Notes under the pieces: generated by a model | The model's database searches: none | Told to the model about the DNA's origin: nothing | What the model saw: only the letters and a program-made list of their open reading frames with translations | Shown here: positions 1-36,007 of the stretch, piece after piece | Layout of the letters: each line of letters starts with the position of its first letter | How positions within the stretch are numbered: the stretch's first letter is position 1 | NCBI GenBank assembly: GCA_025359865.1 | Contig: JANYDH010000179.1 | Span: 1 to 36,007, forward strand | Length of the DNA: 36,007 nucleotides | DNA from: Actinomycetes bacterium | GTDB lineage: Bacteria > Actinomycetota > Acidimicrobiia > Acidimicrobiales > Ilumatobacteraceae | Direction of reading: 5' to 3' | Program-made: the position numbers and the translations under genes

Positions 1-26
1 GCCCCAAACCCCACGACCAAAGTCCG

Positions 27-956
27 ATGTTCAGGGGCGATAAGGTTCGTGGCGTGTCGGGTCGCTATTCGCTTTCGTTTCCGGGTCGCCGAGGTCACGA
101 TGATCCGTGGTTCCGTATCGGCACGCTCGATGTCAACACCAGTTTGCTCGTCGCCCTCATGTGTGGCGTCTCGCTCTTCGTGTGGGCGATCAGCCCCGAT
201 GCGTTGCTCTACCTGGCGCTCTTGCCGGACGAGGTGAAACGCGGACAGATCTGGCGGCTCTTCACCTGGCCGTTGTGGAACAAGCCCGACAACATCTGGA
301 CGGTCCTCACGATCGTCATGCTGTGGTACTTCGGTAAAGAGCTCGAGCGGATGGTCGGCCGAGCAAAGTTCGCTGTGCTGCTGGTACTGCTCGCACTGGT
401 GCCGGGTATTTTCGCGACGTTGCTCAACGTGCCGCTGGGCGAGATTCGTTCAGTTGAAATCGCCGTGTTCTGCCTGTTCGTCGCCGAGTATCCCAACGTC
501 CGATTCTTCTTCGGCGTGCCAGCGTGGGTGTTCGCAGTGGTGATCGTCGGTATCGAGATGCTGCAACTCGTCGGCCTGCGCGAATCCGACCGCATTCTGC
601 TGCTCATGGTCTCACTCGTCACTGTTGCATTGGCTGGCAGGGCGTTCGGGCTACTGGCCGCATACCCGTGGATCCCTCGGATCGCCGACGCCGGCGTAGG
701 GTCCCGGTCTGGGTCGGGTTCGGGATCGGGACCCGGTTCAGGTAGCGGCCGAGCGAAATCTGCGAAGCCGAAACGCAAGTCCGGGGGCTCCAAAGACCAA
801 GATTTTGATCGTGTGATCACCGGGCCATGGGGTGGGCCGTCGCCAGCAGATCACACCGAGATGGACCAATTGCTCGACAAGATGAACTCCGTTGGCCTGT
901 CCGATCCCGAACGGCGACGGCTGACCGAACTGGGCCGCAAGCTCCGCGGTAGCTGA
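27..956 (+). CDS. Rhomboid-like membrane protein lacking the protease motif
   Basis: About 309 aa. Residues 35-215 hold five to six hydrophobic segments. The stretch RGQIWRLFTWPLW (about 72-84) is the loop-1 signature of the rhomboid superfamily. Active rhomboids have a GxSG motif in TM4 and a histidine in TM6. Here the matching region reads VPLGEIRSVEIAVFCLF and has no GxSG, so I infer a pseudoprotease. A Gly-Ser tract (about 227-242) and a basic stretch lead to a C-terminal helix pair, DQLLDKMNSVGLSDPERRRL, like the small domain found at the end of many bacterial rhomboids (DUF6576-like). The protein is membrane-bound and its role is unknown. An in-frame GTG at 54 with AAGG 8 nt upstream may be the real start; the conserved part begins after it. 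It is convergent with the MFS gene, only 20 bp away. Family call fairly sure, lack of activity inferred. Confidence 0.72.
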   Translation: MFRGDKVRGVSGRYSLSFPGRRGHDDPWFRIGTLDVNTSLLVALMCGVSLFVWAISPDALLYLALLPDEVKRGQIWRLFTWPLWNKPDNIWTVLTIVMLWYFGKELERMVGRAKFAVLLVLLALVPGIFATLLNVPLGEIRSVEIAVFCLFVAEYPNVRFFFGVPAWVFAVVIVGIEMLQLVGLRESDRILLLMVSLVTVALAGRAFGLLAAYPWIPRIADAGVGSRSGSGSGSGPGSGSGRAKSAKPKRKSGGSKDQDFDRVITGPWGGPSPADHTEMDQLLDKMNSVGLSDPERRRLTELGRKLRGS

Positions 957-973
957 AGCTCCGCGGTAGCTGA
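940..973. repeat. 17-bp perfect tandem duplication across a stop codon
   Basis: AGCTCCGCGGTAGCTGA occurs twice head to tail (940-956 and 957-973). The first copy ends with the TGA stop of the rhomboid-like gene, so the second copy is pure duplication in the 20-bp gap before the convergent MFS stop. CCGCGG in each unit is self-complementary, so the pair may also fold. Confidence 0.9.
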
Positions 974-976
974 TCG

Positions 977-2257
977 TCAGCGCGTCGACGCCGTCAAGCG
1001 TTTACGGCGCAGCGCCATCGCAGCCACCAAGAGCGCTACAGCCAGCAGCGATGCCGAGTAGGCGAGTGCGGCGAAGCCGAACGAATGTTTGACGAATCCC
1101 GAACTGAATGCCGCAGCTCCGCCGAACAAGCTCATCGTCAGGTCGCCGGCGCCCTGCACCTCGAGACGGCGATGTTCGGGTACCGATTCGGTGAGCAGCG
1201 TGCTGCCAGCGACTAGGCCGAAGCTCCAGCCGACCCCAAGGAGCATCAGACCGATGAATACTCCGACGTTCGAGTACCCGCCCAGAACGGAAATCGTTGT
1301 ACCGGCGCCGAGCACGACCGAGCCGATCATGATCGATGTCGGGCGTCCCAACCGCTCGACCGCTCGACCGACAAACGGTGAGAAACCGTACATTCCGACA
1401 ATGTGCAGTGCGATGACGTACGCACTGAGATCGGCATGGTGGTGATCTTTCATGTATGGCGGGGTCATCGTCATCACGGCCACCATCGCAGTTTGCGAGA
1501 CCACCATTGCTGCAAGACCGAGCTGCGCCATCGGGTTGCCGGCAACCTCGGCGGCCGCCATCCGCACCTGACGAATCGGCCGTGAACGCGATGCGGAGGG
1601 GTCGAGCTGCCCGGCCACCTGCAGTGGGTCGGGACGAAGGAACACAAGGATCACCCCGGCCGCTAGAGCAAAGCACAGCGCTGCGAACAGGAACGGACCG
1701 ACGAGCGGGTCAAGGCCGAGAGCGCCGGCAAGGCGGCGCTCCCACGGCGTCAGCAATGGCCCGAACGCCGCGCCGAGTGTGCCTACCCACACCACCGAGC
1801 CGATCGCCCTCGACCGACCCTCGGCAGGTGCAAGATCGGCAGCAACGAACCGCCCCTGCAGCGCGGCTGCCTGCCCGGATCCGAACAGCAACATCCCGAG
1901 CATGAACATGCCGTAGCTACCCGACTGCCCGCCGACGGCAGCGATCATCGCCCCACATGAGCCGATGGCGAAAGCCCTGGCCAGGCCGGGCCGACGCCCG
2001 CGCCGACGCATATACGCAGACAGCGGTACCGCCACCAACGCCGCCCCCACGGTGAATGCTGCGCTTCCGGTACCCGCTAGTCGGTCGCTGTCGAGTAACT
2101 GGTTGACGAGCAGAGCGATGACGGCGATGACGCCGGACACCGCGGCCTGCGCAGGGATCTGGGCCGAGCGCAACACGATGAGCGTGCGCCGTTGAATCGC
2201 ACGAACATCACCATCAACCAGTTCTCGAGACGGATCGGCGGTTGTGGCGGTGCTCAC
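977..2257 (-). CDS. MFS transporter (12-TM type)
   Basis: 426 aa with about twelve hydrophobic segments spread over residues 28-415. The loop between TM2 and TM3 reads [13 protein letters not shown], the basic loop typical of the major facilitator superfamily. A central hydrophilic stretch (about 205-240) separates the two six-helix halves. It is predicted to be an inner-membrane secondary transporter; the substrate cannot be read from the sequence, though many relatives are drug or metabolite exporters. The GTG start shares bases with the uvrA stop (GTGA, 2254-2257), so translation is probably coupled to uvrA and the pair forms an operon. As I recall, mycobacteria also have an MFS exporter gene in the uvrB-uvrA neighbourhood, so the association is not unique. 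It ends convergent with the rhomboid-like gene. Confidence 0.85.
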
Positions 2258-5133
2258 AGGCCGAGAAGCGGACGTAGGTATCGGCCGGTGTGGCTACCGG
2301 CGGCGACTGCCACCTGCTCGGGTGGCCCTTCGGCCACCACGAGACCGCCGCCGCTGCCGCCTTCGGGGCCAAGATCGATCAGCCAGTCGGCGGTCTTGAT
2401 GACATCGAGGCTGTGTTCGATGACGAGCACCGTGTTGCCTTGGTCGACGAGTCGGGACAACACGGTGAGCAGACGGCGAACGTCTTCGAAGTGCAAGCCG
2501 GTGGTCGGTTCATCGAGTAAGTAGATGGTGTGGCCGGTACTGCGCTTTGCCAGTTCGGCAGCGAGTTTCACCCGTTGCGCCTCGCCGCCCGACAGTGTGG
2601 GGGCCGATTGCCCAAGGCGTACATAGCCAAGGCCGACATCGAGCAACGTCTGCATGTGGCGAGCGATGACCGGCTGATTCGAAAAGAAGTTGACCGCCTC
2701 GGAGACGGGCATGTCGAGCACCTCGGCGATGTTGCGACCCTTGAACGTGATGTCGAGTGTGTCGCGGTTGTATCGACCGCCCTTGCACACTTCGCACGGC
2801 ACGTACACATCGGGCAGGAAGTGCATCTCGATCTTCAACGTTCCGTCGCCGGAACACGCTTCGCATCGACCACCGGCCACGTTGAAACTGAACCGGCCGG
2901 GCAGGTAACCGCGAACCTTTGCTTCGGCGGTTGTCGCGAACAACTTGCGGATGTTGTCGAACACGCCCGTATACGTGGCCGGGTTCGAACGCGGTGTCCG
3001 CCCGATGGGCGACTGGTCCATATCGATGACCTTGTCGAGCAACTCGACACCGGTAATGGTCTTGTGTTTACCGGCTGCGGTCTTGCTCTTGTAGATCTTT
3101 TGCATGAGTACCGGCAGCAAGATGTCGCGAACAAGCGTGCTCTTGCCGCTGCCCGAGACGCCGGTGATGGCGACCAGACAGCCGAGTGGAATGCGAACGT
3201 CGATGTCGCGCAGGTTGTGCTCGCGTGCCCCCTTGACCGTGACCCAATCCACCCCAGGTGAGCGGCGGTGCTGCGGTACAGGGATGCTGCGCTTGCCAGC
3301 GAGGTACTGACCGGTGAGCGACTCTTTGACCTTGAGGATGCCTTTGACCGGACCGCTGTACACCACCTCGCCACCATGCTCGCCAGCTCCGGGACCGATG
3401 TCGACGATCCAGTCGCTCTCGCGGATCGTGTCTTCGTCGTGCTCGACGACGAGCACGGTATTGCCCAGGTCACGCAGGCGGACGAGCGTGTCGATGAGGC
3501 GACGGTTGTCGCGTTGATGGAGCCCGATGGATGGTTCGTCGAGCACGTACAACGTACCCACCAGCCCCGAGCCGATCTGGCTGGCCAGGCGAATGCGCTG
3601 TGCTTCGCCACCGGCCAGCGTGCCGGCCGACCGCGACAGCGACAGGTAATCGAGCCCGACATCGAGCAAGAACCCGAGGCGGGCATTGATTTCCTTCGTG
3701 ACCCGCTCGGCGATCATCCGGTCTCGCTCGCCGAGTTCGAGCCCCGCCAAGAACTTCGCCGACTCGCCAATGCTCATCTCGCACACTTCGGCGATGTGCT
3801 TGTCGTTGATGGTGACCGCCAGCGTGGCGGGCTTGAGCCGAGCACCGCTACAGGCAGAGCACGGCACCAATCGCATATACCCCTCGTACTGCTCACGACT
3901 CCAGTCGCTCTCGGCACCCTCGTGGCGCCGTTTGATCCACGGAATCACTCCCTCGTAGGCGGTCGAGTACTCGCGGCTGCGGCCGTAGCGGTTCTTGTAC
4001 TTCACCTTCAGGTTGCCATCGACACCGTAGAGGATGACCTTGCGCTGTTTGGCGTCGAACGAGTGGTACGGCGCATCGAGATCGATCTCGTGAGCATCGG
4101 CCACCGCCTCGAGCATGCGGGTGAAGTACTGCGTATGCGCGCTGCGCCACGGAGCGATCGCGCCGCCGTTGATGCTGAGATCGCTATCGGGAATGACGAG
4201 TTCGGGATCGACTTCGAAGGTGGTGCCCAGCCCATCGCACGGCACGCACGCGCCATACGGAGAGTTGAACGAGAAATTGCGGGGGGCGAGTTCTTCGAAG
4301 CTGATGCCACACTTCGGGCAGACGAGGTGCTGGCTGAACGTGAGCGTTTCATCGGCACCTTGATGGCTCCCATCGCGGGCAACGAGTTCTACCTGGGCGA
4401 CACCCTCGGCCAGCCGCAGCGCGGTCTCGAGCGAGTCGGTCAGTCGCCGCTCGATGCCGTCGCGCCGCACCAACCGGTCGATGACCACTTCGATGTGGTG
4501 TTGTTCGTAACGTGCCAGCTTCTCGTCGCGGCGGATGAACTCGGCGATGTCGACCAATTCACCATCGACGCGGGCCCGGACATATCCCTGGGCTGCCAGG
4601 TCGGCGAGCAGCGTGTCGTACTCGCCCTTACGGCCGCGTACGACCGGGGCCAGCACTTGGAACCGCGTGCCATCAGGCAATTCGAGAATGCGATCGACGA
4701 TCTGCTGCGGGGTCTGACGCGCAAGCCGCGTGCCATCGGCGGCGCAGTGCTGGATGCCAATTCGCGCATACAACAGTCGGAGATAGTCATAGACCTCGGT
4801 GATGGTGCCGACCGTGGACCTGGGATTCTTGCTACCACTCTTTTGGTCGATGGAAATGGCCGGGGAAAGCCCCTCGATCACGTCGACATCGGGCTTGTCC
4901 ATTTGGCCGAGGAACTGGCGCGCATATGAACTGAGACTCTCGACGTAGCGCCGCTGTCCTTCAGCGTAGATGGTGTCGAACGCCAGGCTGCTCTTACCCG
5001 ACCCGGAAAGACCGGTGAACACGATCAGCCGGTCGCGTGGTAGGTCGACGCTGATGTTCTTGAGGTTGTGCTCGCGTGCGCCGCGGACGATGATCTTGCC
5101 GGAATCGTGGGCTACGGAAACCTTGGGGGGCAT
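2254..5133 (-). CDS. uvrA: UvrABC excinuclease subunit A
   Basis: 959 aa, a normal length for UvrA, the damage-sensing ATPase of nucleotide excision repair. The first ABC module has Walker A GLSGSGKS (about 41-48) and signature [11 protein letters not shown] followed by [10 protein letters not shown]. The second has [12 protein letters not shown] and [12 protein letters not shown] followed by [10 protein letters not shown]. CxxC pairs CPKCG/CVPCDG and CEACSG/CEVCKG mark the zinc modules, including the DNA-contacting one. I start at MPPKVSV because the frame upstream (to 5376) is unlike UvrA. The gene is divergent from the 123-aa orphan (5281) and is followed by an MFS gene overlapping by 4 nt. 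A weak LexA-like site lies about 90 bp upstream. The order coaE-uvrB-uvrA on the same strand is conserved in actinobacteria. Confidence 0.98.
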
Positions 5134-5220
5134 CTGAGCGAGCCTACCGATCGCCCATCGGTCGGACGGCGGGGAGTTCAAGGTAACGACGCACATCCAT
5201 CGCGCCATGCTAGCGGAGAG

Positions 5221-5236
5221 TCGAACACCTGTACCC
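5221..5236. promoter_or_regulatory. Imperfect LexA/SOS box between uvrA and orphan gene
   Basis: TCGAACACCTGTACCC matches the actinobacterial SOS consensus TCGAAC-N4-GTTCGA perfectly in the left half and at three of six bases in the right half. It lies in the divergent uvrA / 5281 promoter region. A -10-like TAGCAT for uvrA (minus strand, 5207-5212) lies just beyond it, so a bound repressor could block uvrA. Weak by itself; supported by the better site at uvrB. Confidence 0.35.
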
Positions 5237-5267
5237 ATCGGATGGCGGGAAGCCGTGTTAAGTTCTC

Positions 5268-5273
5268 TACACT
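5268..5273 (+). promoter_or_regulatory. -10 element for leaderless start at 5281
   Basis: TACACT lies 7 nt before the ATG at 5281, so transcription would start at or next to the A of the start codon. No Shine-Dalgarno sequence precedes this ATG, which favours leaderless translation. The -35 region is not clear. Confidence 0.4.
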
Positions 5274-5280
5274 GCAGACG

Positions 5281-5652
5281 ATGTCGTTGACGTTGACGTT
5301 GAACCAGTTCAAGTTCGACCGTGACGGCGTCGTCGCGCTCAAGGTGCTCACCGAGCATCTCGTTGCGACACAGCACCTACTCGACCTACTCAATGATCCG
5401 GCGAACGAACAGCAGATGACACGCGCCGAGGAACTCGACAGGCCCCCGCTGGCCGGCATCGTCCACCTGCTTGAAGGCGATGCACAGTTGGCCGGTGCCC
5501 TGGGCTCGCGTACGTCCGGCAAACGGTTTCGCTCCGCCGTGACCGTCGCCGTCAAGATCAAGCTGCTCGACATGGGCTGGTCAACCACCGGTCGCCATGG
5601 GCCGGTGACAAACTCGCGGTACTTCGAGCGAGGAGAACGATTCAAACACTGA
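5281..5652 (+). CDS. Small hypothetical protein divergent from uvrA
   Basis: 123 aa, [16 protein letters not shown]... to the C-terminal [12 protein letters not shown] do not recognise a family. No signal peptide, membrane segment or cysteine is visible. The protein is mixed alpha/beta in appearance, with a basic second half ([19 protein letters not shown]). The frame stays open upstream to 5068, but that part runs antisense to uvrA; the ATG at 5281 follows a good -10 hexamer and is the natural start. It is divergently transcribed from uvrA and shares the short region with the candidate SOS box, so damage control is possible but unproven. The EAL gene follows in the same frame, beginning about 60 nt after this stop codon. 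Confidence 0.6.
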
Positions 5653-5712
5653 ACTGCGTTCGATGTAAGGAACCGCTGCAGTTCATGGCACAACCTGCCG
5701 ATAGTTGTCCTG

Positions 5713-6759
5713 ATGATCGGCGGACACTCCACGAACTCCTCACTCTCGCGGGTGAGCCGATACCTACTCGAGTATTTACATACCGAGACCAACGCCACAT
5801 GGATCGTGGGGTCGACCCCGCTCGGGGCGTCATTTCCGATAGTCGGTCCCCGCAATCACGAGTTGGGCTACCTGTCGATGACATCGACCGACGATCCGTC
5901 TCGCTTCAACGGCATCGGCACTGCCGTTGCAGCCGCCCTCGGTGCAATCGGGTCGGCCGAGCTGCTACAGCACGCGACCCCCGTTGCGCCCGTCGCCGGT
6001 TCAGCGCCCGATGATGATCCTGCCGGCGGTCGGTTGATCGCCTATTTTCAGCCGATCGTCGCCCTACGTACAGGCGACGTCGTAGCGATCGAGGCGCTTG
6101 CCCGCTGGCAAACGGCCGAGGGTGTCCTCGCTCCATCGACGTTCATCGACTCGTTCAACAATGGTCCGTTGATGCTCGGGCTGTTCGACCGAATGCTCGA
6201 AGCAGCCTTGCAGTTTCTCGCTGACCACCGTCACCGAATGCCCGACCTCAGCGCCACGGTGAACCTTGAGCACGCCGCCATCGCCGAGTACGGACTCCGT
6301 GATCTGGTGTCGCGCAGGTTGGGCGAATTCGGCATCAAGGCCGACTCGCTGACCATTGAACTCAATGAGCGCCTCGCCTACGAGCACACGGCTGGCACAC
6401 TCGGCCAACTTCGTCAGCTCGCCGATATGGGCGTCAACCTCGTGGTCGACGACATGTCGACCAGCTTCGACGCAATCCGGCGCATGCCAGGCGTTCCGAT
6501 TGCAGGAGCAAAGTTGGATCGCCGCTACGTCAATCAGTTGACCGCGGGCGACCACGAGATGAGCGTGGTTCGCGGCGTGCTCGAGCGGGCAGCAGCAGCG
6601 GGCATAGAGGTGATCGCAGAGGGAGTCGAAACACAAGCCCAGTGCGATCAGTTGGTGCGCTTCGGCTGCAACTTCGGGCAGGGGTACCTGTTTGCCGTGG
6701 CACAGCCGGCTAGTTCGCTTGCATCGGTGTTGGAAGCCCCGCTGGTCTCCAGCTGGTAG
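5713..6759 (+). CDS. EAL-domain protein (cyclic-di-GMP phosphodiesterase family)
   Basis: 348 aa. Residues 1-85 resemble the end of a GAF-type sensor domain (SRYLLEYLHTETNATWIVGS...). Residues 107-340 are an EAL domain that in active members cleaves c-di-GMP. Visible are the EAL motif (127-129, in AIEALARW), the Asn of VNLEH (184), Glu of IELNE (216), the metal pair DD (246-247), Lys267, EGVE (303-306) and QGY (323-325). Loop 6, normally DDFGTGYSS, reads DDMSTSFDA here, so catalysis may be altered. There is no GGDEF domain. The GAF-like part is short and the frame is open right back to the previous stop, so the start is uncertain. GATAGT 7 nt before the ATG could serve as a leaderless promoter. 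Convergent with uvrB. Confidence 0.85.
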   Translation: MIGGHSTNSSLSRVSRYLLEYLHTETNATWIVGSTPLGASFPIVGPRNHELGYLSMTSTDDPSRFNGIGTAVAAALGAIGSAELLQHATPVAPVAGSAPDDDPAGGRLIAYFQPIVALRTGDVVAIEALARWQTAEGVLAPSTFIDSFNNGPLMLGLFDRMLEAALQFLADHRHRMPDLSATVNLEHAAIAEYGLRDLVSRRLGEFGIKADSLTIELNERLAYEHTAGTLGQLRQLADMGVNLVVDDMSTSFDAIRRMPGVPIAGAKLDRRYVNQLTAGDHEMSVVRGVLERAAAAGIEVIAEGVETQAQCDQLVRFGCNFGQGYLFAVAQPASSLASVLEAPLVSSW

Positions 6760-6760
6760 T

Positions 6761-6777
6761 CGCCGGCCGCTTCGGCG
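6761..6777. terminator. Candidate shared hairpin between convergent EAL gene and uvrB
   Basis: CGCCG-gccgctt-CGGCG sits in the 27-nt gap between the EAL stop (6759) and the uvrB stop (6787). It is GC-rich without a U tract, as is usual for terminators in high-GC actinobacteria. Short stem, so weak evidence. Confidence 0.35.
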
Positions 6778-6786
6778 CCACGTGAA

Positions 6787-8829
6787 TCAGTTCGCGTCGC
6801 GCAACTCGCGACGCAACTCGTTGACCTCGTCGCGAAGCCGAGCGGCGTACTCGAACTTCAGCTCGGCGGCAGCCTCGTGCATCTCTTCTTCCAGGGTGAG
6901 GATGAGACGGTTCAGCTCTTGCTGCGGCAGCGTCTTCAACTCGGCCTTGACCTTGTCGCGTTCGCGTATTCGACGGCGATCCTTGCCGGGCACGGGAGCG
7001 CCCGGATCGCTGAGACCGAGCATGGACAAGATGTCGCCGACCGCCTTGCGGATGGTCTGCGGATTGATGCCGTTCTCGGCGTTGTACTTGATTTGGCGCT
7101 GACGACGCCGCTGTGTCTCGTCGATGGCGCGTTGCATCGAGTTAGTGATCTTGTCGGCGTACATGATGACCTGGCCATCGACGTTACGGGCGGCGCGGCC
7201 CATGGTCTGGATGAGCGACGTCTCGCTGCGCAGGAACCCCTCCTTGTCGGCATCGAGGATGCAGACCAGCGACACCTCGGGGAGGTCGAGACCTTCACGC
7301 AACAAGTTGATGCCGACGAGTGCATCGAACTCGCCGAGCCGCAACCCACGCAGCGTTTGGATGCGTTGGATGGTGTCGATGTTGCTGTGCAGATAACGCA
7401 CTCTGAGGCCCTGCTCGAGCAGATACTCGGTGAGGTCTTCGGCCATCTTCTTCGTGAGGGTGGTGATGAGTACACGATCGCCACGCTCGACACGTTGGTT
7501 GACGTTGTCGATGAGGTCGTCGATCTGGCCCTTGGTGGGCTTGACGATCACCTCGGGGTCGACCAGACCGGTGGGACGAACGATCTGCTCCACGACTTGT
7601 TGCGAGACCCGCAGTTCGTAGGCGGCCGGTGTGGCGGACAAGAAGATGACCTGGTTCAGCCGCTCCATGATCTCGTCAAACCGCAGCGGTCGGTTGTCGC
7701 CGGCGCTCGGTAGACGAAAGCCGTGGTCGATGAGCACGTTCTTTCGACTGCGGTCACCCTCGAACTGGCCATGGAGTTGCGGCACGGCAACGTGGCTCTC
7801 GTCGATCACGAGCAGAAAGTCGTCCGGAAAATAATCGAGCAACGTGAACGGCGGGTCACCATGGTTGCGGCCGTCGATGTGCATCGAGTAGTTCTCGATG
7901 CCATTGCAGTAGCCGACCTCTTGGATCATTTCAAGGTCGTACTGCGTACGCATGCGCAACCGCTGCGCTTCCAGCAGCTTGCCTTGAGATTCGAACAGAG
8001 CGAGGCGTTCTTGGAGTTCAGCCTCGATGCCGATGACGGCCCTACGCATGCGCTCGTCGCCCGCCACATAGTGGGTGGCCGGAAAGATCATCACCTGCGT
8101 CAGTTCGCGGAGTTGCTCGCCAGTGAGCGGATCGACCACCGTGATGCGATCGACGGTATCGCCGAACATTTCGATGCGCAGCACTGTCTCGTCATAGGAG
8201 GGGTGCACCTCGATGGTGTCGCCGCGCACTCGAAACTTGCCGCGGCCGAGCGTCATGTCGTTGCGGTCGAACTGCAGATCGACGAGGCGGCGAAGGATGC
8301 TGCGCTGGTCGTAATCGACCCCGGTATGGAGTTCGAGCAGTTGCCCGCGGTACTCCTCGGGGTTGCCCATCCCGTAGATGCAACTGACCGACGCGACCAC
8401 GATGGTGTCACGCCGAGTGAGCAATGCAGCGGTGGTGGAGTGACGGAGCCGGTCGATCTCGTCGTTGATAGACGAGTCCTTTTCGATGTAGGTGTCGCTG
8501 GAGGCGATATAGGCCTCGGGTTGGTAGTAGTCGTAGTAGCTGACGAAGTACTCGACCCGGTTGTTCGGGAAGAACTCGCGCATCTCCTGCGCCAACTGCG
8601 CGGCCAACGATTTGTTCGGCGCAAGGATCAACGTCGGTCGCTGGACCTGCTCGATGGTCCACGCAATCGTGGCGCTCTTGCCAGAACCGGTGATGCCCAG
8701 CAACGTCTGGAAGCGATCGCCACGAACCACGCCCTCGGTGAGTTTGGCGATGGCCTGTGGCTGATCGCCGGCCGCAGCGAAGTCGGACACCACCGTGAAC
8801 GGTTCGCCAGCGAGGACATGGGCAGACAT
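6787..8829 (-). CDS. uvrB: UvrABC excinuclease subunit B
   Basis: 680 aa, a full-length UvrB, the DNA helicase-like core of excision repair that receives damage from UvrA and recruits UvrC. Walker A is GITGSGKS (45-52). The damage-probing beta-hairpin [12 protein letters not shown] is at about 96-107. Helicase motifs include VIDESH and FLSATPA, and later [12 protein letters not shown] and TMGRAARN. The C-terminal UVR coiled coil [23 protein letters not shown] is split from the core by the usual linker and binds UvrC/UvrA. The ATG follows TATCAT by 6 nt with no Shine-Dalgarno site, suggesting a leaderless message. An SOS box overlaps the promoter. coaE lies upstream on the same strand after about 1.3 kb of inserted plus-strand genes. 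Confidence 0.98.
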
Positions 8830-8835
8830 AGCGAG

Positions 8836-8861
8836 ATGATACCAGCAGAACGCATGTTCGA
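8836..8861 (-). promoter_or_regulatory. uvrB promoter with LexA SOS box
   Basis: On the minus strand TCGAACATGCGTTCTG (8861-8846) matches the actinobacterial LexA operator TCGAAC-N4-GTTCGA at 10 of 12 defined bases. Four bases downstream lies TATCAT (8841-8836), a -10 hexamer 6 nt before the uvrB ATG. The operator thus covers the -20 to -35 zone, where LexA binding would block RNA polymerase. DNA-damage induction of uvrB is the natural inference. Confidence 0.75.
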
Positions 8862-8926
8862 TCTCTCGCCCCTACCTCCAAGAAACGCCGCCTGCCGCAC
8901 CCCGGCCGGACTGGTTGAATAGACCG

Positions 8927-9490
8927 ATGACCGTTGTCCCCCTCACGACCTCGCGTCTGCACCTCCGACTCATGAACCAAACCGACGTCGACACGATGGC
9001 CAGGTATCGAGCGATCGACCAGATCGCCAGGTACCAAGACTGGCCGATGCCCTACACACGTGACCGTGCTGCAACCTCGCTTGCGAAGCAGTCAGCACTC
9101 GTGGATGTCGCCAACGGCGAGTGGGTTTCGATCGCGATCGAGTTCAACGGCACGGTGATCGGTGATGTCGCAATCGGTCTGTCCGACGATGGGGCCATCG
9201 CTACACTCGGCTACACGCTGGCACCTGAGTACCACGGACGGGGCTTTGCTAGCGAGGCCGTCGGGGCGGTGGTCGATGCACTGTTCGAGCACACCGCCGT
9301 GCACCGCATTGTGGCGACACTGGATCCGGCGAACGGACCGTCGATGCGGTTACTCGAGTCAACCGGTTTCCAGTATGAGGGACTGCTCCGCGAGGCCGTG
9401 CTCGTGCGCGGCGAGTGGGTCGATGACATGTACTTCGGACTGCTCCGAGCCGACCGGATGGCGTGGCGGTCACGCTGCCAATCGCCCTAG
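8927..9490 (+). CDS. GNAT-family N-acetyltransferase (RimJ/RimL-like)
   Basis: 187 aa. The pattern is that of the RimJ/RimL-type acetyltransferases: an N-terminal LTTSRLHLRLMNQTDVD strand, a central IGDVAIGL strand, the acetyl-CoA pyrophosphate loop EYHGRGFASEA (about 101-111), and AVHRIVATLDPANGPSMRLLESTGF near the C-terminus. It transfers an acetyl group from acetyl-CoA to an amine; the substrate cannot be predicted. I use the ATG at 8927, 6 nt after TTGAAT, a possible leaderless promoter; an in-frame TTG at 8915 lies within that hexamer. Divergent from uvrB across a 97-bp region that holds the SOS box, so co-regulation is possible. Confidence 0.88.
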   Translation: MTVVPLTTSRLHLRLMNQTDVDTMARYRAIDQIARYQDWPMPYTRDRAATSLAKQSALVDVANGEWVSIAIEFNGTVIGDVAIGLSDDGAIATLGYTLAPEYHGRGFASEAVGAVVDALFEHTAVHRIVATLDPANGPSMRLLESTGFQYEGLLREAVLVRGEWVDDMYFGLLRADRMAWRSRCQSP

Positions 9491-9790
9491 CGGAGCGTAT
9501 GATTCATCCAACTCGACGCAACCAACAACTTGGCTAACCGGCGACTCGAAACGCACCACTACCAACAGCGATTCGTCTCGACGGTTACGCAGTCGTTCGC
9601 CGACGTGCTGCTGCCCGAGGTGCTGCTGCCCGACGCGCTGGTCCCAGACGCCGAGGGGATCAGCTCCGGGCACAGCGATGCACTCGCCTCTCGGTCAGCG
9701 TTGTCGATGAGTTGGGCGGACCGCGGCGCTTCCACGAACAAGTCGGGTTCTCTGGCACCGGCGAAGTCGACGATGGCGATGTCGTAACAG
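9491..9790. other. Ambiguous stretch, probable decayed coding sequence
   Basis: No convincing complete gene. A plus-strand frame from after a TGA at 9500 (ILQ-like start missing; it reads FIQLDATNNLANRRLE...) to the TAA at 9785-9787 has high third-position GC but no good start codon. A minus-strand frame from about 9810 to 9559 reads RCDNCYDIAIVDFAG... and ends in a Ser/Gly/Thr tail; it too lacks an ATG or GTG before 9741. Both frames share the same wobble column, so codon bias cannot choose between them. A 15-bp unit GTGCTGCTGCCCGAG is tandemly repeated at 9604-9633. I read this as a remnant or a small gene with an unusual start. Confidence 0.35.
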
Positions 9791-10144
9791 TTGTCGCAAC
9801 GATGCCATTATGAATACTGTCGTGACGAACGAAGGTACGTCTGCACACGCGCATGGGCGGAGAAGATCCAGCTACGAGTAGCACGTCGGGCTGGCGGTGA
9901 CGCCATCGCCGGCATCCTCTGGAATTCGCGACAAGCCGACCTGCACGCACGAAGTCGTCCGGACGGATTGCTCGCCGATGTGCTCCACCATGCCCCAGCC
10001 GAGGTCGTCGTCGCATGGCATCCACACGGGCTGGCCCGTCCATTCCGGATGACCGGACGAACCGTGCCGCCCATCGAGAACGGCGAACCGGCCCGCCTGC
10101 TGCAAGAACTCTCCTGCCTCATCGGAGCACCGATCGAACACTGA
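9791..10144 (+). CDS. Hypothetical protein, start uncertain
   Basis: 117 aa if begun at the TTG at 9791. From about residue 23 the frame looks truly coding (QLRVARRAGGDAIAGILWNS..., then DGLLADVLHHAPAEVVVAWHPHGLARPF, ending LIGAPIEH), with actinobacterial codon bias. I do not recognise the family. The first 22 residues look unlike the rest, with several Cys and Tyr residues. A clean ATG at 9810 lies in another frame and runs only 23 codons (MNTVVTNEGTSAHAHG...), so a small frameshift near the 5' end may have separated the natural start from the body. It sits between the ambiguous stretch and the convergent coaE, with 18 nt between stops. Possibly a pseudogene. Confidence 0.5.
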   Translation: MSQRCHYEYCRDERRYVCTRAWAEKIQLRVARRAGGDAIAGILWNSRQADLHARSRPDGLLADVLHHAPAEVVVAWHPHGLARPFRMTGRTVPPIENGEPARLLQELSCLIGAPIEH

Positions 10145-10162
10145 TTCGCGCGAGGGTGCTGT

Positions 10163-10804
10163 TCAGTCGGCCTGCGGCTGACGTGCTGGCAGCTCGAAGT
10201 CGCTCGGCAGCTGTGGTAACCCGAGCAACGAATCCCAGATCATGTCGACCTGCTCGGTCAGCGCGTCGACCGTGCCACTGTTGTCGATCACGTACGTCGC
10301 CCGTTCGAGTCGTTGCTCTCGTGTCGCCTGCCGGGCCATCCTCGCCCGTGCATCGGCTTCGTCGAAGCCGCGAAAGTCAACCAGACGTTGCACCTGTTGC
10401 TCCTCGGGCAGGTCGACCACGATGGTGGCCTGCAATCCCTCACGCGGGTTCTCGGTGAGCAACGGAATGTCCATCACCACGACGTTGTCGGTGGCGCGCT
10501 GAGCCATGACACGACTGTTGACCACAACACCAATCGCTGGATGGACGATGGCATTGAGCGCCTTGAGCGCGTCAGCGTCGGCAAACGCGATCGCCGCGAG
10601 CGCCGCCCTGTCAAGACTCCCATCGGCAGCAATGACTCCGGACCCGAATCGGTCGGAAAGCTTCTCCAGCAACGGTGAGCCAGGTTGCTGCACCTCGCGG
10701 GTGATCGCGTCGGCGTCGATGATGATCGCACCGCGTTCGGCGAGCAGCACACTGACGGTGGACTTGCCGGAACCAATGCCGCCTGTCAGTCCTACAAGGA
10801 TCAT
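10163..10804 (-). CDS. coaE: Dephospho-CoA kinase
   Basis: 213 aa. CoaE phosphorylates the 3'-hydroxyl of dephospho-CoA, the last step of coenzyme A synthesis in the cytoplasm. The P-loop GLTGGIGSGKS is at about residues 5-15, followed by IIDADAITREVQQPGSP (the Asp-Ala-Asp substrate region), LNAIVHPAIG, DIPLLTEN and RMARQATREQRLERA. These are the usual CoaE blocks in the usual order. I start at MILVGLTGG; the frame continues upstream to 10852 but adds only 16 unlike residues that would overlap the divergent gene at 10845. In many actinobacteria coaE lies directly beside uvrB; here about 1.3 kb with a GNAT gene and poorly defined sequence has come in between. Confidence 0.96.
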   Translation of the reverse strand: MILVGLTGGIGSGKSTVSVLLAERGAIIIDADAITREVQQPGSPLLEKLSDRFGSGVIAADGSLDRAALAAIAFADADALKALNAIVHPAIGVVVNSRVMAQRATDNVVVMDIPLLTENPREGLQATIVVDLPEEQQVQRLVDFRGFDEADARARMARQATREQRLERATYVIDNSGTVDALTEQVDMIWDSLLGLPQLPSDFELPARQPQAD

Positions 10805-10832
10805 GCGCTGCAGTCTGGCCGATGACATTCGG

Positions 10833-10838
10833 TAATGT
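10833..10838 (+). promoter_or_regulatory. -10 element for leaderless start at 10845
   Basis: TAATGT lies exactly 6 nt before the ATG of the ABM-domain gene, with no Shine-Dalgarno sequence, so the message probably begins at the start codon. Confidence 0.45.
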
Positions 10839-10844
10839 TCACGG

Positions 10845-11249
10845 ATGGCCACGATTCTCGCTCACATCACCGTCAAGCCCGGCATGTCGGCTCGCTTCGA
10901 GCAGATTGCACGCACACTGTATTCGTCCACCAACGACACGGAACCGAACGTGCGCCGGTACGAGCACTGGCGTGGCGCCGAGGAGGGCACGTATTACACC
11001 CTGCTGTCCTTCGATGGCTTCAACGACTTCATCCACCACCAGACCAGCGAGCACCACGAGACGGCCTCGGCTCAGTTGGGCGAGGTGCTCGCGGGCATCA
11101 AGTTGGAGTGGGTCGACCCAATCGCCGGGGCCGCACCGCTCGCCCCCACCACCAGAGAAGCGCTACCCGACGACCCAACCGACCTGTTCCGCAAGTACGC
11201 ACAGCGCTTCGCCGCGCAGATCGCCCCATGGTGGAACGACCTCGCCTGA
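10845..11249 (+). CDS. ABM-fold (antibiotic biosynthesis monooxygenase-like) protein
   Basis: 134 aa. The N-terminal 95 residues have the pattern of the dimeric alpha-beta barrel ABM family: MATILAHITVKPGMSARFEQIARTL, then VRRYEHWRGAEEGTYYTLLSFDGFNDFIHHQTSEHHETA. The second segment carries the conserved His-rich turn (HHQTSEHHE). Members include cofactor-free monooxygenases, haem-degrading enzymes and small scavengers of reactive compounds; which reaction applies cannot be read here. The tail (residues 100-134) adds PTDLFRKYAQRFAAQIAPWWNDLA, probably one more helix. Divergent from coaE with a 40-bp gap; TAATGT 6 nt before the ATG suggests a leaderless message. Confidence 0.75.
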   Translation: MATILAHITVKPGMSARFEQIARTLYSSTNDTEPNVRRYEHWRGAEEGTYYTLLSFDGFNDFIHHQTSEHHETASAQLGEVLAGIKLEWVDPIAGAAPLAPTTREALPDDPTDLFRKYAQRFAAQIAPWWNDLA

Positions 11250-11265
11250 CTGGGAGCTGACCACC

Positions 11266-11289
11266 TGGCTGGCTGGATGGATAGATGGA
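11266..11289. repeat. Tetranucleotide tract upstream of a secreted-protein gene
   Basis: TGGC TGGC TGGA TGGA TAGA TGGA: six units of a 4-bp pattern, 32 bp before the ATG at 11321. It lies in the 5' region of the next gene, where a change in unit number could alter spacing or an upstream start. Confidence 0.75.
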
Positions 11290-11320
11290 TGTGGCTCTCG
11301 GAAGCCGACACCGTGTCGAA

Positions 11321-12439
11321 ATGCGTAGAGGTCTCGTGCCGATGTTGCTCCCCGTCGCCGGTTTCACCCTGCTCGCAACTACGTGTGGCACGGATAAGCC
11401 TGCAACACAGCCGACCGAGTTTTCTGTCGTAGCGCTGTTGGCTCAGGTACCTGAATCCGCTGTCGAGGATGTGCGCAGCGTCACTGTCGTCTTCGGAGAT
11501 CTTGATGCCGCATCGGTTGCGGCCGGGGTGCGCCGGCCCGATCCCGCGAAACCGCTCGATGACACCGAGATTCGAAACTGGGCAGGGGCAATCCAGGGAT
11601 TCACCCCGGCCGGAGGCGACAAGCCAAGTTCGGTCATCATGGTGTCGCCGGAGTTCTTGGGGTCCAGGGGATACGCGCTGTCTGCCGAGCTCGTTGCGGA
11701 GATCGGGTTTTCGCTGCTCGACGTCCACTCGTTCATCGAGTACCAGAACGTACCGAGTTCGTTCACCGTGTTCCGAGCAGATGTCGGCGCACAGGGCCTG
11801 ACGCAGGCGATGGGTGTTCCGACGAACAACAGGTGGAAACTCGGTGGCGCGGACGGCGATTTCGGCGTTGCCCCTTCGGCAGCTCGACGGGTTGGTGAAT
11901 CGTTGAGAATTGGGGCCCGCGACGGGTTCATCGGCATATCGCGCACTTCCGCGCCGATCACAGCCTGGCTTGAACCCTCCGTCAAGACACTGGTCAATGA
12001 CCCTGCGTTGGCGGCAATCGCCAAGCAGCTCGATGGAGCGAAGGTGTATTCCGCGTGGGTGAGCAAGCGCGACAGGTCTGTCGGAGACAGCGGTAACCCG
12101 GCTGTCGCCGACGTCAGGGCCAAGGGATGGCTGCTACAACCGTTCGACGCCGTCGGTCTCGGAAGCAGCCTCGTTGATGGTCACCCTGTTGCCACACTCG
12201 TCTATCACCACGCCAGCACCGCCGAGGCCAAGGCCAAGGCCAACGGTGAGATACTTGCACGGCTGTTCGCGCAAGGGTTGAGCTCCGAGTCGCAAGAACC
12301 ATTCGCCCAATTCGTTTCGGTCAAAGACATCACCGTCGATGGTGTGACGGTGATCGTGACATTGCTCCCCAAGGACACACCCCCTTCAGCAGTGTGGAAG
12401 ATGGCGTTCGACGACGATCTCCCGTTCCTACACGAGTGA
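11321..12439 (+). CDS. Secreted or lipid-anchored protein of unknown function
   Basis: 372 aa. The N-terminus MRRGLVPMLLPVAGFTLLATTCG is an export signal with Cys22 at the lipoprotein position, but LATTC is a poor lipobox (Thr at -1 and -2), so lipidation is doubtful. I recognise no domain. The mature part is mixed alpha/beta, with one long region (about 80-180) reading SSVIMVSPEFLGSRGYALSAELVAEIGFSLLDVHSFIEYQNVPSSFTVFRADVG and a C-terminal strand pair ending TVIVTLLPKDTPPSAVWKMAFDDDLPF. The frame also opens at 11285, but the ATG at 11321 starts the signal sequence directly. It stands between the ABM gene and a convergent amidohydrolase (15 nt between stops). Its function is not inferable. 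Confidence 0.7.
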   Translation: MRRGLVPMLLPVAGFTLLATTCGTDKPATQPTEFSVVALLAQVPESAVEDVRSVTVVFGDLDAASVAAGVRRPDPAKPLDDTEIRNWAGAIQGFTPAGGDKPSSVIMVSPEFLGSRGYALSAELVAEIGFSLLDVHSFIEYQNVPSSFTVFRADVGAQGLTQAMGVPTNNRWKLGGADGDFGVAPSAARRVGESLRIGARDGFIGISRTSAPITAWLEPSVKTLVNDPALAAIAKQLDGAKVYSAWVSKRDRSVGDSGNPAVADVRAKGWLLQPFDAVGLGSSLVDGHPVATLVYHHASTAEAKAKANGEILARLFAQGLSSESQEPFAQFVSVKDITVDGVTVIVTLLPKDTPPSAVWKMAFDDDLPFLHE

Positions 12440-12454
12440 CGATCTCGCTCCTGA

Positions 12455-14215
12455 TTAGCTGCTGCGCACCAGGCGACCGGGGCGTGCTCCGGTGTCAGCA
12501 TCGTGGCGTCGGGTCACGACACCATTGACCATGGTGGCCAGGTAGCCCGACACCGGTTGGATCAGGCGTGTGCCACCGGCCGGAAGGTCGTGGAAGGCCT
12601 TCGGCGGCGACACCGACAAACCATCGAGATCGATGACGTTGATGTCGGCGCGCAACCCCGCCGCCAGCGTGCCGCGATCGCGCAGGCCGTACAGCGCAGC
12701 GTTACGGGCCGTCTGCTTGGCAACAAGGAACTCCAACGGAATGCGCTCCCCCCGCCGCCGGTCTCGCGCCCAGTACGACAACTGCGTGGTGGGCATCGAG
12801 GCATCGCAGATGAGCGTCACATGCGCTCCGGCATCGCTCAGCCCGGTAACCGTTGCCGGGTGGACCAGCATCTCGCGCAGTACCTCCTGGGCGGCGTGTA
12901 CATCGAGGCCGCCCATCAGCGCACCCATCGCCAAACCGTCCTGCTCGAGCAGGAAGTCGTACAGCACGCTGAGGATGTCATCGCCGGTAGCGGCCGCCCT
13001 GGCACCGAGACACGACGACATCTCCGGTTCGTAATCAACCGGATCGGCAAGCGGGTAGATGACCGGCGCGGCCATCTGGAACAGGGTGTACAGGTTGGCC
13101 ATCGAGCCCGGCTCAGCCACGGCAACATCGCCCTCGGACAAGATCGCAGCCTTCACCTCGGCCTTGGCCATCTCGCGCACACGCTCGGCAATCGGCAACC
13201 CGGCCATGCGCATGTACGTCGGTCGGCGCTGGAACGCGTGGTACCCCGACAACCCGGTCACGAGGCCGATCGGTCGAGATGGGACCTGGGGAAACAGTTG
13301 CGCCCCGGCGGCATTTGCATCGAGAGTCATCTGCAGCAAGTGACGCCACGTATCGGGTGGGTAGTCCGGCGACTGCACCAACGTGAACGTCACCGGACGA
13401 CCGCTGGCACGCGAGAACGAATCCATCAGCTTTAGTTCGGCCTCGGGTGTGGTGCGCTCACCACCCAACCCCTCGAGCTTGCCGACGGTTCCGGCCGGAA
13501 TCATCTCGAAGACACCCTTGCCGACTGCGCCCATCGCTCGCGCAATGGCAAGCAGTTCCTCGTCAGCGGCGAACGTGCCCGGCACCGGCGAGCCCCAGAG
13601 CGAACGGTGCCCGATGGTACGCGAGGTACTGAACCCGAGCGCGCCGGCCTGAATCGCCTCGGCCACGAGCGCCGACATCTGTGACAAATCCTCAGCGGTG
13701 GCATCTTCGTTGTCAGAACCGCGCTCGCCCATCACGTAGTACCGCACCGAACCATGCGCGATCTGGGCACCGATGTCGAGCGAGTACTGACGACCGGCGA
13801 TGTAGTCCATGTACTCGGGGAAGCTCTCCCACCGTCCCCACTCGATCCCTTCGTACAACGCGGTGCCGGGGATGTCTTCGACGCCTTCCATCAGTTCGAT
13901 CAGCGACTTCTCGCCGCCTGGGCGGACCGGCGCGAACCCGACACCGCAGTTGCCCATCACGATGGTGGTGGCGCCGTTGCCGGCCGATGGGTCCATCACT
14001 TCGTCCCAACTCACCTGGCCGTCGTAGTGCGTGTGAACGTCCACCCATCCGGGGGTGACGATCGCCCCATCGGCATCGATCGTGTTCGCCGCCGCGTCGG
14101 TGATGGTGCCGCCGACCTGCACGATGCGGCCGTCCTTGACAGACACGTCGCCCCGAATGGGGGCACCGCCAGACCCGTCGACAATCGTGCCGCCCTTGAT
14201 GACCTGATCGAGCAT
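12455..14215 (-). CDS. Amidohydrolase family 3 / N-acyl-D-amino-acid deacylase-like
   Basis: 586 aa. The start LDQVIKGGTIVDGSGGAPIRGDVSVKDGRIVQVG is the N-terminal beta-sandwich of the amidohydrolase superfamily. The metal motif VDVHTHYDGQVSWD follows (HTH at 61-63), and GNCGVGFAP contains the Cys (about 90) that bridges metals in D-aminoacylases. HVTLICD within LSDAGAHVTLICDASMP supplies the late catalytic Asp/His region. Relatives hydrolyse N-acyl-D-amino acids; many actinobacterial paralogues of this length are uncharacterised, so the substrate is uncertain. AGGGGG lies 8 nt before the ATG, a good ribosome site. The acyl-CoA synthetase gene lies upstream on the same strand, about 110 bp away and separated by hairpins, so these are probably separate transcription units. 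Confidence 0.88.
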   Translation of the reverse strand: MLDQVIKGGTIVDGSGGAPIRGDVSVKDGRIVQVGGTITDAAANTIDADGAIVTPGWVDVHTHYDGQVSWDEVMDPSAGNGATTIVMGNCGVGFAPVRPGGEKSLIELMEGVEDIPGTALYEGIEWGRWESFPEYMDYIAGRQYSLDIGAQIAHGSVRYYVMGERGSDNEDATAEDLSQMSALVAEAIQAGALGFSTSRTIGHRSLWGSPVPGTFAADEELLAIARAMGAVGKGVFEMIPAGTVGKLEGLGGERTTPEAELKLMDSFSRASGRPVTFTLVQSPDYPPDTWRHLLQMTLDANAAGAQLFPQVPSRPIGLVTGLSGYHAFQRRPTYMRMAGLPIAERVREMAKAEVKAAILSEGDVAVAEPGSMANLYTLFQMAAPVIYPLADPVDYEPEMSSCLGARAAATGDDILSVLYDFLLEQDGLAMGALMGGLDVHAAQEVLREMLVHPATVTGLSDAGAHVTLICDASMPTTQLSYWARDRRRGERIPLEFLVAKQTARNAALYGLRDRGTLAAGLRADINVIDLDGLSVSPPKAFHDLPAGGTRLIQPVSGYLATMVNGVVTRRHDADTGARPGRLVRSS

Positions 14216-14235
14216 GTCGGTATCCCCCTAGTAAC

Positions 14236-14288
14236 CGGTGCAATCCGCACCGCAGTGATCTCGGCTCCGAGACTAGGGCGACTCTCGG
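14236..14288. terminator. Two hairpins between acyl-CoA synthetase and amidohydrolase
   Basis: Reading downstream of the synthetase stop (minus strand): CCGAGA-N10-TCTCGG (14267-14288), then CGGTGC-aatcc-GCACCG (14236-14252). The first may terminate the synthetase transcript. The second lies in the leader of the amidohydrolase gene. Neither has a T tract. Confidence 0.4.
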
Positions 14289-14323
14289 GCACGACGTAGG
14301 GTCAGAGCACGTCGAGGCCGTTC

Positions 14324-15931
14324 TCAGAGCTCGGTCAGTTCGCCGTTCGACCATTGATTGCGTAGCTTGAACTTCTGGATCTTGCCCGAACCGGTGAGCG
14401 GGAATTCGTCGAGGGCGAACCAGTGCCGCGGAGTCTTGTGTGGCGCGAGGTGCTCGCGCATATACGCGAACAATTCGTTCTTGTCGACGACTTCACCGGG
14501 TGCGGGTCGTACGAACGCGGCGACCTCCTCTCCCCACTTGTCGTCGGGCAGACCGACGACAGCCACCTCGCCGACCTTCGGATGGCGGAACAGCAACTCC
14601 TCCAACTCCCGTGGGTACACGTTCTCGCCGCCGCGAATGATCATGTCCTTCAGCCGTCCCTCGATCGTGCAATAGCCCCGATCATCCATCGCACACAGGT
14701 CGCCGGTATGCAGCCACCCGTCGGCATCGATTGCTGCAGCGGTCGCTTCATCATTTTCAAAGTAGCCACGCATGACGTGATAGCCGCGGGTGCAGTACTC
14801 GCCAATCTCCCCGATCGGGAGTGTTGCACCAGTGTCGGGGTCGATCACCTTGACCTCTACGCCGGGCATCGGCGACCCGATAGTGCCGGCCTTGTCGGCG
14901 ATTGTGTCGGTCGGTTTGGTCATCGATGCCACGGGTGAACACTCGGTCTGTCCGAACACAATGGTAAACGGGGCTCCGAGCCGCTCCTCGAGCGCCGTGA
15001 CCAGCGCGGCAGGCACCGTGGACCCACCCGAGCAGACCGCATCGACCGACGACATGTCGGTGGTAGCAAAGCTGGGGTGCTCCATCAGAGCGACGAGCAT
15101 CGTCGGGACGCCGAGCATCGCGTTGACGTGGTACGCGCCGAACAGTTCGAGCACGAGGCCTGGGTCGAATGCCTCGACAAGCACCTGGGTGGCCCGCTTG
15201 GACACTGCACCAATGACGCAACACACACACCCACCGGTATGGAACAGCGGCATCGTCGTGAGGAACACGGCACCATCAGCGACGCCCATCCGGTCGGCAG
15301 TGTGCGCCCCATTGTTGACGAGCCCGCGGTGATGCAGCAGCGCACCTTTCGGGAACCCCGTGGTGCCCGAGGTGTACTGGATCATCACCGGGTCGTCGGA
15401 GCGCACAACCGGCAGTTGGATCGCAACGTCGTCGCCTGCCGACACGAATTCGTCCCATCGATCGAACCGGATGATCTCGCGCAACTCGGGACACCGCGGG
15501 GCAAGCTCTTCCACGGTGGCCAGCATCGCGTTGCCCCGGAACTCGGTGGCAACCACGACGCCCGCAGCGCGGGACTGGTTGAGCACGTAGTCCACTTCGC
15601 TCGACCGGAATCCGGGGTTGACGGTCACCAGCACCAGACCTGCCAGTGCTGCACCAAACTCCATCATGATCCACTCGGGGTAGTTCGGTGCCCAGACGGC
15701 GACCCGTTCACCTGGCTCGAATCGGGTTCGCAACGCCCGGGCCGTACGCTGGGATTGCTCGTACAACTCGGAGTAGGTCCACTGGCGACGGGCTGCAGAA
15801 TCGGTGACGCCGGCGATCAGCGCGACTCGGTCCGGCACCGTCGCTGCTGCGTGAGCAAGTAGGTCGCCCAACGTGATGTCACGAACCTCCGGCTCGCTAG
15901 CGCCGATTGCGTAGGACTCTGTCAACGCCAT
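14324..15931 (-). CDS. Acyl-CoA synthetase / AMP-dependent ligase (FadD-like)
   Basis: 535 aa. Class I adenylate-forming enzyme that activates a carboxylic acid to acyl-AMP and then to acyl-CoA. Motifs: the phosphate loop YTSGTTGFPKG (about 186-196), FGQTECSP, DGWLHTGDL, the hinge GRLKDMIIRGGENVYPRELE, and the C-terminal catalytic Lys region LTGSGKIQKFKLR. The sequence resembles medium/long-chain fatty acyl-CoA synthetases of actinobacteria; chain length and substrate are not readable. Two adjacent ATGs (15934 and 15931) follow a GGGGG ribosome site; I take the second because of spacing. The frame runs further to 16033, but that part is a low-complexity repeat and not protein-like. Confidence 0.92.
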   Translation of the reverse strand: MALTESYAIGASEPEVRDITLGDLLAHAAATVPDRVALIAGVTDSAARRQWTYSELYEQSQRTARALRTRFEPGERVAVWAPNYPEWIMMEFGAALAGLVLVTVNPGFRSSEVDYVLNQSRAAGVVVATEFRGNAMLATVEELAPRCPELREIIRFDRWDEFVSAGDDVAIQLPVVRSDDPVMIQYTSGTTGFPKGALLHHRGLVNNGAHTADRMGVADGAVFLTTMPLFHTGGCVCCVIGAVSKRATQVLVEAFDPGLVLELFGAYHVNAMLGVPTMLVALMEHPSFATTDMSSVDAVCSGGSTVPAALVTALEERLGAPFTIVFGQTECSPVASMTKPTDTIADKAGTIGSPMPGVEVKVIDPDTGATLPIGEIGEYCTRGYHVMRGYFENDEATAAAIDADGWLHTGDLCAMDDRGYCTIEGRLKDMIIRGGENVYPRELEELLFRHPKVGEVAVVGLPDDKWGEEVAAFVRPAPGEVVDKNELFAYMREHLAPHKTPRHWFALDEFPLTGSGKIQKFKLRNQWSNGELTEL

Positions 15932-15993
15932 CATGACCCCCGGTCTCGTTGTCGCCGCCGCCGGCACCCGCATGAATGTAGCGCAGCAGCCGA

Positions 15994-16041
15994 GGTGCGC
16001 CGGTGCGCCGGTGCGCCATGGTCGGTGCGCCATGGTCGGTG
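15994..16041. repeat. GGTGCGCC tandem tract
   Basis: Three head-to-tail copies of GGTGCGCC (15994-16017) are followed by ATGGTC, a fourth GGTGCGCC (16024-16031), and ATGGTCGGTG again. It lies just upstream of the acyl-CoA synthetase start. Confidence 0.85.
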
Positions 16042-16109
16042 ACGAGGCGACCGAGCCGGACAGGGTGCTGCGGCCGGGACTTCTACCCGTAGCGATAGTC
16101 CACGACCAG

Positions 16110-16136
16110 ACAGGCTATCGCACGGTGCGGGTGGGG
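16110..16136 (+). repeat. Copy a of the ACAGGCTGTCGCA repeat
   Basis: ACAGGCTATCGCA followed by cggTGCGGGTGGGG. It matches copy c (minus strand, 16866-16835) over ACAGGCT-TCGCA-N3-TGCGGGTGG, with one change inside the core. A short inverted match GCGATAG lies about 20 nt upstream. Confidence 0.6.
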
Positions 16137-16186
16137 TGTGGCGGCACCCCGACCCGAGCTCACCGATGTGAGTGGTGTGGCGTGGT

Positions 16187-16238
16187 CGACACGTGGAGGC
16201 ACGTGTGCCTACGTAGCGACACGTGCCTCCACGTGTCG
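16187..16238. repeat. Perfect 20-bp inverted repeat (hairpin)
   Basis: The left arm CGACACGTGGAGGCACGTGT (16187-16206) and right arm ACACGTGCCTCCACGTGTCG (16219-16238) are exact reverse complements around the 12-nt loop gcctacgtagcg, which itself holds the palindrome TACGTA. CACGTG is also nested in each arm. No gene lies within 250 bp on the 5' side or 800 bp on the 3' side. It could be a strong terminator, a protein-binding site or part of a mobile unit. Confidence 0.9.
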
Positions 16239-16419
16239 CTGCGATCAGCGATTTGAACTCGCCACGGCGGAGACCCGGTCCCCAGCCGACTGCCCCTCAG
16301 TCGCGCGTCACACCACCTCAGCCCGTCGATGATCACAACGCGGCACTGTGAGCGAACGCGTCCCCCTCCTCTGCTCCAACTCAACCCGAGGGCTAAGCTT
16401 TGGCGTTGGGTTGTTGCCA

Positions 16420-16449
16420 ACAGGCTGTCGCACAATGCTGTTTGGTGGT
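16420..16449 (+). repeat. Copy b: left arm of a ~560-bp inverted-repeat pair
   Basis: ACAGGCTGTCGCA followed by caATGCTGTTTGGTGGT. It matches the reverse complement of 16953-16982 at 27 of 30 bases. To its left, TTTGGCGTT.GG (16400-16410) also matches sequence next to copy c, so this copy joins features of the other two. Confidence 0.8.
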
Positions 16450-16593
16450 CCGGCAGGTGAGGTTGGCCGTCTGGTCGTATTGTCGGCAACGGTGTCACGG
16501 TTGTTGCTGAACTCGTGATTGTGCCGCACAAGTCGGCTCAACATCGGCGACTGACAGCCGACCCGCCGGGCCTACCCGTTGTTGCGGTGCCAA

Positions 16594-16719
16594 GTCGCGT
16601 CGAGTTATCGGCGCTGACGACCTGAAACTCGACGCGATCCTGCCCGCTACAGCTTTCCGGGAAGAGTCGCGTCGAGTTATCGGCGCTGGCGACATGAAAC
16701 TCGACGCGATCCCGCCCGC
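16594..16719. repeat. Tandem pair of 54-bp palindromic (REP-like) units
   Basis: Two units (16594-16647 and 16666-16719, 72-bp period) differ at only a few bases. Each contains a perfect 12-bp inverted repeat, TCGCGTCGAGTT ... AACTCGACGCGA (arms 16595-16606/16626-16637 and 16667-16678/16698-16709), around a 19-nt loop, so each can form a hairpin. Paired palindromic units of this kind are typical of REP/BIME elements. Confidence 0.85.
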
Positions 16720-16834
16720 ACAGCCATCGTGGTCGCTGATCCAGACTTCCACCACCCCCGCCTGTCATGCAACGAACGTTCACGCTGCAGCGCGACCGCA
16801 CAGCCGGGGTCGGGACCGGGACCGGGATGTCGCC

Positions 16835-16866
16835 AGACTCCACCCGCAATTTGCGACAGCCTGTCA
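16835..16866 (-). repeat. Copy c of the ACAGGCTGTCGCA repeat
   Basis: On the minus strand TGACAGGCTGTCGCAAA followed by TTGCGGGTGGAGTCT. It shares TGCGGGTGG with copy a, and shares the CAGGCTGTCGCA core and the neighbouring TTTGGCGTTTGG (minus strand, 16886-16875) with copy b. Confidence 0.65.
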
Positions 16867-16952
16867 ATGACAGCCAAACGCCAAAGGTCGGACGGTTTCG
16901 CCTCACCCTCGCCTTCGTTGCGGCGGTGCTCACGGCTCCGGCCCTGAGGCGC

Positions 16953-16982
16953 ACCACCAAACAGCATCTTGCGACAGCCTGC
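16953..16982 (-). repeat. Copy d: right arm of the ~560-bp inverted-repeat pair
   Basis: On the minus strand GCAGGCTGTCGCAAG followed by ATGCTGTTTGGTGGT. It is an inverted partner of copy b; the tandem palindromic pair lies between the two. Confidence 0.8.
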
Positions 16983-17106
16983 AGAACGGTCCACTCAGCC
17001 GCAAATACCGGCGGTACGGCTGAGGATGCGCCACGACAGAGATGTACGTTCTGGGGCATGGTGCATTTTCGGGCAGATTTTCTCGTTGTCGGGCGTTGAC
17101 CATACC

Positions 17107-17466
17107 GTGACGAGGATTGACCCAACCGCAGCCGCATCCGCACCGCAGACCGAGTTCGAGGTCATCGGTAGCCACGCCGACTCGACGCGACGCCTGAGTG
17201 ACCTCGCAGACATCGTCGAGGTGATTCGCCCCGTCATCGCTGCCGATGGCGGCGAGCTGCGGGTGATCTCCGTCGACGTCGAGCAGGGCGTCGTCACGCT
17301 GCAGCTGGCGGGTGCATGTGGCAGTTGTGCTGTGTCCGGTGCGACGTTGAACCAGGGCATCGACCGCATCCTGCGCGACCGACTCGACTGGGTCACAGCC
17401 ATCGTCGGCCAGATCGAGGAGTCCGACACCAGTGGCTATGGCGGGTGGACCCCGAAGGCTGGCTGA
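17107..17466 (+). CDS. NifU C-terminal-domain protein (Fe-S scaffold-like)
   Basis: 119 aa from a GTG start. Residues 31-95 form the NifU C-terminal domain: IVEVIRPVIAADGGELRVISV, then LAGACGSCAVSGATLNQGIDRIL with the CxxC (Cys71, Cys74) that binds or transfers an Fe-S cluster in Nfu-type carriers. It is stand-alone, without the IscU-like domain or the scaffold half of long Nfu proteins. The N-terminal 30 residues (PTAAASAPQTEFEVIGSHADSTRR) are a poorly ordered lead. The start is uncertain because the frame stays open upstream into the repeat island; the GTG at 17107 is the first start that excludes repeat sequence. The truncated haemoglobin gene lies 81 bp downstream on the same strand. An iron or redox theme is possible but unproven. 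Confidence 0.82.
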   Translation: MTRIDPTAAASAPQTEFEVIGSHADSTRRLSDLADIVEVIRPVIAADGGELRVISVDVEQGVVTLQLAGACGSCAVSGATLNQGIDRILRDRLDWVTAIVGQIEESDTSGYGGWTPKAG

Positions 17467-17535
17467 GCCGAGCCCATCTGCGTGACCGCGGCCAACGGGG
17501 GAACAAGGTCCCTGTCGCGATGCCACCGATTGGTG

Positions 17536-17541
17536 CACACT
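17536..17541 (+). promoter_or_regulatory. -10-like element before truncated haemoglobin gene
   Basis: CACACT lies 6 nt before the GTG at 17548, the same geometry as other putative leaderless starts in this window. One mismatch at the first base makes it weaker. Confidence 0.3.
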
Positions 17542-17547
17542 GTCGAT

Positions 17548-17928
17548 GTGGCCACCTCTACCAACGCGTACGACCGACTGGGCGGTGCAGAAGGCGTCGA
17601 CCGACTCATCGCTGGGTTTTACGACCGGGTACTCGACGATGCCGATCTGGCACCCTTCTTCCAGCATGCCGACATGAGCCGCTTGCTGACCATGCAGCAC
17701 GAGTTCATTGCCACAGCACTGGGTGGTCCTGCCGAATTCGCATCCTCGACGCTGCACCACGCGCACGCTGGACGAGGGATCCGGGGGAGTCACTACGTCC
17801 GGTTTCTCGACCTCTTCATGAAGTCACTCGAAGGAGCCGGCCTTGAGCAGGAAGACATCGACCGCGTGCTCGAGCGGATGGCCATTGCCGCCCCTGACGT
17901 GATCGACGAGACGACCGAAGACGGCTGA
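17548..17928 (+). CDS. Truncated haemoglobin (group I-like)
   Basis: 126 aa, the usual size of the 2-over-2 globins. Visible marks: YDRLGGAEGVDRLIAGFYDRVL with Tyr25 at B10, the CD-corner Phe pair (APFF, 37-38), MQHEFIATALGGP, and LHHAHAGRGIRGSHYVRFLDLF, in which His73 of HAGRGI is the proximal haem ligand by comparison with mycobacterial GlbN. Known members bind O2 or NO and often detoxify NO; the role here is inferred only. The GTG at 17548 begins the globin sequence; an in-frame start further up (17482) would add unlike residues. It follows the NifU-domain gene by 81 bp and is in the same reading frame as the next gene, separated from it by TGA and TAG stops. Confidence 0.9.
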   Translation: MATSTNAYDRLGGAEGVDRLIAGFYDRVLDDADLAPFFQHADMSRLLTMQHEFIATALGGPAEFASSTLHHAHAGRGIRGSHYVRFLDLFMKSLEGAGLEQEDIDRVLERMAIAAPDVIDETTEDG

Positions 17929-18009
17929 CGCCTCCAAAACAAGTAGTCCGTTACTGGAACGACGACTGGAACGACGACGGCAACGACGACGGCAACGACG
18001 ATCACTGCC

Positions 18010-19101
18010 GTGCCGGCATCCAGCCCACCGAGTAGTGCACCCACCAGCCAGTCGACATCGACGCTGGGGCCGGATCCGGCACCGCCGAATGACTTCGCCG
18101 GCCCGGTGCTGACAAGCTTTCCGTGTGCCCTCGCACCCCTCGGCGACCGGCACTCGACCATCACCTTCTCGGCGGGTGCCAGGGTGTACGAACTCTCGGC
18201 CGACGATCGATCGGCGGCATGCATCGTCGATTCGACCGATTCGCCACCTGCATCACTGTCGTGGTCACCCTCGGGGACTTCCATGCTGCTCGACGGATCG
18301 CGTGTATTGAACTCGTCCGGCGTCCGCGAAACTGGCTACCTGGCCGACAACGCGGGGGTCAGGTGGTCGTATCCAACCGGTAGCGCGCTCATCGCTCCAG
18401 CCGTCAAGGACGGCGCGCTGCTGTGGCGCAAGGCCGGTAGTCCAGGCACCCGACTCGACATCAGCTTCCTGGCCCGAACCGATGTGGCCGCGTACCACGT
18501 TGCCGGCAAGAACGTGTTCGCAGCCGGCGTCGACGCCAACGGCATCGACGGCATCTTTGTCGCCAGCAACCGTGGCCAGAACGTTGAGACTGTCGCCACC
18601 TTGGACGACTCGACCACACGGATCACCGAACTCGCCCCTGACGCCTCTGGTGCGCTGCTGTACGCGATACATGACGAAGGCTCGAAGTGGGACATCCACG
18701 AAATCGAGTTCCCATCCCTGCATCTCGGGAGCGTGTTGGAAAGTAGCGAACCACTGAGCCATCTCACCATCGGGGTCGACCAGGGATCGGCAATCGCCGC
18801 TCGGCAAGGCACTTGTACAGGTGCCACGCGCACGGTCGCGGCGAATTGGAGCATCCAGGACGTTGGTGCCGGAACACCGCTGGCGGCACTGTCGACCTCG
18901 CCGATCGGCTGGCTCGACCACAATCATCTCGTGGTCGCCGCTCGCTCCAGCGGGTGCGCCGGACCGGCCGACGTATGGGTCGTCGACGCCAGCGGCCAAG
19001 CGCAACAGGTTCTGTCGGCCGTCGATGCCGTGTCGGTGCGGTCGGCGGTGACGTCGTTCGGCGAACTGCCAGGCGACATCAACGCCCAGGCACCTGGTTG
19101 A
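18010..19101 (+). CDS. Propeller-like protein, former lipoprotein without signal peptide
   Basis: 363 aa from a GTG. Upstream in the same frame runs a Thr-rich stretch (VTGTTTGTTTATTTATTITAV, 17948-18012) of the kind that follows the lipid-anchored Cys in the other lipoproteins of this window, but a TAG at 17942-17944 cuts it off before any signal peptide or lipobox. I infer loss of the 5' end. The body has repeated beta-strand blocks with LSWSPSGTSMLLDGSRVL and ITELAPDASGALLYAIHDEG, like the WSPDG/SPDG repeats of TolB-type propellers, and several Cys (C39, C71 region, CAG near the end). The stop overlaps the ATG of the M23 gene (TGATG), so the two were or are one operon. It may be a pseudogene or be expressed in the cytoplasm. 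Confidence 0.6.
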   Translation: MPASSPPSSAPTSQSTSTLGPDPAPPNDFAGPVLTSFPCALAPLGDRHSTITFSAGARVYELSADDRSAACIVDSTDSPPASLSWSPSGTSMLLDGSRVLNSSGVRETGYLADNAGVRWSYPTGSALIAPAVKDGALLWRKAGSPGTRLDISFLARTDVAAYHVAGKNVFAAGVDANGIDGIFVASNRGQNVETVATLDDSTTRITELAPDASGALLYAIHDEGSKWDIHEIEFPSLHLGSVLESSEPLSHLTIGVDQGSAIAARQGTCTGATRTVAANWSIQDVGAGTPLAALSTSPIGWLDHNHLVVAARSSGCAGPADVWVVDASGQAQQVLSAVDAVSVRSAVTSFGELPGDINAQAPG

Positions 19102-19955
19102 TGACCTTGCTCTCGGTCCGGTCGGACCGATCCCTACAACGAAGCCTGAGACCTCGATCGTTCATGCTCGCCATCGTCGCGTCGGGTCTCATCCTTGTCA
19201 GCTGCGCATCCGAGCCGGCCCAATCCGCTCCCACGACAACGCAACCTGCACCCACTGAAGCTCCCACCACGCAACCCGCACCCACTCCCACAACGCAACC
19301 CGCACCGACCACGATCCAGGCCGCACCCGCGCCCGCACCCGTACCCGCACCCGCACCCGCACCCGCACCTACACCGGCACCGGCACCGGCACCGGCACCT
19401 ACAACGCAACCCGCACCGACGGCGACCCAGCCCGCAGTCGTCAACTACGCGTTCCCGATCCAGTCGGCGAAGAACACTGGATACGCACATGAGCATCACG
19501 ACTACCCGGCGACCGACATCTTCGACGTGTGCGGAGCCACTGTTGTCTCCCCCGTCGATGGTGTTGTCATCGATCTGCAACGCGTCGACCAGTTCGTCGA
19601 GAAGGTCAACGATCCGTGGACACGCGGCGGCCTGTACGTCGCCATCCTCGGCAACGACGGGGTGCGCTACTACATGGCGCACTTCAGAGCGATCGCCGAA
19701 GGGCTCCAGGTCGGCGATCAGGTGTCTGCCGGCACTCCTGTCGCCGAACTCGGAGAGAGTGGAAACGCCGGAGCATGCCACGTCCACTTCGGGATCTCAC
19801 CTCCATGCCCGGCACTTGAGTGGTGGGTCCGCCGCGGCGTGATCTGGCCGTATCCGTATCTCGACGACTGGCGACGTGGCGTGTGGACTTCGCCAGCACC
19901 CGAAATCGAGGCGTGGGTACTCAACCACCCCGAGGCATGTACCTCGTATTCATAA
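19101..19955 (+). CDS. M23 (LytM-type) metallopeptidase lipoprotein
   Basis: 284 aa. The signal peptide RSFMLAIVASGLILVSC has a good lipobox (LVSC, Cys35), so the protein should be anchored to the membrane outside the cell. A 75-residue linker rich in Thr, Gln and then Ala-Pro (residues 40-112) follows. The M23 domain (about 115-260) has HHDYPATDIF with ligand candidates His133 and Asp139, MAHF (His194), and CHVHFG with the HxH pair His227/His229. M23 enzymes cut peptide bridges of peptidoglycan, or act as regulators of other hydrolases. All zinc ligands appear present, so activity is likely. The ATG overlaps the previous stop (TGATG), indicating translational coupling; an ATG at 19164 is a possible alternative. 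Confidence 0.88.
   Translation: MTLLSVRSDRSLQRSLRPRSFMLAIVASGLILVSCASEPAQSAPTTTQPAPTEAPTTQPAPTPTTQPAPTTIQAAPAPAPVPAPAPAPAPTPAPAPAPAPTTQPAPTATQPAVVNYAFPIQSAKNTGYAHEHHDYPATDIFDVCGATVVSPVDGVVIDLQRVDQFVEKVNDPWTRGGLYVAILGNDGVRYYMAHFRAIAEGLQVGDQVSAGTPVAELGESGNAGACHVHFGISPPCPALEWWVRRGVIWPYPYLDDWRRGVWTSPAPEIEAWVLNHPEACTSYS
19323..19401. repeat. Hexanucleotide GCACCC/GCACCG tract coding for Ala-Pro repeats
   Basis: About a dozen units of GCACCC, GCGCCC, GTACCC and GCACCG in frame encode an (Ala-Pro)n stretch in the M23 lipoprotein linker. Unit gain or loss would keep the frame and only change linker length. Confidence 0.85.
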
Positions 19956-19970
19956 CGGCCCTCAGCTCAG

Positions 19971-20564
19971 ATGCGCCGATTTTGGACGATGCTCGCCCAT
20001 TACCACGCGCAGACATGGAACGGTGCCGAGCTCGCTCGAGCATTGGGCATCTCACAACCCCCGACGCGCCGGTACCTCGATGCCCTCACCGATGCGCTTA
20101 TGGTGCGGCAACTACAGCCTTGGTACGCGAACGTCGGCAAGCGAGTTGTTCGGTCACCGAAGGTGTACCTGCGCGACAGCGGCGTGCTCCACACCCTGCT
20201 TGGGTTGCACACACTGGACGGCCTCCTCGATCACCCGAAGGTCGGCGCGAGCTGGGAGGGCTTTGTCGTCGAGCAGGTCGCGATGACCCTTCCGCTCACC
20301 CCGCTGTACTTCTGGGGCACTCAGTCCGGCGCCGAGCTCGACATCTTGTTCGTCCACGACGGGCGCAACATCGGCATCGAGATCCAGCGCTCGACAACAC
20401 CGAAGCTAACGCCATCGATTCGCAATGCCATCACCGACCTCTCCCTGCATCAGGTTTATGTCATCCATCCCGGCACTGACAGATACCTGATCGCAGACCG
20501 GGTGGAGGCGTTGCCGCTCTCACAGCTTGCCGATTTGACCTTCGGGTGGGGACCGACCGGGTGA
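19971..20564 (+). pseudogene. 5'-truncated DUF4143/AAA_14-type ATPase fragment
   Basis: About 197 codons remain. The sequence MRRFWTMLAHYHAQTWNGAELARALGISQPPTRRYLDALTDALMVRQLQPWYANVGKRVVRSPKVYLRDSGVLHTLLG and, further on, YFWGTQSGAELDILFVHDGR are those of the winged-helix and nuclease-like C-terminal part of the large AAA_14 + DUF4143 ATPase family. The whole N-terminal P-loop domain (about 180-200 residues) is missing. The preserved part starts exactly at the wHTH and begins 15 nt after the M23 stop, in the same frame, so a deletion has joined the two loci. The ORF itself is intact, so a small protein could still be made, but ATPase function is gone. Confidence 0.78.
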
Positions 20565-20636
20565 CCACTTGCCCGCTCGTTCGAGGAACGGTGGGCGAAA
20601 CTCGAGGTAACGCGACGATGCGCTACGTTGCTGCGG

Positions 20637-21371
20637 ATGCACGTCACGGAACTATGGCGATACCCGGTGAAGTCGATGGGTGGCGAGCGGCTGCAATCGG
20701 CAGCGGTTGGCGAGCTTGGCATTGAAGGTGACCGAGGGTGGGGCGTCTTCGATGTCTCCACCGGCACCGTCTTGACAGCTCGTCGCGCACCGGAGTTGCT
20801 TTTCGCATCGGCAGGAATCATCGACGGTGACCTCATGATCGCGTTGCCTGATGGTGCCGCGGTCGGAGCAGCGAACGCGAACGGGCCGCTGTCGGCTTGG
20901 CTCGGGCGTGACGTCGAGTTGCGGCAGGCCGGAGACATCGGCGGTACCTACGAGGTGCCGTTGGACTTCGAAAACGATGCCAACTGGGTGTCATGGACAG
21001 GACCTCACGGTGCATGGCACGACTCGCACCAGAGTCGCGTCTCACTGGTGTCATCGGCGACACTGGGGAGCTGGGACATCCGCCGCTTCCGCACGAACAT
21101 CGTCGTCAGCGGCTCCGGCGAGGACAACTTCGTCGGCGATCAGCTTCGCGTCGGTGACGCTGTGTCGGGCGTCGAACTCGCCGTGTCCAAGAAGATCGAC
21201 CGGTGTGTGATCGTGACCCGTCCGCAACCCGGCCTCGACCGAGACATCGATCTACTCAAGCAGATCAACGCCGAGCGCGGTACGTGTCTGTCCATCGGCG
21301 CGCTCATCACATCTCCGGGCGCGATCGCAATCGGCGATGCTGTCACGCCCATCCCAACAAGAACCATGTGA
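20637..21371 (+). CDS. MOSC-domain protein
   Basis: 244 aa. The start MHVTELWRYPVKSMGGERLQSAAV is the N-terminal MOSC beta-barrel block (YPVKS), followed by the GDRGWGVFD segment. The C-terminal MOSC core has RFRTNIVVSGSGEDNFVGDQLRVGD and IDRCVIVTRPQPG, with the conserved Cys of the RC..T signature. MOSC proteins carry or transfer sulfur and bind molybdenum cofactor; stand-alone bacterial members often act in N-hydroxylated compound reduction, but the partner is unknown. I use the ATG at 20637 (7 nt after TACGTT, possibly leaderless) and not the TTG at 20628. The DMT exporter follows 45 bp downstream. Confidence 0.88.
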   Translation: MHVTELWRYPVKSMGGERLQSAAVGELGIEGDRGWGVFDVSTGTVLTARRAPELLFASAGIIDGDLMIALPDGAAVGAANANGPLSAWLGRDVELRQAGDIGGTYEVPLDFENDANWVSWTGPHGAWHDSHQSRVSLVSSATLGSWDIRRFRTNIVVSGSGEDNFVGDQLRVGDAVSGVELAVSKKIDRCVIVTRPQPGLDRDIDLLKQINAERGTCLSIGALITSPGAIAIGDAVTPIPTRTM

Positions 21372-21415
21372 TCGGCCGTACGACCAGCGAGACTGCCGAT
21401 GTGCAAGAATGCAAC

Positions 21416-22327
21416 ATGGCCCGCGGGCGCAGTAGCGCCCGCGGCACCGCATGGGCGATCGCTAGCGCGTTTTTCTTTTCACTGTCATCGGTCGTAGGCA
21501 AAGATCTGCTCCCAGCACTCGGAGTCTCGTCGCTGTTGTTCTGGCGATTCGGGCTTGCGTCGGTGGTGCTCTGGGCCGTGCTACTGGCGTGGTCACGCGG
21601 CGATGGGCCGAATCCTTTCGACGTCCCCCGCCTGAAACTGTTCTCGCTCGGCATGGTGATGGGCGTCATCGCAATGGTCGGGTTCTTTGCGCTCGAACGA
21701 CTCGATGCATCGGTATACATCGTGCTCGTCTACCTGTATCCGGCGTTCGTCGTCATCGCGTCCACCGCGCTCGGCAAACCCCTCAAGGCACCCACGGTCA
21801 TCGCGCTCGTCATCATCACCGTTGGTGTTGCGCTCACGGTGCCCGAGGTGTTCGGCGGCGTCGGCACGATCAGCCCGTTCGGCGCGCTACTCGCCGTTGG
21901 ACAAGCCGTGCTGTTCGCGGCGTACATGATCCTGCAACACCGGATTGTTCCGGAGTCTGTCGACGGTGTGGTCAACGCGGGATGGACCACACTCGGGGCT
22001 GCAGCGGTGATGGCTCCGTTGGCGCTCGGAGCCGGGCTCAATCGCCCCCATGGCGCGCACATGTTGCTCGAGGTGGGGCTCTTCGCCCTCATCCCGACCG
22101 TTGCTGCCACAACGTGCTTCTTTCGTGCATTGGGCCACATCGCGCCGGGCATCATGGCAATGATCATGACCCTCGAAGTCGCGCTGGCGATCGCCTGGTC
22201 GGCGCTGTTCCTCGGCGAGCACGTCCGTTCGATCCAGGTGCTCGGTGCCGCAGTAGTGATTGCCGGGGTGATGATCGCACAGCGTGCCAGCGCCGCAGCA
22301 GAGGCCACCGTGCCCGCCGGCGTGTAA
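21416..22327 (+). CDS. EamA/DMT-superfamily transporter
   Basis: 303 aa with ten hydrophobic segments in two repeated halves (about 10-145 and 155-290), the layout of the EamA drug/metabolite exporters. Typical blocks: AIASAFFFSLSSVVGKDLL at the first helix, LLFWRFGLASVVLWAVLL, FFALERLDASVYIVLVYLYPAFVVIAS, and in the second half FFRALGHIAPGIMAMIMTLEVALAIAWSALFLGE. Inner-membrane exporter; the substrate is unknown. The ATG at 21416 begins the usual short basic lead MARGRSSARG; AAGAAT 5 nt before it may be a leaderless -10. A 10-bp perfect hairpin lies in codons 2-10. It follows the MOSC gene by 45 bp and is convergent with the hydrolase gene. Confidence 0.9.
   Translation: MARGRSSARGTAWAIASAFFFSLSSVVGKDLLPALGVSSLLFWRFGLASVVLWAVLLAWSRGDGPNPFDVPRLKLFSLGMVMGVIAMVGFFALERLDASVYIVLVYLYPAFVVIASTALGKPLKAPTVIALVIITVGVALTVPEVFGGVGTISPFGALLAVGQAVLFAAYMILQHRIVPESVDGVVNAGWTTLGAAAVMAPLALGAGLNRPHGAHMLLEVGLFALIPTVAATTCFFRALGHIAPGIMAMIMTLEVALAIAWSALFLGEHVRSIQVLGAAVVIAGVMIAQRASAAAEATVPAGV
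21421..21444 (+). other. Hairpin just inside the DMT coding region
   Basis: CCGCGGGCGC-agta-GCGCCCGCGG is a perfect 10-bp stem with a tetraloop, beginning 6 nt after the start of the ATG. If the message is leaderless, this stem would sit almost at its 5' end. It may simply reflect Arg/Gly/Ala codons. Confidence 0.6.
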
Positions 22328-22358
22328 CCAACGACGAGTCGGGTTGGATCGCGCCGAT

Positions 22359-23629
<1,271 letters not shown>

Positions 23630-23633
<4 letters not shown>

Positions 23634-25165
23634 TGCTCCACCGGCCACTCGCCCGCAGCACGCAGTTCCACCCTGCGCTGCACGTCGAGGCAGGCGTCGG
23701 TGACCTTGCGTCCGAAGTCGGGCCGAACACAAGCGACCTTGTTGTCATCGATGAGGTTGATGTGCGAGTTGGGGAGCGCAGTAGCCACAGCCGCCACCAA
23801 CTCCTGGAGGACCGGAACGAACCGGTCGGCTACGGCCCACGCATCGGGCACCAACTCAGGACACGTGATCATCCCGACGTCGATGGTTTGACCGTTGCTG
23901 AAGAAGGTGATGTTGAGGCCGCCGCCATACAGAAGCGGTCCGAGGGGGTACACGTGCTCGATCCGTGCGCCGGCCACATAGAAGTCGACAGGCGGACCGG
24001 CGACGTTGGAGATGATCAGGTTGTAGATCGGCGGCGTTCGAGCCTCGAGGTGAGCCAGGCTCCACGCCTGCGCCGCCGCCGAGAACATCGACGGAGGCAG
24101 CAGATCACTGAGACCGAGGCTCCGACGCTCAGCGATCGCGCGTTGCAACTTCTTGGCCGCGATCGAGCTCTGATGAATCGCATGAAGCCGCTCGAGCGGA
24201 TCGGCAATGTCGGTGGCCAGCGACACGAACATCGACGCGACCTGGGTGCCGACATCGCCCCTTGAGGCTTCCGTACGGACGGACACCGGCACCTGTGCGA
24301 TCAGCGGTCGACCGGGAAGCTCGTGCATGTCGTGGAGATAGGACCGCAGCACGCCAGCACAGACGGCGAGGACAACGTCGTTGAGCTTCACCCCGGTCGC
24401 TGTCTTCAACTGCTTCACGGTGTCGAGCGCCAGCACGGCAGACGCGAAGCCGCGATGCGGTGTGAGCTGACCGTTGAACGGAACGTGCGGCGCTCGAAAC
24501 GGCATCGCCGGTGGGGTCTTGCCCAGCGCCATCGGCACCACCGCTACGCCCTGCTCGACGACCTGACGCCCGTAGCGAACCAGACGCAGCGGCGAGGCGA
24601 TGACTTCGAGACTGCTCCGGGCCACGATCTGTGCCCACGATGGTGATGCCTCCGCCTCATACGGCGGTGGCTCATCGGCGGGGGGCGGGTCAGGCGAGAG
24701 GTCGAACAACAACGTCGCCGCATGGGTACCTGACTGCCCGTCGATGATCGAATGATGGATCTTCGTGAGTACGGCAACGCGGCCGTCGTCGAGACCGTCG
24801 ATGAACCACATCTCCCACAGCGGACGCGAACGATCGAGCTTGCGACCGATCAGATCGCCGACCACCTTGGACAGCGTCATGCAATCACCCGGGGCCGGTA
24901 CCACCATGTGTCGGACGTGGTTGGCGACATCGAAATCCGGATCATCGGCGAACCACGACCAACCAAGCCGGAACGGCGGCTGGACCAGTCTCCAGCGGAA
25001 CTGCGGCACCAGATGGACACGCTGCGCGCACACCGTGCGGAAGGCTTCGAACCCGAAATCCTCCACCCCGGCAGGATTCAGGATCTGAAGTGCAGAGACA
25101 TGGAAATGCCATTCCGGGGTCTCCCCCGCGAGAAAGGCTGCGTCAACGCCCCGAATCCATTGCAC
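23630..25165 (-). CDS. Wax ester synthase / diacylglycerol acyltransferase (WS/DGAT)
   Basis: 511 aa. Esterifies fatty acyl-CoA to diacylglycerol or a fatty alcohol, giving storage triacylglycerol or wax. The active-site motif HHxxxDG is HHSIIDG (137-143). Other family blocks: RRPLWEMW-like SRPLWEMWFIDGL (113-125), LNDVVLAVCAGVLRSYL, PVSVRTEASRGDVGTQVASMFVSLATD, and NLIISNVAGPPVDFYVAGARI. The GTG at 25165 has a GGAGAGGTGGAG ribosome site a few bases upstream. A 40-residue tail (INLIDDNKVACVRPDFGRKVTDACLDVQRR...) follows the usual end. Its stop overlaps the start of the membrane-bound hydrolase (GTGA), a synthesis/hydrolysis pair. WS/DGAT paralogues are common in actinobacteria; substrate preference is not readable. 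Confidence 0.95.
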
Positions 25166-25235
25166 GGCTCCACCTCTCCGACTGCTACAGCTCGCTCGCT
25201 CCGGTCATCATGAGCCGACGTCATCCGCCGCAGAT

Positions 25236-25272
25236 AGGGCCGATCGGCCCTTGTCGCTGCCGCGGTCGCAGC
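25236..25272. promoter_or_regulatory. Palindromes upstream of the WS/DGAT gene
   Basis: AGGGCCGATCGGCCCT (25236-25251) is a perfect 16-bp palindrome, and GCTGC-cgcggtc-GCAGC (25256-25272) a short hairpin. Both lie between the M1 peptidase stop (25282) and the WS/DGAT start (25165), all on the minus strand. They may end the peptidase transcript, or the palindrome may be an operator for the lipid operon. I cannot tell which. Confidence 0.4.
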
Positions 25273-25281
25273 AACGGTCGG

Positions 25282-26676
25282 TCAGAGCGACGGTTTCGAC
25301 GAAGTGTCAAGCCAACTCTTGAAGAAGTCGTTCAGCTTGAGCCCGGAGACGCGTTCGGCAAGTGCGATGAACTGTGCCGTCGTGACGTTTCCGTTGCGGT
25401 TGTCCGTGGTCCACGTCCGCAAGATCTTGAAGAAGGCGGCGTCGCCGACCCGCAGCCGGAGCGCGTGCAGCGTCATCGCGCCGCGGGTGTACACCACATC
25501 GCTGAACAACTCGCTCGCGTCGGGAAGCCCGAGCGGCGGCGTCTTCCAGAATGGGTCGTCGGCCGGCGTGTTGTCGTACGCGTCGTGGAACAACGCATCT
25601 GCTGTGCGACCCTTGTCATGCTCGGACCACAGCCACTCGGTGTACCCGGCGAACCCCTCGTTCAGCCAGATCTCCGGCCACGACGTCAGCGAAACGCTGT
25701 TGCCCACCCATTGGTGCGCGAGCTCGTGCACCATCAGGCTGTCATCAGGGGCGGTGGTGAATGTCGGTCGGCTTTGCGTCTCCAACTCGTAGCCGACGTC
25801 GGGTGCATCGACCACGATCGCGCCGATGGAGTCGAACGGGTAGACGCCGTACAACGTGGACAACCAGTCGACCATCTCGGGGATGCGGGCGATGGATGGC
25901 GCTGAAGCATTCGCCAAACTCGGCGTTACGGCAGAGATCACCGGCAGGCCAGACCGGGTTTTCGTGGTCGACATCGTCAGGTTGCCGATCGACACCGTGG
26001 CCAGGTATGTGGCCATCGGATCGTCCTCATGCCAGCGATAGGTCGTGCGTTGGCTCTGTCGGTTCGGTGGGTCCGGCAGACCATTGCTCACCACTACGAG
26101 GTTGTTCGGCACCGTCATCGTCAGCTCGAACGTGGCTTTATCGGTGGGGTGATCGTTGGATGGGAACCAGGCAGGGCTGCCCTGCGGTTCGCCGAGTGCG
26201 ACGATGCCGTTACTGGTTGGCATCCAACCCTCCGACGACCCATCCGGGTCGATCACCGGCCCCGGCGTGCCGCTGTAGACGACCTTGATCGTGAATGCCT
26301 GACGTGACAGCACCCGCCGAGCCGGCTTGATCACCAATTCCTGGCCGAGCCGCGAAAAGCGTGCTGCGTTGCCGGCAACAACGACCGATGTCACGTTGAA
26401 TCCGCGCAGATCGAGGTCGAGCTGGTCAAGGTCCTGCGTGGCGAGCACGTCGATCACTGCTGTCGCATCGAGTCGCGCCCGACCGGGATCCCAAGACATC
26501 GTGAGGTCATAGTGCTGGACGTCGTATCCGCCGTTACCGGCCTGGGCGAAGAACGGGTCACCCACACCATCGGATCCGGTCCCCGAGGCACCGGCCTCGA
26601 CCAATGCACTCCCACCCACGATCAACGCCAATGCAACAGCGCTGGCCGTCAACGCCTCTACACCAACTCGTCTCAT
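25282..26676 (-). CDS. Secreted M1-family aminopeptidase
   Basis: 464 aa. The N-terminus RRVGVEALTASAVALALIVGGSALVEAGASG is a signal sequence or anchor, so the enzyme acts outside the cytoplasm. The beta-saddle domain (about 50-230) is followed by the thermolysin-like catalytic domain with HELAHQW (His317, Glu318, His321), the third zinc ligand Glu340 in WLNEGFA at the correct 18-residue spacing, and VYTRGAMTLHALR. In place of the exopeptidase GAMEN motif it has GYELETQ (about 295-301), a variant seen in secreted M1 members. The large C-terminal helical domain of PepN is absent, as in short secreted forms. I start at MRRVG because the 118 residues before it overlap the upstream gene antiparallel to no known domain. 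The lipoprotein gene ends 73 bp upstream on the same strand. Confidence 0.9.
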   Translation of the reverse strand: MRRVGVEALTASAVALALIVGGSALVEAGASGTGSDGVGDPFFAQAGNGGYDVQHYDLTMSWDPGRARLDATAVIDVLATQDLDQLDLDLRGFNVTSVVVAGNAARFSRLGQELVIKPARRVLSRQAFTIKVVYSGTPGPVIDPDGSSEGWMPTSNGIVALGEPQGSPAWFPSNDHPTDKATFELTMTVPNNLVVVSNGLPDPPNRQSQRTTYRWHEDDPMATYLATVSIGNLTMSTTKTRSGLPVISAVTPSLANASAPSIARIPEMVDWLSTLYGVYPFDSIGAIVVDAPDVGYELETQSRPTFTTAPDDSLMVHELAHQWVGNSVSLTSWPEIWLNEGFAGYTEWLWSEHDKGRTADALFHDAYDNTPADDPFWKTPPLGLPDASELFSDVVYTRGAMTLHALRLRVGDAAFFKILRTWTTDNRNGNVTTAQFIALAERVSGLKLNDFFKSWLDTSSKPSL

Positions 26677-26749
26677 CGCGTTTGTCCCGTCATAGATTCC
26701 TCTGTCATCGCTTGCGCTGTCACCGATTGCATCCTCGTTACCGACGACG

Positions 26750-28123
26750 CTACATGACAATCGGCACGGCTGGGCCAACTCCACCGCCTGATGAGGTGGT
26801 GGTCCCGCCGGTGTCGACCAGATTGGTAACTGCCGCCGACTTGACCGCATCGCACGAGTCAAGGCCGTAGACGGCGTTCTCCGAGTCGAACGGTTTGGCA
26901 TCGATCGGTTCGGCTGCGCTGCCGCCGCTCTCGTCGCTTCCGACGCTTCCGACGCTTCCTGGAAACGTGGTGTCTTGCGGAAAGTCCACACCGCCGGGTG
27001 CGGCCGACAGCCCCTTGACAAGGGCGTCAACTACCGCATAGGTGGTGTCGAGGTCGGGCTCGGGATCACTCCCAGGCTTCGTCCGCGTGAAGCTGACCCC
27101 GAACGGTGGATCGTTTCCGAGCACGTAGACCGTGACGAGCGTGTCGAACACGGTGGCGAACGCCGGGGCGGGATAGCGGTCGTCGAGGTTTTCGATCTTT
27201 CCGCCGAACAGACCGATGCTCGTACGGATGTCGCGGGCGGCCGCTTCGGTGTCGCCATCGGCGAAGGCGACGGCGGCGATGCTCAACAGCGACTGGTCGC
27301 CGGTGTACCAGCCACAGCTGAGTTGCTTCGACACGTCGCCGTCGAAGGTTCCTCCGCCAAAACCGTTGGCGAAGTCGATGCCGTCAAGGGCCGCGATAGA
27401 CGTGAGACTCACCGTCAAGGCCATGTTGCACGGATCGAACGGGAGGCGCAGGTTGGCAAGCGGGTCGGTACCAGCCTCAACGGGGCCCGAGGTACCGGAG
27501 TCCGAGGTGCCGGAGTCCGAGTTGCCGGAGTTGTTATCGGCCTCGAGGTCGATGCCACAGGTGTCGAGGAACCACGCGTTGAAGCGCTTGAAGGATTCCC
27601 CGGTGTCTCCATTGCCGAGGGCATCGAATGCCGTCTTGCCTGCCTCGCTCGCCATGGTCGCCGGGAGGTCGTAGTCATGTGCAGCGAGCGCTGCGGCGAG
27701 GCCGCGGAATCCATCCACGATCGCGATGAAGTCAGCGGAGATTTCCGCGGGCATGGTTGGGGTCCAGGACTCGAGGCTGGCGATGAACGTGCCCATCGCG
27801 GCCTTGCGGTCCGACACCTCGACGCCCGGATCCATGATGCCGCCTAGCGCGTTGTCGATCCCACTGATGAGCGACGCAAGCCCGCACGGGTCACCGACGG
27901 TGGGGCCGCCACCCGGTGCGACCGTGGCGCTCTCGGTGATAACAGTGGAGCCGGTGTCAGCTACAACGCTGACTCCCGCAGCAGATGTCACCGGCGGCAC
28001 CGGGGCGTAGTTGGTTGGGTTCGTCCTTGCGGCGTCGCTTCCACATCCGGCAAGCAGCGCCGTGGTCAAAAGCAGCGTGGTCAACCGCACCGGCATCACC
28101 AGGGCCGAACGAGTCACGGTCAT
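26750..28123 (-). CDS. Large lipoprotein of unknown function
   Basis: 457 aa. Signal peptide with a canonical lipobox LLAGC (Cys27), then a Thr/Val/Pro-rich linker to about residue 75. No domain is recognised. The mature part has two blocks, GDPCGLASLISGIDNALGGIMDP... (helical, Ala-rich) and FDPCNMALTVSLTSIAALDGIDFANGF...SCGWYTGDQSLLSIAAVAFADGDTEAAARDIRTSI, each with spaced Cys, separated by a Gly/Ser/Asp/Asn linker (SGNSDSGTSDSGTSG). The second block resembles sensor-like lipoprotein domains of actinobacteria (DUF3558-like in general pattern), but I do not assert membership. The C-terminal tail is Gly/Ser/Thr-rich. A strong ribosome site AGGAGGT lies 7 nt before the ATG. The M1 aminopeptidase follows 73 bp downstream and is likely co-transcribed. 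Confidence 0.75.
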   Translation of the reverse strand: MTVTRSALVMPVRLTTLLLTTALLAGCGSDAARTNPTNYAPVPPVTSAAGVSVVADTGSTVITESATVAPGGGPTVGDPCGLASLISGIDNALGGIMDPGVEVSDRKAAMGTFIASLESWTPTMPAEISADFIAIVDGFRGLAAALAAHDYDLPATMASEAGKTAFDALGNGDTGESFKRFNAWFLDTCGIDLEADNNSGNSDSGTSDSGTSGPVEAGTDPLANLRLPFDPCNMALTVSLTSIAALDGIDFANGFGGGTFDGDVSKQLSCGWYTGDQSLLSIAAVAFADGDTEAAARDIRTSIGLFGGKIENLDDRYPAPAFATVFDTLVTVYVLGNDPPFGVSFTRTKPGSDPEPDLDTTYAVVDALVKGLSAAPGGVDFPQDTTFPGSVGSVGSDESGGSAAEPIDAKPFDSENAVYGLDSCDAVKSAAVTNLVDTGGTTTSSGGGVGPAVPIVM

Positions 28124-28128
28124 GTCAT

Positions 28129-28437
28129 GGACCTCCTGTGTTCAAGATTCGGTCTACCAGGCTTACGTTACCTCACCGATATCGCTCGCAGAGTAGTCAT
28201 TGCGGCGGCACCGCTGGATCAGACATGTTGCGTGCGCTGTGTTGCGTCGGGCGTCACCCGCCGTGAAGAAGTACGGCGGCCGACCTGGCCCGGGCCAATA
28301 ATAGTGAAGTTGATGTCATCGGTTCGGTCTGCGGGAATCGCAGCGAGTTCTGTGAGATTCGGTGCAGGCTGAACTGCCGGAACCTCACAAACGGCAAGTG
28401 CTGGCGACCGCCCGACCGACCCGCCTAGAATAAAAGC
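28129..28437. other. Divergent intergenic region
   Basis: About 310 bp between two divergent lipoprotein genes. It holds the AGGAGGT ribosome site of the leftward gene (28131-28137, read on the minus strand) and the rightward promoter at its right edge. Lower GC than its surroundings. A minus-strand frame (28461-28219) is open but has poor codon bias and would overlap the rightward start, so I do not call it. Confidence 0.6.
28426..28431 (+). promoter_or_regulatory. -10 element for leaderless start at 28438
   Basis: TAGAAT, 6 nt before the GTG at 28438, is the best -10 match in the window. The spacer AAAAGC leaves no room for a ribosome site, so the message should start at the GTG. Confidence 0.6.
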
Positions 28438-29490
28438 GTGAAGAGCACTCGTTTCGCTCATCGGCTGGTCTGCCTTGCGGCGGTGGCACTGATCGTCGAC
28501 GGGTGCTCCAGCAACGCTGCTGAGCCGGTCGACCATTCAACTGGATTCGAGACCATTGCGCCCACGACCGCTGTAACCACGACCGCTGTAACCACGACCA
28601 CCATTGACATCACCGTGCCGCCGACGTCAATGGTCGCGGCAAGCACGTCGGTGGCGCTGCCAGTTCCATCCGCCGATGCACTAGCCGACTGGCCGATCCC
28701 ACCCACCGAGGTACCCGACCTTGCCGAGGTGCCGATGCTCCTACCTACGGTGGCGGTGCCTGGCGCCACGTCGGCAACCCGAATCGAAGGCGCCGACGAC
28801 GTCCCATCCTTTGACAGCTACTCCCAGTTCTGGTTCGGCGAGGGACCCGGGGCCGCAGTGATGAACGTCGAGACCAACATCGATCAAACACCAACCGTGA
28901 ATGGTGAGGGCATCTCGTTGCCTCCGTGGGATCGTGCGCTCTTCGTGTCGATGACTGACGGCTACACGAACTTGTGGCTCGAAGACTCGTCTGGTTCGGT
29001 CAACATTTGGGCCCACGGTCTGAGCCGTGATGACGTCACCAAGGTCGCGTCATCGCTTGCGCGGCGCACCGATGGCCAACCCGGCTGGGATGTCGGCCAA
29101 CTCCCCACGGGGTTGACACCGACCCACGAGGGCTGGAGCCTCGGTGCCGCGTCGCGTTCGGTCGGCTGGGCGGGTGACGACGGAATCATTGCCGAGTTGT
29201 GGATCGCGCACGGTGTGCCCTCGGTATTCACCAGTCCCTGGTTCGAGGGCTCGACGCCGCGCCTGTTTGACATCAACGGCAGCACGGCGGTTGTCCTCGA
29301 ACTCGACGGACGCACAGCGGTTGTGTGGTCACCGGAGCCCGACGTAACGGTACGGTTCGGCTTGTACGGCACGCTCGACGATGCTGTCGAGATCGCCCGA
29401 AGCATCCGCAAGGTCGACGACGCCGTCTGGAAACAGGACACCACCCCTGACACCTCAGGCGTCGATGGCTGCAACAGCATGTTCTGCTGA
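28438..29490 (+). CDS. Lipoprotein of unknown function
   Basis: 350 aa. Signal peptide RLVCLAAVALIVDGC with Cys23 at the lipobox (VDGC; Asp at -2 is unusual), then a Thr-rich linker TTAVTTTAVTTTTIDITVPPTS to about residue 65. The rest is beta-rich with many Trp: FWFGEGPGAAVMNVET, TDGYTNLWLEDSSGSVNIWAHGLSRDDVTKVASSL and GSTAVVLELDGRTAVVWSPEPDVTVRFGLYGTLDDAVEIARSI. The motif of a helix after strands (DDVTKVASSL; DDAVEIARSI) appears twice, suggesting a two-repeat fold like other small sensory lipoproteins. No family recognised. It has its own leaderless-type promoter and is followed by a 230-bp gap containing a pseudogene relic. Confidence 0.75.
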   Translation: MKSTRFAHRLVCLAAVALIVDGCSSNAAEPVDHSTGFETIAPTTAVTTTAVTTTTIDITVPPTSMVAASTSVALPVPSADALADWPIPPTEVPDLAEVPMLLPTVAVPGATSATRIEGADDVPSFDSYSQFWFGEGPGAAVMNVETNIDQTPTVNGEGISLPPWDRALFVSMTDGYTNLWLEDSSGSVNIWAHGLSRDDVTKVASSLARRTDGQPGWDVGQLPTGLTPTHEGWSLGAASRSVGWAGDDGIIAELWIAHGVPSVFTSPWFEGSTPRLFDINGSTAVVLELDGRTAVVWSPEPDVTVRFGLYGTLDDAVEIARSIRKVDDAVWKQDTTPDTSGVDGCNSMFC

Positions 29491-29576
29491 CTCCGACACC
29501 ACTCGCGACCGATGCGGGCCGAGCGGATTTCCGCTTTGGGATTTCTGGCCCGCCGCCGCGTGACAGAATGCGCACG

Positions 29577-29698
29577 ATGCCGATCGAACGTCACCACTCG
29601 TGGGCTGAACCCTACAAGATCAAGGTGGCGATGTGCTCCCCGGCAACATGTACTTCACGCGCATTCGACTGCATCAGGAGTCGGCTGGCGGCCAACAG
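29577..29698 (+). pseudogene. Internally deleted tryptophanase / tyrosine phenol-lyase relic
   Basis: ATG at 29577 reads MPIERHHSWAEPYKIKV, like the N-terminus of PLP-dependent tryptophanase/tyrosine phenol-lyase (AEPFRIK in the Citrobacter enzyme). At about 29625 the reading frame shifts, and the +2 frame continues GDVLPGNMYFTRIRLHQESAGG, which matches the internal PGNMYFTTTRYHQE segment found about 100 residues further on in that family. So two short exon-like pieces of one gene are fused by a deletion of about 300 bp, and everything 3' is gone. The catalytic Lys region is missing. A -10-like CAGAAT lies 7 nt upstream of the ATG. The call rests on two short but specific motifs in the right order. 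Confidence 0.62.
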
Positions 29699-29720
29699 AC
29701 AGTGAGATCGGAGCAACCAG

Positions 29721-30407
29721 ATGACCAAGAATGAATCACTCAGCTCGCTCTTCGGTAAAGCGAAGCGGTGGGCGCAGCAGGAGTTGAAGAACGCCTCGAC
29801 TGTTACGGGCGAGCCTCGTGATCAACGCAATGCCGAAGAACGCAACGAACGGCTCGCCCAGCAAGTCGAAGATGACTCCGAACGGATGCGAAACGAGGCC
29901 ATGATCGCGGCGCTGACCCCGCAATCGGTCAAGGATTACCACGCGTACTCCGCAGCCAACAAGGCCGAACGCGAGGTCAACGACGCTGCCGATGCCCGCG
30001 CCGCACGGCACTCCCGTTCCGGTGCAAGCCGGGTGGAGCTGAGCGGGTGTTTCAGCGGAGTGGCCGAAGGGCTTGCGGTCGAAACCACGGCCGCAGAAGA
30101 GGGTAACGATCTGTACGTCAACGTCGAGTGCGTCGATGCGGTGCCGATGAACGGCTGCACACTTCGCGGATTCTGCTTCCTTATTCCTGGCTTCCACGGC
30201 GACGGTAGCTACCCATTATTCGACCACGATCAGTTCGACTCCACGCAGTACGAGTTGTATGTCGAAGACGAGTTCGATGGTTGGGCCTTTCACCCCTCAT
30301 ACGGTCCCGGTGTCATCATCGTCACCGGAGGAATCGCAGATGTCGATCTGGTGCTCGGCAGCAGCGGATCAGAGACAGCCCACCTCCACGCCACCGTCGT
30401 GCTCTAA
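29721..30407 (+). CDS. Hypothetical soluble protein with coiled-coil N-terminus
   Basis: 228 aa. Residues 1-95 are charged and helical (GKAKRWAQQELKNAS..., QRNAEERNERLAQQVEDDSERMRNEAMIAAL), likely a coiled coil. Residues 103-228 are beta-rich: VELSGCFSGVAEGLAVETTAAEEGNDLYVNVECVDAVPMNGCTLRGFCFLIPGFHG, with four Cys, and a tail GVIIVTGGIADVDLVLGSSGSETAHLHATVVL. No signal peptide. I do not recognise a family. The ATG follows GGAG at 8 nt, a fair ribosome site. It sits alone after the pseudogene relic; its stop is followed 7 nt later by the strong intergenic hairpin repeat, shared with the convergent lipoprotein gene. Confidence 0.7.
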   Translation: MTKNESLSSLFGKAKRWAQQELKNASTVTGEPRDQRNAEERNERLAQQVEDDSERMRNEAMIAALTPQSVKDYHAYSAANKAEREVNDAADARAARHSRSGASRVELSGCFSGVAEGLAVETTAAEEGNDLYVNVECVDAVPMNGCTLRGFCFLIPGFHGDGSYPLFDHDQFDSTQYELYVEDEFDGWAFHPSYGPGVIIVTGGIADVDLVLGSSGSETAHLHATVVL

Positions 30408-30413
30408 CACGGC

Positions 30414-30462
30414 CAGCTTTGGTCGTGAGATGTCGTTGGGCGACATCTCACAACCAAAGCTG
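30414..30462. terminator. Bidirectional hairpin repeat between convergent genes
   Basis: A 22-bp stem with one mismatch: left arm 30414-30435 (CAGCTTTGGTCGTGAGATGT..), loop TTGGG (30436-30440), right arm 30441-30462 (CGACATCTCACAACCAAAGC..). It lies between the stops of convergent genes (30407 and 30477). The left arm recurs exactly at 35980-36000 after another stop codon, so this is a dispersed repeat that probably serves as a transcription terminator. Confidence 0.8.
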
Positions 30463-30476
30463 AAAGCGAACAGTGG

Positions 30477-31052
30477 CTACTCGACGGCGGCGGCGACAAG
30501 AAACTGGGGTGACGTTGCCCCCGCATCACCGAACACGCCGAGGTCGAATCGCAGCGGATCGCAGGCCAGCACCGTCAGCTCTCCCCATGAGGCGCTGGTC
30601 TGTGTGTCGAGCGTCAGCGGCCGGTCGATGCTGGCCGACCCAGCGTACGAGGTGCCGGCGACTACACGGATGACGCCAGCCGTGGACGGGTCGCCCGTTG
30701 CAGTGCCCGATGAGAACACCACCACCCCGGAATCAGGTTCCACGGCCACGGTCAGTGCACCGTCGGCAACGAACACGTCGGACGCAGCATTGTCGGTGAC
30801 GACAAAATCGATCACGATGCGGTCGTCCAAGATGTGCATCGTCGGCACTACCGAGATCCGGCTGGGGTCGAGTGCGACCGGCACCGTCGAGTCGGCGGGC
30901 TGTGACGAAGCCGTCACATCGGACTGAGCCGCCCCATCGCTCCGCCCGCACCCGGACAGCGCTGCGCTCGATACACCTAGTGCGCCGATCGTCAGCATGA
31001 TCGACATCGACATGAGCACAGGTCTGCGGGAGGTCCAGATCATCATCGACAT
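30477..31052 (-). CDS. Small lipoprotein of unknown function
   Basis: 191 aa. Signal peptide SMSIMLTIGALGVSSAALSGC with a good lipobox (LSGC, Cys35), a Ser/Thr/Asp linker, then a beta-rich mature domain (about 60-191): ISVVPTMHILDDRIVIDFVVTDNAASDVFVADGALTVAVEPDSGVVVFSSGTATGDPS and SWGELTVLACDPLRFDLGVFG. This has an immunoglobulin-like or jelly-roll feel; family unknown. The frame is open up to 31136 but the ATG at 31052 starts just before the signal sequence; an ATG at 31013 is also possible. Divergent from the lipoprotein at 31155 with about 100 bp between, and convergent with the 228-aa gene across the hairpin repeat. Confidence 0.72.
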   Translation of the reverse strand: MSMMIWTSRRPVLMSMSIMLTIGALGVSSAALSGCGRSDGAAQSDVTASSQPADSTVPVALDPSRISVVPTMHILDDRIVIDFVVTDNAASDVFVADGALTVAVEPDSGVVVFSSGTATGDPSTAGVIRVVAGTSYAGSASIDRPLTLDTQTSASWGELTVLACDPLRFDLGVFGDAGATSPQFLVAAAVE

Positions 31053-31154
31053 GTGACGAATGCGGACCCGGGATAGTTCCTCATCGGCACCAACAATCAA
31101 AGGACATTGCACATGATTGCGTGGCGACTTTGCCACGGTGTGGGAACATTGCCC

Positions 31155-32198
31155 ATGCGTCGTTTCTTGATCGTGGCCACATCGTTCAGTCTGCTTGCCG
31201 TTGGCTGCAGCAGCGATCTACAACCGTACGGTCAGCCGGCAACCACCGCACCCGAACCCGCACCCATCGCAATCGACACCACCGGGCCCGCAACGTCGAC
31301 CACGTCCGCGTCAACCACGACCTCGACTAGCACCACCTCGACCGCAGCCGTCAGTCGTAGCCCGATCATCCCCGAGGTGCTGTGCGTCGGCCAAACCAAC
31401 GGTGGCACCAACCGTCTCTCTGCCGAAACCAGTGTCTACTTCGCCTATTCCAACGCAGGGTCCTCCGCAGCAGTGGTCGATGCCGGGCCGGACAATGAAC
31501 TGACCAACGGCTACCCGGGTGACGAACCACTCGTGCCCACCGTGTTCGCCCCGGGCCGCGTGTCGCCTGCGTTCAGTTCCTACGTGCAAGAAGACGGCAC
31601 CGTACCCAGCTGGACGTTGCGCGGCCCGGACGGGGCAATGCGCAGCACCAAGATCAGCAAGGACACGCCGGAGTGCACCGAGGCGTTGTTGACGCCGACC
31701 TTGACCGACCCGCGCAGGCTCGACCTTGCGTTCTCCTACCACCCGAGCCCCGAGTTCTCGTTTCCCGTGAAGAAGATCGACCTCACCATCACCGTCATCG
31801 GTGCCGGACAGAAGAGTCTGTGCGCCGAGGGACTCGAGCCCGAAGCGCCGGTGGTGTGGTTCGAGAACTCCGAGAGCGGAACGACACCCGGGGCCACGTT
31901 CAACCAGACCCTCACGGTGAAGGACGCCGTCAACGCAACGACCGGGGAGCCGTCCCTTGTTGCTAGTACCTCGGTAGCGGCACACCTCGTCGATATCTGC
32001 GGCGCTCAAGATTCGACATCAGAGTCGTGGCCCGACAGCGGCACCGTGGCACCCATCGAGGACGGCGTCCAGGTCTGCATTCGTTTGGTCGACAACAAGC
32101 TCTCCTTGGAACTACGCCCGGTTAACTCAGGCTGCGAAGACGTCCTCGCCCTCCCGGCAACTGGAGGCGTAAAGACTCGCTCTACCCTGGGGTTCTGA
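31155..32198 (+). CDS. Lipoprotein with C-terminal LPATG, coupled to cyclase-like gene
   Basis: 347 aa. Signal peptide MRRFLIVATSFSLLAVGC with lipobox AVGC (Cys18), then a linker rich in Thr, Pro, Ala and Ser to about residue 68. The mature part is beta-rich with conserved-looking Cys (about C77, C177, C220, C279, C305, C328) that could form disulfides: VLCVGQTNGGTNRLSAETSVYFAYSN, PSPEFSFPVKKIDLTITVIGAGQKSLCAEG. No family recognised. The end reads LPATGGVKTRSTLGF: an LPxTG sortase motif (333-337) without the hydrophobic anchor that should follow. An ATG at 31113 is an alternative start. The TGA overlaps the ATG of the giant cyclase-like gene (TGATG, 32196-32200), strong evidence for one operon and a linked job. 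Confidence 0.78.
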   Translation: MRRFLIVATSFSLLAVGCSSDLQPYGQPATTAPEPAPIAIDTTGPATSTTSASTTTSTSTTSTAAVSRSPIIPEVLCVGQTNGGTNRLSAETSVYFAYSNAGSSAAVVDAGPDNELTNGYPGDEPLVPTVFAPGRVSPAFSSYVQEDGTVPSWTLRGPDGAMRSTKISKDTPECTEALLTPTLTDPRRLDLAFSYHPSPEFSFPVKKIDLTITVIGAGQKSLCAEGLEPEAPVVWFENSESGTTPGATFNQTLTVKDAVNATTGEPSLVASTSVAAHLVDICGAQDSTSESWPDSGTVAPIEDGVQVCIRLVDNKLSLELRPVNSGCEDVLALPATGGVKTRSTLGF

Positions 32199-35100
32199 TG
32201 ACGTTGGACTACGCCAGCCGAGTCGCAACAGACTGGCTCGCCGCCGAGACTCCAGAGCCGTGGCGCGAGCTGGAAGGCACCGCGGTACTTGCCGACTTGA
32301 CCGGTTTCACGCGTTTGACCGAACGGCTCACGAGCCTCGGAGCAGAGGGTGCCGAGGTCTTGCACCGCGCCCTCACGTTGTGCTTTTCGACACTGCTCGG
32401 TGCGAGCATGACCCTCGGTGGCGACATCATCGGGTTTGCCGGCGATGCCGCCCTGGTGTGGTTCGATGGTGATGATCACGAGATCCGCGCGATCGAGTCG
32501 GCGTGCGCGATGTCCACCAGTCTGGGCAGGTTGCCAGCCGCGGTCACCGGCGGCAAGCGACTGCGAGCCAGCGTCGGCGTCCACACTGGGACGATGACGG
32601 CGATGCTGGTCGGTTCACCGCAGCGGGCACTGTTTCTCTGCGGACCAGAGATCTCGACCCTGGTCACGCTTGAAGCAGCCGCTGGGCCGGGCCAGGTCGT
32701 TGCTAGCGCATCGCTTGCAGACCGGCTGCCGCCATCATGGCGCGGCCCGGACATCGGACCGGGAGTGTTGGTCACGCGACGCGGTCGCCCACGGGCGGCT
32801 GCGGTCACACCATTCGCCACCCGAATCGTCCACGCGGATGATGCCGACCCAACCCACACCGAGCGAATGCTTTCGCTGCTCAGCCCTGCCGTGCGCGAGT
32901 TGATGACAACCGATATCCCCATGGGCGACCACCGTGCCGCAGCGATTGGTTTTGTAGCCGTACCGGGAATCGACACGATGCTCATGGCGGACGGGCCTGA
33001 TGCTGTTCACCGAGCGCTCGACCTCGTCGCGACCACCGTCGGGCGGATCGCCGGTGAACTGTCGGTGGCCTGGCTCGACACCGACGTTGGTGTCAACAGC
33101 GTCAAACTGATGCTCACCGCCGGATCGCCGCAGGCGGTCGACGACGACGAAGGCCGCCTGCTGCTTGCGCTGCGCCGGATCCTCGACGAATCCGATGTGG
33201 CTCTGCGGGCCGGTGCCCAGCGCGGGCGGGTGTTCTCGGGAGCGCTCGGGGTGTCCGGACGGCGCACGTTCACCGTGCTCGGCGACCCGGTCAACGTGGC
33301 GGCGAGGGCACTCGGGTTCGCCGCCGACCGGGAGTTGATCGCCGGTGACGGGCTGGGCGTGGCAGACCGGCCATCCGTAACCGCCGTGGGGCTTGGCGCA
33401 AAGACGTTGAAGAATCGTGTCCGACCCGTTGAGATGTGGCGGGTCACTGCTGTACACGCCCCAGCGGAGTTCGTCGGCGGTTCACGGTCTACGCCGATGA
33501 GCAGCGGCAGGGTTGCCGAACGTGAACGGATCGCTGCGGCGTGGAAGCGTACATTCGAAGGAGTCGGTGCCTCGCTGTCGATCGTCGGGGATCCCGGTAT
33601 GGGCGCGTCGGATCTCCTCGCAGAAGCGGCTGACCGAGCCGGACCAGCAGCCACCTTGGTGGTAGCCGACCCCTACCGGACGCAGATCCCCTACGGCACG
33701 GTCACAACGATCGTGCGCTCGTTGGCGCTGGCAGCGGGGGCTGGCGACGCCGACCAAGGCTGGCCGTGGCTCGCTTCGTTCGGAACGCAACCTGCAGCGA
33801 ACGACGACCACCCCGTCGACCACCCTGTCGACCACATCGCCGAGTGGCTCGACGATGGTCGTCGAGCACTTCAGCAACAACCCCGCGACGAAGAGGTCGA
33901 CCCGGCCACCACAGCCCGTCGCGCTCGTGCCGTGCTCGTCGCACTGATCGAGGCAGCCGCCCCCAACTCGTGGCTGCTCGCCATCGATGACCTCGATGCA
34001 GTCGATGATGCATCACGATTGGTGCTCAGTGAGCTTCGCGCGATGACACACCGGCACGAGTGGCTACTGCTCACGAGTAGCAGCCTCAGTGGTATCTCGC
34101 TCGCCGCGGATGCCGATCCATCCACGGTGATCACGCTCGACCCGTTCGAAGATGGGGAAGCGACGCAGTTCGTCATCGAGATCGAGCCCAGGTTGCGAGA
34201 CGACCAGGTCGCCCGAATTGTCGCTGCCGGCAAGGGCAACCCATTCGTGCTCTCCGAACTCGCGCGTCATCCCCAAGGAGGAGAGCTGCCCGATTCGCTT
34301 GACCGCCTCGGGGCGGCACGGGTCGACGCATTGCCGGTCGCGACACGACGATTGGTACGCGATGTTGCAACGTTCGGCACGACGATCTCGCTGGCAACCA
34401 TTGCCGACGTACTGGGTCGTGACGACCTGGCAGATCCCGATGCGTGGACCGATGCCGCCTCAGTGCTCCGACCAGCGGGACCTGGACTGATTGCGTTCCG
34501 GCACGACGCATACCGAATCGCTGCCCACACGTCGCTGCCGTTCCAGCGACGCCGCGAACTGCACGGGTTGATCGCCGACCACCTCGCAAGGCAGCCGGGT
34601 CACAGCCACGCGGTGCTTGCACGCCACTACGAGGAGGCTGGCCGAACACGTGAGGCGTTCCCGCTTGCGGTTAACGCTGGCCGAGCCGCGGCCTGCGCTG
34701 GCGCGCTCGTTGAGGCCAGCGATCTCATCGGCATGGCGGTTCGGCTGGCGCGTGACGTCGACCGCCCTGCACTCGGCAGCCTGCTGGTCGAACAAGGCCG
34801 GATCTTGACAATGCTGGGAGACTTTCCGGGCGCCGAGCGGGCGTTGAGCGCAGCGGGACGCGCACTCCGCGACCCGGTCGGCTACTCGGAGATGTGCAGT
34901 GAGCGGGCCAGTCTGGCGATTCGGCGCAGTCAGTACCGACAGGCACGGTCTTGGTCGCGCAAGGGACTCTCGGTCACCGATCCGCTCGCTTGCGATGCTG
35001 TCGAAATCCGGTGCAAGCTGTTACTCGACGATGCCGCCGCGCTGTACTTCACGGGACGATACGCGCAGAGCCTCCGCCTGGCGGCCCAGGCATTGTCCGC

Positions 35101-35980
35101 CGCCGAACTCGCCGGGAACGATCTGCTGCAAGGCCGCGCCCATCTCCATCTCGAGATGGCCCACAGCGTGTTACCGAATTCCGGGGCACGCAAGCACGCC
35201 GATGAGGCGATCCGCATCTTCGAATCAATCGGCCACGATCGACTTCTCGGCGCTGCGTTGGTCAACAGCGGACTCTCGGCCATGCATGCCGGTGATTGGG
35301 ATGATGCATTGCTGCGCTACCGGCGCGCAGCCATCGTCATCGCCCGAACTGGTGACGTTGCCGACGCAGCGATCGTGCTGTTGAACGAAGGATTTCTCCT
35401 GTTGCGACAGGGACGAACCGCACAGGCCGACGCACTCGGCATCCGAGCGATGCGCGCCTTCGACAACATCGAAATGGAGATTCATGGTGCCTACGCGCGT
35501 CACCTGCGCAGTCGGATCGCGGCGGTCGAACGCAGATTCGACGTGGCCGAGGAGCTGATGGCTGCCTCGCGTGCCGCGTTCGCACGTCTGGGCGATCGGG
35601 CGATGGTGATCGACTGCGATGTGGCGTCGATCGACCGGCTACTGCGCGAGGGTCGTCCGCCCGAGGCGCTGGCGTTTGCTCGGTCGATCGAGTCAGCAAT
35701 CAGCGGCGCAGAAGGAGGCATCGACGATTCCTACGCACTGCTGCGAGGCATCGCCGAGGCCCGAACCGATGATGCCGCACATGGCGTGGCCCGAGTGCTC
35801 GATGCCCTTCGCTCCGCTCGCGAACGACACCTGAAGTACGACGAGTACCTGTGCCTCACCGCGCTCATCGAGATCGAACAAGCAGGCGGTCCCGCAGCGC
35901 CACCCAACGCTCGATTCGAGCGCGACGCCATCACCGCGGCCCTCGGCCTCGTCCTCGAACCATTACCCCACCTACCGTGA
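32198..35980 (+). CDS. Class III cyclase-like / STAND ATPase / TPR multidomain protein
   Basis: 1260 aa. Residues about 25-185 form a class III adenylate/guanylate cyclase homology domain: LADLTGFTRLTERL (first metal Asp33) and GGDIIGFAGDAALVWF (second metal site GD, 82-83), then SVGVHTG. A second cyclase-like half (about 248-375) lacks the DxxGFT motif but keeps VLGDPVNVAARAL. Next comes an AAA_16/STAND-type NTPase (about 440-800) with SIVGDPGMGASDLL (464-475), where the Walker A lysine is replaced (GMGAS in place of GxGKS), and Walker B WLLAIDDLD. The C-terminal 450 residues are helical TPR-like repeats (ARHYEEAGRTREAFPLAVNAG..., ALLRYRRAAIVIARTGDVADAAIVLLNEG). Proteins of this plan combine cyclase homology with an ATPase and TPR scaffold; many are poorly characterised. 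Coupled to a lipoprotein by TGATG. The stop codon is followed by the hairpin repeat. Confidence 0.88.
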   Translation: MTLDYASRVATDWLAAETPEPWRELEGTAVLADLTGFTRLTERLTSLGAEGAEVLHRALTLCFSTLLGASMTLGGDIIGFAGDAALVWFDGDDHEIRAIESACAMSTSLGRLPAAVTGGKRLRASVGVHTGTMTAMLVGSPQRALFLCGPEISTLVTLEAAAGPGQVVASASLADRLPPSWRGPDIGPGVLVTRRGRPRAAAVTPFATRIVHADDADPTHTERMLSLLSPAVRELMTTDIPMGDHRAAAIGFVAVPGIDTMLMADGPDAVHRALDLVATTVGRIAGELSVAWLDTDVGVNSVKLMLTAGSPQAVDDDEGRLLLALRRILDESDVALRAGAQRGRVFSGALGVSGRRTFTVLGDPVNVAARALGFAADRELIAGDGLGVADRPSVTAVGLGAKTLKNRVRPVEMWRVTAVHAPAEFVGGSRSTPMSSGRVAERERIAAAWKRTFEGVGASLSIVGDPGMGASDLLAEAADRAGPAATLVVADPYRTQIPYGTVTTIVRSLALAAGAGDADQGWPWLASFGTQPAANDDHPVDHPVDHIAEWLDDGRRALQQQPRDEEVDPATTARRARAVLVALIEAAAPNSWLLAIDDLDAVDDASRLVLSELRAMTHRHEWLLLTSSSLSGISLAADADPSTVITLDPFEDGEATQFVIEIEPRLRDDQVARIVAAGKGNPFVLSELARHPQGGELPDSLDRLGAARVDALPVATRRLVRDVATFGTTISLATIADVLGRDDLADPDAWTDAASVLRPAGPGLIAFRHDAYRIAAHTSLPFQRRRELHGLIADHLARQPGHSHAVLARHYEEAGRTREAFPLAVNAGRAAACAGALVEASDLIGMAVRLARDVDRPALGSLLVEQGRILTMLGDFPGAERALSAAGRALRDPVGYSEMCSERASLAIRRSQYRQARSWSRKGLSVTDPLACDAVEIRCKLLLDDAAALYFTGRYAQSLRLAAQALSAAELAGNDLLQGRAHLHLEMAHSVLPNSGARKHADEAIRIFESIGHDRLLGAALVNSGLSAMHAGDWDDALLRYRRAAIVIARTGDVADAAIVLLNEGFLLLRQGRTAQADALGIRAMRAFDNIEMEIHGAYARHLRSRIAAVERRFDVAEELMAASRAAFARLGDRAMVIDCDVASIDRLLREGRPPEALAFARSIESAISGAEGGIDDSYALLRGIAEARTDDAAHGVARVLDALRSARERHLKYDEYLCLTALIEIEQAGGPAAPPNARFERDAITAALGLVLEPLPHLP

Positions 35981-36007
35981 GCTTTGGTCGTGAGATGTCG
36001 CTCAGCG
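35980..36007 (+). repeat. Second copy of the hairpin repeat, cut by window end
   Basis: Positions 35980-36000 match the 21-nt left arm at 30415-30435 exactly. The loop here is CTCAG and the last two bases CG fit the start of the right arm. The first base of the repeat is the A of the cyclase gene's TGA stop. The full stem would lie beyond the window. Confidence 0.85.

Follow-up and report, generated by a model that had tools for sequence, protein, structure and literature searches.

The right end of the window, by which we mean the whole 36,007-base stretch of DNA analysed here (an entire contig, G000:C107), carries a predicted lipoprotein gene directly followed by a gene for a giant protein of the soluble adenylyl cyclase (sAC, ADCY10) type. 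The giant itself is of a known kind; what is new is the lipoprotein-coupled clade to which it belongs, whose members are without the Walker A lysine. An earlier note on this DNA knew no named system of such a composition, and on this point it has to be corrected. The order of two cyclase halves (C1 and C2), NTPase and TPR is the architecture of sAC, so the composition is not new, and relatives of the giant occur across Actinobacteria and Chloroflexota.

Both genes lie on the forward strand. The lipoprotein gene (31155..32198) encodes 347 amino acids with the N-terminus MRRFLIVATSFSLLAVGC, and the giant gene (32198..35980) encodes 1260 amino acids. As the earlier note had described, the two reading frames are joined by a TGATG stop/start overlap (32196..32200, forward strand), within which base 32198 is common to both. 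One-base TGATG overlaps are frequent in bacterial operons, so the overlap by itself is no proof of a functional link. When the giant's DNA was base-shuffled 200 times, stop-free runs reached 454 codons at most, which argues against a chance reading frame. Given this result, the conservation of the overlap and the co-occurrence of the two genes (see below), we rejected the ideas that the genes adjoin by chance or that the ORFs were miscalled. The sequence GGGG lies 5 bases before the giant's start in the window. In two of the other genomes with the pair, G223 and G228, there is no purine-rich Shine-Dalgarno-like run within 12 bases upstream of this start (G228 has AGGA 13 bases from it), which would fit a termination-reinitiation mode of translation. 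The giant is probably translated in coupling with the lipoprotein, and we infer that both genes are co-transcribed as one operon. The contig ends 27 bases past the giant's stop codon, and the operon could have a third gene beyond view.

The lipoprotein is present in four of 221 genomes of the family: that of the window, G024, G223 and G228, with 33-36% identity in the last three. Giants of 44-50% identity occur in the same four of the 221 genomes, and the next giants have 27-35% identity. These searches scored at most nine candidates per genome for the lipoprotein and at most three for the giant. The genes are adjacent and share the TGATG overlap in all four pairs, which span three genera; in the four other searched members of the window's own genus the pair is absent. 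Thus, the pair is conserved across related genomes and is not private to one strain, a possibility that the earlier note had allowed for. The visible neighbours of the pair differ between genomes (the downstream side in the window and the upstream side in G024 are cut by contig ends). The pair is rare, and the function that we discuss for it below is a proposal from sequence comparison.

Searches of larger groups returned the full-length lipoprotein only from the window and G024 in an order sample (397 genomes) and a class sample (395 genomes), and only from the window in a phylum sample (396 genomes). A widespread lipoprotein was rejected on the grounds that these samples contained no further full-length members. 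The profile searches scored at most five candidates per genome and did not have G223 and G228 among their matches, so rare members could be missed. Partial matches to the lipoprotein profile were obtained from 44 further genomes of the 397 in the order sample at E 1e-4, and from one in the class sample. They end by about profile position 114, as do two weak matches from a single-sequence search. All of these lie in the signal peptide and linker and reach, at the furthest, the beginning of the first domain. In an all-against-all comparison of neighbouring genes at 104 loci (E 1e-4), no lipoprotein of this family was found beside giants from outside the paired clade. Among the matches from the open-licence literature, most of them seen as titles, no title on the pair or its neighbourhood pattern was found.

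The giant contains two stretches matching the Pfam model Guanylate_cyc, the better one at residues 30-177 (E 1.1e-7). Its top sequence match in the PDB is human ADCY10 (E 2.1e-8); the first half of this match is clear, and the second half is a weak stretch (i-Evalue about 8) that yet falls on the expected motif. An AlphaFold2 model of residues 1-725, built from an alignment of 74 giants, has a mean pLDDT of 87.6. Residues 1-420 of the model match the sAC core structures 4clp (Foldseek E 8.9e-23) and 4clw (VIA-align Z 41.4, r.m.s. deviation 2.5 for 399 aligned residues), at 16-18% sequence identity over the core. The first cyclase half, C1, spans approximately residues 1-200 (32198..32797, forward strand), as judged from the pairing with sAC and the model. 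The second, C2, spans approximately residues 244-420 (32927..33457, forward strand), as judged from the weak second stretch and the model. The Pfam matches, the model and the fold match together indicate that the tandem cyclase domains of one chain are predicted to fold as a pseudo-heterodimer, and the giant is a protein of the ADCY10 type.

The two metal-binding aspartates of sAC, D47 and D99, are retained in the giant as Asp33 (32294-32296) and Asp83 (32444-32446). On the weak stretch, sAC residues T405, N412 and R416 correspond to Thr359, Asn366 (33293-33295) and Arg370 (33305-33307). The roles of these five sAC residues are given in the parts available to us of PMC12250328 and PMC12867704. 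In our alignment A5, Asp33, Asp83 and Arg370 are found in 74 of 74 giants and Asn366 in 71 of 74; these four residues and the adenine-site threonine are all present in each of the four lipoprotein-paired giants. Retention of the cyclase residues makes a nucleotide second messenger plausible, in agreement with the suggestion of the earlier note, and the product would most likely be cAMP.

Other sAC positions have changed. The equivalent of sAC Lys95 is Gly79 in the giant, and the position is occupied by G, A, G and G in the paired clade versus Lys in 65 of the 70 other giants (A5), which leaves the clade without at least one of the canonical activation features of sAC. Lys95 belongs to the bicarbonate site of sAC. 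The table of PMC12867704 that we could consult lists two further animal sACs, and one of them, SssAC, has Asn at this position. Lys95 is a regulatory feature, not one that defines the fold. sAC Lys144 aligns with Ser125 of the giant, so this residue is not kept either, and the C2 lysine at position 303 is Ser in one of the four clade giants. The pairing of ADCY10 with the giant does not extend to Lys334 (base recognition), and neither Lys334 nor Arg176 could be placed with confidence.

Behind the cyclase core, the giant contains an AAA_16/STAND-type NTPase domain (residues 437-615; 33506..34042, forward strand; Pfam E 3.9e-12). Its Walker A remnant GDPGMGAS (residues 464-471; 33587..33610, forward strand) has Ala470 in place of the lysine. 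A TPR_12 match follows at residues 1019-1088 (35252..35461, forward strand; Pfam E 3.5e-7) and is the one TPR model above the Pfam cut-off. The matches bear out what the earlier note had read from the sequence, namely two cyclase halves, a degenerate NTPase and TPR in one protein of 1260 amino acids. Position 470 is A, S, A and A in the paired clade versus K in 70 of the 70 others (A5; Fisher P 8.7e-7, with kinship ignored). The Walker B acidic pair, DD at 597-598, is present in all four clade giants. With the Walker A lysine gone, the NTPase probably has no working ADP/ATP switch. The NTPase and TPR regions are full-length and well conserved across the four clade giants. The giant shows no evident membrane-spanning segment, its best 19-residue hydropathy mean being 1.74.

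In a midpoint-rooted tree, the four paired giants are monophyletic with a support of 1.0 and a stem of 1.01 substitutions per site. Their root-to-tip distances are 1.81-1.95 versus a median of 1.43. Parsimony on this tree suggests a single loss of the P-loop lysine, placed at the base of the paired clade, with retention of the cyclase residues. The sisters of the clade are the giants of loci L041 and L062 (support 0.917). By eye, both of these loci have a divergent neighbour with a signal-peptide-like start, cut by the contig end.

Relatives of the giant number at least 403 confirmed stretches, and the best 80 loci are mostly from Actinobacteria and Chloroflexota. Removing L075 and L076, which agree with the G024 and G223 contigs in length and position, leaves the 78 loci considered below, whose giants have 22-36% identity to that of the window in the best segment. 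The 62 of these 78 giants that are not cut have a median length of 1288 amino acids (range, 963-1541), the same length class as the window's giant, and in most of them the match to it runs from the cyclase domains on into the TPR. Alignment A5 samples the relatives with the best scores: of 79 extracted giants it includes 74, without the duplicates L083 and L117 and without L118, L122 and L123, which are cut by contig ends. In alignment A4, the L057 giant begins one codon late. In the genome of the window no second giant of this type was found, with a single match at E 1e-20. Two other cyclase-domain proteins of this genome, L002 and L005, have an intact Walker A motif behind the cyclase motif.

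The lipoprotein begins with a signal peptide that, by eye, ends in the lipobox LAVGC, with the cysteine at position 18 (codon 31206-31208). Cys18 is invariant in the four sequences of alignment A3, in which the L058 lipoprotein begins within its signal peptide. A Ser/Thr/Pro-rich linker follows at approximately residues 19-70, and an AlphaFold2 model from the four sequences (mean pLDDT 65.6) shows two β-sandwich domains, at about 69-169 and 184-322. The mature lipoprotein, as predicted from the lipobox, should be located outside the membrane and anchored by lipid.

The earlier note had called the fold of the lipoprotein unknown, and our searches agree. Nothing was found in Pfam or NCBIfam at E 1 or better, the only hits being noise at E 2.7-2.8, and a four-sequence profile matched none of the PDB sequences at E 10. 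Foldseek returned nothing for the model at E 0.001 or better, the top match being growth hormone receptor at 1.5e-2. The top VIA-align match (Z 7.1, r.m.s. deviation 2.4, 76 residues) is weak and below the telling level. Assignment to a known fold was rejected because both scores are too weak. The weak fold matches are mostly Ig/FN3-like, and the best reading of the model is a two-domain Ig-like envelope lipoprotein, where 'Ig-like' describes the predicted structure and assigns no family.

Beyond the paired clade, the giants also tend to adjoin secreted proteins. Around the 78 non-clade giants, 43 of 72 directly adjoining genes of at least 350 amino acids were called secreted versus 39 of 191 non-adjacent genes at these loci (Fisher P 4.4e-9). 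For neighbours and controls alike, genes were predicted with an in-house ORF and GC-position score, and an in-house rule decided which products are secreted; genes open at the contig start are omitted from the counts. Applied to 75 giants, this rule labelled 4 as secreted, which gives its false-positive level. The four very large secreted neighbours that were scanned (2186-2445 amino acids) comprise two Big_13-type Ig-like proteins, one HYR and one PD40 protein. Four smaller ones comprise a DUF642 protein, a sub-threshold SdrD_B match and two proteins without a match. The association supports a tie of the wider giant group to surface proteins. Together with the cNMP_binding-like genes described below, it suggests a link between sAC-type cyclases of bacteria and the cell surface.

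Our preferred reading of the operon, to which we give a probability of roughly 45%, is that it encodes an active cyclase without a STAND ATP switch, and that the lipoprotein, its precursor or a membrane relay is the client or input. The C1 and C2 halves would form one pseudo-heterodimeric active site, with cAMP as the most likely product, and the NTPase, having no Walker A lysine, would no longer cycle. The TPR region may bind a protein input, most likely one tied to the co-encoded lipoprotein, which would act as a dedicated partner held outside the membrane on its flexible linker. The state of the lipoprotein, either its export or an occupancy relayed by a membrane protein, would then act through the TPR region to set the output of the cyclase. 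That one of the two proteins regulates the other is our deduction from the gene arrangement, and it meets a topological obstacle: the lipoprotein would be outside, and the giant is inside without an evident transmembrane segment. Possible routes are a bridging membrane protein, reading of the precursor by the giant before export, or no signalling at all and co-regulation only.

The last of these routes is the alternative that survives best, although we still consider it unlikely. The operon would then serve co-regulation and stoichiometry, a cytoplasmic cue would set the cyclase, and the lipoprotein would be an envelope or adhesion protein that makes no contact with the giant. The giant's want of an evident membrane-spanning route fits this explanation, as does the finding that its relatives adjoin many unrelated secreted proteins in several orientations, which points to a shared theme of cAMP and surface and not to a fixed complex. 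What it accounts for less well is that one lipoprotein family is tied to one giant clade, in four of four cases and with a conserved overlap.

A pseudo-enzyme scaffold, with a dead NTPase and an inactive or very weak cyclase, acting by protein binding, is in our judgement improbable. It draws on the loss of the Walker A lysine and of the Lys95 equivalent in all four giants, on the serine at position 303 in one of them and on the longer root-to-tip distances. However, if the cyclase were dead, one would expect some of the metal aspartates, the adenine-site threonine and the catalytic Asn and Arg to have disappeared over such a divergence, and all of them are kept in all four. Slightly less probable still is a specific form of the precursor route, in which the TPR region would read unexported lipoprotein precursor and the cyclase would report export or envelope demand as cAMP. 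We give least credence to the idea that loss of the P-loop lysine removed control altogether, leaving a constitutively released cyclase controlled by nothing but its expression level. In its favour, the specific activity of mammalian sAC is about 3-fold higher in a truncated form than at full length, a difference that depends on sequences including the P-loop-like region (according to the available part of PMC12802110), and STAND proteins rest in a closed, ADP-bound state that the paired clade may be unable to adopt (PMC6468293, likewise in part), but an NTPase and a TPR region kept whole and conserved in four giants are unexpected if they have no remaining role.

The closest known protein is human sAC (4clf, 4clw), which like the giant has a tandem C1-C2 core in one chain and shares with it the metal Asp pair and the Thr, Asn and Arg residues. 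In the accessible text of PMC12802110, a predicted STAND domain containing a P-loop comes after the sAC core, and then a long C-terminal region, an arrangement also seen in the giant. Unlike human sAC, the giant has lost the P-loop lysine, has Gly at the Lys95 position, is bacterial and is encoded in an operon with a lipoprotein. MalT-like STAND proteins with TPR sensors likewise join an NTPase core to a sensor (PMC6468293, PMC4381067), and TPR serve as the STAND sensor in the proteins of PMC6468293. As far as the portions consulted go, these proteins need an ADP-to-ATP switch, which has probably been lost in the giant, whose effector is the cyclase. The proposed direction of signalling, from outside to a cytoplasmic TPR enzyme, has a precedent in GlnH-GlnX-PknG, where a binding protein outside the cytoplasm governs a TPR-bearing signalling enzyme within it (PMC9769921, PMC8546545 and PMC6069109, in the excerpts at hand). 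In that system GlnX is a transmembrane bridge, whereas no such shared neighbour was seen beside the lipoprotein-giant pair, and PknG is a kinase, not a cyclase.

The role of the STAND domain and its P-loop in sAC is unsolved. A 2025 study of full-length mammalian sAC tested nucleotides and, going by the sections available to us, found no regulator specific to the full-length form (PMC12802110). The paired clade keeps the cyclase residues and the NTPase-TPR part without the P-loop lysine, so it can be tested against its lysine-bearing relatives and offers a natural test of the sAC switch.

Finally, the loci of the giants contain cyclic-nucleotide-related genes. Beside the four lipoprotein pairs themselves the search detected no cNMP_binding-like gene (window and G024 being cut by contig ends). 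The window's own genome has nine PF00027 matches. Across the 104 loci, 31 cNMP_binding-like genes were found in 26, compared with about 1.9 expected. Four of these genes are the Pfam-confirmed seeds from which the cNMP model was built, and the other 27 were called by the model itself; the expected number comes from Pfam searches of the genomes of four relatives, which are not those of most loci. The association backs a cyclic-nucleotide output for the wider group. The 104 loci include two overlapping pairs (L066/L083 and L072/L117), so that a metallo-β-lactamase-fold gene, seen in 16 of them, is present on 15 distinct contigs.

Cyclic-nucleotide-binding genes are strongly enriched near the sAC-type giants: 31 were found, at 26 of the 104 giant loci (four Pfam-confirmed seeds and 27 genes found from these by the model alone), versus approximately 1.9 expected, a figure derived from Pfam searches of four relatives' genomes, while most loci come from other genomes. 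Examples are L139:794-1147, L086:10626-11045, L131:12672-13091, and L154:12668-13411; some of the genes are part of larger proteins. Metallo-β-lactamase-fold genes lie near the giant at 16 of the 104 loci (15 distinct contigs), among them L066, L074, L092, L099, L111, L114, L123, L126, and L134, with Pfam confirmation as Lactamase_B_2 for two (L111, L126). The products could be cyclic-nucleotide phosphodiesterases.

The catalytic Asn of C2 is replaced by Ala in three giants (L086, L088, L103), within the motif GDTAALAAR. Judging by this sequence change, the three may constitute a pseudo-cyclase subgroup.

Giants bearing the Walker A lysine are frequently adjoined, in varying orientation, by very large ORFs of ~2100-2600 residues (L059, L060, L063, L064, L065, L066, L068, L073, L074, L098, L103, L125). 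All four of these ORFs that were scanned with Pfam (L059, L065, L068, L074) gave HYR, Ig-like or PD40 matches. At L069, L071, and L095 there are ORFs neighbouring the giant that consist of tandemly repeated sequence (PLSAIPLSAID or PIASLPIASL type).

Upstream of the lipoprotein-giant pair, between positions 26750 and 31136 of the window, are three more lipoprotein-like genes that gave no match in Pfam: 26750-28123 on the minus strand, 28438-29490 on the plus strand, and 30477-31136 on the minus strand, divergent from the pair. Among the four genomes that carry the pair, one (L057, G223:C242) has a second lipoprotein-like ORF of ~710 residues, which begins immediately behind the giant's stop codon; this ORF contains pentapeptide repeats scoring above the Pfam cut-off and BNR matches below it.
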